NCBI GenBank assembly: GCA_963989385.1
Contig: OZ022511.1
Location: 24,608,503 to 24,672,502, forward strand
Length of the DNA stretch: 64,000 nt
Origin: Ctena decussata
Taxonomy: Eukaryota > Mollusca > Bivalvia > Lucinida > Lucinidae
Direction of reading: 5' to 3'
The notes under the pieces were generated by a model. That model saw only the letters and a list, made by a program, of their open reading frames with translations. It ran no database searches and was not told the origin of the DNA. The position numbers and the translations under genes are program-made. This document shows positions 1 to 64,000 of this stretch, in pieces; position 1 is the first letter of the stretch; each line of letters starts with the position of its first letter.

Positions 1-149
1 TCCCCCCCCTCCCCCCCCACACACACTTCTCTTGATCCATGAAGCACAATACATCTGCCCAAGGAAAACAATAAAACATGTTCCACTGTGTGTGACAGAA
101 GTCTGCCTTCGTGAACCTTGTTATGCTACAAGTGCCAGTACCTTAAACA

Positions 150-225
150 AGGCGCCATCTTACTTGGGGCATTAGACGGGGGCATCCGTGTCCTATGGAC
201 ACATTTCTAGCTTCTTTTTTTTTTG
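150..225 (+). mobile_element. truncated end of a pearl-like element (family B)
   Basis: This short stretch resembles the right end of the full-length copy at 3840-5142: a GGGGCAT motif, then a short GTGTC..GACAC hairpin and a TTCTAG-T-rich tail. No tandem core lies to its left, so only the terminus is present. The first 30 bases of the window are C-rich and CA low-complexity sequence. Confidence 0.45.
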
Positions 226-826
226 ACTGGATTACATCATTCGTGCATTACCATTAGTTAGTGTATAAACCATTATGAATTTGGACAAGAACATTTCTGT
301 TAACCCTTTGTTGACTAGTGGACTTGTTCATCCTTATCATTTGAATGAGTCCATTTCAAGCTTTAGAGTTTTTGATTAATGCTTTCATTGTAATTTGAAT
401 AGAAATTCCTGTAAGAAAACACTGTAGACCCCAACCAGACGCTGCATTCTGCGGCGGCTGAACTGAAACTGCACTGGTAGCATATTACCCCAAACGGGTT
501 TTCAGTCTAAAAGGGGTTAAAGGCCAGTCTGTTGTAAGACCTACATTAATAGCTGAGGGCGTGGTTATGAAACTGTGAATGTATTCCGCTCAGCTAACAG
601 TCAGATCATCTCAGCATGTATTTACAAAGATGGTACGCATATGTTGAAATCAGCTGACCAGGCATGCCATTCAAATTACCCCTATGTGCTTTTCCATCTA
701 GTGTTTGTTGTAGTCCTTTGATTGGAATCAATTTTAGGTGACATTTTAAACTAATGTCATCTTTTATTGAAGCTTTGAACATTCCAAAGATAAAATTATT
801 TAATAACAGCACTTTGGTGGCAGTTT
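226..826. other. no recognisable feature
   Basis: AT-rich unique-looking sequence. I see no splice-bounded coding potential, RNA gene or repeat structure here. Confidence 0.5.
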
Positions 827-1877
827 TTATACGCCCGTTTTGAAAAAACGGACGTATTATGGCATGGCGCTGTCCGTCCCTCCGTCCGTCCGTCAACATT
901 CTTGTGCACACCATATCTCAGTAACGGTTTGAGACATCTTCATGAAATTTTGAAGGCATATATATTAGGATAGGGCAAAGTGTTGCATACAGTAATGGTT
1001 GCTCTCCCTTTCTTAGTTTCCAAGTTATGTCCCTTCGATTATTTTTTTAACCTACTAGTCTTGTGCGTGCCATAACTAGATAATTGTTAGGGATATCTTG
1101 ATGAAACTTCATGGCAATGTGTATGAGGATCTGACGATGTGTCACGTATAACAATGGTTGCTCTCCCTTTCTTTGTTTTGGAGTTGCATCCCTTTGATAA
1201 GATTTATAGGCTATTTTTGTGTATACTAATCTTGTGCATTCAATAACTAAGTAACCGTTTGGAATATCTTGATGAAACTTTATAGCAATGTTCATGATCA
1301 GAAGATGGTGTGTCACATATAAGAATGGTTGTTCTCCCTTATTTAATTTTGGAGTAACCCCCTTTGATTAGTTTTTAAGGCTAACCCCATTCCCCCATTC
1401 ACTCCATAAATCCTTAACCCTTTGAAATATTTTACTGAAACTTTGTAGGAATATGTATCATGAGCATGAACTACAACTCTGGCTTACTTACTTCTTTAAT
1501 TATCTGCCCTTGCTTCAATTTACGTTTTACTCTGTAACTACTTAACAGTTGAAATATTTTAACAAAACTTTACGGTGATGTGTATATTGTCAAGGGAATA
1601 TATTATGACCATATATTATGAATTATCTCCCTTGTTTGACTTTGGCATTTCTCAACTTCTGAGCTGCCCTAACATGGAAGCTGGTTTTTGGTATACTAAT
1701 AGTATTCATGTGGTAGATTTTTAATAACATAGAAGTCATTAATTACGGAGTTGTTTCCTCTGTTTGTCTGCCTGTCCATCCTTCTATATAAAATCTATAA
1801 ACAATTTTGTTCATTCTGTTACTCCTTCATGACACTGAAACGGGCGTATTATGCGCCCTTGCGAAGCTCCTGTTTTT
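827..1877 (+). mobile_element. pearl-like repeat element, family A
   Basis: It starts with ATACGCCCGTTTTG, whose GCCCGTTTTGAAAAAACGG forms a small stem, followed by a CCGTCC microsatellite. The core is about 165-bp units repeated imperfectly; the phrase 'AATGGTTGCTCTCCCT' recurs near 992, 1153 and 1325. It ends in GGGCGTATTATGCGCCC and GCGAAGCTCCTGTTTTT. Terminal hairpin, GGAC-type microsatellite and tandem core match the non-autonomous pearl/Helitron architecture of bivalves. No transposase or Rep/helicase frame is present. The same family in reverse orientation forms the outer shell of the nest at 26898-33963, which confirms both ends. Confidence 0.75.
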
Positions 1878-2480
1878 AAATGTATTCGGGTGGATTTGAT
1901 CCAGGAACCTTGCCAAAAAGGTAAAAAATGAACCTTTTTTCATATCTGGAAAACACTGAATTGAATGATAAAAGCTTAATGGGCAATTATTTCTACCTTT
2001 CTCAATCTAAATCTTTCTTTTTCAAAAGGTACCTTCCTTTGCAGAGACAAAATTCGAAGAAGGAAGTTTCCTTTCGCACCGCATCACCCCGCAGTGAAAC
2101 TGAAAATTACAGTTGGGTCTATACTTTATTTGATAAGAGTTACAGTTGTTGATTGTGGTTAAAATTGTACTTCAAATGTTCAGTTGTACAAACATCTCCT
2201 ATTCACAAGTGAAACGAAGTTCCAAATGCATTCAAAACATTAGAACTCCTCTGGTTTTGCCAAATTACTCTATCTTTGCGTCAGTTTAGCAGCTGGTTTT
2301 CTGAGTCTTACCTATCTATATTCATGTGGCGATTCTGTCATGATTGACCTCAAACATATACAGCATATAGGTAAATGGAACAGAGAAACATCAGAATGTT
2401 CGTTTTTGCATCAAATGTTTCCAACAAAGAGGTGTTTTATAGGAGAAAGCATTTGCCAGTTATTGATCTTCCATAGCTAA
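1878..2480. other. no recognisable feature
   Basis: Unique-looking AT-rich sequence. A 74-codon open frame at 1928-2152 has no recognisable domain and no splice context, so I do not call it. Confidence 0.4.
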
Positions 2481-3240
2481 TACTTGTTTTTCAATTTGCT
2501 ACTCTATGTTGTGAAGAAAGCCATGATTTTGTTTGATCTGTCCCCTTTTTGTCCCCTTTTTGGACCATTTGTTATCTCAGAACCATACTTTGTATCTGTT
2601 AATTTACAATTAATGCGTTTCTAAACAGTTTAAATTAATAATGTATTTTGTTGCAGTATGAAGAATATTTAAGATTTTGGGGGGTTGGGGGGACAAATTA
2701 GGAGATTTTACCCTTTTTGGCCCCTTAAGGAACTATAAATACTGTAACAGAGCACCCTATTGTCATTATTTATACCTGTTGACATTTGACTGACAGTTTC
2801 TTAGCCATTGTATTTGGATGCAGTGCTGTTTATGGTTGTTTTGTGAAGCAATTCAGGCATTTTCGTCCAATTTCTTCCCTTTCAACCCCTTTTGGGGGCC
2901 CCTAAATGCCCTGCAAATATTACTCAGGAGTAACCCATTACCATATTTTTTATCTGTTAACTTTAGGCTTATATTTTCACAACCTTGTTAAAAGAAAACA
3001 GTTATGACTTTGTAACTGCATGGAGAAAATTAATCATTTGGGGGGCAAATTAGCCTGTTAAAACCCCTTTTGGAGCCCCTTAAATAAATATTAAAAGAGT
3101 CTCAGTACTAGTCCTTGTAATGTGGATATTACTTAATATAAGTCTGATATTTTCACAACAACTATACATGTAATTAATACTGCATGTCATTGTTTATGGA
3201 AAAAATGTTTGATATTTTACGGGGTTTTGTTTTTTCATTC
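2481..3240. repeat. degenerate tandem repeat, unit about 178 bp
   Basis: About four diverged units can be aligned by eye through the recurring 'ATCTGTTAA' phrase and the 'CCCCTTTTTGG' phrase, near 2566, 2740, 2925 and 3098. The structure resembles the core of the other pearl-like elements, but I could not define ends. Confidence 0.5.
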
Positions 3241-3839
3241 TTTTATATAGAGTACTGATTGTTTCCATGGTTACGGTCAGAAGGAAGTAACTTCCCAAAC
3301 ATGTTTCTTCAGTTCATAATAGGCGAGACCCTCCTTTAGTATTTAGTGATGTGTAGATATGTCAGACTGGCCGGACGAAATGACAGTATATGCTTAAAAA
3401 TGCCTTAAAATGGGGGTTTCGGAAACCTTGATACCCCACCCACCATTGGCAGCCAATAGAAGTGCTAAAAAAATTATAAAACTAATATATTTGTTTTTCC
3501 TTACATTGATACTGACCTATACTTCTTCAACAAATTAATGTTTAGATGAAATATAGGTTCATTTAGCCTATATAAAAGTGCAAAAAGTGCAATTTTTCAT
3601 TTATTTTTTGACAATTTTTGAGCCAAAAACTTTGGAGGCCGTTACCATGGCAACGGGCATGCAGCAGACGGAACTAAGTATGAATCATATGGTTTTGAGT
3701 GACAACACACAAACTGAGAAAGTTTCATCAAGATCCATGACTATGCGTGCCGAACTTTGGTTGGTGGTTACAGAGAATTGCTATTAAAATCTTCTCTCCT
3801 CTCACTTCGCTTTTCATTTGCAATTTCTTTCTTCCCCTT
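3241..3839. other. no gene recognised
   Basis: Mostly AT-rich. A short segment near 3640-3680 contains GTTACCATGGCAACGGGCATG, an imperfect palindrome of the kind found at repeat borders. The 69-codon frame at 3578-3787 is not supported as a gene. Confidence 0.4.
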
Positions 3840-5142
3840 TTTTATGCCCCGTGACTATAGTCAGGGGGCATTAAGATTTGCCCCTGTCTGTCCGTCTGTC
3901 CGTCCGTCTGTCTGTTCATCACGCTTTATGGTATAGAGTTTGTGTAATCAACTACTCCCACAGTTTTCAATGGATCTTTTTCAAACTTTGCATACATGTT
4001 GGGGACATATTGAAGATGTGCATGTGGATTTTTGTTGGACCTAAAAATTAATTTTGACAGAATTATGGCCTTTTGAACTTAGTCATTTTAGGCAAATTTT
4101 TGCATTGTAGGGTATAGAGTTTGTGTAATCAACTTCTCCCACAGTTTTTAATGGATCTTTTTCAAACCTTGCATACATGTTGTGGACATATTGAAGATGT
4201 GCATGTGGATTTTTGTTGGACCTAGAATTAATTTTGACAGAATTATGTCCTTTTGAACTTAGTCATTTTGGGCAATTTTTTGCATTTTAGGCAAATTTTT
4301 GCATTGTAGGGTATAGAGTTTGTGTAATCAACTTCTCCCACAGTTTTCAATGGATCTTTTTCAAACCTTGCATACATGTTGTGAACATATTGAAGATGTG
4401 CATGTGGATTTTTGTTGGACCTAGAATTAATTTTGACAGGACTACGTTCTTTTGAACTTAGTCATTTTAGGCAAATTATTGCATTGTAGGGTATAGAGTT
4501 TGTGTAATCAACTTCTCCCACAGTTTTCAATGGATCTTTTTTAAACCTTGCATACATGTTGGGGACGTATTGAAGATGTGTATGTAGAATTTTCTTGGAC
4601 CAAAAATTAATTTTGACAGAATTACGGCCTTTTGAACTTAGTCATTTTAGGCAAATGTTTGCATTGTAGGGTTTAGAGTTTGTGTAATCAACTCCTCTCA
4701 CAGTTTTCAATGGATCTTTTTCAAACTTTGCATACATGCTGTGAATGTATTGAAGATGTGCATGTGGGTTTTTGTTGGGCCTAGAATTAATTTTGACAGA
4801 GTTATGGCCTTTTGAACTTAGTCATTTTAGGGAAATTTTGCATTGTAGGATATGGATTTTGTGTTGTCAACTTGCTCCACAGTTTTCAATGGATCTTTTT
4901 CAAACCTTGTCTATATATTGTGGACATATTTGAAGATATGCATGAGGCATATTGATAGGTCTAGAATTAATTTTGACAGATTCACAGCCTTTTTAACTTA
5001 GTCATTTTGGGCAATTTTTTACATGGTAGGTTATGTTTTCAATGGATTCTTTGTAGGTGCTTTACGGATATACATATCATGTGACAGGCGCTGCACGGGG
5101 CATCATTAGTGTCTTACAGACACAGTTTTCTAGTTTTTCTTT
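3840..5142 (+). mobile_element. pearl-like element, family B, six tandem core units
   Basis: The left end carries ATGCCCCGTGAC and a CCGTCTGTCCGTC microsatellite; the right end carries GCACGGGGCATCAT, complementary to the left end, then a GTGTCTTACAGACAC hairpin and TTCTAG. Between them about six units of 180-200 bp repeat in direct orientation, each opening with 'GGTATAGAGTTTGTGTAATC' (the last is diverged). Sequence between the ends is non-coding. It is a non-autonomous element by structure; Helitron-type mobilisation is an inference from resemblance to oyster pearl elements. Confidence 0.75.
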
Positions 5143-5154
5143 TTTTCATAAATT

Positions 5155-5178
5155 GTTGTTGTTGTTGTTGTTGTTGTT
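5155..5178. repeat. (GTT)n microsatellite
   Basis: Eight consecutive GTT/TTG trinucleotides just after family B. Confidence 0.9.
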
Positions 5179-5876
5179 CACAATTCATTATGCAACCCGT
5201 TTGCAATTAAAACATGGCGGGTGTTAATTTAAAATCTTGAAGAGTTCTTTCATGAGCAGAGAACACATTCAAAAGAAGGACCATGGGTCATACCTCGAAG
5301 TTTCGGCTACACTAGCCTCATCAATGACCCTGACAAAATTTGGTGACGAAAGCCAGTGAAAACATACTGTTTTTTTCTTAATTTAAATAAGGTGGTCGAT
5401 TCAGTGACTAATTAGTATAAAAAGGGTTCAAATGATTAAAAAGCAATGATCTAGAACAAGAGTCTAGACCAATCAAAAATGTCTGATTTCTCAGAATACG
5501 TTGGAAAAATCCCCGCTCGTTACTCCCCGCACGACCGACACTTTTTTATATGCCACAGTGAACCATTAAAAGATCTAGATGGGCACTAGTCAAGAACGGT
5601 CATAGAACTCTTTTAGTCCAAAGGTATCAATGGTTTTAAATTATTTGATACCTGTAGCTTTTTGTGTGTTGAGAAACTCAAGATAAATAAGTGATTCTTT
5701 AACTTTTAACTAAAAGGAAGCCCATTTTGCATGCACGTTGTTTCTATTCATTTCTTAGGCTCCAGATAAAAAGCGGTACCAGGGATAATTTTTCTCATTT
5801 CTCCATAAAACTATATGCTGTGACCCTTCATAACAACCGTATTGCCAGGACGGTTCAAGATGGTCACAAAATAATT

Positions 5877-6111
5877 GAGCCGCGACACGACAAAACCAAC
5901 AAAGTGGCATTGCGCCCAGCGAAGACTCAGATCAGCCTGGGCATCCGCCCAGTCTGATCAGAGTCTTAGCTGTGCGCTTAAATAATAGCTAAGGGTCTAA
6001 GCTAGCTCCTTGCGGACATCGAAGACTCTGGTCAGACTGGGTGGATGCCAGCTGATCTGAGTCTGCACTGCGCCCAATGCAACATTGTTGGTTTTCTCGT
6101 GTCGAGGCTCA
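5877..6111. mobile_element. MITE-1 copy (GAGCCGCGACACG terminal repeats)
   Basis: A ~235-bp element that is close to one large palindrome. It opens GAGCCGCGACACGACAAAAC and closes with the complement, GTTTTCTCGTGTCGAGGCTC. Sub-terminal arms also pair (GACTCAGATCAGCCTGGGCA against the complementary region near 6055). The centre is an unpaired GCTAAGGGTCTAAGCTAGCT-like segment. No coding capacity. Seven copies of this family lie in the window. Confidence 0.9.
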
Positions 6112-6194
6112 TATGATTTCGACGAGAGATAAGAAAAAAAAATCCTCAAAACCTCACCTTCTCTGGACTCTGATTTACATACATAGCATTTCTC

Positions 6195-6275
6195 CAGAGA
6201 TGGATGGATGGATGACTTTCAATTTTACGTGCTTTTAACAGTATTCAGTGATATCAGGACGATAATTGGTAATAA
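6195..6275 (-). mobile_element. fragment of tRNA-derived SINE, 3' part
   Basis: GGATGGATGGATGACTTTCAATTTTA matches the 3' end (reverse strand) of the SINE-like copies at 47420-47596 and 20651-20850, followed by the GATATCAGGACGAT segment. The tRNA-like head is missing. Confidence 0.55.
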
Positions 6276-6299
6276 TGCAATGGAATCCGATTTCTACAG

Positions 6300-7422
6300 A
6301 GCATTGTGCAGCTATTGACACTCTGTCATAATGGATATGCAAATTGCAGGTATCAATATTTCACTGTTAGAAACATTTAAAACAAATCAAGTTTCAATAG
6401 AATAAGACACTCTTTGTATGGTTTAAATTCCTTCGTCAATTAAACTAATATTTATTTGATAAAATAGCAGGATATGCAAACAAGCGTGCTATGCTTATGC
6501 AAGTTATCTGGAAAGCAGTTGATACCAGCAGTTGGTTGGTCAGAAAAGCGGGTAGTTCCTTTTTATTATTTTTTTCTAGGCGTAGAAGTTAAGAAAAACA
6601 GAAGTCGTGTATAGTTTCTAAGCCTAGAAGTTCTATTATAGAGTTAGTCTAACTAGTAGTTAATGAGTCCCATTGAATTCAGAAATCGACGTTACGAGTT
6701 GTTACGTCAATATTGACAGGACTACTTTCATGGTTCCCCTCTTCATATAAAAGTAGGTAGACTTGGAACCAAGTTTTATTCTGGCCTGTTTACATCGCGG
6801 AATGATTATGTACAAGGTAGTTAGGTATTTTGTCTGGTATATAAAAAGTTTAAGACCTGAGTATCTCCATTTAATGCATATATTTATATAAAAGACGATA
6901 AGAGATATTTTAGACTCATATGCACAGTGGAAGAAAAGTAAACGACGATTATGTGAGCGTATGTGTATGCCGATATTGGAAGAGTACTTCGGTCGAAATC
7001 GATGAAGTATCTCCGTATTTTCTTAGTGAACATCGTTACGAGAATTGAACAACAACGTTATCTCCATATTCAATCGACCTTGATAATGCTAAATTATTAA
7101 TGATCAAAAATAATAATTCAGTCCATTAATCGTTGAATTTTGAGTTCGCATAACAAAATTTAAGCCGTGACCTAGATATTCGAGACATCACCGTATCAAA
7201 ACAAAAGAACGAATCTGAATACAAAATCCGATTGTACACTCGTAATTCTCACTGGCTTTAACAACTATGTTTAGTTCGTGAATTTATTGAAATTCAAACA
7301 GATTTCTCAGCCTAAAAAAACGAAACCCAAGGATTTGTCAATGTAAGCGGAAGTAAATGTCACCAATACTGCGGTTTGAGCTGAGTCCTCGAGGATAAAT
7401 CCAGACAGACTCAATTATATTA
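6300..7422. other. no recognisable feature
   Basis: About 1.1 kb of AT-rich sequence without clear repeats or coding signal. It may be unique intergenic DNA. Confidence 0.45.
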
Positions 7423-9546
7423 TTTTTAGCTCACCTGAGCCGAAGGCTCCGGGGGAGCTTATAGGATAGGCAGGCTCCGGCGTCCGTCGTCGGCGTCCGT
7501 CGTCCGTCGTCCGTCCACAATTTCAAACGACTTCTCCTCTGAAACCGCTGGGCCAATTGTAACCAAATTTCATATGTAGCCTCCTGAGGACTTAGGAACG
7601 AAAAGTTGTTCAAACGGTCCTGGTCACATGACCAACATGGCCGCCATGCCCATATATGGTAAAAACCTAAAAAAATCTTCTTCTTCAGAACCAATAGGCT
7701 GATGGCCTTGAAACTTGGTATGTAGCATTGGGTGTGCAAGTACTACCTAGATTGTTCAAATTATGACCTTGGGTTGACCTTGACCTTTTTTACGGCAAGG
7801 TCAAATTTGCTTCCTTGTGCTTTTATATGGCAAAACGCAAGAACATAAGATATCTTGGAAACTGTTGAAGATTTTGGGCTAAAAATTGGTATCTACATCC
7901 ATCTTAATGAGTGCATGAAGATTTATGAGTACAAAAGGTCAAGATCATTCTTTTACCTTTGACCCAGAACTCTCATATTTTGACAATTTCAAACAATCTC
8001 CTCAAAAGCCACTGGGCCAATTGGAACCAAATTTCATATAGAGCCTCCAGGGGTTGAGGGAACGAAAAAATTTTCATACGGTCTAGGTCACATTGCCAAT
8101 ATGGCCGCCACACCCATATATGGTAAAAACCTTCAAAAATCTTCTGCTCCAGAACCGATTGACCGATGGCATTGAAACTAGGTATGTAGCATTGGGTACT
8201 CGAGTACTATCCAGATTGTTCAAATTATGACCTTGGTTTGACCTTGACCTTTTTTACGGCAAGGTCAAATATGGGAAAATGCTAGAACATAAGAATTCAT
8301 GGAAAGTTTTGAAGATTAAGGCCTAAAAATTGGTATATACAGTCACCTTAAAGAGTACATGAAAGTTTGTGAGTACAAGAGGTCAAGGTCATTCTTTGAC
8401 CTTTGACCCAGAACTTTCATATTTTGACAATTTCAAACAATCTCCTCAAAAACCACTGGGCCAATTTTAACTTAATATTTTCATATATTTTCATATGCAG
8501 AGGTTGAGGGAATGAAAATTTGTTCAAACGGTCCAGGTCACATGACCAACATGGCCACTATGCCCATGTATGGTAAAACCCTATAAAAATCTTCTTCTCC
8601 AGAACTAATTGACCGATGCCCTTGAAACTTGATATGTAGCATTGGGTACTCCAGTATTATCAAGATTTTACAGAATGATGTCCTTGGGTTGACCTTGACC
8701 ATTTTACGGCAAGGTCAAATGTGGGAAAATGCTAGAAAAATAAGATTTCATTGGAAGTTTTGAAGATGTTTGCCTAAAAATTGGTATATACAGTAAAACC
8801 TGTCTTAGTGGCTATCTCTATTAAGCAAGCAACCTGTATTTAAGCAAGCATGTAGTCAGTTCCCGAAACATGCAAATACATTGAAATGTACCTGTATTAA
8901 GCAAGCACCTGTCTTAATTATCTTGTTAATCCCTTAGGTGCTTGCTTAATACAGGTTGGACTGTACCATCGTTTTAATGAGGTCATAAAGAATTATGAGT
9001 ACAAGAGGTTGGTCATTCTTTGACCTTTGATCCAGATCTCTCATATTTTGACATTTTCAGATATTTCCTTAAAAGCCAAAAGGCCAATTGTAAACACATT
9101 TCATATAGAGCTTGAGGGGTTGATTGAACAAAAATTTGTTCCAACGGTCCAGGTCACATGACCAACATGGCCGCCATACCCATTTATGCTATAAACCTTT
9201 TAATATTTTTCTTCTCCAGAACCAATACACCTATGGCCTTGAAACTTGGTAAGTAGCATGGAGTACTAGAGTACTACCAAGACTGTTCAAATGATGACCT
9301 TGGGTTTACCTTGACCTTTTTATGGGAAAATGCCAGAACATAAGATTTCATGGAAAGTTATGAAGATTTTGGCCTAAAAATGGTTTATATGGTTGTCTTA
9401 ATGAGTACATGAAGATTTATGAGTACAAGAGGTCATGGTCATTCTTTGACTTTTGACCCAAGACTCATATTTTGACAGTTGCAGAAAAACCCACTTTGCC
9501 AATTGTTCAGGTGAGCGATTCAGGGCCTCATGGCCCTCTTGTTTTC
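7423..9546 (+). mobile_element. pearl-like element, family C, full-length
   Basis: The left end is TTTTTAGCTCACCTGAGCCGAAGGCTCC with a CCGTCGTCCGTC microsatellite. The right end is CAGGTGAGCGATTCAGGGCCTCATGGCCCTCTTGTTTTCT, with GGGCC..GGCCC forming a terminal hairpin. The core is about four units of ~455 bp, recognisable by 'ATGGCCGCCATGCCCATATA' near 7637 and its diverged partners, and by TTGACCTTGACCTTTTT. The units carry short open frames on the - strand that are repeat by-products. A small MITE interrupts the third unit at 8791-8963. Confidence 0.8.
8791..8963. mobile_element. 173-bp MITE, pogo/Tc-like, nested in family C
   Basis: Terminal inverted repeats CAGTAAAACCTGT and ACAGGTTGGACTG (one or two mismatches) are flanked by TA on both sides (8789-8790 and 8964-8965). 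Removing the element rejoins the family C unit as it reads elsewhere ('AAATTGGTATA' continuing into the next phrase). Inside, AAGCAAGCACCTGT recurs in both orientations. TA duplication and short size fit the Tc1/mariner/pogo group; the transposase source is unknown. Confidence 0.8.
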
Positions 9547-9639
9547 TTTTGTTTAATATAGTATTAGAAATGTATACAGGATGGGGAACAAGGTAGTGAT
9601 GAACACCCATTGATAAAGGTCTCATCTAGCCAAACTAGC

Positions 9640-10655
9640 TACACTTTTGACCCTGATGTCGAAAGAGTTGTTTTGAGGTATATTGGTGAGTTCAGAGACA
9701 GACTCACTTAACACCGGCATAACACCTATGTAATCCGGTCTGATTCCTAACTGCTTAGATATGCATCCTGCACTGCCTAGAAACTTATCGATGAATACCG
9801 GTCTGCTCAGACACACTCACCGCACTACCTAGAAACATGTCAAGGAACACCGGTCTGATTCCTTATCTTACCTGCTTTGACACACTCACTGCATTACCTA
9901 GAACTATTTGGATGAACACTTGTCTGAAACCTATCTTCTCAGACACACTGACCCCACTACTTAGAAACATACTGATGAACACCGGTCTAATACCTTCACC
10001 GTCCTACCTTAAACATGTTGGTGAACATTGGTCTGTTTCCTACCTGCTTAGACAAATTCACCGTTTTACTTAGAACATGTTGATGAACACCAGTCATCGA
10101 AATGTTTCTAGGTAGTGCAGTAAATTGTCTAAAGAGGGTAAAATCAGACTGGTGTTCATTGAAACGTTTCTAGGTAATGCAGTGATTATGTATAAGCAGG
10201 TAGGTATCAGACCGGTGTTCATCGACATGTTTCTAGGTAGTGGTATGATTGTGTGCGAGCATGTCAGGATCAGATTCCTATCTGCTTTGACAAACTCAGT
10301 GCACTACCTAGAAACATGTTGATGAACATCAGTCATCGGCATGTTTCTAAGTAGTGTAGTGAATTGTCTAAAGAGGTAAAATAAAGACTGGTGTTCATCG
10401 ACATTTTTCTTAGTAGTTAAGTGATCATGTCTAAGCAAGTAGGAATCAAACCGGTGTTCTTCGACTTGTTTCAAGCTAGCGGAGTGATTGTGTTGGAGCA
10501 GGTCGGTATCAGACAAGTGTTCTTCAAAATGTTTCAAGGAAGTGCGGTGGGTGTATCCGAGCAAGTACGTATCAGACATATATTAATTGACTGATTCCTA
10601 CCTGCTTTGACAAACTCAGTGTACTACCTGGAAACATATTGATGAACACCTAGGG
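9640..10655. repeat. ~70-bp satellite with four orientation switches
   Basis: The unit contains GAACACCGGTCTGATTCCT, a CCTGCTTAGACA-like stretch and ACCTAGAAACATGTTGATG. Units run forward to about 10098, reverse at 10098-10270, forward at 10272-10333, reverse at 10334-10580 and forward again at 10584-10655. More reverse units lie at about 12575-12618 and 13893-14285. The three-frame openness yields several short open frames on both strands that are not genes. Confidence 0.85.
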
Positions 10656-11520
10656 CAGGTATAGAGTTTAAAAAATGGGGAGCAACTTCTTGGGTGGGTA
10701 GCAAATTCCCTTATTAACTAATGGAGTGGGCAGTGGGGGATAAGAGATTGAGGGTAATCTGGAATGTCATTGTCCCATATTTTTGTGGCCCCCATGTGTA
10801 ATTGAGGTTGCCTAGGTTACATAGAGTTATGGTTTCAGAGAGGACCGTAGCTTTATTCTGATGGGAGGGAGGTAGGAGGGGTAAAAATTCCTTTTGGGGC
10901 CTAGAACTGTGGCATTTGTTTTAAGCCTTATCTTGGTTTAGTTGGTTCCAAAATATATTGCATAATTAAAGTTTTAAGGGTCTGTATGTTCATGGGAATT
11001 TGTTAGTGCTTCAATATCTTGGGAAATGGAGAATATTATTAGTGGACAAGGGGACTGTAGCCGATTTCTTATTGTGGATTGTTGGGAGGGGAAGGCAGTT
11101 TCTTTTGGCTGTTTCTAGGGAGCAATTTAGTTGAACCTTATAATGGTTTAGTTAGTTTCTAGGTATCTAAGCCTGAGTGTGATATTAAGGAGGTTGGATA
11201 CACATTGATTTTTGGGGAAATGGAGAATATTATTAATGGGCAAGAGGACCATAGCTTCTTTCTTATTGCGGGTTGTTGGAAGGAGAGGGCGGTTTCTTTT
11301 GGCTGTTTCTAGGGAGCAAATGTGTTGAACCTTATAAGGGTTCAGTTGGTTTACAGGTAACTAGGCCTGGGTGTGAGATTAAGGAGGTTGGATACACATT
11401 AATTTTAGCCCTTATTGTCAATAGACAAAAAGTTATTTATACGACGGTAGGGAAAGTCGGATTGTGGTCATACAGATAGGTTCTGGGGCTTTTACTGGAT
11501 TGGCAGTTTTGTCACGAGCA
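10656..11520. repeat. G-rich tandem repeat, unit about 193 bp
   Basis: Two clear direct units start near 11020 and 11212, sharing 'GAAATGGAGAATATTATTA', 'TTTCTTTTGGCTGTTTCTAG' and 'AAGGAGGTTGGATACACATT'. A diverged third lies upstream. With 11521-12575 it appears to interrupt the ~70-bp satellite, which resumes at about 12575. Confidence 0.6.
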
Positions 11521-11539
11521 TTGTAATTAGTAGGGGTTT

Positions 11540-11940
11540 AATATGGATCCAGCAATTTTGGGAACTAGGTTGGGTAGGTGATTTGCAATGAGGCTCGAAT
11601 TAAAGAAAATTTGGGGGATTTTTTCCTTATTGTATTGGAATCTATCAATATCCTGGTGATGATATTGGTTTTGTCCAGGTATTCGAAAAAAAGTAAAAAG
11701 TATGCAAAGACCAGGAACTGAAACAATCAAAATCCAAATCCAGCCCTCAAACCATAGTCGAAAACAACTAAGATTACAATAGTCAAGATACAGAGAACAT
11801 ATGGCCAACCGAGTGAGCAGCTTGTTCCCAAAAGGTGGCCACTCAGCAACCCAAACCGAACCAAAAATAATAATAACATACATAAGGTAAAACATCACAG
11901 AAACTCTGACACCAAAAACAGGCAACAAAGAACCACAACA
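11540..11940 (-). repeat. dispersed conserved core, copy 1
   Basis: On the - strand, a segment containing GCTGAGTGGCCACCTTTTGG and TCACTCGGTTGGCCATATG is shared with a second copy at 25090-25262 (partial identity visible through the AGCAGCT..TTCCCAAA..AGGTGGC..ACTCAGC motif). A 133-codon open frame (11527-11928) crosses it, but the shared region looks like a repeated nucleotide core rather than a gene: no splice borders or protein domain are visible. It may be a conserved SINE-type or other dispersed domain; I am not certain. Confidence 0.45.
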
Positions 11941-11999
11941 GAACTACCGCCTTGGAACGGTCAGTAATGAATTACTGGGGGGCTTAAAGACTGCCTACT

Positions 12000-12574
12000 G
12001 TATTGTATTTGGGTGTTCTTTTGGGGGAGACAGGAACAGTCTCAGGTCTATTGTGTGAAGATTGAAAGGTTCTGAACAGGACAAGATGCTGCAAGTTTGA
12101 AAAGAATTGATTTTTTTATATTTGTAAGGAGATCAAGCCATGGTATCCTCAAGAAGTGGGGATCTCTAACCCCCACTGCCTCTACGGCTATTAGGCTATG
12201 GGAAACCTTTACCTTTACCCTTTACCCAAGCCATTACATGTAGCTAAATTTAACTCACCAGATTACCCTTAGCTGAAGTCCATTTAAGTGGATTGGATAT
12301 ATTTCATTTTGCAAAAGAGTTAATAGAGATTTTACAATTGACAGTGATGTTTTATATATCATCTTAATTGTAGTTCTAAGCTAAAAAAAAAAGTATTGAA
12401 CCCCATGGGGCCTGAAGCTTTTTTGCTGTCTCTGAGCCATGGAGCCAATACTTTTTCTTATTGTCATCTGCCATGGGGCAAACACATTTTTTCTTCATCT
12501 CCAGCCATGGGGCACTTACTTTTCTTAAGCTGGATTATTCATTTGCACCGGCCCCATACCCCCAATAAATATTG
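12000..12574. other. unclassified, with short CCATGGGG repeats
   Basis: Three or four copies of a CCATGGGG/GCCATGGAG phrase occur at 12402-12510, spaced about 35-45 bp. The rest is unique-looking AT-rich DNA. No gene seen. Confidence 0.4.
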
Positions 12575-12618
12575 CCTGGTCTCTAAAGAGGTAAAATTCA
12601 GACCGGTGTACATCAACA

Positions 12619-13892
12619 CTAGAAACGGAACCAAAACGAAACGAAACGAAACGAAACAAAACGCAACGAAACGCAACGCAACGAAACGAAACGGAATAGA
12701 AATCAGATGAAGCAAAATAAATCTGAAATTTAACAGCACAGCATACATTTATATTTAAAATCCCTATATACAATTGCAGCAACAGTTACCCCCGACTATC
12801 GCCTTTTAAGTACAATTTCCAGCTTTAATAAAGTAGAACATAAGTCTCCTGTAACGTTGTGACTTTGTCAGCACAGCAAGGGCAACTGAAGGCCAAAGAC
12901 TCTGTCAGTGGTGCCCAAGCAACCTTGCAAGGTCATGGGATACACTAGACTACTCACTAGACTAGATTGAGTGTTAGTCTGTTGGCAAATAAAAGCAGGA
13001 CGGATACAGGACGCGGTAAAGTGGTGGAGAGGAGACGAGGGGTGGAACCACTTTTAAACCTCAATAAATATTGTTTTAAGAAAAAAATGCGGGTTGAAGA
13101 AAAGATAAATTTCAAAACGTCACACTCTGCCTCTTGCCTGCACATCAAAGGTTCATTTGGTGGTTTGTAAGAGGACATGGAATTTGGGTACGGGTTTATT
13201 TTGCAGTGGGATCCCGAACATGACAACAGTGAAACCAAGGGAAGGATAACTTAAGTTTCTGGGAACCAGGGAACATTTTCTGAAATCATTATAGTTCGGG
13301 AAATGCAAAGACATTTTTTTCTGCGAAGCATAAAAATAATTGTTGGGGACCGAGGCAAGAACACTATTTCAGGAACCTGGGTCATATGTATGGAGCTGGT
13401 AGCCCGAAAAATGTCGAAAAGCTCACACGACGCTCCACAACAAAAAAAGTAAAAATAAATATTAATTATCTTTAAATAACAATCAAAAACTATAAAGATA
13501 ATAAAGAAAATGCCCAGACCAAAACACCCTAAGACCGAATGAGACCCCAAAATCGTATGTCAGTTTATCAAATTAAAAAATTCAGCCAAGTATCTGTTTA
13601 AAAGCTAATGTATTTGATCTAACAAATACCAAGTAACTTGGTAACTTCATATAGCAATGTATAGGGATAAACATGGTGCTTTTTTAGTCTTCCTTTTGCA
13701 TTAATATGTGGTGCTGTTCTATTGTGATACTTTCATGGTATTTTTCAGATTTTGCTTCATTTCGTTTTATTTCTATTTCGTTTCGTTGCGTTTCGTTTCG
13801 TTCCGTTGCGTTTTGTTTCGTTGCGTTCCGTTTCGTTTCGTTGCGTTTCGTTTCGTTTCGTTTTGGTTCCGTTTCTAGTTTTATAGGGACCC
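12619..13892. mobile_element. fold-back element with microsatellite arms and 10-bp target duplication
   Basis: The left arm (12619-12735) starts CTAGAAACGGAACC, continues as a run of AACGA/AACGC pentamers and ends with AGCAAAATAAATCTGAAA. The right arm (about 13754-13878) is its reverse complement, ending GGTTCCGTTTCTAG. The 10-bp sequence TACATCAACA flanks both sides (12609-12618 and 13893-13902), and the interrupted DNA is the ~70-bp satellite, which continues in register on the right. The right end carries 14 extra bases (TTTTATAGGGACCC) with no partner on the left. The ~1 kb interior shows no transposase. Duplication length fits Mutator-like elements, but that is only a length argument. 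Confidence 0.8.
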
Positions 13893-14285
13893 TACATCAA
13901 CAAGTTTCTTGGTAGTGAAGTGATCATGCCTAACCAAGTAGGAATCAGACCGGTGTTCATCAATATGTTTCTAGGTAGTGGGGTAATTGTGTTTGAGCAG
14001 GCTGCTATCAGAGAAGTGTTCTTCGAAATGTTTCTAGGCAGTGCGGTTATCTGAGATTAGTGAATCTGGGCAAGTACGTATCAGACATATATTAATTATT
14101 AATTGACATGTTTAGAGGGAGTGCGGTGTAGTTATTTGACTGGTTTTCGTTGATGTGTTTCCAGGTGGTGAGATGAATGTTTCTGAGTGGGTAGGTATTA
14201 GACAAATGTTCAACCAAATGGTTCTAGGTAGTGCAGTGAATGTATTTAAGCCGGTAGAAATTAGACTGATGTTCATTGACATGTT
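13893..14285 (-). repeat. continuation of the ~70-bp satellite
   Basis: Reverse-orientation units with GACCGGTGTTCATC and ATGTTTCTAGGTAGTG resume directly after the fold-back element and run into the palindromic array. Units near 14060-14150 are more diverged. Confidence 0.8.
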
Positions 14286-16110
14286 TCTAGATATCATAAA
14301 ATCGAAGAGGTGATATCACAAAATATGTACAATTGAGTGATATCACAAAATCCGATTAGTGATACCACAAAATAGAATAAGTGGTATAACAAATTTGATT
14401 TTGTGATATAACGCGATCACAGGTGACAGCTATTTTGTGATATCACTAATTCGATAATCTATTTAGTGATGTCAAATTCGATTTTGTAATATCACTTAAT
14501 CGATTTTGTGATATCACTATATCTTATCGAGTTTGTGATCAGTAATTCGTTCCTGACTAGTGATATCAAGAAATCGATATTACAAAATCGATTTAGCGAT
14601 TTCACTAAATTGATTTAGTAAACATAACACATACTTTATTACACTCAGGTCAGTCAGTGATAGCACATAATAGTTAGTGAAATGAGAAAATAATGTGATA
14701 TCACATACTTGAAATAGTGGTATCACAAAATCGACATTGTGATATCACAAAATCGATTTTGTTGAACGAAAAAGTGATATCACAAACTCGGATTAATGAT
14801 ATCGCTAAATCAAATAAGTGATATCACAAAAATTCGATTTTGTGATATCGAAAAATCATATCCACTTTACTTTTTGATATATCCAAAACTGTTAAGTGAT
14901 ATCTAGGGCAAACCATTTTACTAATTATAATGCATAGTAGATATCTTATAAGGTAAATTAGGTATCTAATATGCCAATTAAGATATATAATATAACATAT
15001 AAGATATTTTATATAACATATAAGAAATCTTATATCCTCTATAAGATACTTGATACAGGATATATCTTATATAGGAAATATGAGATAAGGCATATCCTAT
15101 ATAAGATATCTTATATATTAGATATCTTATATAGCATGTAAGATATCTGATATCTTATATAATTAAATAAGATATCTCCTATCCTATATAGGATATCTTA
15201 TATCTGATATCGATACCTGTTTTACGAAATAGGATATCCTATATGTTATATAAGATAATTTAAATGCTATTTCAGATATCTTATATATTATGTTGTGTCT
15301 TATGGAAAAGTCAAATAAGATATCTTATAAACCGATACTAGGTCTATTATAAAATATATAAGATATCGTATATGGCATATATGAAATCTTCCGTAGAATA
15401 TAATATATCTTTTATGGAATATGAGATATCTTATTCAACTTTACGTATAAGATATCTGTCATAATATATAAGATATCTGATATATATGATATCTTATATG
15501 CGATTAAGACATCTTATATATAATATTTGATATCTGATACAGTTTATGAGATAGTTGATATATTATATTAAATAAGATATCCATATCCTATATCAGATAT
15601 CTTGTATCCTATATCAGATATCTTATATAAGATATCAGATATCTGATATAAGATATGAAATATCTGTTATGTTATATGAGATATCTTATATGTTATATTA
15701 CATATCTAATATATTATATAGATTTATTTATTATATAAGATATCCTTTATAATAAATTATATAAGTTTATTGATTATATAAAATGCTTATATATAAGATA
15801 TCATATACAATAAATTAGATATCTTACATATTACATTAGATATCTGATATAATAAAAGTGCTATCTATGTTCCATAATAAATAGTACATTGGCTTGCCAT
15901 AGATACCACTAAATCGACTTTGTGATATAGCAGATTTCATTTTGTAATATTTCAAATTCATTCGTATTCAATGATATCACTTTGTGGTTTACTTAATCGA
16001 TTAAGTGATATTACATAATAATTGATGATAACAATTATATGATATCACATATTTGAAATAGAGATATCACAAAATCGATATATTGATATCGCAACCTGTT
16101 CAAAGTCGTC
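14286..16110. repeat. GATATC-centred palindromic satellite, two nested blocks
   Basis: Outer blocks (about 14286-14910 and 15890-16110) are strings of GTGATATCAC alternating with AAAATCGATTT, each itself a palindrome, at roughly 20-22-bp spacing. The inner block (about 14930-15880) is strings of AAGATATCTTATAT and TATATAAGATATC-like words with irregular spacing. GATATC and its near variants recur dozens of times. No coding sequence. The whole 1.8 kb can form countless alternative hairpins. Confidence 0.9.
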
Positions 16111-17084
16111 CCTTTTCTCATATAACAATTGATAAGTGAAAGAATCTGATCAGTTAGCGTACACGTGTAGACTGATTTGTGTATTCACTATATGCAATTG
16201 ACCTAAGGTCCCTTTGCACGCGACAATGATAGCATATTCACATAGTTCATTGTTTTTCTAGTGAAATAATTTGGTTCATATAAAACCAATTGTTGTTTCT
16301 ATTGCAACTAACATAAATCTCATTTCACCTTAATTTATCACTCATTCAGTTTGTACTACCAATTTCGTAATTCAGAATTCGAACTTCAGAATTGTGAAAT
16401 AAGAGAGGTAAATTGGCTATCATAGGACATCGATGCGTTTCAATTTTTATTGCCTTCCTTTAATTGAAAATAAAAATGCCTTGTTAGGTCCATATAGTTC
16501 AATTTTTCTAGCGGCACTAAGGTCTTTTTGCAGAACTTTTAGTCTACAAAACACGGTCAATATTGTTCTGATTTACATGACCATGCATCATTCTTTAATA
16601 GTATATAGAGAAAATGAACAAAAGGTTACTCAGTTTTATTTTATTTTATTTATTTATTTTTTCTTAAAATGCAAGCCTAAAGTCAAAAATTTTGTTAGTC
16701 TAGTATTCTGCACTAGCTTACAAATCTTCTGATCAAAGATCTGTTAGTGTGGTCATTTTTAACAAAATTAATACATGTACATCCAAAAACTAAAAAAATT
16801 GCGTGGCTATATCGAAGTTAGGAAGTTTGTTGGGGTCGAAAACACGACGGAAGAAGCCTCATCAGTGGTCGGCTGGTTGACTGCAATGAGATTCAAGTTT
16901 CATTTCAACAATCATTGCGACATTTACTTCTAACCCTCTAACCTGCATAAACTGAGAAGAAAATTAAACGCCCAATATAACATGACATTTCATGTTATAG
17001 TTTTTCTTGTTTCACCTAAATTGTCATGCTTATTGCCAGAATCCAGGATTAACATTTGGCATAATAGTAAATCAGCCGTTGTAT

Positions 17085-17200
17085 CAATTATTGATGTCGG
17101 CAGCACAGATGGATGGACGACTTACGATTTTATGTCAGGGATCCCTAGATCAGCAGGCCAGCGCTTAACCCACACAGCCACCGGGGGTCCTGCTGTCGGC
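17085..17200 (-). mobile_element. internally deleted SINE fragment
   Basis: Read on the - strand it has a tRNA-like head (complement of AGCGCTTAACCCACACAGCC) and the tail complementary to GATGGATGGACGACTTACGA, as in the copy at 47420-47596, but the middle with the B box is largely gone. Confidence 0.6.
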
Positions 17201-17987
17201 AACAACTCAAACGACACTTCCTACAATGCTATAAATAAAAGAGCTCAAAGTGCCCAAATCAAAAGTACGATGATTTTATACCGTTTTTATTCTGTTTTTT
17301 TTTGTTTTTTTTTTTTTTTCATCTCTAGAATGACCCAAATATTTAAGTCAGGCTTATGAAATTCAGCTAAGACTCATGGCTATGAGAACAGTACCAAAAC
17401 TCTAGCTCCGTCTTATAAATATTTTAGACTGTTTTGGAAGGAAACCCCATCTTATAACCAACAGGTGTACATGCTATCTACCTAGTGTGTAAACTTGCCT
17501 CATCTATATACTTGCCAGTATTGTATAAACAAGTTGGGTGGGGCTCTTTAAACCATGAAAATTAGTTTCTAATGAACTTTTGTTGGAAAAATACATTTCG
17601 ACTGGTTTAGTTCATGGATTATGCTATATATTAGTGCAAAAATATATATTTCTGTTGAAGGAAAATGGAGCTCCACATTTCCAAAATTTGGCCAAGTTCT
17701 AGGTAGTATATGATCAATTTAATAAATGTTTATTTTTCATTGGACAACAAAAATATAAACTATAATATGCATATCTTGTAATTATTTCTGTAATTCAGAA
17801 CATTCTTGTTACACCTAAAAACATAGCACCCGTATATTTTAGACACAAAGTCATATTGATATTTAGAAGTACCCTAACACTTTATTTTATGCCAAACATG
17901 CTTCATATTCCAGCGGGTAATTGAAAATACGCAAATTTATAAGTGGAACATTTTGAAATGCCCCAGTTTTATCTTTACGTCGCACTA

Positions 17988-18075
17988 CCGCAGCTGGACG
18001 TCATTTGAACGTTATGACGTCCAATCAAATCGCTGTTATCTCGACGTCAGCTTGACGTCACGACACGCGGGCGAC
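17988..18075. repeat. diverged GACGTC-rich element
   Basis: Five GACGTC-type words in about 85 bp, ending in CACGACACGCGGGCG. It resembles the better preserved copies at 18948-19030 and 22990-23098 but lacks their clear ends. Confidence 0.4.
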
Positions 18076-18197
18076 TGTCCTTCATCTGCAGATGAAGACA
18101 TTATGCTCTAAATTAGCTCATTTAAGGTAAATGAGGGCCGGTTTAAATACAGTAGGTAAATGAAAGGTTCCATGTTAACCACCAAATATTTATTCAC

Positions 18198-18487
18198 TGA
18201 GCCGCAACACGATAAAACCAACAAAGTGGTTATGTGCCCAGCAAAGACTCAGATCTGCCTGGGCATCCGCCCAGTCTGATCAGAGTCTTCGCTCTCCACA
18301 TGAAGCTAGATAAGATCCTTAGCTACCCTTTAAGTGCATAGCAAAGAGTCTGATCAGACTGAGATCCTTAGCTACCCTTTAAGTGCATAGCAAAGAGTCT
18401 GATCAGACTGAGCAGATGCCGAGGCTGTTCTGAGTTTTCACCGGGCGCACATGCCACTTTGTTGGTTTTGTCGTGTCGCGGCTCATT
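18198..18487. mobile_element. MITE-1 copy with internal 51-bp tandem duplication
   Basis: Ends TGAGCCGCAACACG and CGTGTCGCGGCTCA. It is longer than its relatives because a segment of about 49-51 bp (GATCCTTAGCTACCCTTTAA...CAAAGAGTCTGATCAGACTGA) is present twice in tandem between about 18312 and 18412. Its right end lies only about 42 bp before the splice acceptor of the Methyltransf_FA exon, so it sits where the branch point is expected. Confidence 0.85.
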
Positions 18488-18529
18488 TAGTCACAATATC
18501 TACTGTAACGTTCGTTTCTATTTCTTCAG

Positions 18530-18801
18530 GAGGATGGGATAATACTGTGTCTGGTATTCGATATGAGCGCCAAGGTGACCTCATCACACAAGCGAACCAC
18601 GTACCATTACAGTGCGACACATTCCGTCCGTTCTGGGTGAGCTGGTTCGACGAATCAGTTCATATTGGAGCCGGTATAAGAATCGGCAAAGACGAATTTA
18701 TGTCAGCTTTAAACTCAGGCGGTGTAGCAATAAATTTTGTTGGCATTTCCACAGGGTTTGGAGCTTCTGGAGTATGGACATTCGACAGACTGAAGCCATG
18801 A
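18530..18801 (+). CDS. terminal exon, Methyltransf_FA (farnesoic acid O-methyltransferase-type) domain
   Basis: The frame encodes GGWDNTVSGIRYERQ, then CDTFRPFWVSW, then HIGAGIRIGKDEF and NFVGISTGFGASGVWTF, ending at TGA (18799-18801). This order (GGW-N, FRxFWVSW, I-VG-G, V-STGxGAxGxW) is the signature of the C-terminal half of Pfam Methyltransf_FA. The name comes from crustacean FAMeT; in molluscs the domain usually occurs in secreted multidomain proteins and catalysis is not established. A pyrimidine-rich acceptor (TTTCTATTTCTTCAG) precedes the first base; the exon begins with two bases of a split codon (GA), giving Gly if the previous exon ends in G. The domain's N-terminal half must lie in an upstream exon that I did not find. 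The open frame extends left into MITE-1 to an ATG at 18451, but that part is transposon sequence. Confidence 0.8.
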
Positions 18802-18947
18802 TTTATCTTTCATGAGTTGAGCTGCGATTCGCAAAAAGATTGCTCAACGTAAAAAATCAGTTCTGGGATAATTGCAAATGTTCCGGGTTAAAAGTTTTTT
18901 TCCGGCATGATAGTACAACAAATTTATCTACAAACATCAACAACCCA

Positions 18948-19030
18948 GCAGATACATGTCGTCGCACTGACCTCTTTGCGACGTGATGACGTCGTGTTGA
19001 CGTCAGTATGACGTCATGTGCCCACTGAGA
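18948..19030. mobile_element. GACGTC-repeat MITE
   Basis: Begins ACCCAGCAGATACATG and ends CATGTGCCCACTGAG, roughly complementary ends. The interior is spaced GACGTC/GACGTG palindromes. A second copy lies at 22990-23098. These are repeat words; I do not read the TGACGTCA sites as regulatory elements. Confidence 0.65.
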
Positions 19031-19604
19031 ACTCACATCGGACCATGAACTAGAGAGCCTTCATTCAGCGACTTTCGATTGTTTAGGGTTCATACCTGTT
19101 CACACCATCTTAGGGTGACTGCTGGTCAGGGAAAAGTAAGGGAAGTCGGGAAAGTGGTCAGGGGTCAGGGAAATTTTAAAAGGCCTTTTTAAAAACAGGA
19201 AATAGCCGGTATAATTGCTGATCAAAGAGATGAATAATAAGGAGAAAACGACGTTAAAAGATGGCAAGATTTGAGCTTATTACGTTTCCTCGAGAAAATG
19301 ATACTCAGATTTTGACGGATTTGAATGTAACAAGTGAATTTGTGACCCATCGATGTATTTCATATGAATTGAAATTTAATTGATTTGCAGCTTGTACTTG
19401 GTATTATTATTATGATCCAGCTATAATACAGAGGGTAGTATCGTCCAAAAAAAGGTCATTGAAGAGTTCATATTTTCAACCATGTCATTTAGAATAGCAG
19501 AGAACCTACATGTAGTATGGAACCTTGCGGAACACCGGCTTCTAGTCTGTGACAAAGGACACAAGAAAAAGTGGAGAAATCTGATGAGTCCCCATTTTTC
19601 CATA
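19031..19604. other. unclassified; short GGTCAGGG-rich patch
   Basis: Around 19125-19180 the sequence repeats GTCAGGGAAA-type words that are complementary in style to the TTCCCTGA words in the element at 54902-55823, so this may be a diverged fragment of that family. No gene supported. Confidence 0.4.
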
Positions 19605-19842
19605 TGAGCCGCGACACGAGAAAACAAAAAATGTGGTTGTGCGCCCAGCGCAGACTCAGATCAGCCTGGGCATCCGCCCAGTCCGATCAGAGTCTTCGCT
19701 GTACGCATGAAGGTAGCTAAGACCCTTAGCTTCCCTTTAAACGCTTAATGGAGAGTCTGATCAGACTTGGCAGATGCCCAGGCTGATTTGAGTCTGCGCT
19801 GGGTACACGACCACTTTGTTGGTTTTGTCGTGTCGCGGCTCA
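19605..19842. mobile_element. MITE-1 copy
   Basis: Ends TGAGCCGCGACACGAGAAAA and GTTTTGTCGTGTCGCGGCTCA, with the usual GACTCAGATCAGCCTGGGCA sub-terminal arm. Confidence 0.9.
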
Positions 19843-19845
19843 TTT

Positions 19846-20085
19846 GGTTGGCTTTGCGTGAAAAGGTACATTTCAACATGTGCGAAATAGCAAAATGCAG
19901 ACAAGCCTGCCCATAACGCAGTCTGATCAGACTCTTTCCCTTTTCGCATATAAAATCTGTAATCCCTAAGGAATCTACAAAACAAACATTTTGAAGACTC
20001 TGATCAGTCTGAGCGAATGTGCAATCTGGTTTGTGCATTTACACCACTTAAATTGCCTAAGGTCCTTTGCTCACGCGACACCAGT
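19846..20085. mobile_element. diverged relative of MITE-1
   Basis: It directly abuts the MITE-1 copy. It keeps the general plan (CAGACAAGCCTGCC, GTCTGATCAGACTCTT, a central unpaired part, GACTCTGATCAGTCTGAGC) but has different ends, TTGGTTGGCTTTGCGTG and CTCACGCGACACCA. A piece of the same right end lies at 16140-16225. Confidence 0.6.
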
Positions 20086-20194
20086 CATTTATATGTAAGT
20101 AATGTAGGTATCAGGGTGTGTATTTGCGCATAGGCAGTTACGCCCTTGTGTGCATCAGTCAACCAACGTTTATTGGACCCTGCTGCTTTCAAAT

Positions 20195-20257
20195 GTTATC
20201 CGTTTTTTTTTTGTTTTTTTTTTTTGTTTTTTTTTTTTGTTTTTTTTTTTTTTTTGC
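20195..20257. repeat. poly-T tract with single G interruptions
   Basis: Four T runs of about 9-17 bases separated by single Gs. Confidence 0.9.
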
Positions 20258-20650
20258 TTAACAACTAGGCTACGCTTTTAATGACAAATATTCTCTACTA
20301 TTCCGTCTTTATTGGTTTTATGGCCCTGTTATGTCATTACGTATGTGAGAAAGGGTATTAATGAACTAGCAGTGTCACTGGACTGTTGTATAATGGGATT
20401 ATGACAGCCAATAAACAAGAATATTTGTCTTTAAGGTGTTTAGGTACACTATCATGTGTTTTAAAAGAAGACAACTTTTGTGACTTCCTGTTTGTTGTTC
20501 TCTGGACATAGAAATCCTTTCAAAAGGAGTTTACACTTAAAAAAAATAATTACCAGTAGGTTGTAGATGAGCAAATTTTTCCCACAAAAGTTAGCACCAG
20601 AGAAGCAAACATTTCTGCTCCTGAATGTATACCGTTTCATCTGGTATTAG

Positions 20651-20850
20651 GTAGGAGCCCCGGTAGCCCGGTAGGTTAGGTCCTGGCCTGCTGATATAGC
20701 GGTCCCGTGTTCGAGCCCTGCTGGAGGCAAGAATCTTTTCAAACGTAAACGGGGATCCATCGCACACAGCCTTTCATCATCACCCACTCATCGTCCTGAT
20801 ATGACTAAAATACGTATAATCGCAAGTCATTCATCCATGAATTTGTATAA
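20651..20850 (+). mobile_element. tRNA-derived SINE, nearly complete
   Basis: The head reads GGAGCCCCGGTAGCCCGGTAGG and contains a good RNA polymerase III B box, GTTCGAGCC (about 20712-20720). The body has CAGCCTTTCATCATCACCCA and TCGTCCTGATATGACTAAAA, and the tail is CGCAAGTCATTCATCCATG. The same order is seen in reverse complement at 47420-47596. The head is no longer a foldable tRNA, so I call it a SINE and not a tRNA gene. Confidence 0.7.
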
Positions 20851-21992
20851 GGGAATTATAATACTCAAATTTGAAATTTTTCCTCTCTTATGTTTCATAA
20901 AATTTCATTTTCTGGAAAAATGCAGTTCAAGTTGCTTCACATTTTTGCGACATCCAGTTTGTTTTTAACTGTAATGTCTACAGAATACTATATGAGCCTG
21001 GCCAAAGTCTCTAGGCTCAATGATCTGTAAATTTGATATGATTATTTGTAAACTAGCCTCTGATTAACAAACGAAAGTTCACGAAATCTCAACTTCGGAC
21101 AGTTGGACCACTAACTCATTCCAGATGTTAGAGTTACACCTGCATATCAGGCGTGGCATCTATGTAAATATTTCGTGGTGACCTGTTCTCTAGAATCTGT
21201 ATTTGCAGGCTATACCTATAAAGGGCCATGTTAACGCCTTAAATTGTTGTAAATGCTGAAAAAAGGCGCTAAATATGAAATCGATGATTTGAGGAAAAAA
21301 TGAATTTTGGGGTTATAAGAACTGGGAATATTTCTACAATTTACTTTTTCGCAGCCGTGTATAATTTCAGTATTGTTCCACATTTCACAAAATTTTATTG
21401 GTCAAATAACGCGTATGTCAAAATATAGCCAATAATATCAAAGGTCGATGAATATTTAATCTTCGTTTTTTCCCGTCGTAGTCCGCGGCACTTCGTGAAT
21501 ACTACATGTAGCACTCTGTCAGATATTAATTCAAAATGTTTCTCTTGTTTGTATTTACAATAGAAACTTGATCGAAAACAGACGTAGAATTTCAAAACTT
21601 TCTTTTTTTTTTCGTTGTTAGATTTACCTTCCATTTCTACTCTCGGTTTAATGTACACAAACAGTGCATCATGTTGGTAACAGTTTTGGAATCAGGTTTT
21701 GGAATTCCAAATTGGACAGCCCAATCTTGAAATAGGCTATTGTCGCTACCCAGTATCAAAATTACAGAGCTCTGCGGGTGCCCCACCGACATAGCTCACT
21801 TGGGTCATATTCATGAAAGTTAGTGTCAACTCTTCACCTAGAGACATATTACACAACACACTTCCATCTAATCTGCGCCGATTATATTTTTTAAGTTTTT
21901 TTTTTCTTTTTCCTGTTTTAGTTACTTTCATTTTCACTTATGTATGGCGAACTGAAACTGTGACACAAACTTCCTTTGAATAGTATAAGTCA
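20851..21992. other. no recognisable feature
   Basis: About 1.1 kb without clear repeats. It could be intergenic sequence upstream of the PAN-domain gene. The 87- and 63-codon - strand frames at 21395 and 21746 have low-complexity Lys-rich ends and no splice context. Confidence 0.45.
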
Positions 21993-22121
21993 GTACTCCA
22001 GATAAGAAGGAGCCTCGCCGAGACAGTTCTAATGAGAGTCACAACATGTTTTCTTTGAAAATTAAAAAAAACTGTCTCAGAATTATCCTCAAAACTCTAC
22101 CTTATCTAGAGCTCTGGTATA
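21993..22121. mobile_element. MITE-3 copy, shortened
   Basis: Left end CAGTACTCCAGATAAGAAGG, then GAGACAGTTCTAATGAGAGTCACAACAT as in the fuller copy at 43874-44075, and right end CCTTATCTAGAGCTCTGG. One arm of the central hairpin is missing. Confidence 0.65.
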
Positions 22122-22140
22122 TATATATCGAGGAAGCAGA

Positions 22141-22379
22141 TGAGCCGCGACACGAGAAAACCAACAATGTGGTTGTGCGCCCAGCGCAGACTCAGATCAG
22201 CCTGGGCATCCGCCAAGTTTGATCAGACTCTTCATTAAGTGCTCAAAGGGTAGCTAAGGGTCTAAGCTACCTCCATGCGGACAGCGAAGACTCTGATTAG
22301 ACTGGGCGGATGCCCAGGCTGATCTGAGTCTGCGCTGGGCGCACAACCACATTGTTGGGTTTCTCGTGTCGCGGCTCAT
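22141..22379. mobile_element. MITE-1 copy, well preserved
   Basis: Ends TGAGCCGCGACACGAGAAAA and the complement CTCGTGTCGCGGCTCA. The arms GACTCAGATCAGCCTGGGCA and TGCCCAGGCTGATCTGAGTC pair perfectly over at least 20 bases. It lies about 210 bp before the start codon of the PAN-domain gene. Confidence 0.9.
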
Positions 22380-22591
22380 ATGTAATTAGTACTGTTTGTC
22401 CTTAACATAAGACTAATATTCAATTACTTCAAGTTCCAAATGGACAATACAACTTTTATTTAACTTCTACTATTTGACTTCAAATTATTTGTTTTGTATT
22501 GATTAAGAGAATTCAGTGCTGTTCGGTATTCTTAAAAGAGCATTCTGCCTTCGAGTAGACAAACTTGCAGTGGAGAGAATTTCATGACAAT

Positions 22592-22976
22592 ATGTCTCGT
22601 GGCATTACACTGTGTTTCGTCATCCATTTTCTTTTATTACGAGCTGTGCCAAGCGCAGCTTCAAGCGGTACTTTTTTCGGACTTGTACATGGAGCTCGAT
22701 TACCCAATGCCACTGTAGCGATAGTTCTGGAATCGGATATCAGATGCGCGAGGAGATGTGTTCGGGAGGGAAACTGTACGGCAGTCAGTTATAGTCAGTC
22801 GGAACAACTGTGTGAACTGAACGACCAGCCAGATATATTTAACGTCTCACCGGTGTCGTCTCCAAACTGGGACGTGTACTTTCTCGATTCTCAGTTTGCT
22901 GTGGTTAACATATCCCACCCTGCAACAACGGCTTCTCAGTTTACTGGGGTTTCCACAACCACGAGCCCTTATACAA
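22592..22976 (+). CDS. first exon: signal peptide and PAN/apple-like domain
   Basis: Start chosen at ATG 22592 (MSRGITLCFVIHFLLLRAVP), which gives a standard signal peptide: short basic start, hydrophobic core, Ala/Ser-rich cleavage region. Residues about 28-105 carry the PAN_1 spacing: GTFFGLVHGARL, then C-ARRCVREGNCTAVSYS, then QLCELND and W-VYFLD, with four cysteines. A Ser/Thr-rich tail (TTASQFTGVSTTTSPYT) follows and looks like a glycosylated linker. The exon ends at a good donor, GTAAGT (22977). PAN domains bind protein or carbohydrate outside the cell. Proteins pairing PAN-like and Methyltransf_FA domains would explain the neighbour at 18530, but no downstream exon of this gene was recognised. 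The same frame continues upstream to a TTG at 22565, which I ignore. Confidence 0.75.
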
Positions 22977-22989
22977 GTAAGTAGTTTCT

Positions 22990-23098
22990 TCCCAGCAGGC
23001 TATGACGTGGAAATGACGTCGTACTGACGTCGATGCGACATAATGACGTCGCATCGACGTCAGAATGATGTCATTTCGACGTCATGTGCCCGCGGGGT
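22990..23098. mobile_element. GACGTC-repeat MITE in intron 1 of the PAN-domain gene
   Basis: It begins CCCAGCAGGCTATGACG and ends CGTCATGTGCCCGCGGGG, with imperfectly complementary ends. Seven GACGTC/GATGTC words fill the interior. It starts about 14 bp after the splice donor. Confidence 0.7.
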
Positions 23099-23345
23099 TA
23101 CGTTTAGCTTTCGACCACGTGTTTGAGGTGTTTAACTTATATGATGGCCCTCGGTCGATGTCAACGACCTCCACTTCGACCGAAGTGGCCTTTGTTCGAT
23201 GCCAAAGACCACTACGATTGTAGCGGCCCTTGGTTGATGTCGAAGACCTCCAATTAAAGTGGCTTCGGTCGATTTTAACGAGCTCCACTATGATTAAAGC
23301 GACTCAGGGTCGATGACAACCACCTCCACTTCGTTTGTAGCAGAC

Positions 23346-23376
<31 letters not shown>

Positions 23377-23830
23377 TGTTAAAGACCTCCATTTCGTGGA
23401 CCAATTGTTGAAGTCAACGACCTCCTTTTTGTTTAAAACCGCCTTCGGTCAATTTCAACGACCTGCACTTTGTTTGAGCAGTCCGTGGTCGATGTTAACG
23501 ACCTCTTCTTCGTTTTAAGCGGCCCGCCGTTAACAATTTCCACTGTTTGAAATTGACCTCGATCGATGTAAACCACGTCCACTTCGTTTGAAACAGCCCA
23601 TTGTCGATATTAATTACTTCCACTTCGTTTGTATTGATCCTTGTTCGATGCTAACGATCTCTATTTGCTTAGATACGGTACATGGCTCATGTCAACGGCC
23701 TCCACTTCGTTTGAAGCGGCCATTGGTCGATGTCAACTTCCTCCACTTCGTTTTAAGTGACCTGCGATCTGTATCTATGTTAACGACCTCCCACCGTTCA
23801 TTCAAGAGGCCCATGGTCGAGAGGCGCCAT
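23099..23830. repeat. ~46-bp minisatellite, about 16 units
   Basis: The unit reads roughly GGCCCTTGGTCGATGTCAACGACCTCCACTTCGTTTGAAGC, with drift in every unit. A 27-29-base G run (about 23349-23377) replaces part of one unit. Open frames on both strands reflect repeat composition. Confidence 0.85.
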
Positions 23831-23879
23831 GGATAGAGGCTTCATTCTCGGCATACACTTACATCTGGGAAAGACCAAC

Positions 23880-24440
23880 AGAAAACAGTGGACCCTGTCT
23901 GACACTGACCTACATTTCATGGTTCAGTGATTTCGCTTTTTATCTGCAAAACTATTTCATGGCTTTACATCATACTTGGAATATTTTATAATGTTTCAGT
24001 GTATGACGCAATAATAATGACAAAGTATTTGACTATAAGTGTAAACTGTATGTATATTTTATGGGCCAGTAGTTTTACCTTGTATCTCAGTACTTCATAG
24101 ATTTGCATTACTTTGTATACACGTTCAGTTTGGCACTGTAAATGACCTAATATAGTATTTGTAGGTCAGGATACCCTATAGTCAAGGTCCATTGATCTTC
24201 ATAGATTTGCATTACTTTGTATATAAGTTCAGTTTAGCACTGTAAATGATCTTATAGTATTTGTAGGTCAGGATACTCTATAGTCAAGGTTCATTGATTT
24301 CCATAGATTTGCATCATTCTTTGGATATAAGTTCAGTTTGGCACTTTTAATGACATTATAGTATTTGTAGGTCAGTGTGACCTATATTTTGAGGGGCATT
24401 TCTAAGTTCTGTCAATTCTTGTTTATATGGTAAGTCGACA
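23880..24440. repeat. tandem repeat family H, unit about 120 bp
   Basis: Three clear units at 24090-24395 share 'TTCAGTTTGGCACTGTAAATG', 'AGTATTTGTAGGTCAG' and 'CTATAGTCAAGG'. Preceding sequence has the related phrase CATTTCATGGTTCAGTGA. A second locus at 35590-35960 has the same phrases. Probably the core of another pearl-like element whose ends are lost. Confidence 0.65.
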
Positions 24441-25089
24441 TCACTTTCTGAATGACCTTTACTTAGGTTCTGAATATTTCGTGTTCAGCACGTGTCTATA
24501 AAATAGTCCATGCTAATAGGTGATAAGTTAGTCGTCCACGAATGAGTGAGTAAAATGTCACATTTTACACAAATCAGCTGACTGTATGAACTACAGAGCC
24601 TAAGAAAACAAATCAAAGAATTAGTACCTTTTTCCAGTCTACGCGCAGCAATGACCATTTTCATCATGCGCACACGCACCAGGGGTATCACATATGCATT
24701 TGATTGCATCCGCAAAGACGGACTAAAATTTCTGTCAACAACTGTACTGCTCGGTTGAAAGCTAGCTACAATGCTCGGCCAACAGCCACTTGGAACGTAT
24801 CCATTCGGAGCATCACTCGGCCAATCGGAATCCCGTCAATCAGGCTGATTCACGGAATTGGCCGAGCGGTGTTCCGATTGGTGACGTACCGTCTCGGTCG
24901 GTAGCACAGGTAGTGACATTGGTATTGTAGTTGATTATTTACTATCAGGAGACGCCCGATTTTATTTTTTCGAACTCTTTCTTGACTTCAGCTTTATTTT
25001 TACAGTGCTTTTGAATGCTATAATCAGAGTGACGCATTATTCGGCCTGTATTTAGGCGGGCTGTAAGCCCGTCTATAGCTTCGGTTGAC
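24441..25089. other. unclassified, with a small imperfect palindrome
   Basis: 24785-24885 contains CGGCCAATCGGAAT and, inverted, GGAATTGGCCGAGCGGTGTTCCGATTGG, so it can fold on itself. No gene supported; the 66-codon frame at 24704 is a by-product. Confidence 0.4.
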
Positions 25090-25262
25090 AAATTTAAAGA
25101 GTAACTACACTTCAGGAACTGACTGAATCAGATCTCAAACCCTATCCCCAACATCAAAGGGAAAGATTGACAAAGACATCCCAACAAACAATAAATTACA
25201 AGTGATAAGCCGAGTCAGCAGCTCTTTCCCAAATAGGTGGCAACTCAGCTATCTTTATTGAA
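25090..25262 (-). repeat. dispersed conserved core, copy 2
   Basis: Shares AGTCAGCAGCTCTTTCCCAA and GGTGGCAACTCAGC with copy 1 (11540-11940), with lower similarity on both sides. It ends exactly where the inverted satellite begins. Confidence 0.45.
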
Positions 25263-25265
25263 CTA

Positions 25266-26648
25266 AATCACGCGAAAAGACGAAAAGACGAAAAGACGCC
25301 ATGCGAAAAGACGAAAAGACGCCAGGCGAAAAGACGAAAAGACGAAATAACGCCAAGCGAAAAGACGAAACCCGCCACGCGAAAAGACGAGATTTCAGCG
25401 CGAAAAGGCGAAAAAACGCCATGCGAAAAGACGCCATTTGAAACTCTTAATTTGTCGTCTTTTCGCGTGGCGTCTTTTCGTCTTTTCGCCTGGCGTCTTT
25501 TCGTCTTTTCGCATGGCGTTATTTCGTCTTTTCGCATGGCGTTATTTCGTCTTTTCGCGTGGCGTTTTTTCGTCTTTTCGTCTTTTCGCGTGGCGTTATT
25601 TCGTCTTTTCGCGTGGCGTTATTTCGTCTTTTCGCATGGCGTCTTTTCGTCTTTTCGGCGCGAAAAGACGAAAAGACGCAATGCGAAAAGACGAAAAGAC
25701 GAAAAAACGCCACGCGAAAAGACGATATAACGCCATGCGAAAAGACGAGATTTCAGCGCGAAAAGGCGAAAAAACGCCATGCGAAAAGACGCCATTTGAA
25801 ACTCTTAATTTGTCGTCTTTTCGCGTGGCGTCTTTTCGTCTTTTCGCCTGGCGTCTTTTCGTCTTTTCGCATGGCGTTATTTCGTCTTTTCGCATGGCGT
25901 TATTTCGTCTTTTCGTCTTTTCGCGTGGCGTTATTTCGTCTTTTCGTCTTTTCGCGTGGCGTTATTTCGTCTTTTCGCATGGCGTCTTTTCGTCTTTTCG
26001 GCGCGAAAAGACGAAAAGACGCAATGCGAAAAGACGAAAAGACGAAAAAACGCCCCGCGAAAAGACGAAATAACGCCATGCGAAAAGACGAGATTTCAGC
26101 GCGAAAAGGCGAAAAAACGCCATGCGAAAAGACGCCATTTGAAACTCTTAATTTGTCGTCTTTTCGCGTGGCGTCTTTGCGTCTTTTCGCCTGGCGTCTT
26201 TTCGTCTTTTCGCATGGCGTTATTTCGTCTTTTCGCATGGCGTTATTTCGTCTTTTCGCGTGGCGTTTTTTCGTCTTTTCGTCTTTTCGCGTGGCGTTAT
26301 TTCGTCTTTTCGTCTTTTCGCGTGGCGTTATTTCGTCTTTTCGCATGGCGTCTTTTCGTCTTTTCGGCACGCGAAAAGACGAAATAACGCCATGCGAAAA
26401 GACGAAAAGACGCCAGGCGAAAAGACGAAAAAACGCCACGCGAAAAGACGACAATTTAAGAGTTTCAAATGGCGTCTTTTCGCATGGCGTTTTTTGGTCT
26501 TTTCGCGCTGAAATTTCGTCTTTTCGCGTGGCGGATTTCGTCTTTTCGCCTGGCGTTATTTCGTCTTTTCGTCTTCGTCTTTTCGCATGGCGTCTTTTCG
26601 TCTTTTCGCGTGGCGTCTTTTCGCGGCGAAAAGACGAAAAGACGAAAT
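25266..26648. repeat. higher-order satellite of alternating inverted 23-bp arrays
   Basis: The basic unit is 8+8+7 bases: GTCTTTTC or GTTATTTC, GTCTTTTC, then GC[A/G/C]TGGC. Runs of it alternate strand: reverse 25266-25435, forward 25454-25657, reverse 25660-25793, forward 25812-26001, reverse 26003-26136, forward 26155-26366, reverse 26369-26452, forward 26471-26624, then a short reverse piece. Two junction types alternate: a direct GGCGCG-type fold and an 18-bp spacer ATTTGAAACTCTTAATTT (25436, 25794, 26137; inverted at 26453). Higher-order period is about 343-358 bp. The 23-bp period has no stop codon in several frames, so long open frames up to 433 codons appear on both strands; none is credible as protein. 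Confidence 0.95.
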
Positions 26649-27046
26649 GGCACAAACCAGCCACCATAGAGAAAAGAGTTTTGATATTTCTGTATAGTTT
26701 CGAAAATACCCGCCCATTGAACAAGGCAGAAAGATTCAACATAATCAATGTTGTTGTTGTTTTTTTTTTTTTTTTTTTTTTTCAAAGTGAAAAGGGCTTC
26801 AGTTTGCGAGTGAAATCATTGTTTATCCCAGCGATCAACGCGTATAAATACATTACGTAAATAATTCGCCGATGGGTGACTACACGTTGGCTTCTTTAAA
26901 CAAGGGCTTCGCAAGCGGCGCATAATACGCCCGTTTCAATGTATTAAAGGACTTACAGAATGACGAGAGTGTTTACAAAAGGATAGACAGGCAGATAAAC
27001 AGGGGCAACCGCTCTATAATTAACTAGAACTGTCAGCGAATCCGAC

Positions 27047-30000
27047 TATACCCCCGCTTAATTGCTTAAATCGAATGGTGTTACTTTCGTAACTAAAAGC
27101 ATAGAGAGGGAGAGAAATCATTGTTACCATGTATACCAAATATGAATGGTTGCTGTGAAATCTGTTACAAAAAAATTACATTATTCAAAGTCAGGAGAGA
27201 AAGAAAATTGGAAAAATATAGGGAAGAATAAGCAGGAGAAGACTGGTTCTCAATCCCACAATACAACAAGTTATCATCAACCTGCATACAAAATATCCCT
27301 ACTCTAACTTACAGATGCATAGAAATCTATTTTGAAACAAGAGGCCCAAATGGGCCTGATATCGCTCACCTGGCTATTGTGCAACAGGACCATTCTGATA
27401 CAAAATTGGTCCAATTCCACTGAGAATTTCTCATTTTCACATTTTGCTACTTTTAGTAACAGAGGCCAACTTGCCTGGTCTTTATATATTTACTTTTGAA
27501 ACACCTCAATGCAAGAATCATTTTGCCACAAATTTCATCAAAATCCATTCAGGGGTTACTGAGATATTGCCAGTTTCATGTTTTGTACTATTTTTAGTAA
27601 TGGCAGATGGCGGCCATCTTGGATTGCTAAAATGTAAAAAATCGAAAAGCCTTCATGCAAGGACCATTTTGACACAAATTTGGTCCAATTCCATTGAGAT
27701 TTTCTAATTTTCACATTTTTCTATTTTTAGTAACAGAGGCCAACATGACTGGTCTACAGTTAGATATTTTTGAAACATCTCAATGCAAGAATCATTTTGA
27801 CACAAATTTCGTCAAAATTCATTCAGCGGTTACTGAGATATTGTCATTTTCATGTTTTGTGCTATTTTTAGTAACGGCAGATGGCAGCCATCTTGGAATG
27901 CCAAAATGCAAAAAATCGAAAAAGCTTAATGAAAGGACCATTCTAAACAAAATTAACCCCATTCCATTGAGATTTTCTAATTTTCACATTTTTCTATTTT
28001 TAGTAACAGAGGCCAATGTGACTGGTCTACAGTTAGATATTTTTGAAACATCTCAATGCAAGAATCATTTTGACACAAATTTCGTCAACATCCATTCAGC
28101 GGTTACTGAGATATTGTCATTTTCATGTTTTGTGCTATTTTTAGTAACGGCAGATGGCGGCCATCTTGGAATGCCAAATTGCAATTAATCGTAACGACTT
28201 CATGCAAGGAACATTCTGACACAAAATTGGTCCAATTCCATTCAAGGGTTCTTGAGTAATTGTCATTTTTATGTTTGTGCTATTTTTAGTAACACCAGAT
28301 GGCGGCCATCTTGGAATGCTAAATTGCAATTAATCGAAACGGCTTCATGCAAGGAACATTCTGACACAAAATTGGTCCAATTCCATTCAAGGGTTCTTGA
28401 GTAATTGTCATTTTTATGTTTGTGCTATTTTTAGTAACGGCCCCCATGGTGGCCATCTTGGATAGTCAACTGGCACAAAATTGAAATAATTCCATTCAAG
28501 AACCATTTCTGACCAAATCTGGTCAGAATTGGTTGCATTTTCTTTAGATATTGACATTTGAGCAAAATCGGCCTTGTAAACGCTAAGTAGGTCACTGTGA
28601 CCTAATTCCGCTATAGATTTTTTTTATTTTTATAATTTTCAATACCAAGGTCCCACTTATGTTCCATGCAAACTTTCAACCAAATATACCAAATGGTTCT
28701 GGAGAAGAAGTTGATTTTGTTGTTTTTGCTATTTTTAGTAACGGCAGCCATCTTGGATTCTTGACCTGACCCAATTTTACAATTTTGAAACCCTGCAGTC
28801 TGGTCATGCTCCATGTGAAATTTGAGATCCATGGGTTCAGTGGTTTTAGAGAAGAAGTTGTTTGAAGTTGTTTAAATAGGTCATTTTTTGACATTGGCAT
28901 TTGAGCAAAATTACACACGTAAACAGAAAGTAGGTCACTGTGACAAAACTCCGCTACAAATTTTTTTCATTTTTACAATTTTGAATACCAAGGTTTCACT
29001 GATGTTCCATGCCAAAATTCAGACAAATATACCTAGTGGTTCTGGAGAAGAAGTTTATTTTGTTGTTTTTGCTATTTTTAGTAACGGCGGCCATCTTGGA
29101 TTTTCAACCTGACCCAATTTTACAATTCTGAGACCCTGGAGTCATTTCATGCTCCATGTGAAATTTGAGAACCATGGGACCAGTAGTTTTACAGAAGAAG
29201 ATATTTGAATATTTGTTTTTAGGTGTTGACGGACGACGCACGACGCACGACGCACGCCGGACGCATTGGTATGACCATAGCTCACTATGGCCCTTCGGGC
29301 CAGGTGAGCTAAAAAATGCATTATTCAAAGTAAAGAGAGAAAGAAATATTACAAATTCAGGAAAGAAAAAGAGGAGAAGGCTGGTTCTCAATCCCACGAT
29401 ACAGTAAGTCATCATTAACGTGCATACCAAACATGACTACTCTAGCTAGCATGGTTGTGGAGAAATCTTTGATGAAAAGTTTCATTATTCAACGTACGGA
29501 AAGAAAGAATATTGGACAAATGTAGGGAAGAATAAGCAGGAGATGGCTGGTTCTCAGTCCCACGATACAACATATCGTCATCAACCTGCATACCAAATAT
29601 GACTACTCTAGATTGCTTTGGTTGTGGAGAAATCTTTGACGAAAATTTTTATTATTCAAAGTAGGGAAAGAAAGAAAATCGGACAAATACAGGGAAGAGT
29701 AAGCAGGAGAAGGCTGGTTCTCAATCCCACAATACAACATGTCGTCATCAACCTGCATACCAAATATGACTACTCTAGCTTGCATGGTTGTGGAGAAATC
29801 TTCGACGAAAAATTTCATTATTCAAAGTATGGAAAGAAAGAAAATCGGACAATACAGGGAAGAATAAGCAGGAGAAGGCTGGGCAGAATTTGCAGGAGAA
29901 GGCTGGTTCTCAATCCCACAATACAACATGTCGTCACCAACCTGTATGCAAAATATGATCAGTCTAGCTTGTATGGTTATTAAGAAATCTTTGATGAAAA

Positions 30001-30112
30001 ATTTGATTAAAAGGGGACGGAAGGACAGACGGAGAGACGGACAGAAGGACAGATGTAAACCAGTATACCCTCCCCCCCCCCCCCCCCCCACTTTTCAAAG
30101 CGGGGGTATATA
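27047..30112. mobile_element. family F pearl-like element nested in family A
   Basis: The ends are perfect 13-bp inverted repeats: TATACCCCCGCTT (27047-27059) and AAGCGGGGGTATA (30098-30110). The core has ~165-bp units, each with AAGGCTGGTTCTCAATCCCA and CTGCATACCAAATATGACTA (near 29378, 29547, 29712, 29902, plus one left of the inner insertion at 27239). A GGACAGACGGAGAGACGG microsatellite and a C run (30071-30089) precede the right end. Family C splits it at 27337-29316. Confidence 0.8.
27337..29316 (-). mobile_element. family C pearl-like element nested in family F
   Basis: Reverse orientation relative to 7423-9546. The left border, ACAAGAGGCCCAAATGGGCC then GATATCGCTCACCTGG, matches that copy's right end; the right border, GGCCCTTCGGGCCAGGTGAGCTAAAAA, matches its left end. 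A GACGGACGACGCACGACG microsatellite lies inside the right border. Core units repeat GCAGATGGCGGCCATCTTGG (27606, 27868, 28148, 28296 and diverged others) at about 140 or 275 bp. The 87- and 164-codon + strand frames at 27444 and 27694 are core repeats. Confidence 0.85.
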
Positions 30113-30433
30113 ATGACTGCAACATTATCTAAATATTTAAAATATATTCGAAATACTGTTAGTATACAAAAGATCAGCTTCCAAGGTAAGTGAAACAAGG
30201 GAGATAACCTAAATATACTAGATATACCTTTTTTTTGTTCTACTTTTTTTTCCCTTGACAATATATTGTACAAGATAAGTATTACACAAAAATAGCCCAT
30301 AAGAACTAATGAAAGGGATTAACTCTAAAACGAAGAAAGGGAGAGAAGTCATTGTTGAACGCGACACACCGTTGGGACTTCATACACATTGCTATGAAAT
30401 TTCATGAAGCTATCCCGAACGGTTATCTAGTTA

Positions 30434-33400
30434 GTTTAAACATATTTTATTCATAATTTCTTTCACATGCAACATAAGATATACACAAAAAATAGTTACT
30501 GGGATTGGAATGAAAGCAAAATGCTTATAGGATTCCTCTCCCTCTAGCAAGCTAAATTGTACAAAATATAGGCAGGCCACATGTTTTGTAAATTATTATG
30601 TACAGTTGTAATTTGATTACATAGTTCAAGGAATACAAAGTAAATTCAATAGAATATAGAAACTAGGTCCTATCATACAAAAAAAAAAATGAAAGAAAAA
30701 GAATGCATTAGATGGAGCACTGATGATACAGAAAGGAAAAACAAAAAGGCAAATCGGCTGGGCACAGATCAGAGGATTGGATTTAAAAAACCTACATGCC
30801 TTACATGCCTACTTCCAAGATACTTTCTTGTGGACAAGATAATGAAAGGTCAACAAAACATCTAATACTCAACACCGTCGTCATCTCATCTGGACAAACA
30901 GCCCTCCTACTGTCTCTGAAGAGTTGTAATAATATAAAAGTGTAAATTATAAATTAAATACGGAGACAATAAGTGACTGATAATCAAGAAGAAAGGACAA
31001 GACGACAAAAGCATTATTGACGGAAAAAGGATATACATATATATACTAAAATCTTCTGGTATCTCTGATATACTTATGTACAGTTACAAATATTTGTGTA
31101 TTAACATCCACTGACAATGAACTATCCCCAAACAACAACACATCTAATGATACGTTACAGAGATGAGAAAGGCTACGTAACATTTCGTTTCTTTGCCGAT
31201 GATAGTAATGACAGTATAGGAAGTAATGTTCAGAGTTTTCAATATCACCGCATCTACACAGGGGTGAATCGGTCAAGTTTTTTAGATAAATGTCATAATT
31301 TAAAGAACTGCACTTAGTGCGAAGGCGCGTATGCAGGATTTGTGAACGTCTGTCTCCAGAGTAGTAATATTTAGGTATTCTATCATTTGCCTGATTTAGC
31401 TGAAACTTAAAAGATGAAACAGATACAGAATTTCTTTGTTCTTCGGGAAGGCTGTTCCAGTCTCGGATAGAGGAGGGTAGAAAGGAATTGAAATACTGAT
31501 TTGTGCGTGCATTAATAGTACGAATGTCATTTGCGTTTCTTAGATTATAAAAAGACGTTTCACTAACAGTTGCAGGTATAAGAGATGATAGATAAAAGGG
31601 AGTCAGGTTATTTACCATTTTATAGAAGAGAATTAATTTTTGCTTTTTCCGTCTCGAGTCTAAAGTTTCCCATCCAATTTCCCCATAAAGATTTTCGATA
31701 GACACTAGTTTAGTTGTTCCAGTTGCAATTCTAGCTGCTTCTTTTTGAATTTTTTCAATGTCGTCTTTTTCATACTGTGTGCAGTTGTCCCAAATTTCAT
31801 TGCCATATTCCAAAATAGGTCTAATAAAAACTGTATAAATTATTTCTAAAGATCTGCGGTCTAGCTGGAATTTAAGTTTACGCATAATATTAATTCTTAT
31901 CCAAGCTTTTTCTTTAATGTAGTTTATGTGTTTATGCCAAGAGCCATCATTACTAAAGAATATGCCAAGATGTTTATGCGTATCAACTTCTGAAATTTGC
32001 TGATTTAACATGTATAAAGGAGGATGTACTGTCTGTAAGAGTTTTCTAGATATCAAAAGACTTTCTGTTTTCACAGGGTTAAAAGTTACCAACCACATTT
32101 TGGCCTATTTAGTAATTTTTTCCAGATCAGAATTGAGGATTTGTGCAGCAGAGATGGGATTTTCAACAACTATAGATAAACTCGTATCATCTGCAAAGAG
32201 TCTGATGTTGGAACCTATATCTGTTACTATATCGTTTATGTATAGGAGAAAGAGAAGTGGGCCAAGAATAGATCCCTGTGGTACCCCCGCTTGTATAAAT
32301 TTCCAGTTAGAACGAGAACCTGGAAGAATAACTCTCTGTCTTCTGTTAGAAAGATAACTACTAATCCAAGATAACAAACTACCAGAGACACCTGCTGCTC
32401 TAAGCTTGCAGAGAAGACCCTGATGCCAGACACGATCAAAAGCCTTGCTGACATCACAGAAGACAACTCTTACTTCCTTTCCTGAGTCCAGAGCTTGACA
32501 AAAGGAATTGTAAAGAAATGTAAGTTGATTTGTTGTGGAATCTCTAGGAATGAAACCAGATTGTAAAGGAGTAAGAATGCGGTTGTCGTGAAAGTGGTTG
32601 TAAAGATGTTTAAAGACAACACGTTCAAAAACTTTCTCCAAGCAACTCAATAGAGAAATGGGTCGATAATTAGAAACAGAAGTGGAATCTCCACCTTTAA
32701 AAATAGGACATACCAGCGCATCTTTCCAAATATCAGGAAATATTCCAAACCGTAAAGATTGGTTTATCAAAGAACATAGGGGATAGGATAGTTCATGTGC
32801 CAACTCTCGAAGGATGCGATTGTTAATATCATCTGATCCTACAGCTTTACCGAGGGGAAGGGACTTCATAACAGATTCTATCTCTAAGGGAGAAATAATA
32901 AGAGTTGAAAGAATATCCTCAACGTAGACCGCAATATCAGGAACTATAGTGTTACGATCATCGAGTAGTGTTTGGTCTCTGAAAAAATCGTTCAGTATGT
33001 TTGCTTTGTCAATTTCGTCAGAGTAGATATAGCCGTCTTTTTCCAAAGTCGGCACAGAAGACTTAGTGGATGGAGAGATAAAGGCTTTAAGAGTGGTCCA
33101 CCAATCTTTAGTAGATAAAGTTTCTGACTGAAGTTTGTTAGAAAGTTGGTTAATGTAATCCTGTTTGGATTGACGGATAGCTGCTACAACACTGTTTCTA
33201 AGTTTCTTAAATTTAATCCATAGTCGTGTAGTATTAATTCGTTTTGCTTTTTTGTACATTCTTTTACGTCTCCTAATTTGCTTTCTGATGGCTGTTGTTA
33301 TCCAGGGATGATCGGAGGGTCGGATTCTAACATTTTTATTTGGTACACATTCTGCTGTCAGTAAGTTTATACGGTCGGTGATATTCTTTGCGTAAATATT

Positions 33401-33704
33401 AGTATCTGGGTCTGATAATGTAACCCAGTCAGTATTTGCAGCTTTAGTTCTTAAGAGGTCATAGTTGCCTCGGTCATAACTCCAGATTCTGCGGGTAAAC
33501 GATTTTCTTGCATGCTTGGAGAATTTTAAAATGCCATAAATAGGACAGTGGTAACGAACGTCTTGGTGAAGAAAAGGATCAGCTACACCACTGGATAACA
33601 GGTTATTTCTATCACTAGTGAGAATAATGTCAATAAGGGAAGAAGAGTGTTCAGTATAATGGGTGGGTTCTGATACAGTTTGGTATAAAGAAAACTGTTC
33701 ACTA
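30434..33704 (-). mobile_element. 5'-truncated non-LTR retrotransposon (LINE, jockey/CR1-like)
   Basis: A 3.27-kb insertion flanked by a perfect 12-bp target site duplication, GTTATCTAGTTA (30422-30433 and 33705-33716). The uninterrupted family A copy reads the complementary ..AACTAGATAATTG.. here, so the empty site can be reconstructed. The 5' end (right) is cut inside the endonuclease domain; the 3' end (left) has about 610 bp of untranslated DNA, with AATAAA near the end (complement of 30447-30452) and no poly-A tail. The lack of poly-A and the protein features suggest a jockey/CR1-group element; assignment to clade is inference. Confidence 0.92.
31046..33704 (-). pseudogene. LINE ORF2 remnant: endonuclease C-terminus, reverse transcriptase, thumb and CCHC-like tail
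   Basis: One frame stays open from the truncated 5' end at 33704 to the stop at 31046, about 886 codons, except for one in-frame TAG at 32105-32107. From the 5' side: APE-type endonuclease C-terminus (SSSLIDIILTSDRNN, RYHCPIYG); a linker with SDHPWITTAIRKQIRRRKRM; the reverse transcriptase core (SNYRPISLLSCLEKVFE, FCDVSKAFDRVWHQGL, AGVPQGSILGPLLFLLYIND, and LFADDTSL with the catalytic FADD); then, after the stop, the thumb region (RPILEYGNEIWD, KIQKEAARIATG) and a C-terminal motif, LCRCGDIENSEHYFLYC, typical of jockey/CR1-group ORF2. The rest shows no frameshift, so the insertion appears young. Without its 5' half it cannot act by itself. Confidence 0.92.
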
Positions 33705-34006
33705 GTTATCTAGTTATGGCGCGCACAAGACTTGCAGGGAAAAAATAAATCAAAGGGGCATAACTTGGAAACTAAGGAAGGGGGAGCAACCATTCTTGTA
33801 CGCGACACGTTCCCCCAACCTTATACAAATGCCTACCAAATTTCATGAAGATATCCCAAATGGTTACTGAGTTATGGCGCGCACAAGAATGTTTACGGAC
33901 AGACGGACGGACGGACAACGCCACGACATAATACGTCCGTTTTTTCAAAACGGGCATATAAAAAGAATCAAAAGCGAAGATTTGCTGTGCAATGTTATGC
34001 ACAAAT

Positions 34007-34855
34007 ATACACTTGCCACTGACTTCCCGTATAGTAGGTGAACCCATTAGAGCAACTAGCTTCATACACCGATGAAGGACAATTGACCATGCGACGTTGT
34101 CGTCAAGCGACGACGTATGTCGTATGTAAACAAACGTCTTGATTGGTTCTTGTAACGTTCGAATGACGCCACGTCAGGGCGACGGCTGTTTAATGTCGTG
34201 GCCGAACACGTCGTTACTAAGTTTTCTTCGACTCATATTTTGCCTTTTCTACACCAAATTACCAGGAAAACGGCACAGAGAGATTCACAAATAAAGTGTA
34301 AATATAAGAATAAAAATTTGATTTTTCAGCGTTCATCGTGTGATGAAGCCAGTGGGCGGAGCTAAAATTCCATGAAGCGCGAACACGATGAACGCTGAAA
34401 AATCAAATTTTAATTAAGAATTGAAATTTGATTTTTCAGCAAATTTAAATTAAGAATTGAAATTTGATTTTTCAGCGTTCATCGAAGCGCTTCTTGTAGA
34501 ATTTTAGCAACGACCACTGGCTTCTTCACACGATGAACGCTGAAAAATCAAATTTTTATTCTTATATTTACACTTTATTTTTAGACCCTTCCTCTGCTGT
34601 TTTTGTGGAAATATAATGTAGAATATGCAAATTATGCGTCGAAGAAAAGACAGAAACGACCAATTCGGCCATTACATTAAACGGCCGTCGCCATAACGTG
34701 GCGTCAGTCGAACGTTACGTGGACCAATCAAGACGTTTGTTTACCTTAGACGTCGCTAGACGACAACGTCACATGATCAACTTTCGTTCATCGGCGTATG
34801 AAGCCAGTTGCTCTATACGGTTTACCCATGGGAAGTCAATGGCAAGTGTAAATAT
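34007..34855. mobile_element. fold-back element, ~390-bp inverted arms
   Basis: The left arm begins TATACACTTGCCACTGACTT and the right arm ends GGAAGTCAATGGCAAGTGTA. The arms are complementary with scattered mismatches over nearly their full length, including ACAAACGTCTTGATTGGT, GACGCCACGT and TAAGAATAAAAATTTGATTT. The centre (about 34380-34490) carries extra copies of TGATTTTTCAGC in both orientations. A single-arm relative lies at 49546-50020. No protein. Confidence 0.85.
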
Positions 34856-35507
34856 TTCTTAATTGAAGCCGACTGATTGTACTAACGTATCATCAAAGTC
34901 ACGCCATCACTGAAGGTGATTCTAATGAGACGTCAAATGGAGTTACAATAATATACATTACCGTTCGACAAGTATAGTTTCACAAAAAGCTTGGTCTACT
35001 CATAGCAACTATTAATAGTTCATGCCTATCAAAAGAGCCACTACATGTAATACCACAGGTATCTAGAATACAACGTTTCTTTACATCTCAAAAGGCGACA
35101 CTAAAGTCTCCTGTGGCGCGCTTCAAGCACGGGAGCGGGTGGTGGGCGATTAATCTACGCTTATAATGGTATTGAATCCTCGACAGATTGACTACATTCA
35201 GCAGACTGAAGTCATATGTTAGATTAAACTGTAGTCTGATTTTAAATGTCGTTATAATATAACATTTTATTAGATTGACTGCAGTCAATCAGAATAACTC
35301 TCTTCTCCAAATTGGCGCGGACACAAATAGACTTGGTTCAGGAGGTGAGAGTTGTGGATTTGTTCTCTTGTTCCTCCTGGGGTCATCGTTATGAGAACTG
35401 GACGAAACAATGCAGTCAACGCGATCTTCCGCAGTAGCTTAATTGTTAGGCTACTGCACTAGTCCTCTATCGATATGTACGTTTGTGGTTGCCCACTGGG
35501 TCGCGCT
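34856..35507. other. no recognisable feature
   Basis: Unique-looking sequence. It includes ATTAGATTGACTGCAGTCAATC, a small palindrome near 35270-35291, but no gene. Confidence 0.4.
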
Positions 35508-35573
35508 GGTTTCAAAGAGCACTTCTGATTAAAATACCTAAGCCTCCTTTGCTTAGAAGTGCTCTTTGAAACC
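35508..35573. repeat. 19-bp perfect inverted repeat (hairpin)
   Basis: GGTTTCAAAGAGCACTTCT (35508-35526) pairs exactly with 35555-35573; the loop is 28 bases. Confidence 0.9.
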
Positions 35574-35589
35574 ATGTGAGTGAGCTCAT

Positions 35590-35960
35590 ACTTCTTGTAG
35601 GACAGTGAGGCCTATATTTCATGGTCCAGTGAATTTAGCTATCACATCAAACACTATTTTGTGGACTTGCATCATATGTGGGTTTTTCGTTTAGGCTGAC
35701 ACTTTGAGTGACCTCATACTAATTGTAGGTCCGTGTGACCTTTACTACATGGTCCAGTTATTTAAACAAATATCTCTTACACTATTTTATTGACTTGTAT
35801 CATACTTGGTGTAATGGTTCATCCAGATACATTGACTGACCTAATGTCACTTCTAGGTCACTATGACCTATATTTCAAAGTTCACTGATATTGTCATATC
35901 TCTGGCAATATTTCTGAGGTTTAAATTATTCTTAGAACTCTTTATTCTGACACTGCAGTT
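35590..35960. repeat. tandem repeat family H, second locus
   Basis: Units of about 115-120 bp share CATGGTCCAGT, CTTGTATCATACTTGG and TGTAGGTC-GTGTGACCT, as at 23880-24440. Confidence 0.6.
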
Positions 35961-36109
35961 GATTTTATTTTATTTCCGGTATAGTCCATATCTAACTTGC
36001 GATTGTTAAAGTCAAGCTCACATAAATTGCGTTTTATTGTCTTCTGACAATTTTAAATTTTATGTTTTACTTATCTACTTAAGAAAAAGAGAAGATATTC
36101 AGGCAAACT

Positions 36110-36310
36110 TTTTGCAATGTAAATGGGAAGTACAATGTACTTCCCATTTACATTGTCAAAAGTTTGCTTGAAAATATTGTACTTCCCATTTACATTGTCA
36201 AAGTTTACTTGAAAATATTGTACTTCCCATTTACATTGCCAAAAGTTTACTTGAAAATATTGTACTTCCCATTTACATTGTCAAAAGTTTACTTGAAAAT
36301 TGATACTTTT
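36110..36310. repeat. ~45-bp tandem repeat starting with a palindrome
   Basis: GTACTTCCCATTTACATTG followed by TCAAAAGTTTACTTGAAAAT recurs four times. The first unit is preceded by its own inverse: CAATGTAAATGGGAAGTAC (36115-36133) and its complement (36137-36155) are separated by 3 bases. Confidence 0.9.
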
Positions 36311-36489
36311 CAACTTAAGCTCAGAGGACTTTGATTCATTGTTTGTGGACTGAAGGCAAAAGGGGCACACTTCTAAGGTATTACTGAACAAGAATTGTCT
36401 CTTCTTTCATCTTGGGACTCTCAAACAGGGAAGAATTGACTCCTTTTAGGGGCAAATTCTTCCCAGTAAGAGTGAATCATTTTCAGAAG
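36311..36489. other. short unclassified stretch
   Basis: GAATTG-rich sequence between two tandem repeats; TTGGGACTC and GGGGCAAATTCTTCCC recall MITE-2 words, so this may be a diverged MITE-2 end. Confidence 0.35.
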
Positions 36490-37195
36490 GTGGCTTTTGT
36501 CACCAAGGGAAGCACTTTTGTCACCAAGTGAAGCACTTTTGTTACCATGGGAAGCACTTATGTTATCAAGTAAAGCACTTTTGTCACCAAGTGAAGCACT
36601 TTTGTTACCATGGGAAGCACTTATGTCACCCAGTGAAGCACTTTTGTTACCATGGGAAGCACTTATGTCACCAAGTGAAGCAGTTTTGTCACCAAGGGGA
36701 GCACTTATGACACCAAGGGAAGCACTTTTGTCACAAGGGAAGCACTTTTGTCACCAAGGGAAGGACTTATGACATCAAGGGAAGCACATTTGTCACCAAG
36801 TGAAGCACTTTTGTCACAAGACAAGCACTTATGACACCAAGGAAAGTACTTTTGTCACAAGGGAATCACTTTTTCACCAAGGGAAGCACCTACGACACCA
36901 AGGGAAGCACTTTTGTCACAAGGGAAGCACTTTTGTCACAAGGGAAGCACTTATGAAACCAAGGGAAGCACTTTTGTCACAAGGGAAGCACTTTTGTCAC
37001 AAGGGAAGCACTTATGACACCAAGGGAAGCACTTTTGTCACCAAGTGAAGCACTTTTTCACCAAGGGAAGCACCTACGACACCAAGGGAAGCACTTTTGT
37101 CACAAGGGAAGCACTTTTGTCACAAGGGAAGCACTTATGAAACCAAGGGAAGCACTTTTGTCACAAGGGAAGCACTTTTGTCACCAAGTGAAGCA
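36490..37195. repeat. 20-21-bp minisatellite, about 34 units
   Basis: The unit is AAGCACTTTTGTCACCAAGGG (21 bp) with a 20-bp variant CACAAGGG. Variants AAGCACTTATGACACCAAGG and GTTACCATGGG occur in clusters, giving a higher-order pattern. A block of about 190 bp at 36860-37010 is repeated at 37048-37195. Because 21 is a multiple of three, a 91-codon frame with a Ser-Pro-x-Glu-Ala-Leu-Leu heptad stays open at 36497-36772; it breaks where 20-bp units begin. Confidence 0.95.
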
Positions 37196-37546
37196 ACAGG
37201 AAATCACTTAATTCTAAATTTTACTTTGTAAATATAGCAAAAAGAAATCTCTGATGTGACCTCATGCATCTCCAAGCTTATATGACATTGTTTCACTTGG
37301 CACAGTATTAATAAATTTTTGCACGCTGCTTTCTTTCAGGTTGGCCTACAGCATAATTGTAATGGGCTGACAGATGCATCAATGGAATTGGACAGGACAT
37401 TGTACTGTAAGAGAGGTTCAGTAATATGTAGTGATTTTTGACACTTTAAAAAATGACATTTAAACTTATCAAAATTGCAGCAGCTATACTGGATGTGGCA
37501 TATTGTTTTAATCAGATTATTACAATGCATTCAGAATTCATATGCA
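37196..37546. other. no recognisable feature
   Basis: AT-rich stretch between the minisatellite and a small hairpin. No gene or repeat seen. Confidence 0.4.
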
Positions 37547-37621
37547 AGCCAAGGGTACTAAGTCCACATTGTTCCCTACAACCTCGGCGTAGGAAACCAT
37601 GTTGACTTAGTACCCTTGGCT
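37547..37621. repeat. 18-bp perfect inverted repeat (hairpin)
   Basis: AGCCAAGGGTACTAAGTC (37547-37564) pairs exactly with 37604-37621 across a 39-base loop. Confidence 0.9.
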
Positions 37622-37879
37622 AGCAAAGCTGTATAGAATTAAGTGTGGTGGAAAAATATTGACAATATCGCAGTTACCTTAAATATTCATCTGGTTGTTG
37701 CTCTGTGTAAATCAAAGCGGTAAACTTTTCAAGAAAGTTGTAATTACAAGTAAACAAATTTCTCTTGAGTCTGTGACCCTGACCTTAACATAGCAGAATG
37801 TCATCTAAAATAACACGCAGTAAGCCTTGTCACATATCAACAGCTTCCATTTATAACTTTGGATAATATAAAACTTAAC

Positions 37880-38080
37880 AGAGCTCTAGATAAGAGCGAG
37901 TATTTGGTGATAGTTAGGGATATTTTTTGTTAAATGCATAAATCTGCATAAAAATATGTTGTGACCCTCATCTGAGCCGTCTCAATGAGACAGTTCAAAT
38001 GAGGGGTCACAACATATGGTTTCAATGAGAAATAAGAAAAATTATCCCTCAATTATCACCAAATACTCCTTCTTAACACA
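37880..38080. mobile_element. MITE-3 copy
   Basis: Outer arms AGTATTTGGTGATAGTTAGGGA and its near complement surround a central hairpin with TATGTTGTGACCCTCAT and ATGAGGGGTCACAACATA, as in the copy at 43874-44075. Confidence 0.75.
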
Positions 38081-38399
38081 AACTGCTAAATTTCCAAAAA
38101 GTGAATGATCACGGACCGACACAATACGGTAGTTTAGCACACTCTGCCCGAATGCTATATCCGCGACCTTGACCTTAGGTCAGCATCTAGAGCATCCAGC
38201 TGATACAGTGAATCTCCAGAACAACAAAGTAAACCTAGTCAAACAGCATATCAAAAAGGTTTCACTGTAACGTTTTGGAAATAACAGCAAAATGTGCAAA
38301 ACTATTTATGCAAATATTAATGAATCGACGAATGAACAGATTGACTCTGGACACACTTTGTTCATATATGCCTCGTGTATATTTCATATACATTTGCTT

Positions 38400-39165
38400 G
38401 TCACTCTTTGTGGCCAATAAAGGTGAATGGATACACTTTCAGGGGAAGCAACTCTACATTTTTCTTTTTGCCTTCTTCTCAATGGGGGTCATCTCTTAAA
38501 GTAAAGAATTTGCTCCTATTCTCAATGGGGTCATCTCTTAAAGGAAAGAATTTGCTCCTAATCTCAATGGGGATCATCTCTTAAAGTAAAGAATTTGTTC
38601 CTATTCTCCATGGGGGTTATCTCTTAAAGTAAAGAATTTGCTCCTATTCTCAATGGGGGTCATCTCTTAAAGGAAAGAATTTGCTCCTAATCTCAGTGGG
38701 GGTCATCTCTTAAAGGAAAGAATTTGTTCCTATTCTCAATGGGGGTCATCTCTTAAAGTAAAGAATTTGCTCCTATTCTCAATGGGGGTCATCTCTTGAA
38801 GGAAAGAATTTGCTCCTATTCTCAATGGGGTTCATCTCTTAAAGTAAAGAATTTACTCCTATTCTCAATGGGGGTCATCTCTTGAAGGAAAGAATTTGCT
38901 CCTAATCTCAATGGGGGTCATCTCTTAAAGGAAAGAATTTGTTCCTATTCTCAATGGGGGTCATCTCTTAAAGTAAAGAATTTGCTCCTATTCTCAATGG
39001 GGGTCATCTTTTAAAGGAAAGAATTTGCTCCTATTCTCAGTGGGGGTCATCTCTTAAAGGAAAGAATTTGCTCCATATGAGCAAATTCTTTTAGTTAAGG
39101 GCAGACCCCATCTTGGAAGGGCTTCTTTGTATTGGAAAGCAAACAGGAAGTCATAAAAGTTGCTT
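38400..39165. mobile_element. MITE-2 with a central ~43-bp tandem expansion (about 14 units)
   Basis: The left side, GGATACACTTTCAGGGGAAG, and right side, GTTGCTTCCCTTCGTAAAAT, are the ends of a palindromic MITE also seen at 40190-40790. In this copy CTCAATGGGGGTCATCTCTT followed by AAAG[T/G]AAAGAATTTGCTCCTATT repeats head to tail. AAAGTA and AAAGGA variants alternate irregularly, pointing to repeated unequal exchange. The last unit turns into the inverse arm at GCTCCATATGAGCAAATTC. Confidence 0.9.
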
Positions 39166-39209
39166 CCCTTCGTAAAATTGGCAGAAAAATCATCTTTATG
39201 CCTTGATCA

Positions 39210-39745
39210 AACATACATTAAATAATGTAGCTTATTGTACTTTAAGCTACTTGAAGTTACTTTAACATATTTTGATGTATTTTGACATAGATGTACTTAC
39301 TGCTGTACTTGCCCTTCTTTAACTTTCAAATAGCTTGTAAAAACCTTGGGAGAGCCATATGAGGCAACTTATCTTTTGAGCATGTTCAAAATATAAAACT
39401 ATGGTGGACTTTAATGTACTTCAGTAACACACTATAACGTAGAAGTAATCACAGTTACAGAATGTTGTTGTTGTGTTATTGTTTAACGTCCACGGTAAAC
39501 AGCTATGGTCAAGTCGGGACGGTCAGTTTACCTAACCACACTATTCCTGGGCAGACTTAGACCTCCTAAGTGGTTAACCAGTACTAAGTGCACTTACTTT
39601 CACCAGTACCTGACAACTGCCCTTCTTGAATCAGCGGAATACAGAATGTAGGGCAAACTACAGTAATAAGTATGTTAAAAAGTATGTTAAGGTATGAAAA
39701 GAAGGTTAGAAGTATGTTAAGCTACATTATATAATGCATGCAAGA
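39210..39745. mobile_element. element with inverted ends (ATAATGTAGCTTA)
   Basis: CATTAAATAATGTAGCTTA on the left pairs with TAAGCTACATTATATAATG on the right. Between them lie a TACTTTAAGCTACTTGAAGT stretch and, at about 39470-39620, a segment starting GTTTAACGTCCACGG that looks like an independent dispersed repeat. No coding region. Confidence 0.5.
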
Positions 39746-39792
39746 CCAATTAGGCTTCAGGCAGCTGTTTTAAAAAGACAAGCTACAGTATT

Positions 39793-40030
39793 TGAGCCTC
39801 GACACGAGAAAACCAACAAAGTGGTTGTGTACCCAATACAGACTCGGATCAGTTTTGGCATCTGTCCAGTCTGATCAGACTCTTCACTAAGAGCTTAAAG
39901 GATAGCTAAGGGTCTAAGCTAGCTCCATGCGGAGAGAGAAGACTCTGATCAGACTGGATGGATGCCCAGGCTGATCTAAGTCTGCGCTGGGCGCACAACC
40001 ACATTGTTGGTTTTGTCGTTTTGCCACTTA
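39793..40030. mobile_element. MITE-1 copy, degraded right end
   Basis: The left end TGAGCCTCGACACGAGAAAA is good; the right end has decayed to GTTTTGTCGTTTTGCCACTTA. Confidence 0.85.
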
Positions 40031-40189
40031 TTTACAGAAACAAGACAAGCTATATTCCAAATACAATTTATTCAAAGTAGAAAATCTTAACATTTATATT
40101 TAATAAATAACAAGAATTTATCACAGAAATGATAGTTTGATATGATGAAAATAAAGAAGAAACATGTTTTAAAATTAAGGTATAAAGGT

Positions 40190-40790
40190 ACACTTTCAGG
40201 GGAGGAAATTCTGCTGTTTTTATTTTAGCCTCCCTTCTCTATGGAGGTCAACTCTTAAAGTTATATGGTCTGTAACTTCAAGGAATTTATTTTTGGTGGC
40301 AATGTTTCTTATTTTCAAGAATACAGTAATTAAGCCAAGGTGGCCATGAAACACTCATGATAATAACAAATCTAAGCCAATTACTGCTACAAAAACAATA
40401 GTAATTTAGGTAAACTATTTACTGTCTAGAATTCCATTCGTCCCAAATATAATTACTTGAAAGTAAAAAGCTCCTGTTTTCACAGAGGTTATGACCTTTT
40501 CATGCACTTATCAGGTGTAATGAATAGATTTATGATGATAACTTAGTTTTACTAAACTTCTAAAATTGCTAAAAATAAAACATTTAAAAGTTGTCAAAAT
40601 GATCAAAAGTTACAGACCATATAACTTTAAAGGAAAGAATTTTCTCCTCTTGGAGAAAATTCTTTACTTTAAGAGTTGACCCCCCTTTAGCAATGGTTCT
40701 ACTGTCCAGAAAAGAAAAGAGGATGACACAAAAGTTGTCTCCCTTAAAAAATGGCAGAAAAGTAAAGTCTTGTACCCATATACTGAAACA
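40190..40790. mobile_element. MITE-2 copy interrupted by a piggyBac-type MITE
   Basis: The left arm, GTACACTTTCAGGGGAGGAA to GGAGGTCAACTCTTAA, resumes after the insertion as AAGGAAAGAATTTTCTCCTC, then its inverse GAGGAGAAAATTCTTTACTT...AAGAGTTGACCCCCCTTTAG. Confidence 0.8.
40259..40626. mobile_element. 368-bp piggyBac-type MITE with TTAA target duplication
   Basis: The terminal inverted repeats are perfect over 19 bases: AGTTATATGGTCTGTAACT (40259-40277) and AGTTACAGACCATATAACT (40608-40626). TTAA flanks both ends (40255-40258 and 40627-40630). TTAA duplication is the hallmark of piggyBac transposition, and excision would restore the MITE-2 phrase CTCTTAAAGGAAAG. No coding capacity. Confidence 0.92.
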
Positions 40791-40799
40791 CTTTATATA

Positions 40800-41200
40800 T
40801 CTGGTTGCTGAATGGCATAATGAGCCAAAATATTGGAACAATTGCCATAGTTATTCCTAACAAGTTGGTTTAAATATACTACAGTTAAAATTGGGACATT
40901 TAAAACAAGACCTGTCCGCGTACAGGATAGCTCGCCTACAGTGCCTTGCCCATCGCATAAAAAAAGTTTGACGTAAAACTTTAAAGTGGGACGCCCACGC
41001 CAACGTTCAAGTGACAATAGCTCTCTGTACTTTTGTACATTAAAAAGGAATAGGTTGGTATTAAAATGAAGAAATGCATCCAAAAGAGGCATGCAGAATG
41101 GCAGACAGTGTGGACCTTGATCAGATTGTTCTTCTAGAAGCAGTCTGATTAGGGTCTCCACTGCTTGCATAGATTACCTGTCCCAGTACTTAGACTCTTT
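40800..41200. mobile_element. unclassified MITE-like segment
   Basis: Contains a palindromic CAGATTGTTCTTCTAGAAGCAGTCTGAT-type segment also found in the MITE at 49116-49336 (CAGATTGCTCCTCAAGGAGC), plus ACGCCCACGCCAACG near 40990. The 125-codon - strand frame here is a by-product. Confidence 0.5.
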
Positions 41201-41373
41201 ATTTGCTACAGATCACTTAATTCAAGTAATATACGATGGTACTCGGTGTAAAACAATTTTCTAAAAAAGAAATATTGTATCATCACTCTGTCAGATGTTA
41301 TGTCTGGTTCTTGCCCTCTGCACATCTTGTCATCGCCCGCTATCAGTGTGTAAACTTTCAATACTATTAGAGA

Positions 41374-41614
41374 TGAGCCGTGACACGAGAAAAACCAACA
41401 AAGCGGTATCTGCACCCAGCGCAGACTCAGATAAGCTTGGGCAGCCACCCAGTCTGATCACAGTCTTGGCTGTCAGCATGAGGCTAGCTTAGATTCTTAG
41501 CCACTTTTTAAGTGCAAAGGGAAGACTCGGATCAGACTAGGCGGATGCCCAGGCTGATCTGAGTCTGCACTGGGTGTGCATGCCTTTTTGATGGTTTTGT
41601 CGTGTCATGGCTCA
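41374..41614. mobile_element. MITE-1 copy
   Basis: Ends TGAGCCGTGACACGAGAAAA and GTTTTGTCGTGTCATGGCTCA; the interior is more diverged than in other copies. Confidence 0.85.
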
Positions 41615-41689
41615 GATATGCTTGAGCAAAAATGTGATGAACGGACAGACAAAGTGGTAGCTGTATGCTCACCCTTCTGGAGAGCATAA

Positions 41690-41856
41690 ATTGGGCAACT
41701 AAACTTATTAGATGTAACATATAAAAGAGTGTTTTGATTTGTATAACTCGGTGTTTGATCAGTTATCACAATAATGATAGGAATAAAACCCACCCTTGAA
41801 TGAGGGTAATTAAGGCCACTAAACTCCACCCTTCAATGAGGGTAATAACTAGAGAA
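41690..41856. repeat. direct repeat flanking family G, left copy
   Basis: GGCAACTAAACT, TGTTTTGATTTGT, GTTTGATCAGTTATCACAATAA and CACCCTTCAATGAGGGTAAT recur in a similar set at 42683-42850. Confidence 0.6.
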
Positions 41857-41859
41857 AGA

Positions 41860-42682
41860 GAGCTGGGGCTCACGTATACCCCCCACCAGTGCCACCGCCC
41901 AAGTAAATTCTTATTATTGAATCCTGGCTCAATCAAGAGGCATGACCCTATTGCTTAAATACTTCATAGCAAAGGCAATGTTGTGCAGATATCATGTACC
42001 AAATATAATTTAATTGCAGAGATATGAGCAATCAAAAGGTTAAACACAACACACTTTGACATAAACCAAGTCCAAATTATAGACCCCTAGCCCCACCCTA
42101 CAATGCTTAGTATCCCAGATCCAAGGTAATGCTATAGAGATGTCATGAACTAAATATGAAAAGAATCTGACATATTCTTACAGACATACGAGATATCCAA
42201 AGGTTTAATGCAAAACTCAGAGTACAATGTTACAATGTAAGTAAGTCCTAATTATTGACCCTTGGCCCCACCGAGGGGCCTAACCAAGGAGTTCAGATAT
42301 TTCATATCAAAGGTAATGCAACTGAGATATTATTAAGCAAATATGAAAAGAATCTGATATGTGGTTTCAGAGTTATGAGCAATCAAAAAAGGTTTAACAC
42401 AAAACTTTGATTTATATTGACCCCTCACCCCACCAAGCGGCCTTACCCAGGAGTTCAGATATTACATATGAAAGGCAATGCTATAGGGATATCATTTACC
42501 AAATATGAAAAGAATCTAATAAGTGATTTCAGAGTTATGAGCAATCAAAAAAGGTTTAAGGTAAAACTTTGACTTAAAAATTAACTAACGGATGGACGCA
42601 TGAATGGATGAACGAACAGACAAATGGACATCATGACAAAAACTATATACCCCCTGACATACTTTGTATGTCAAGATATAAT
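41860..42682. mobile_element. pearl-like element, family G
   Basis: The left end has GTATACCCCCCACC and the right end TATATACCCCCTGACATACTTTGTATGTCA, the latter containing a small hairpin. The core has about four units of ~170 bp with TACCAAATATGAAAAGAATC and AGAGTTATGAGCAATCAAAA. A GGATGGACGCATGAATGGAT microsatellite precedes the right end. Confidence 0.7.
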
Positions 42683-42850
42683 TAAGGCAACTAAACTCCA
42701 CCTTTCGGTAAGGGTAATTAAGGCAATTAAACTCCACCATTCGATGTGGGTAATTAAGGGAACTAAACTATGTGAGATAACTAATAAAATATGTTTTGAT
42801 TTGTGTCATAAAATTCTTTGTTTGGTCAGTTATCACAATAATTAAAGGTA
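42683..42850. repeat. direct repeat flanking family G, right copy
   Basis: See 41690-41856. The order of the shared phrases differs, so this is not a simple target duplication. Confidence 0.5.
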
Positions 42851-43128
42851 TCAAACTGTCTTTCAAGTTTAACAGCCATTGCCATGCTCAGAAGAAAATA
42901 TCACATGCTATGCCAAAAGAGACTTATGCACTTGAAATTAGATTAAACACTTCTGTGATCTCACAACATCTCGGGACATGAGTTTCATTATCATAAAAAG
43001 CATTCATTTTTAAAAAACATTCAGGAAATGCATTGTGTATCTAACAATTAAGCCTCAGTTGGCTGCATAGCCCCAAAAAAGGGCAATTTGATGAAAATTC
43101 TGATTGTTTCTGTTCTCAAAAAACACTA

Positions 43129-43461
43129 CAGTGGTAATACCAATTTCGCTACCTATGCTGTCGACTGAGACGGTACTATACAAAATGGCTGTCAACCGAG
43201 AATTCAATCATAAGCATTACCGATAACAATAAATGATGCTTTTGTAAATGGCTGTTGACCGAACTGATACTGTTGTCGACTGTCTTGGTTGACAGCCACT
43301 TTTGCATGTACGGTTACTGACTGGCTTGGTAGAAAGCACAAGTAGAGAAATTGGTTTAAACATAGATTATTTGTAAATACAGTACTATCACATAACACAA
43401 ATACAATCATATAGTACACAAATAAGATTCAGAAAGTAGGGAAATTGGTATTACCACCGTG
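43129..43461. mobile_element. 333-bp MITE (GGTAATACCAATTTC termini)
   Basis: CAGTGGTAATACCAATTTC (43129-43147) pairs with GAAATTGGTATTACCACCGTG at the right end with one mismatch. The interior repeats TGGCTGTCAACCGA and TGTCGACTG-type words. No coding sequence. Confidence 0.75.
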
Positions 43462-43873
43462 AATATTTGTTCACACTAGTAAATGTGCAATACCTGGCAT
43501 TCCCAAGTGGAAATTAACAAGAATTCCGCAGAATGTGATGTAGTGCCCGTCTGTCTGCACACTCTCACAGAACAGAGCTACACCAGAGAAGGTGACACAA
43601 AGTTTACGCCAACGCCACTGAATACAGCGAAAAAGTAATACCTCTATCTTGTTTCTGCCAGATGCAGGTGATGGAGGCAAAAATTAAAACTTCTGCAAAT
43701 ACATGTATTTGGTTCCCAAAGATATAACAATGTTACTTGACTCAATTATGTACATCAAGTTGCAGAAACTTTATTTTTCAATCTCTAAATGGGAATCAAA
43801 TGGTGCATTTGCCAGATGTTTGTTGCACTGTACTAGAACTGCCTTGTCAATGCAGTGAGGATAAGAGGCTACA
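43462..43873. other. unclassified, likely repeat remnant
   Basis: Near 43570-43620 the - strand carries GTGGCGTTGGCGTAAACTTT and GGTGTAGCTCTGTTCTGTGA, words common at termini of dispersed mollusc repeats. The 69-codon frame at 43471-43680 reads plausibly but seems to be repeat-derived. Confidence 0.4.
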
Positions 43874-44075
43874 CAGTGCTCCAGAAAACAAGGAATATCA
43901 GGAGTAATTAACGGAAAATTTTCCTTATTTTTGGACAAAAACATATGTTGTGACCCCTATTAGAACCGTCTCACCGAGACGGTTCTAATGAAGGGTCACA
44001 ACATAAGTTTTAATGGAAAAATATGCACAATTATCCCTAAATTATCTCAATTACCCCTTCTTATCTGGAGCACTG
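43874..44075. mobile_element. MITE-3 copy, complete
   Basis: A 202-bp element with perfect 11-bp ends CAGTGCTCCAG / CTGGAGCACTG and a strong central hairpin at 43944-44005 (TATGTTGTGACCC...TTAGAACCGTCTC folding on GAGACGGTTCTAA...GGGTCACAACATA). It lies about 95 bp downstream of the TLCD3 stop codon and may fall within its 3' untranslated region. Confidence 0.85.
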
Positions 44076-44168
44076 GTTTTCCAACATGGTCAATTCTGAG
44101 TAACTCTGCTAGAATTATCATCAAACTCCCAGCTTATCTTGAGCTTTTGGCTGGACGGAAATGTCTGA

Positions 44169-44453
44169 TTATCTTACTGCTTTGTAAGATTTTCTCTTTC
44201 GATAAATCTTATAAAATGCCCTGTAGGCCCCACGAATCATTAACCACATCCAATAAACCTGCAGAACTAGAACACATAAACAACCCAGGTTGCAGTGGAT
44301 AGGAATACGAAATGGCACTTCTAAAACTTTAAGTCCGGCATACACACCATAACGCCAGTACAGGTACGGAAAGATTAAAATCCGGAACATAAAGAATGTG
44401 ACTACCATGAAAAGTCCTGATATAATGTATGCTGCAGTGTGTTTCATATTTAG
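44169..44453 (-). CDS. TLCD3: TLC domain protein TLCD3/FAM57-like, last exon
   Basis: This exon encodes the last 94 residues and TAA (44169-44171). It starts after a TTTTTCAG acceptor, in phase with the exon at 45825. The residues run LNMKHTAAYIISGLFM, FRILIFPYLYWRYG, YAGLKVLEVPFRIPIH, CNLGCLCVLVLQVYWMW and IRGAYRAFYK. That matches the C-terminal third of FAM57/TLCD3 (LFPYLYW-YG-AGL, VP-IP-H-NLG, YW, RGA-R-F) and contains two hydrophobic membrane segments. The tail KIYRKRKSYKAVR is basic and could act as an ER-retention-like cytosolic end (inference). TLCD3 proteins are multi-pass endoplasmic reticulum proteins tied to ceramide/sphingolipid metabolism; TLCD3B influences ceramide synthesis in vertebrates. 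Confidence 0.92.
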   Translation of the reverse strand, partial: LNMKHTAAYIISGLFMVVTFFMFRILIFPYLYWRYGVYAGLKVLEVPFRIPIHCNLGCLCVLVLQVYWMWLMIRGAYRAFYKIYRKRKSYKAVR

Positions 44454-45824
44454 CTGAAAAAGATAAAATAAAAAATATATAATCAGTATATCCACAGAGA
44501 AAAACTATAACAACCTTGAATATGGCATTTTATCATATGACGTCGCATCTGAGAGTGTAATAAAGCCATGCATTAAAAACGATAATCCACTAGTGGATAA
44601 AATATGCAAATTGCGTCGTAACGTTATGCGTTCATGTCCATGAAAACATCCCGTTTTCTAATGGCTAAATTTAGACATTTTAGTGCCAATTTTGCTTATA
44701 AAATGTGATTTCAGTGTCATATGATAAAAAAAATCTTGCATTCCTGCTCCTGTATTACTGAATTTATTAAACTTGTTGGGGAACACTGATAAGATGCTCG
44801 GCACAGCCTGGTATCTTATTTTTTTCCCCAACTCGTTTAATAAATTCAATAATACATAAGCTCTCATGTAAGATCCTCTATGTGTTCACCAGTCTTAATG
44901 AAAAATTCCACAACCATGAAATTACCACATGGTGTTTGTTAAAAAATCTGTCTGTCATGTGCTCCTGCACTTGCAGATCACAACAGGTGGTAGGTAGATA
45001 ATTATGCTAAGCACCTGACTACTTTGCCGATAAACCTGTGTTAAATATTTGTTTCTGACTGGCGAAAAAAATACAAATAGGGCACTCAGAAGAGCTACCA
45101 AAGAGTCATATTCAATTAAAATTTTGTGTCAAGACAATAAATTTAATTTTAAATTTAGATTTTGTGGAGTTAATGGACACCATAGCGATTTATTTCATCC
45201 ATGTTTATCAATTACTGGAACATAAGATAACATAACCGTCATTGCCCAGTAACAGATAACACAGGGGAGAACCTTAATATTTTTATTGTCTACTAATCTG
45301 GACCCTAGCAACCTTCTGTCTTCAGCAGACTGACAGGGTACTCGGGGCCCAAGAAGATAAGACGTGATGCAATGGAGACACTCGCTGTAACCATTATTTA
45401 TCCTTTGGAAGAATGGGTAACCTCTGAGGGGAAGCAACGCTGTCATTTTTATTTTTGCCTCCCTTCTCAATCAGAATCAACTCTTAAAGGGAAGAAATTG
45501 CTCCTCTAGGAGGATGATTGCACAGGATGATTGCGAGAAACTGAATAAAAAGAATACTTTTTCAGCGTTTTTGAGTGTTAGAATCATAATAGTTCAGTTC
45601 TGGCATTGAATTGTTGTTATAAAAAATTCACTCTTTCAGTCAGTTATAAGTATATCATTTGTGCTCCGAGCTCATGATAAGATCTACTTTAAAACTAGCC
45701 TCCAAACAGTGAATTATTACTCAACAATTCACTGCTGGACCTAATCCTTTTCTTAAATAAACACAGCTCTAATATTATGAAGCACAATTTATGTGACTTA
45801 AAGCTCAATAATTATGGTACTAAC
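44454..45824 (-). other. TLCD3 intron, with inverted repeats and a MITE-2 fragment
   Basis: The donor GTTAGT and acceptor TTTTTCAG define it. It holds an inverted pair near 44753-44855 (GAATTTATTAAACTTGTTGG against CCAACTCGTTTAATAAATTC) and a MITE-2 left-arm fragment at about 45423-45515 (GGGGAAGCAACGCTGTCATT, TCAACTCTTAAAGGGAAGAA). Confidence 0.7.
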
Positions 45825-45920
45825 CTGAGCAAGAATGAACCTGAGAGATATAAAAGGAATGGCAGCTTCACAACAGTAGAAAACACCAATAAAGAAGTCA
45901 CCCAAACCTCTCCTGAAAAA
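45825..45920 (-). CDS. TLCD3: TLCD3/FAM57-like, internal exon
   Basis: A 96-bp, 32-codon exon with no split codons, between a TATTTCAG acceptor and GTTAGT donor. The residues FFRRGLGDFFIGVFYCCEAA and IPFISLRFILAQ match the most conserved TLC motif (GDF-G---E-STPF--L). A second AG eight bases into the exon (TTTTTCAG) would shift the frame, so the upstream acceptor is used here. Confidence 0.92.
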
Positions 45921-46599
45921 CTGAAATACAAAAACAGTTCTCATAAAAATATCAGAGCTTGATATACATAGGAGTAACAAAGATACGTTAGGGAAAATTA
46001 TATATACTATATATAAAATATACTGTATGCAAAAACACTGCCATTTTTTGCAGAAAAAATGTGAAGATCTTTTGTAGTGCAAAAGCGCCTCTCATTTTTT
46101 TCAGCAAAAAGTATTAGCAAACTTGATTTTATGTGTACTAGAAGAATTAACATATTCTTGCCTAACGACTTTGTTAAGCTAATGATGCTTTGAGAAAAAA
46201 CAGACTCTGACCCCTATATTTTGCCTTGCTAAAGCATGTGTGACTGCAGAATAGGTACACGTAGCTGGATATTTACATGTATAACTGGGTAGAATAATAT
46301 GTGCACTTACGAGTAACTAACTAAATGGCTGTATGAAATGATAAGTCAACAAGGGGTTATTAACTCTCGAGCAACTTGTTTTTTGTTTGTTTTGTTGTTT
46401 GTGTGTTTTTTTGTGTGTTTTTTTATCATTCAATGTTTATAACTGTTTAATAAGTTTCCAAGAAGGCTCAAGGGAACAAATCTATAAATTGCAATATAAT
46501 ATGATAAAGTATGTTAAGACAATAATGGTGTATTTTTTCTTAATTGTTAATTCTGAGGTACTGTAGTTTTCTTTATTAGAAATTTCTTGACAACAAATA

Positions 46600-46650
46600 T
46601 ATATGAGTCAAAGGATTGGACAAAATTGGACCAATCCTTTGACTCATATA
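46600..46650. repeat. 20-bp perfect hairpin flanked by 13-bp direct repeats
   Basis: TATATGAGTCAAAGGATTGG (46600-46619) pairs exactly with 46631-46650 across 11 bases. GAGGTACTGTAGT is directly repeated at 46555-46567 and 46659-46671, like a target duplication around a tiny insertion. Confidence 0.85.
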
Positions 46651-46690
46651 ATATATATGAGGTACTGTAGTACATGTAATACAAGTATAA

Positions 46691-47222
46691 CTACTCTCTT
46701 GTTGAGGCACTCCAGCAAGTGGTTTTTAGTGGAAATTTTTTCTTAAAAGATGATTAAATATCAAAGTTTTAGGTTTAACATACCCAAAACCATTTCTCAT
46801 AGCTAAATACTGACTTGCAGCATATTGCATGACCTCTTTTGTCTATTTTTATCATTTTTTGTTTGGAGGTGGGTTTTCCAATAGTAAAAATATTCCTTCT
46901 GGTTTCCAGCCTTTGATGAGGTTCATTTCAATTTCAATTTTATATGAAATGGTAATTTTCAAGAATGTGCTTGAAACATGCCACCCCTACAGCAATAATG
47001 GTTGTCTTGAGGCCGCCATTATGAAACTGAAAAAAAAATACATTGCAAGAGATTACTTTCCAAGCTTGAGAGCATGCCAATGAATTTCAAAAACTCTACT
47101 GGACAAATCTGACTACGAGAAATGGTAGTAAACTGAACCATGTAAGTGGAATTTGCTGTTTCTTTATCCTTTAAGTATAAACTTCGAAAAACCACTTGCT
47201 GGAGTGCCTCAACAAGAGAGTA
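46691..47222. mobile_element. 532-bp element bounded by perfect 36-bp inverted repeats
   Basis: CTACTCTCTTGTTGAGGCAC and the following 16 bases (46691-46726) are exactly complementary to 47187-47222. The 460-bp interior has no credible coding. It lies in the TLCD3 intron. Confidence 0.85.
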
Positions 47223-47419
47223 GATAAAAGATAACTGAGAGTATAAAATGTTGAGAGTAAGTTTTGAGGTACTAGATAATAAATTAAATCCCAGTAAATG
47301 GACATTTTACATTTTAATTGTAAGATGCTTAAAAGTATAACCAGATAAAAGCTAAATGGCAGCCTCCACATTTGACAACAGAAGAGCCTTTGCTCTTCAC
47401 TTACAAGATAACTGGATCT

Positions 47420-47596
47420 GAAGGATGGATGGATGACTTGCAATTTTATGTCCTTTTTAACAATAAGTCAGCAAATCGGGACGATGGGTGAGTGATAATT
47501 TATGACTGAAAAGATTCCCACCTTCAGCAGGCTCGAACCTAGAACTGCTAGATCAGCAGCCAGCGCTTAACCTACTGAGCTACTGGGGCTCCTAGA
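47420..47596 (-). mobile_element. tRNA-derived SINE
   Basis: Read on the - strand: head GGAGCCCCAGTAGCTCAGTA, B box GTTCGAGCC (complement of GGCTCGAAC, about 47531-47539), body and tail as in the + strand copy at 20651-20850, ending at a (TCCA)n-like stretch. Confidence 0.8.
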
Positions 47597-47678
47597 ATCT
47601 GGAAGAATCCTGAGGAATCAACAGGCACAAAACAAAAGACCTAGCCAGACCACACAGACTAGTATAATAATAATTTGA

Positions 47679-47916
47679 GCCACATCATGGGACTTCTAAC
47701 AATGTGGCAGTTTTGTCATGTGATTTAAAGATCATTCTTAGCATTTACATCATGTCTGTAGAGGCCTTACTGTTGGCTGTATGGTTTTGGCCAATTCTAG
47801 AGATGGCTGAGTTGACAGTGAAGGCTCTGATCAGACTGCACTTAAGTGCAGCCTGACCAAAGCCTTTGCTTGTCACCAGTGCCACATTTTTGGAAGTCAC
47901 ATGATGTGGCTCAGTT
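47679..47916. mobile_element. MITE-1-like element with different ends
   Basis: Ends TTGAGCCACATCATGGGACT and AGTCACATGATGTGGCTCAG are complementary. The size (about 238 bp) and inner GACTGCACTTAAGTGCAG-type palindrome follow the MITE-1 plan, but the sequence is distinct. Confidence 0.65.
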
Positions 47917-48341
47917 ATTATTTATTTGCCAGGGCTCTCGATTATTGAACTTTGGGGCCGAAATTGGGCCCCATTCGCAATGCCAAAAAATATCTTTTTC
48001 CCAATTATAAAAAAAAATCCAATCTGACCAATATCACTGCTATTTCACATCTCATGGATCTCCATGAAATGTTGCATACAGAAAGCATCTGCGTTCAGGA
48101 AATGGTTTAAATTATTCTGCAGACAGTTTTGAACTACATTGTACATGTGTTTAAAAGTTTTGCTAGTTTCACATGCCTTGCTTTCTGAACAAAACTTCAA
48201 AACACTAGGTTATGATTTTCCCCAATTTCAGTCATAGTGTTGGTAACATTTCCAATTCTAAAGGCCTTGGCCCCAGTCCCAAACAGGGATGTGAGAGCCC
48301 TGTAAACACTTGTGTGTTAATTTTGAGGTATTTGTACTTAC

Positions 48342-48558
48342 AATTACAACTGGATAAAAGATGAATGGCAATATGATATGGTGAGCCAACATTGGTTTAT
48401 GATTCCTGAGAAAATGTAGAACATGAAATCTTGCACTTTGGTGAGTATAAGTACTATCTACTGCTTCCATGCTGTCCGTGTATGTGGCGTACATGGCAAA
48501 AATATCGTAGATGAAATAAGGCAAGCCGAACTGAGCATAGAGATTGGTGAGGATACAA
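48342..48558 (-). CDS. TLCD3: TLCD3/FAM57-like, internal exon with conserved TLC histidines
   Basis: A 217-bp exon between acceptor TTATGTTTCAG and donor GTAAGT. The first base completes a split Thr codon; the exon ends on a codon border. Residues run CILTNLYAQFGLPYFIYDIF, AMYATYTDSMEAVDS, HQSARFHVLHFLRNHKP, then MLAHHIILPFIFYPVVI. PYFIYDI-AM and the HH before the hydrophobic segment are TLC landmarks, the histidines lying where ceramide synthases and FAM57 proteins keep them. The variable loop between (TDSMEAVDSTYTHQSARF) differs from vertebrate family members, as expected. Confidence 0.92.
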
Positions 48559-48604
48559 CTGAAACATAAATTGCAAATGAGTTCATGATAACTGACCAAT
48601 TTTC

Positions 48605-48960
48605 ATGGTAAAAATTAAGGTGAGTCGGTACACTTTCAGTGGATTTTTATTTTTGCCACCCTTCTAAATGAGCCGTGACCGGAGAAAACCAAGCAAGTGG
48701 TTGTGCACCCAGCACAGACTCGGATCAGCCTGGGAATCTGCCCAGTCTGATCAGACTCTTCACTAAGTGGTTAAAGAGTAGCTAAGGGTCTAAGCTACCT
48801 CTATGCGGACAGCAAAGACTCTGATCCGACTGGGCGGATGCCCTGGCTGATCTGAGTCTGCACTGGACGCACAACCACTTTGTTGCTTTTGTTGTGTCGC
48901 AGCTCAAAAGTATGTCAACTCTCACAGAAATGAGGAGTAAATCAAATTAAGTTGTGCAAG
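48605..48960. mobile_element. MITE-2 remnant split by a MITE-1 copy
   Basis: The left MITE-2 arm (GGTACACTTTCAGTGG, TTTTTATTTTTGCCACCCTT) stops at 48668 and a weak continuation (TCAACTCTCACAGAAATGAG) follows at 48912. Between them a full MITE-1 (48669-48905) has ends TGAGCCGTGACCGGAGAAAA and TGTTGTGTCGCAGCTCA. Confidence 0.75.
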
Positions 48961-49017
48961 AAAAAAATTCTTTTGTGAGTATGAGGTGGGGATAAAAAAA
49001 ATCTGACACTCTGGTTC

Positions 49018-49063
49018 ACTGTTTGGCATCACAAGTGAGGCCAGTCTTGTGATGCCAAACAGT
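49018..49063. repeat. 18-bp perfect hairpin
   Basis: ACTGTTTGGCATCACAAG (49018-49035) pairs with 49046-49063 across 10 bases. Confidence 0.9.
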
Positions 49064-49115
49064 TACCCTGGTGAAGAGTTTTTGGATCTGTTCCTCACAT
49101 TCATGGAAGAGTCTT

Positions 49116-49336
49116 ATACCGTAAAAACTCTATATATTGGAACAGTTAGGTCTGAGCAAAAAGTGCAAACCCAGATCAGATTGCTCCTCAAGGAGCAGTC
49201 TGATCAGGGTTACACTATTTGCCATCCCATTTGCATTTTTTGGACACATTACTGCACTGTAAAACCAATCTGTTCCAATTTTAGGACAATTACAGTAATT
49301 ATTTTTGGTGTCCCAATATTTAGAATTTTTACGGTA
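49116..49336. mobile_element. ~220-bp MITE with TA ends
   Basis: The left end TACCGTAAAAACTCTATATA and right end TATTTAGAATTTTTACGGTA are complementary with a few mismatches. A central palindrome CAGATTGCTCCTCAAGGAGC carries on to CAGTCTGATC. TA borders suggest a Tc1/mariner-type source. Confidence 0.75.
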
Positions 49337-49545
49337 ATCTCAGAATTATCATCAAATGATCAAATACTCCCCTCATCTCAAGTGCTTCACGACTACCATA
49401 ATGATTTGGTTATCAAACATTTATTTTTCTCCACTCCAGAATGCATCAGCCTTCTGTTATTCTGCTACAGATGGGGTGTTCCCTTCCAAACCAAGCCAAA
49501 AGATTTTTGGGGTTGTTTTGGAAGGAAAACCCTTGCCTTATAACC

Positions 49546-50020
49546 ATATATTTACACTTGCCACTGACTCTCCATAGGTAAACCTTTTAGAGCAACTGGC
49601 TTCATACACAGGTGAAGGACAATCGATCATGTGATGTCATCAAGCTACGTCTAAAGCAAACAAATGTCTTGAATGGTCCACGTAAAGTTCGATTGATGTC
49701 AACTTATGGTGATGGCTGCTTAACGTAATGGCTAAAGACATAGTTACTATCCTTTCTTTGACACATATTCTACAGTAAATTACCATATTCTACAGTAAAT
49801 TACCAGTAAATTGCATATTCTACAGTAAATTACCACAAAAAAAGCACATGAAGGGTCTATAAATAAAGTGTAAATATAAGAATAAAAATTTGATTTTTCA
49901 GCGTTCATTGTGTGAAGAAGCCAGTGGTTTTTGCTAAAATTCTACAAGAAGCACTTTAGGCTTCATGGAATTTTAGCTCTGCCCTCTGGCTTCATCACAT
50001 GATGAGCATTGAAAAATCAA
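49546..50020. mobile_element. single-arm copy of the fold-back element at 34007-34855
   Basis: TTTACACTTGCCACTGACTC, TAGAGCAACTGGCTTCATAC and TAAGAATAAAAATTTGATTT follow the same order as the arm at 34007. Only the loop-proximal end is inverted (GCGTTCATTGTGTGAAGAAG against CTTCATCACATGATGAGC). ATTCTACAGTAAATTACCA is locally triplicated near 49765-49835. Confidence 0.75.
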
Positions 50021-50033
50021 ATATCAATTCTTA

Positions 50034-50589
50034 CTGTAAAACACTTATATTTGGCGGCAGCAAAATTTGGCGGTTTTTATAAATGGACCTTTTGGCGGAT
50101 TTTTATTTTGGCGGATATTTGATTCTGAAAACAAAAAAGAATAATAATGACAATAATCATAATTGTTATTTACAAAGATATAATAATATTCAATCGGTGT
50201 TTGCTGCCGTTGTCAAATGGTTTAGATTGATTGTCATTTTTTCTTTATTTAAAATGCTTGTGAATGTATATTGTTAAATAAAAATGTTTAATGCGAAAAT
50301 ATTTTGTGTTGCTTCTGATTTAATCAACACGGCTTGGATACTAAGCAGCGTGACATGTCAAATAAGCATTTTCACACTCTGATTATCCGGCGTGTTTGTT
50401 TGAGACTTAAACAATATAATGTGACTTGGCTTTGATATCATGGGAGGGCGGAGGGACGGAACTTTTTGCTAACTACAGCTTTTCCTTTCATGTTATAGTT
50501 TAAATTGGCGGAATTTTAATTTGGCGGTTTTTTACTTTTCCGCCAATATCGCCAAAATAAAGTGACCGCCAAATATAAGTGTTTTACAG
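50034..50589. mobile_element. 556-bp MITE with TTTGGCGG termini and TA duplication
   Basis: CTGTAAAACACTTATATTTG (50034-50053) and the following GCGG are exactly inverted at the right end (CCGCCAAATATAAGTGTTTTACAG, ending 50589). TA flanks both sides (50032-50033 and 50590-50591). Sub-terminal TTTGGCGG words recur in both arms. The interior is AT-rich and non-coding. Confidence 0.9.
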
Positions 50590-50963
50590 TAAATAGATAT
50601 GATTTTTTATATACTACATGCCAACTGCTAATTACAGTAATTTCCGTGTATTTCCAAGCAAGATGTATTTATTCCTATAGGAAGTTATGACAAGATCTCC
50701 TTGGTACATTATAATATCCTATTATTGTGTGTGGAGAACAAATGTTGCATTTTTAATAGATCAAACAGCTATACATATGTTTGTTAATAAACCAAAGTGT
50801 GATAATAATTCCCTAGGGTGGAAAGTTTATAACCTGGTTTAAAAAAAAAAAAAACTCCTGCTTCGCATTCAGTATTTATAGAGCTTTAAATGCCCTTAGG
50901 AATTATGAGCTTGCACAGTCTTGCAGTATCTTAAAACTGCTCTGTTTAACATGTGATACTTAC

Positions 50964-51050
50964 GTATCTGTCATAATGTTTCTCTGGCAGGTCTGAGCAA
51001 TTATCAATCCTATGATTGTTGACAAGATCGCTTGAAGACTGCTCACACAT
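50964..51050 (-). CDS. TLCD3: TLCD3/FAM57-like, most upstream exon recognised
   Basis: An 87-bp exon between acceptor TTTTGAACAG and donor GTAAGT. After one base of a split codon it reads CVSSLQAILSTIIGLIIAQT and CQRNIMTD, leaving two bases (AC) that join T of the next exon as Thr. VSS-QA-LST--GLI is the first strongly conserved stretch of the family and includes a membrane segment. The four exons together give 685 coding bases (227 residues plus stop) with consistent phases. Family members are about 270 residues, so one exon of roughly 40 residues carrying the first membrane segment is missing; I searched by eye up to 57.5 kb on the - strand without success. Confidence 0.88.
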
Positions 51051-51069
51051 CTGTTCAAAACAAAAGTAT

Positions 51070-51284
51070 AGTCAACCCTCGATATCTCAAACACTGATAT
51101 CTCAAAGTACCTTCTTATATCAAAGAATAAAGTTGGACATATTTTGTATTTTTACTTACATTTCAGCTCCTTTTATCTCAAACTACTGCTATCTCAAAGT
51201 AAATTTTCTGGGACCAGAAAATTTTACTTTGAGATATCAGTAGTTTGGTATTGACATCCACTTTGAGATATAGTGAGTTGACTG
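51070..51284. mobile_element. pogo/Tc-like MITE (GATATCTCAAA), copy 1
   Basis: AGTCAACCCTCGATATCTCA and GAGATATAGTGAGTTGACTG are inverted ends; the centre folds at AAATTTTCTGGGACCAGAAAATTT. TA lies at both borders. It begins 20 bases upstream of the TLCD3 exon acceptor. Confidence 0.8.
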
Positions 51285-51322
51285 TATCAGTACGTAAAGG
51301 CAAGAAATGTACATTAATTATT

Positions 51323-51527
51323 CAGTCAACTCCCGATATCTCGAACACTGATATCTCAAAGTATCTCCTTATATCAAAGAATATATTTCTTATTTTTATT
51401 TACATTTCAACTCCTGTTATCTCAAACTACTGATATCTCAAGTAAATTTTCTGGTACCAGAAAATTTACTTTGAGATATTGGTAGTTTGGGCTGAAGTTC
51501 GACTTCAAGATATCAAGAGTTGATTGT
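51323..51527. mobile_element. pogo/Tc-like MITE, copy 2
   Basis: CAGTCAACTCCCGATATCTC to ATCAAGAGTTGATTG, with central fold TTTTCTGGTACCAGAAAA. Same orientation as copy 1, 38 bases away. Confidence 0.8.
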
Positions 51528-52127
51528 ATTCAAATAATATTCTAATATGAAGTAAATGTTTTCACCACTGAGTATACAGAAGCGGTGTTGTGAAAATTTG
51601 TGAAAGCACGTTGGGAATGTCACAGCGTGCAGGTTTTGTGCTTTGGTGAAATCAATGAGTTTTCTGTCGACATCTGCCTCAAAATAGTCCTATGGTATAC
51701 CTTGTAATAATCTTGCATTTTCATTATGTTTGAATCATTTTTTTCCCTTTAATACCAGCAATTTATCACTGAATAACGTGTTGTCGGGCAGATTATATGA
51801 ATATTAAAAAAGATTATTTCTGAAATAAAAGACTACAATAATGATAATAATGTACATGTATTCATTAAAGATGACTGTCTATTTAATTTGCCAGGAAAAT
51901 GCAAAAAGGAATAGTATTAATAAATACTGGCCAATGGTACAATAGTTCTACATACTAAATACCTATAGGAGAATTAGACATACACCTCTGGGGGGCCCTG
52001 GTATATTTATCCCAAAAAATCCCTGTCTTTGAATATGCAAGAAAAAAATAACCTGGCTCATAAGGGGGTTTAAAAAAATAATATGGCCTCAGAAGTAAGT
52101 GAAAACAAGCAAATTCAAAGAATTTAT
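51528..52127. other. no gene recognised
   Basis: AT-rich. The part from 52020 carries AAAAAATAACCTGGCTC, which also follows family E at 53027-53043, so E may have inserted into another repeat or duplicated a piece of flank. Confidence 0.4.
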
Positions 52128-53024
52128 GTCCCCCGCCTTGGAAACTAGGTCTCCACTGTATATACACTTAGTGTTTGAGCTGGAAAAGCAGCTAAGTTAA
52201 AAATGTGAAAAAGTATCAAAAAAAATAATGTGAGGATTATATCCAAACCACATGCATATCTTCAGATCATGATCATAACACCTGTGAAGTTTCAAAGGAA
52301 TCGGCATAAAACTGTAGGACGAGTTGAACACACAACGTACCCACTATCTATTCACTTTGATAGCAAAATGTATGAAAAATGGCTAAGTTCCATTTGCGAA
52401 AAAAGTAACAAAAAATAATCTCAGGATTATATCCAAACCACATGCATATCTTCAGACCATGACCAAAACACCTGTGAAGTTTCAAAGGCATCAGCATAAA
52501 ACTGTTGGAGGAGTTGCGCACACAAGGTACCCACTATCTAGTCACTTTGATAGTAAAAACGCCTAAAAAATGACTAAGTTCAACTTGTGGAAAAAGTAAC
52601 AAAAAATAATCTCAGGATTATATCCAAACCACATGCATATCTTCAGACCATAACAAAAACAGCTGTACAGTTTTGAAAGAATCGGCATTAAACTCTTGGA
52701 GGAGTTGCGCACACAAGGTACCCACTATCTAGTCACTTTGATCGTAAAAATGCCTAAAAAATGACTAAGTTCAACTTTTTGAAAAAGTGACAAAAAATAA
52801 TCTCAGGATTATATCCAAACCACATGCATATCTTCAGACCATGACAAAAACAGCTGTAAAGTTTCGAAAGAATCGGCATAAAACTGTAGGAGGAGTTGCG
52901 CACATAAGGTACCTACTACTTTAGGGGGACTGAAGGATGGAAATAAGGATGGATGGACGGATGGACGGAAGGATGGAATGCCAAAAACTAAGTCCCTCCG
53001 CTTTTCTTTGAAAAGGCGGGGGAC
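52128..53024. mobile_element. pearl-like element, family E
   Basis: The ends are a perfect 12-bp inverted pair, GTCCCCCGCCTT (52128-52139) and AAGGCGGGGGAC (53013-53024). Four ~190-bp units repeat ATTATATCCAAACCACATGC, ATCGGCATAAAACTGTAGGA and GGTACCCACTATCTA. A GGATGGACGGATGGACGG microsatellite and a CCTCCGCTTTTCTTTGAAAAGGCGG hairpin precede the right end. Confidence 0.85.
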
Positions 53025-54159
53025 AAAAAATAACCTGGCTCCACCCAAAATTTCAAAAGAAAAAAAATTGTCTGCAGATAATTCCATTTGAATTGAGTTT
53101 TTATAATGTCTCTGGCTTCTGGGGGGCCCAGCCCCCCAGACCCCCCATATTTATAGTAATATTTTAATATTATCTACAATTGTTTTACACCAGCGGGCTT
53201 GCATGTGCATACATTAACAAAAACATCCTATACAACATTCACATACATGTATTATTGATCTGCCACATTACTAAGTAAATGTTTTCACTAAAACTGAATT
53301 GCAAAAGAGTCACTAGCTTATGGGAGACGAAGCCATTATGGCAAAATAAGCACTCTAAAAGGCAAAAGTCCTAAAATAAAAAAAAAACTTATTTTTATCA
53401 TATTCCCTAGTTTTTCTCTATTGTTTCCAGTCTTAAAATTGCCACTAAAATTGGGAAATTGCTTTGGCTTCAGGGGGGGAGCCCTAATTTTTGGCCAAAA
53501 TAGCCCTAATTTAAGGCCTAATTTTTTGCCAAACTCATACAGGGATGTTTGTATCTGTACCTTAGATGAAGAGAGTAACATGCTCCAGGCACTGGTTTGC
53601 AAAAGCAAGCTAAGCCATGCCCTGAGCCTGGTTAAAGACAGCACCATGTTCTTTTTGAAAGAAAAAAAGGTGTAAAAATTACTGATGTGGGTAAAATAAA
53701 AGGATGTTAAGGTCAAGTAAACAAGGATCTGATAGTTCAGCCTATCAAATTAAAAAAAAAAATAACCTGTTTGAGTTAGTTTGCAAAAAGAAAGAAATTA
53801 GTTCCCTCAAGGTGATAAAAAAGAAACTGTTTCCAGAGGCCAGTGAAATGAAATGTCCTGTCTCCTTCAAGAAGAATACTAGGTCCCCCCCCCCCCCCCC
53901 CCCCCGAATATCAAATGGTTGGTCCCTTATATTACACCAACCTTTGCAAGCCATGAAACAGTTTCTGATCTGACTGTGACTTGGGGCTCAAATCACTTTA
54001 CCAGAGGTGAAACAATAGGTCCATGGTCCACAAAGCTCACCAGATCTCTAGCTCAATTGCTATAACATTTGTACAGGCTAATACAAAATAAATACACGAC
54101 TACAATGTACAAAGTCTCAGTATGACAGTCTGTTGAATTGAAAACAGAATATATAACTT
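53025..54159. other. unclassified; G/C homopolymers
   Basis: GGGGGGCCCAGCCCCCC at about 53121-53137 is a strong palindrome. A C run lies at 53885-53905. CCCTAATTTTTGGCC and its near repeat occur at 53482-53530. No gene supported; the 126-codon - strand frame at 53336 lacks a domain. Confidence 0.4.
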
Positions 54160-54560
54160 TTTTCCACATTGTGATTGCCATGGCAACAAAAAAGGATTAC
54201 CTTCAAAGGATTTTTTAAATATTTTTTTTTCCCTTTTGGCAACCAATCAAAATGAGCAGTGTGCAGAAAAAACATAGGGCTGATCTATAGAACAGATGAT
54301 CACCCAAGGAATATATCTGAAAATGTTAGGTCAGAATATAATATCTGCAATGGCCTAGCAATGAATCTCATTTTTGGTATTTTCCATAAAACCTGTAAAG
54401 GCTAATAGCAGGCCCACTCGCCTGAAGGGCGATCTCTTATGGCAGGACATTAGTCAATAGAAAATATAGATGATGTTGCATATGTTGCTTCAGAAAACCA
54501 TCTTTCGATTTCTCTACCAAATTTACCGCCATATGGGGGCTGCCATTATGATTAAACAGG
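54160..54560. mobile_element. fragment related to the 57475-58150 element
   Basis: Shares GATTGCCATGGCAACAA, AAAATGAGCAGTGTGCAGAA and 'GATCACCCAAGGAATATAT'-type phrases with 57560-57960. GGCCCACTCGCCTGAAGGGC near 54411 recalls a family C terminus. Confidence 0.5.
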
Positions 54561-54901
54561 GAGTTTGATCTATTTATTTCAACAAACTGTCTCTATCTGT
54601 TGCAGGGTTTGCACTAAGATTTTTTTTCTTTCGCCACCATTTTCGCCAATCAGATTTTCTTTGTGCCATTTTCTTAAACTTAGAGCCAGAATTTTGGCCA
54701 TTTTTCGCCAAAAAAGAGCCAGAATTTTGGCCATTTTTCGGAAAAAAAAGTCTTCTGTTAAATGGTAATTTTCTGCTTCTTTCACAGTTTAACCACACTT
54801 GAGAGCTAAGACCTGCCATGGGTGAAATATAGGCTAGCAGCAGCTGTTTTGTTTCTTTCTAGAGCATAGGAAAGCATAAAATTACCTTTTATATAATCAA
54901 C
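54561..54901. other. short duplication, otherwise unclassified
   Basis: AGAGCCAGAATTTTGGCCATTTTTCG occurs twice in tandem (about 54681-54740). 54600-54660 resembles a diverged patch near 57130-57200 (GGTTTGCACTAAG, TCGCCA words). Confidence 0.4.
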
Positions 54902-55823
54902 CTGGGTGGCCACAAGATTTTACAAACCAAATTCCCTGATTTTTCCCTGATCAAACTTGATTTTCCCTGAGCGAAGGCTTTCACAGTATCGTTACAGTGC
55001 TTTCATTCTGAAGTCATATGATTTAAATATCACCTGCTGATGTATCATTCTGTTGTAATATTATTCTTTTTGCAACAAGAATTCTGGATTTGATCTAAAT
55101 TATGCTACATAATAAAGTGTTAATTTACTTGAATGGTCAAATATTTATACGGCCTCCAACCCCCCCTTGTAGCCATACCTTCACCTCAAAATAAATGTAT
55201 AATGATCTAAGATATGTTTTTTTGTTGTTGGTTTTTTGTGTGTGTTTTTTTCTAATATATGGTAGACCGTCATAATAATTTTTGTCATCTGCAAGCAAAT
55301 TTGAAAGGCAATTTGCTTTAATATCTGAACTGGTTGATGGCCGTGAAAAATGGGTCCAGCTAACCTTCTAACTTATGTTTGATTATTGTTCATGTAGTAC
55401 AGAATACTTTCTTGTCAGCCTAAATATGGCTTTACAATTTCAAGAAAGCTTATATGTGAAATGACTGTCTAGTTTTGTTAAAATCCTTATTCCCAGAAAA
55501 ATATTTTCATATACTACATTTCAACAGCTATGTGTGTTTATCAATGTGTTAAAAGCAAGCTAGTAAAACACAATTACCAGTATCAAGCAACTGGAATCTC
55601 AAAACATCTAAAACATACAATACTGAAAGAAACCACCAGTAGCCAGATCTGCACAGCTATAAAAAATGATTATTTTTAGGCTTATTAAAACTTGTAGAAA
55701 AAAATTCCCTGACTTTTCCCTGATTTTCAGCCTTTTTTCTAAATTCCCGGATTTCTCCATGCAGGGATTTTTTTTCACCATTTTCCCTGTTTTCCCTGTT
55801 TTCCAGAGCTTATGGCCACCCTG
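54902..55823. mobile_element. 922-bp element with CTGGGTGGCCAC / GTGGCCACCCTG-like ends
   Basis: The left end CTGGGTGGCCACAAGATTTT and right end AGAGCTTATGGCCACCCTG are inverted over about 16 bases with mismatches. TCAAC flanks both sides (54897-54901 and 55824-55828), a likely 5-bp target duplication. Sub-terminal TTCCCTGATTTTTCCCTGAT-type words occur in both arms. No transposase. Confidence 0.7.
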
Positions 55824-55828
55824 TCAAC

Positions 55829-57474
55829 ATACATCTATAAATTTCAGCAGTAGATTCAGGAATCAGTTGAAAGTAAATGCACTGATTTCTCAAACTTTAG
55901 CTGTAATTTATTTGGTTTTTTTTATGAAATAAAAAAGGAGTACTTATTAGCAGTTTTTATTGCCTGGCAGTTTTTTGTGGTTTGACTGCCATTAGATATT
56001 ACAATAAAGTCAAGTTTTTAAAACAGAGAGCCAGATGCAACATGTCTTGTGGGGGTTGGGGGGGGGGGGGGGGGGGGTTGGCTAAGAATAATGGGTTTTA
56101 ACAGCTCCGCTGATATCTCTGGCGGATCAGATCGCTGGAAAAACTTATAAAGCAACTTCTGAACTGATTCTGACTCGCGTGCGAGCAGCCATGATCAAAT
56201 TGCCGGAAATAAATATCGAAGACTGTGTCTCAATCTATTACGTGTGAAATATAGCAGTCTGTCTATTTGCGCTGGAACCCTTCAATGACACCAAAACATG
56301 GACTGGGATACCCAATTTTTAGTCCGGTTATGTACTTTTTTTTTTCAGATCAAATGTAGTTACCCATCTACCGGATATTGAATTACGTCACACAGCACTT
56401 TCTGCACCGGACTGTCGCATTAATCGCGAGTAAAGCTGGGAAATTTCAGGCGAATAGGTTCGGCAGTTTTTGTTCACGCTTTTGCAGACATACCCATTTG
56501 GCAAAATACGAGGCGTTTGCTGACGCTTCCGTTTCACAAACAATGCGTCAACCAGTATCTTAAAGACGTTTTCCTGAAGCATCAAAGGAATGGAATGCGT
56601 TTTTACCCTTTATTCATGCGTCAAAAATGCAAAAAACCAGGGTTTGCGCAAGGACACAGACTCACAAGACGATCAAAGTGTACCGAAACAAACACCTCGA
56701 TGCGTAATTAAAGTCGGCACTGTCTAATTGTATTTGCCGCAATTAAGTCCCATAATCCGAACTGATTAAAGACAGTTTGTTTGCGGTGTAAACAATTTTC
56801 TGCCATCTTTGTCACCCTTGACCTCGCATAGTTGTTCATGTGATCTAATTATGGGTAAATTTTCGTGACATCATGCGATACGATTGTTCTCTGATTGGTA
56901 GCTATCCGTCATGAGTCATGAATAATAATTAAGAGGGCGTGACCAAAGTCGATGCATTGATCAAACGTTAGCAGCGCGTGTCCAGGTTTGACTCGATCAG
57001 CTACCCAATTTTGTGATCGATAATTGAGGTGTTAATTGACAATTAAGATATACATTGACGACCATTAAGCGGCACGAGTCAATGACTTTTAGCCGGAGGT
57101 GACGTTCCAACGCCAGACAAAAATTCTCACCAGCGGTTTTTTTTTTGCCAATAGTTGTCGCCAAATTAATATTTTTTATTATTTCATCGCATTTTGCGAC
57201 AATGGCGATCGGTAGCGCGAACCCTGCTGTTGTGTCTCTGGCCACTGCTCATGGTGCAACTGAATGTTATTCTCCATAGACACATGTGAACATTCTTCGG
57301 CACAAAACCTGATCTGTGTATGTAAATAATTTCAATGTTCCAACAGAAGCTCAAAAATGTAGTATGTTGTCGGGTTACCGTCAAAAAAAATTCCTGCATC
57401 GACATTGAAGAATAGAATTTACGGCCCTTCGTATGGGTTACAGCGATGCTCGCCAATAGGCAGTGCCTATTTTC
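55829..57474. other. comparatively repeat-poor, CpG-richer stretch
   Basis: A G run (about 56050-56080) interrupts it. From 56100 to 57250 CpG content rises and repeats are few, which may mark a promoter or exon region, perhaps of the - strand TLCD3 gene. I found no exon with both a fitting reading frame and splice donor. 57130-57200 contains a TCGCCAA-rich patch that may be another dispersed repeat. Confidence 0.4.
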
Positions 57475-58150
57475 ATATTGTGATTACTATACCTATGAAG
57501 TCTAGCCTCATAGAGCCATATGGTTTTTGGAGAGATAATTTAAACGGGAGAGGGGGGGGGGTTGAATTTTGTTTGGTTTCCATGGCAACAAATAAAAGTG
57601 AGCAGTGGGCATAAATCATATGGTTGGTAGAAGAATACTCAAGGAACACTTCTACATATATAAAGGTTTTGTCAAAATATCTGCAAATGCCATTTTTCAA
57701 TTTTCCTCATTATAAGTCTAAGTTGTCATAGCAACCAAACTAAAGAGCTGATCTTCATAAAAAAAAATCTGTAAAGACTTATATGATGAATATTTCTATA
57801 AAGTCTCAGCCTCATTGAGCTTATGGTTTCTGATAATTTGAAAGTATTTTTTCTCCATTTTTTTTGCATTTTGGTTTCCATGGCAACTAATACAAATGAG
57901 CAGTGGGAGAAAATGACATGTCTGATAGAAGACTACTCAAAGAAAATGTCTACAAAAGTTTTGTCAAAGTATCTGCAATGATTTAGCAGTAAATGCCATT
58001 TTTCAATTTTTTCCATTATTAGTCAATTCGGAAATCTGGGTGGCTTCAAAGGTCTGAGAAGATGGTGTTTGAAAGTGTGGACGACAGGTCGACGGACAAC
58101 TGCCTATTCTATTAACTCCCCTGTAGCCTTAGGCTCTGGTGAGCTAAAAA
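57475..58150 (-). mobile_element. truncated family C-like pearl element
   Basis: The right end reads GGACGACAGGTCGACGGACA, then CCTTAGGCTCTGGTGAGCTAAAAA, as at the right end of the family C copy ending at 29316. Two ~295-bp units share GGTTTCCATGGCAAC and GAAGA[A/C]TACTCAA. The left terminus is not found. Confidence 0.7.
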
Positions 58151-58640
58151 TCAATGCTATAGGATTTTTTTCATGACCACCGGATATTGCGTCGGATGAA
58201 ATAAAAACATTAACACCGTATACACAATTTAGATTGATGAGATTCTGAACCATTGAAAAACCTACTTTTCTGATATAAGACTTGCATCAGCCTTTGACAG
58301 TCTTGAAGTAAAGTGTTTAAGGAATGATCTTATACCAAAATACGACGCTGGGAAAAAGAAACACCCAGCGATAAACAGTAACATGTTCACCCTCTGACCT
58401 TTGATATAATTGCGGTGGACCAATCAGAGAACCCGTAAGAACCGACATATATTCTGGCTTCCTGCTTTGATGTTGGGTAAAGACCAGTAGCTACACCTGC
58501 GGGCTTGTTTTGGGATATACTGTCTCTGACTTACATGGCGTCGACACCATTCTAAGCCACTGAGACTTCTATCGCTGCATATCTCTGCTTACCGACAGCC
58601 TTGTTGGGCATTAATAAAGTCTTTGGCAGAGTAAGGGGCT
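58151..58640. other. no clear feature; possible 5' part of the LINE remnant
   Basis: GC is slightly higher from 58380. Nothing translates to a recognisable LINE endonuclease, so the limits of the remnant on this side are unknown. Confidence 0.35.
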
Positions 58641-59520
58641 AGCTCCTCATGGTCTTGAACCAACAGAAGGCTGTAGACCCAGACAAATCAAACCCCATCG
58701 CTTTGCAGACATTACAAAATGAACTCTCTTCTGCAGCTGATCCTTGGATACTGGAAAATTACCCGATGGTTGGAAAGAGGCCAATGTGTCCCTCATTTTC
58801 AAGAAAGGAGACAAAATCTACCTCTCCAACTAAAGGCCATTTCATTGACCTGTAACCTTTGTAAGGTACTAGAGCACATTGTTGCTTCCTTGTAGCCTAT
58901 ATTAACACTTTACTGAACTGAGCACACATGTACTTTATACATTTTAGCACAGGTTCCAAGAAAAGAGGTCCTGCGAGACGCAGCCTTTCATGTTGATTGA
59001 CGAAATGTCTAAACCTATGCAGATGGACGAACAGACTAACTTGATTTTATTAGACTTTAGTAAGGCTTTTGATCAAGTTGCTCACGCCAAAACTAACCTT
59101 TGTTATCAGAATGGATCGAACGTTTTAGATAACATAACCACGAGTGCTAATCAGACTCTTAAATTCGTGAAAAGACATATTCGGTTCCATAATAAGGATC
59201 TTACATCAGTAGCTTACGAAACACTGGTTAGGCTGCAGTTGGGGTATGCTTCAACAGTATGGTCTCCCCCCCCCCACCCCCTCCCCCCTCCCCCGGGACA
59301 CACACAAAACACACAAACACACACTGATATACAGAAAATGGAAACGGTTCAAAGAAGGTGACACGAGTCTATATATAATTAATGACATTTCCAGAGTTTG
59401 CTGCTTTGCTGAAGAACCTCAACTGGCGTCCCCTAAACCAACGACGTACGAAAGTCATCTTGTAATGCTTTACAAGGTCATATATGACCTTGTTGCTACA
59501 ATCAAGACATAGTCATTCCG
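58641..59520 (+). pseudogene. decayed LINE reverse transcriptase with deleted catalytic core
   Basis: Pieces in different frames line up in LINE order: KAVDPDKSNPIALQTL (the pre-RT 'P-KA-GPD' motif), an NVSLIFKKGD-like piece and a PISLTCNLCKVLEH-like piece, then LILLDFSKAFDQVAHAK (RT motif with the first catalytic Asp). Directly after this it jumps to SANQTLKFVKRHIRFHNKDL, AYETLVRLQLGYASTVWSP and MLYKVIYDLV, which belong to the thumb/C-terminal part. The section with FADD and the PQGS motif is absent. A C-rich and (CACA)n tract (59266-59325) splits the thumb. It differs from the LINE at 30434 and is far older. Confidence 0.8.
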
Positions 59521-59789
59521 TGACTTTCATACAGACAGATCCCTACTCTTAAAGACTATTACGGGTTCACATTTTCCCTATGTCTATTTTCCACTGGAAT
59601 ACTCTACTAGTCACCCCACCTTGGTGCAGTTCAGCAGTGCTCTCTGTCAGGTGATCCATGTCTCTCCTTAAATATACCAGTTTCCGTTTTTATCTTTGAA
59701 CTATATTAACACTCTTTTTCGCACTGTAAAACACTTAGCTCATCCACTTGCCTATGTTATACCTTGTTTCGTTACTTATGGCCTGAGAT

Positions 59790-59990
59790 GGGGTACTGGT
59801 AATGAGTAATGGTAATGCATTATAATGCATTACTTTTTTCAAAGTAATGGTACGTAATGGTTAATGAAAGATTTTTTCATTACATGTAATAGTAATTTAA
59901 TTAATTACAAGTAGAAAAAAGGTTGTAATGATGAAATGCTTTTTGGCATTACATTTTCATTACCTAGTAGTAGTTTATTATCATCATCAT
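59790..59990. repeat. TAATG-rich low-complexity segment
   Basis: GTAATGAGTAATGGTAATGC begins it and TTACATG/CATTAC words recur in both orientations. The same 23-bp start occurs in direct orientation at about 63400-63422. Confidence 0.6.
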
Positions 59991-60289
59991 CAGCTGCTTT
60001 TCAAGACCAAAATGACTCAAGTTATTAGTACAGTAATAGTGAAAATAAGGGAATATTATTTAAATCAACAATAACAATAATAATGATAATAAATAGTAAT
60101 ATTGATAATGAAAAATATAATAAACAACAAAAATGAGAAATAATAGTAATCCGTTTTACTGCTCAGAAGGTATCTGCTGTTAATAAATTATCTACAGGTT
60201 CATAATACACTGGTTATTATCCACATTTGTTGCTTCTGGATATCAAGTCTGATGATCCTGTCCCTCTGGTCAACAAGTATTTTAATAAA

Positions 60290-60605
60290 AAAAATGTAAC
60301 AACAGATTATAATTATCGATTTCTGCAATGAACAAAATTTCCTTCTGGCACTAAAATTACTCTGATTAAATTGTAACAACAGACTGTAACAATCGATTTC
60401 TGCAGTGAACAAAATTTCCTTTTGGCACAAAAATTACTCTGATTAAAATGTAACAACAGACTGTAATTATCGATTTCTGCAGTGAACAAAAATTCCTTTT
60501 GGCATAAAAATTACTCTGATCAAAAATGTAACAGCAGACTGTAATTATCGATTTCTGCAGTTAACAAAATTTCCTTCTGGCACTTAAATTACTCTGATCA
60601 CCTAC
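60290..60605. repeat. ~78-bp tandem repeat, four units
   Basis: Each unit has TAACAACAGACTGTAATTAT, CGATTTCTGCAGTGAACAAA and TTTCCTTCTGGCAC...AAATTACTCTGAT. Small differences only. Confidence 0.9.
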
Positions 60606-60928
60606 TCTCAGGGCATTTCAAAAGAAATACTAACAGTAGAATAATCATTCCCCCTACCCTTTGTCACTGAGTGAATAAATATAGATAAACTGTGAGTGTG
60701 GCATATTTATCATTAGCATTCAAGATAATGGCGACTAATCCATTTTTACTGTCTTTGAACTTCCTAAACAACTTCCACCAGATAATAATAAACGACCAAA
60801 TGTAGGAAGCTTGAACGTGATATCAAACTTCATAACACATGTGAAGGTAAGACCTTTCCATTTTCATGGACGTGTTACAACAATGTTCTTTATCAGACAG
60901 ATATTATTCAAAGGCCATCTTAAGACTT

Positions 60929-61003
60929 GTCTGATAGCAGAATAAAATGTACAGACTATAAAAGTCACTTTTATAGTCTGTACATTTTATTCTGCTATCA
61001 GAC
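60929..61003. repeat. perfect 37-bp inverted repeat with a 1-base centre
   Basis: GTCTGATAGCAGAATAAAAT and the following 17 bases (60929-60965) are exactly complementary to 60967-61003, with a single C between. The palindrome is 75 bases long. Confidence 0.95.
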
Positions 61004-61175
61004 AACGGCATGAAAAACATGTAACCCCTCCAAAGTCAAGCTGTTATCTTATTTTATTTTATTTTCACCAGTCTCAGTTATAGCTCTGATTAGGCAGGTA
61101 TCAAAGAAAAATATGTCACCAGTCCAAAGTCACGCTGATACTTAAATCTTTTACTTAGTCAGATATCAAGTGAAA

Positions 61176-62616
61176 ACTAGAAATTGTGTTTGTGAAACAC
61201 TATGCCCCCAACCATATGCTTGCCTCTAAAGGTGTCAAACTTTAGAATGTCTAAATCTGAAAAGGAGTTATATAATGTTTACTAAAATATATTTAACACA
61301 TCAAGAACTACTATTAAACCAAAAATCAGCTTCCCAGATCAAGCTATTTAGAAGTTGGAAAAATGCCAAATTCAAACAAGGGACATAATTTCATCACTAT
61401 TTCACGCAATTGTCCCAAAAGTTAATAAGGTAATCTACTCCTCATACCCAATCAGTATACCAAATATTAAGGTCAAAGCTCAAATACTTTTTGAGATATT
61501 TTGCTAACAAATTGGTCATCTCATTTTTCTAAAGCATAACTCCAAAAAGGGGCATAACTGGGAAAAGAAAAAAACACATGTCAGCTAATTTTCCGTGAGG
61601 AATCCATATATGAAATTTCTAAACCCTATGCCCTGTGGATCTTGAACTCAGCAGCTGCATAAGTATTGATCATCAGGGGAAGTAACTCCGTAATTAATGA
61701 ATGCAGAGTTACCTAACCTGTTCTAAAGTAGCTAACACATCAAGAACTACAATTAAACCAAAAATCAGCTTCCAGGCTCAAACAATTTAAAAGTTGGGAA
61801 AAATGCCAAATTCAAACAAGGGCCATTACTCCATTAAGATTTTATGGAATTTTCAAAAAAGTTAATCAGGTAATTTACTTCTCATACCCAATCCATTTAC
61901 TAAATATCAAGGCCATAGCTCAAATACTTTTTAGGGTGTCTTGCAAACAAGATAGTCATCTCATTTTATTAAAAGGGGCATAACTCCAAAACGGGACATA
62001 ACTGGGAAAAGAAAAATTACGTGTCAGCTAATTTTCAATAAGAAATTTATATATGAAATTTCAAAACCCTATTCCCAGTGGTTCTTGAACTCAGTAGCTG
62101 CGTAAGTATTGCTTATCAGGGGGAGTAACTCCGTAATTAATGAATGCAGAGTTGCCTACCCTGTACTAAAGTAGTTGACACATCGAGAACTACTACAAAA
62201 GTTGGAAAAATGCCAAATACAGACAAGGGCCATAACTCCATCAATACTTTACGGAATCGTTCCAAAAGTTAATCAGGTAATCTACTCCTCATACCCAATT
62301 AGTATACCAAATATCAAAGTCATAGCTCAAATACTTTTTGAGACATCTTGCTAACAAGATAGTCATATCATTATTTACAGGGGCATAACTCCAAAAAGGG
62401 GCATAGTAAAAGGGCGCATAACTGGGAAACGAAAAAAATACGTGTCAGCTAATATTCCATGAGGAATCAATATACAAGAAATTTCAAGACCCTAGCTTGC
62501 AGGGTTCCAAAGTTACAGCAAGCATGGAAAGTGTGACGCACACGTGCACACACACACGCGCACGGACAAGCCAAACAGTAATATGCCCCACCAACTTTTT
62601 CAAAGTTGGGGGCATA
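61176..62616 (-). mobile_element. pearl-like element, family D (reverse orientation)
   Basis: The left border ACTAGAAATTGTGTTTGTGA, then ACACTATGCCCCCAACC, is the complement-type of the family B right end. The right border is ATGCCCCACCAACTTTTTCA, then AAGTTGGGGGCATAA, a strong terminal hairpin. Three ~440-bp units repeat GGGAAAAGAAAAA, 'TAACTCCGTAATTAATGAAT' (61685, 62127) and CATACCCAATCAGTATACCA. CACACGTGCACACACACACG precedes the right end where other families have (GGAC)n. Confidence 0.8.
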
Positions 62617-63531
62617 AACATGTAATCAGTCCAAATTCATGCTTGGCCTAATCTTTGGGGTCAAGTCAGTGGTTTTCTTTTATACTTTTCAATGAATTAT
62701 AGAGATTTCTCGATGAAATCGTAACTGATAATCTCACTGATTCAAGCAATGAAATTATCACTTTCGATTTTGAACACTGTTTTCAAAAATAGGATTTTTG
62801 TGAAATAGTCTCATTTATTTGTTGATTAATTGACTAAGCCTTATCCGGCCTGGCATAGATTACGTCACGCATGTTTGCACGTCATTTAGACGTTAACGAC
62901 GTCACTAAACGTGCCAACGTAACATTGATAGTGCACGCGACGCGAGGCCGCCTCAGTCTCCTGTAGGCATTCTTACTTAGCAAATTTCTTGAGATCCGTT
63001 TATCAAAATGAAATGATAAGCTATTTTTCAGTTGCTAACGTGTTTACAACCAGTATCAAACCCAGTAAACACGCTGGAAGCATCAAATACGGCAAAAAAC
63101 GGCTAGAAGAAAGGTTGTGTCTCTGTCTTGATGGCTAACGCATTGGAATAACCTAAATTATTGCATTTTAAAGCAGATTAGAAACAGACAATTTGACTAT
63201 TTCAGTGTAAGATCGATTTTTATTTCACTCATGAACACCAAAAGTGCTCAAGCGCAACTACCCCTCTCAAAGAATCAAAACAACAAACACTTCCACCATG
63301 CATGAAACCTTATAACAAGACTTAAGTTTTCAAAGACAAACGATTACTACATTTTTCCCTGCACTTATTTTATAGGTGAAAAGTTGTGATGGAGAAATGT
63401 AATGAGTAATGGTAATGCATTACATTTGCTAAGTAATCACCCTGTCCAATCGAAACACCGGTTAAACGGTATAAACTCCGGATAAACGATATTGTAACAC
63501 CGGATAACGGCGGATTCGCGCACAAACTATC
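62617..63531. other. presumed upstream region of the right-edge gene
   Basis: 62860-62940 has GACGTCACTAAACGTGCC and CACGTCATTTAGACGTTAAC, an imperfect GACGTC palindrome cluster. 63398-63425 repeats the TAATGAGTAATGGTAATGCA motif. 63455-63520 carries three AACACCGG/ACTCCGG motifs followed by (T)AAACG. No other gene seen. Confidence 0.45.
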
Positions 63532-63550
63532 ATGGCGGCGGCCATACCAG
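63532..63550 (+). CDS. tentative first coding exon of an unknown gene
   Basis: ATGGCGGCGGCCATACCAG encodes MAAAIP plus one base, directly followed by GTAAGA, a good splice donor. The context CTATCATGG is acceptable for initiation. It joins in phase with the exon at 63923. The match of start, donor, acceptor and phase is the only support. Confidence 0.4.
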
Positions 63551-63922
63551 GTAAGAATTTTGTTGTTTCTTTGCTTGCAAATAAATGTTTCCGCTGAAAT
63601 ATAAAGTGAAATCGGTGGAAAAATGATTTATTTTACCATGTATGCTTCGATGCAGAGTGATTTGTATCATTCGATCCGGAGTTGGTGCAACAGTTTCGGC
63701 CATGGCCACTTTAGCCGATTTGTCTGCAAACCGTTCGAACTTTAGAAAATATGCAGAGGTTATGAACATGTGAGGGGCTTTCGATGATTTTTTGGGTACA
63801 TTTAATAGTAATTTTACCGTTTATACTAAAAAGATACGTTGAAAAATTAGTTATAAGAATTTCATGGCCAAAATAAAAAGTAACACCGGTTGAAACGGTA
63901 CGAGAAACGCTCTTCTATCCAG

Positions 63923-64000
63923 CTTCCGAATCAGATTCAGAATTGCTTACTGGTGATACGTCCAAAGACAATCATTCACCAGAACCTGTGATTGCGGAAG
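63923..64000 (+). CDS. tentative second exon, runs off the window
   Basis: After acceptor CTTCTATCCAG the exon completes Ala (G|CT) and continues SESDSELLTGDTSKDNHSPE and PVIAE to the window edge, with no stop. The segment is acidic and Ser-rich, probably a disordered N-terminus. No domain is recognisable, so no function is proposed. Confidence 0.4.

What the first reader, a model, noticed from the sequence alone, without database searches (positions are those of the whole stretch)
25266..26648. Satellite whose 23-bp unit flips strand at least eight times in 1.4 kb
The unit GTCTTTTC-GTCTTTTC-GC[A/G/C]TGGC (8+8+7 bases) runs in alternating forward and reverse arms of about 85-210 bp. Two distinct junctions alternate, one a direct GGCGCG fold and one with an 18-bp spacer ATTTGAAACTCTTAATTT, giving a higher-order period of about 350 bp. 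Ordinary satellites are head to tail; a regular alternation needs either amplification of an inverted dimer or a fold-back intermediate. Transcripts from either strand would fold into long double-stranded RNA. This is the most unusual structure in the window.
Basis: seen in the sequence. Interest (0 to 1): 0.75.

Follow-up and report, generated by a model that had tools for sequence, protein, structure and literature searches.

The report
Foldback transposon posing as flipping satellite
What looked like a satellite DNA that keeps reversing direction is most likely the inside of a small, widely copied jumping element whose arms are built of 23-base repeats facing each other, expanded here to four units.

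Summary
The strand-flipping array is real: all 36 window matches to the 23-mer lie in 25267-26643, in nine arms with eight flips. It is probably not a free satellite. A meaningless ORF from the array, used as protein query, found 388 proteins at E<=10 (120 listed, all E<=7e-10); a second ORF added 14. Of these 134 translated relatives, 64 show one conserved terminus, against 0 of 120 controls. The same terminus, TATGGTGGCTGGTTTGTGCCATTTCG, lies intact just right of the array at 26643-26668; the left one is missing. In two-ended ORFs, back-translation supports 6-bp target-site duplications: 6 of 11 independent copies against 4 of 110 mispaired ends. TATGG..CCATA ends plus 6-bp duplications match the published IS3EU signature. 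Of 38 left ends, 36 switch strand within 30 residues; of 12 two-ended copies, 7 enclose one spacer, 2 two, 3 none. The window copy has four spacers, the last inverted. Best reading: a non-autonomous foldback/MITE-like transposon, IS3EU/GingerRoot type by its ends, enlarged by unequal crossing-over. The host genome search did not complete and no transposase was found, so the class is inferred.

The parts
25269..25658 (+). Unit 1: R-type arm (CGAAAAGA blocks), spacer, F-type arm (TCTTTTCG blocks). Left terminus absent: repeat starts abruptly after ...GAACTAAAT
   Evidence: no convincing second copy of the 26-bp terminus in the window (next best hit has 7 errors in 26)
25659..26001 (+). Unit 2, direct copy of unit 1 (98.2% identical over 332 aligned bases)
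26002..26367 (+). Unit 3, direct copy (99.1% to unit 2, 97.2% to unit 1)
26368..26642 (-). Unit 4, inverted copy; with unit 1 it makes the whole array an imperfect palindrome
   Evidence: (I1, 96% over 211 nt)
25436..25453 (+). Spacer 1 ATTTGAAACTCTTAATTT
25794..25811 (+). Spacer 2
26137..26154 (+). Spacer 3
26452..26471 (-). Spacer 4, inverted, one mismatch in the 20-mer
25657..25662 (.). Flip junction GGCGCG between units 1 and 2; the same junction lies at 26000-26005 between units 2 and 3; variants GGCACGCG near 26366 and CGCGGCG near 26622
26643..26668 (-). Intact terminus (terminal inverted repeat) TATGGTGGCTGGTTTGTGCCATTTCG
   Evidence: same terminus seen as translated peptides in 64 of 134 relatives
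26669..26674 (.). GAGAAA: where the right copy of a 6-bp target-site duplication would lie; no left partner because the left terminus is lost
   Evidence: inference

Best explanation
The array is the body of a non-autonomous DNA transposon of foldback/MITE type. Its usual form is: 26-bp terminus (TATGG...), a short stretch of repeats, a flip, an arm of 8+8+7-bp repeats, one spacer of about 18 bp, the opposite arm, a second flip, and the inverted terminus. A transposase supplied in trans, most likely of the IS3EU/GingerRoot class, would cut at TATGG..CCATA and make 6-bp target-site duplications. The window copy has lost its left end and has grown to four units. The short repeats inside the terminus and the long arm beyond the spacer face the same way, so unequal crossing-over between them duplicates the segment flip-arm-spacer-arm, which is the 343-bp unit. 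Shown: array, units, right terminus, recurrent anatomy in translated relatives, a statistical 6-bp duplication signal. Inferred: the class of transposase, the crossing-over, and the origin of the inverted fourth unit (a two-spacer ancestor or a template switch).
For: 388 proteins at E<=10 with an array ORF as query (the 120 listed have E<=7e-10) and 19 with a second ORF (14 new, E from 4e-23 to 3.7). Of the 120 listed hits, 105 contain at least one strand flip (runs of 15 residues or more), against 0 of 120 reverse-transcriptase controls and 28 of 120 residue-shuffled hits. A terminus is recognised in 64 of 134 (31 left, 44 right, 11 both) and in 0 of 120 controls. The terminus fits in all three frames: the residue before WW is L, V or I (which have codons ending TA) in 8 of 8, and the residue after NGTNQPP is Y in 9 of 9. 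36 of 38 left-terminus ORFs turn to the K/R/D/E/N/T-rich (opposite-strand) peptide within 30 residues. Of 12 two-ended ORFs, 7 enclose one spacer and 2 enclose two in opposite orientation. With the boundary TATGG..CCATA, 6 of 11 independent copies allow a 6-bp duplication against 4 of 110 mispaired ends; 0 of 20,000 permutations reach that at length 6, and 24 of 20,000 over lengths 4-11. Published IS3EU: TA..TA termini, usually 6-bp TSDs (PMC10045372 passages); a set of fungal IS3EU families ends in TAYGG..CCRTA with 6-bp TSDs (PMC12730594 passages). The nine arms of the window copy are what four spacers predict (2n+2 = 10) minus the lost left end (my count).
Against: The window copy has no left terminus and no checkable duplication. 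5 of 11 independent two-ended relatives (P0133, P0174, P0176, P0179, P0241) do not allow a 6-bp duplication; in P0133 and P0174 the spacer lies outside the stretch between the ends, so they are not clean elements; of the six that fit, P0251 allows 36 different 6-mers and is weak. The boundary and length were picked after a scan of three boundaries and ten lengths, and the permutation corrects only for length. Duplications come from back-translated peptides, not DNA. 70 of 134 relatives show no terminus and 56 of 134 no recognisable spacer; fourteen share one other flank and match no terminus pattern. ORFs can stop short, so this is not decisive. No transposase or autonomous partner was found; the host genome search did not complete. 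The relatives' species are not given. The query contains peptides of both strands, which favours hits with flips.
Confidence: 0.8

Rival explanations
1. A true satellite formed by amplification of an inverted dimer; the terminus is just flanking DNA.
For: Near-identical 343-bp direct units; TRF array; 70 of 134 relatives show no terminus.
Against: The same terminus borders the repeats in different flanks in 64 of 134 relatives, on both sides in 12 ORFs (two of them not clean, two the same insertion), with 6-bp duplications allowed in 6 of 11 independent copies; in the window the array is only 1.4 kb.
Confidence: 0.08
2. A foldback/MITE element, but mobilised by another transposase class with 6-bp duplications (for example the hAT6 families mentioned in PMC12730594) rather than IS3EU/GingerRoot.
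For: No transposase seen; the class rests on ends and TSD length only.
Against: TATGG..CCATA matches TAYGG..CCRTA reported for fungal IS3EU. Other lengths: 8 bp 0 of 10, 9 bp 0 of 10, 10 bp 1 of 10 copies, so Mutator or 8-bp hAT classes are unlikely.
Confidence: 0.15
3. Assembly artefact: inversions or extra units created by the assembler.
For: Not testable without reads.
Against: Units carry private substitutions and length differences (94.5-99.1% identity), and flips with related spacers recur in relatives on many other contigs. The number of units could still be wrong.
Confidence: 0.05
4. The hairpin is maintained for a function: a source of double-stranded RNA or small RNAs.
For: Very strong predicted folding of both strands.
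Against: Any foldback element folds like this; transcript and small-RNA data were not available, and I ran no promoter scan.
Confidence: 0.05

Closest known systems
IS3EU / GingerRoot DNA transposons (PMC10045372, PMC12730594: passages read)
   Same: TA..TA ends, specifically TATGG..CCATA within the TAYGG..CCRTA reported for a set of fungal families; 6-bp target-site duplications allowed in 6 of 11 testable copies.
   Different: No transposase seen; those fungal families have TIRs over 30 bp, here 26 bp before the repeats begin; the body is tandem 23-bp repeats in inverted arms, which the passages read do not describe for IS3EU.
Foldback elements, e.g. Tetris of Drosophila virilis (PMC4079207: abstract, sections 10, 17, 19) and Tm1 of root-knot nematodes (PMC3169594: passages)
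   Same: Long inverted repeats containing tandem repeats of variable number; Tetris repeats also form satellite-like arrays, and unequal crossing-over is suggested there for copy-number change.
   Different: Tetris has 8-10 bp and Tm1 9-bp TSDs, both placed with Mutator; here 6 bp. Repeat unit 23 bp, not about 220 or 14 bp; here the central spacer is duplicated too.
Macro-dyad satellites of Tribolium (PMC13081366: passages)
   Same: Satellite monomers change orientation at conserved inversion sites.
   Different: Those symmetries span a few kilobases to 75 kb in multi-megabase regions, and the paper says they are documented only in Tribolium; this is 1.4 kb with a transposon end.
Oyster satellites linked to mobile elements (PMC8268682: passages)
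   Same: Short scattered arrays carried by mobile elements; two of 52 C. gigas satellites (CgiSat35, CgiSat47) are labelled DNA/IS3EU in its table.
   Different: Monomers of 690 and 129 bp; the association studied there is with Helitrons; sequences not compared.

Membership tests
IS3EU/GingerRoot | TA..TA (TAYGG..CCRTA) termini | tested here: met
   Window right end TATGGTGG; residues fit TA before TGGTGG in 8 of 8 and after CCACCA in 9 of 9 frame-informative relatives. Left end of the window copy absent
IS3EU/GingerRoot | 6-bp target-site duplication | tested here: met
   Family level only, from peptides: 6 of 11 independent copies against 4 of 110 mispaired; 5 of 11 do not fit; the window copy cannot be tested
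IS3EU/GingerRoot | IS3EU-type DDE transposase in the autonomous partner | not testable with these tools
   Host genome search did not complete (eleven tries)
Foldback element | Long inverted repeats made of short tandem repeats | tested here: met
Foldback element | Dispersed copies with common ends | tested here: met
   64 of 134 relatives, at peptide level
Mutator-type foldback (Tetris, Tm1) | 8-10 bp target-site duplication | tested here: not met
   0 of 10, 0 of 10 and 1 of 10 copies at 8, 9, 10 bp
Helitron/Helentron | No target-site duplication, no terminal inverted repeat (recalled) | tested here: not met
   Inverted termini and 6-bp signal
Classical satellite DNA | Long head-to-tail arrays | tested here: not met
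   1.4 kb, four units, eight flips in the window; genome-wide not testable

The most novel reading that the evidence does not exclude
Foldback architecture has arisen in the IS3EU class, outside Mutator, with the 23-bp repeats serving as iterated transposase-binding sites; the element grows by unequal crossing-over between its terminal stub and its inner arm, so that multi-unit copies like this one are a direct step from a mobile element to a strand-alternating satellite.
Probability: 0.3. Interest if true: 0.55.

Novelty: new variant of a known kind. Interest (0 to 1): 0.4.

Why it matters
It turns an odd satellite into a testable transposon family with exact ends, and offers a simple route from a palindromic mobile element to arrays that alternate in strand. 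If the IS3EU assignment holds, it extends foldback structure to a class where, in the passages and listings I saw, it was not described.

Tried and rejected
Nucleotide look-ups for relatives failed. The 23-mer pattern gave 0 in viral contigs and 0 in genome contigs. A looser pattern gave two single matches, in contigs titled Pelagibacterium and Tepidicaulis, taken as chance and not examined further. The spacer gave one match in a viral contig; the 361 bases around it that I read show no array. The terminus gave 0 in viral contigs. Rfam at gathering threshold: 0 matches in the window. Paper searches for the repeat strings gave two papers with one 13-mer each, judged unrelated from the listing only; for the terminus, 0 papers. 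That library holds only open-licence PMC papers. Repbase and Dfam are not available here, so the family may already be catalogued there.

Rejected: a 2-bp TA duplication as in mariner. It is trivially compatible with every copy (10 of 10 own and 90 of 90 mispaired) and so carries no information; the 6-bp signal outside TATGG does. ORFs through the array (211, 433 and 282 aa) were rejected as genes: the repeat lacks stops in these frames, and the ORFs run across the flips.

Weak points kept: the flip-calling model was trained on the window's own arms. The spacer threshold was set from arm-only and reverse-transcriptase peptides, and some spacer query peptides were taken from the hits themselves. 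The switch near the terminus is judged by residue composition. One search counted 31 of 32 left ends, a list from which I had left out P0174, which does not switch; the recount with all 31 pattern matches plus seven variants found by eye gives 36 of 38 (P0174 and P0251 fail). One search used 10 two-ended copies (7 of 10 at 6 bp against 5 of 90); one search added P0133 and P0174, both negative, and dropped P0229 because it is the same insertion as P0218. P0183 has both ends but no right flank and was not testable. P0176 and P0210 were found by eye. P0251, P0252 and P0254 have E of 0.17 to 3.7 but carry the terminus.

Full report
Observation. The strand-flipping array is real and far beyond chance. 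The 23-mer has 36 matches in the window with up to three mismatches, all in 25267-26643 and on both strands, with a mean of 0.00 in shuffles. The 20-base spacer motif has four matches, three on + and the last on -. Splitting the sequence into 8-, 8- and 7-base blocks gives nine arms and eight flips.

Anatomy. Each of units 1-3 is arm, spacer, opposite arm; neighbouring units meet at a flip without spacer. Units 2 and 3 are 99.1% identical, unit 1 is 98.2% and 97.2% identical to them, unit 4 is 94.5-96.8% identical to the others, gaps not counted. Both strands are predicted to fold very strongly (10 shuffles each).

Relatives. No nucleotide relative was found in the collections that could be scanned, and the host genome search did not complete (eleven tries). 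The array lacks stop codons in several frames, so I used an ORF through it as a protein query. That found 388 proteins at E<=10; the 120 listed have E<=7e-10. A longer ORF gave 19, of which 14 were new, some of them weak. I examined these 134. They are almost surely not proteins but predicted ORFs in copies of the same repeat. Of the 120, 105 show at least one strand flip, against 0 of 120 reverse-transcriptase control proteins and 28 of 120 residue-shuffled hits. Since the query contains both strands' peptides, some enrichment for flips is expected.

Ends. Many of these ORFs begin with peptides such as MVAGLCHF, YGGWFVPF or WWLVCAIS, or end with KWHKPATI, EMAQTSHH or NGTNQPPY. These are the three frames of one terminus, TATGGTGGCTGGTTTGTGCCATTTCG, and of its reverse complement. 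Fixed patterns for it match 64 of 134 relatives (31 left, 44 right, 11 both) and 0 of 120 controls. The window carries it once, intact, at 26643-26668 on the minus strand; its left partner is missing. In 8 of 8 and 9 of 9 frame-informative cases the residue next to the terminus fits TA. Against this, 70 of 134 show no terminus, and fourteen share another flank (MFPSF...).

Target-site duplication. For ORFs holding both ends I asked which duplication lengths the flanking residues allow. Only 6 bp directly outside TATGG..CCATA stands out: 6 of 11 independent copies against 4 of 110 mispaired left and right flanks; 0 of 20,000 permutations at that length and 24 of 20,000 over lengths 4-11. The choice among three boundaries is not corrected for. 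Five copies do not fit; two of them (P0133, P0174) are not clean elements. In five of the six fitting copies a single 6-mer is allowed; P0251 allows 36, so it is weak.

Usual form. 36 of 38 left-terminus ORFs change to the opposite-strand type of peptide within 30 residues of the end. Of 12 two-ended ORFs, 7 enclose one spacer, 2 enclose two in opposite orientation (P0176, P0189) and 3 enclose none (P0133, P0174, P0251); P0218 and P0229 are one insertion. Over all 134 ORFs, 73 have one recognisable spacer, 5 have two and 56 none; P0149 has two in the same orientation. So single-spacer elements are usual, and both direct and inverted two-unit forms exist. The window copy, with three direct and one inverted unit, combines both. 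With n spacers the plan predicts 2n+2 arms; four spacers give ten, and the window has nine because the left end is lost.

Class. Published IS3EU families always have TA..TA termini and usually 6-bp duplications; GingerRoot is similar (PMC10045372, passages). A set of fungal IS3EU families ends with TAYGG..CCRTA and makes 6-bp duplications (PMC12730594, passages). TATGG..CCATA fits. No transposase was seen, so the class is an inference from ends. Foldback elements with tandem repeats in their arms are known, and Tetris repeats also make satellite-like arrays (PMC4079207), but Tetris has 8-10 bp duplications. Strand-alternating satellites are known from Tribolium at a far larger scale (PMC13081366, passages).

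Mechanism. The short repeats between terminus and flip face the same way as the long arm beyond the spacer. Unequal crossing-over between them, in sister or homologous copies, adds exactly one flip-arm-spacer-arm unit, which gives the observed 343-bp period and direct orientation. This is inference. The inverted fourth unit needs another step, such as a two-spacer ancestor like P0176 or a fold-back template switch. dsRNA or small-RNA effects are possible but untested.

Host. The window is animal-like: RVT_1 reverse transcriptase, PAN and Methyltransf_FA domains (10 ORFs scanned). Of the 120 listed relatives of the reverse transcriptase, five are labelled Candidatus Thiodiazotropha MAGs; these bacteria are, as I recall, symbionts of lucinid clams, so host contamination from a bivalve is a plausible reading. 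Species not determined.

On recount I corrected the spacer count of two-ended copies (7 of 12, not 9 of 12: two spacers lay outside the ends) and the switch count (36 of 38, with P0174 put back in).

Noticed in passing
12619-13878: A second foldback-like structure: (GAAAC)n and (GTTTC)n arms about 1.1 kb apart (12615-12696 against 13801-13882, 90% complementary) ending in CTAGAAACGGAACC..GGTTCCGTTTCTAG.
   Followed up: partly
19598-19849 and 22134-22385: Two copies of a palindromic MITE-like element of about 240 bp (90% complementary to each other), with ends GAGCCGCGACACGAGAAAAC; a related stretch at 18198-18360.
   Followed up: partly
34119-34751: Nested inverted repeat (173 nt at 79%, inner arms 82 nt at 95%), with TTTGATTTTTCAGCG repeats.
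   Followed up: no
31046-33709 (-): Broken reverse transcriptase, probably of a non-LTR element, in two ORFs; RVT_1 E=3e-28. Listed relatives up to 86% identical, five of 120 named as Thiodiazotropha MAGs.
   Followed up: partly
14947-15866: AT-rich array of GATATC/ATATAAGATATCTTATAT palindromic units with inverted arms.
   Followed up: no
36494-37195 and 38476-39074: Plain head-to-tail arrays: 21-bp unit x34 and 43-bp unit x14.
   Followed up: no
P0124, P0129, P0132, P0134, P0137 and others: Fourteen of 134 hits share the same long flank (MFPSFRNNDLVSYSAHEF...), suggesting one array copy that was itself duplicated or sits in a larger repeat.
   Followed up: no
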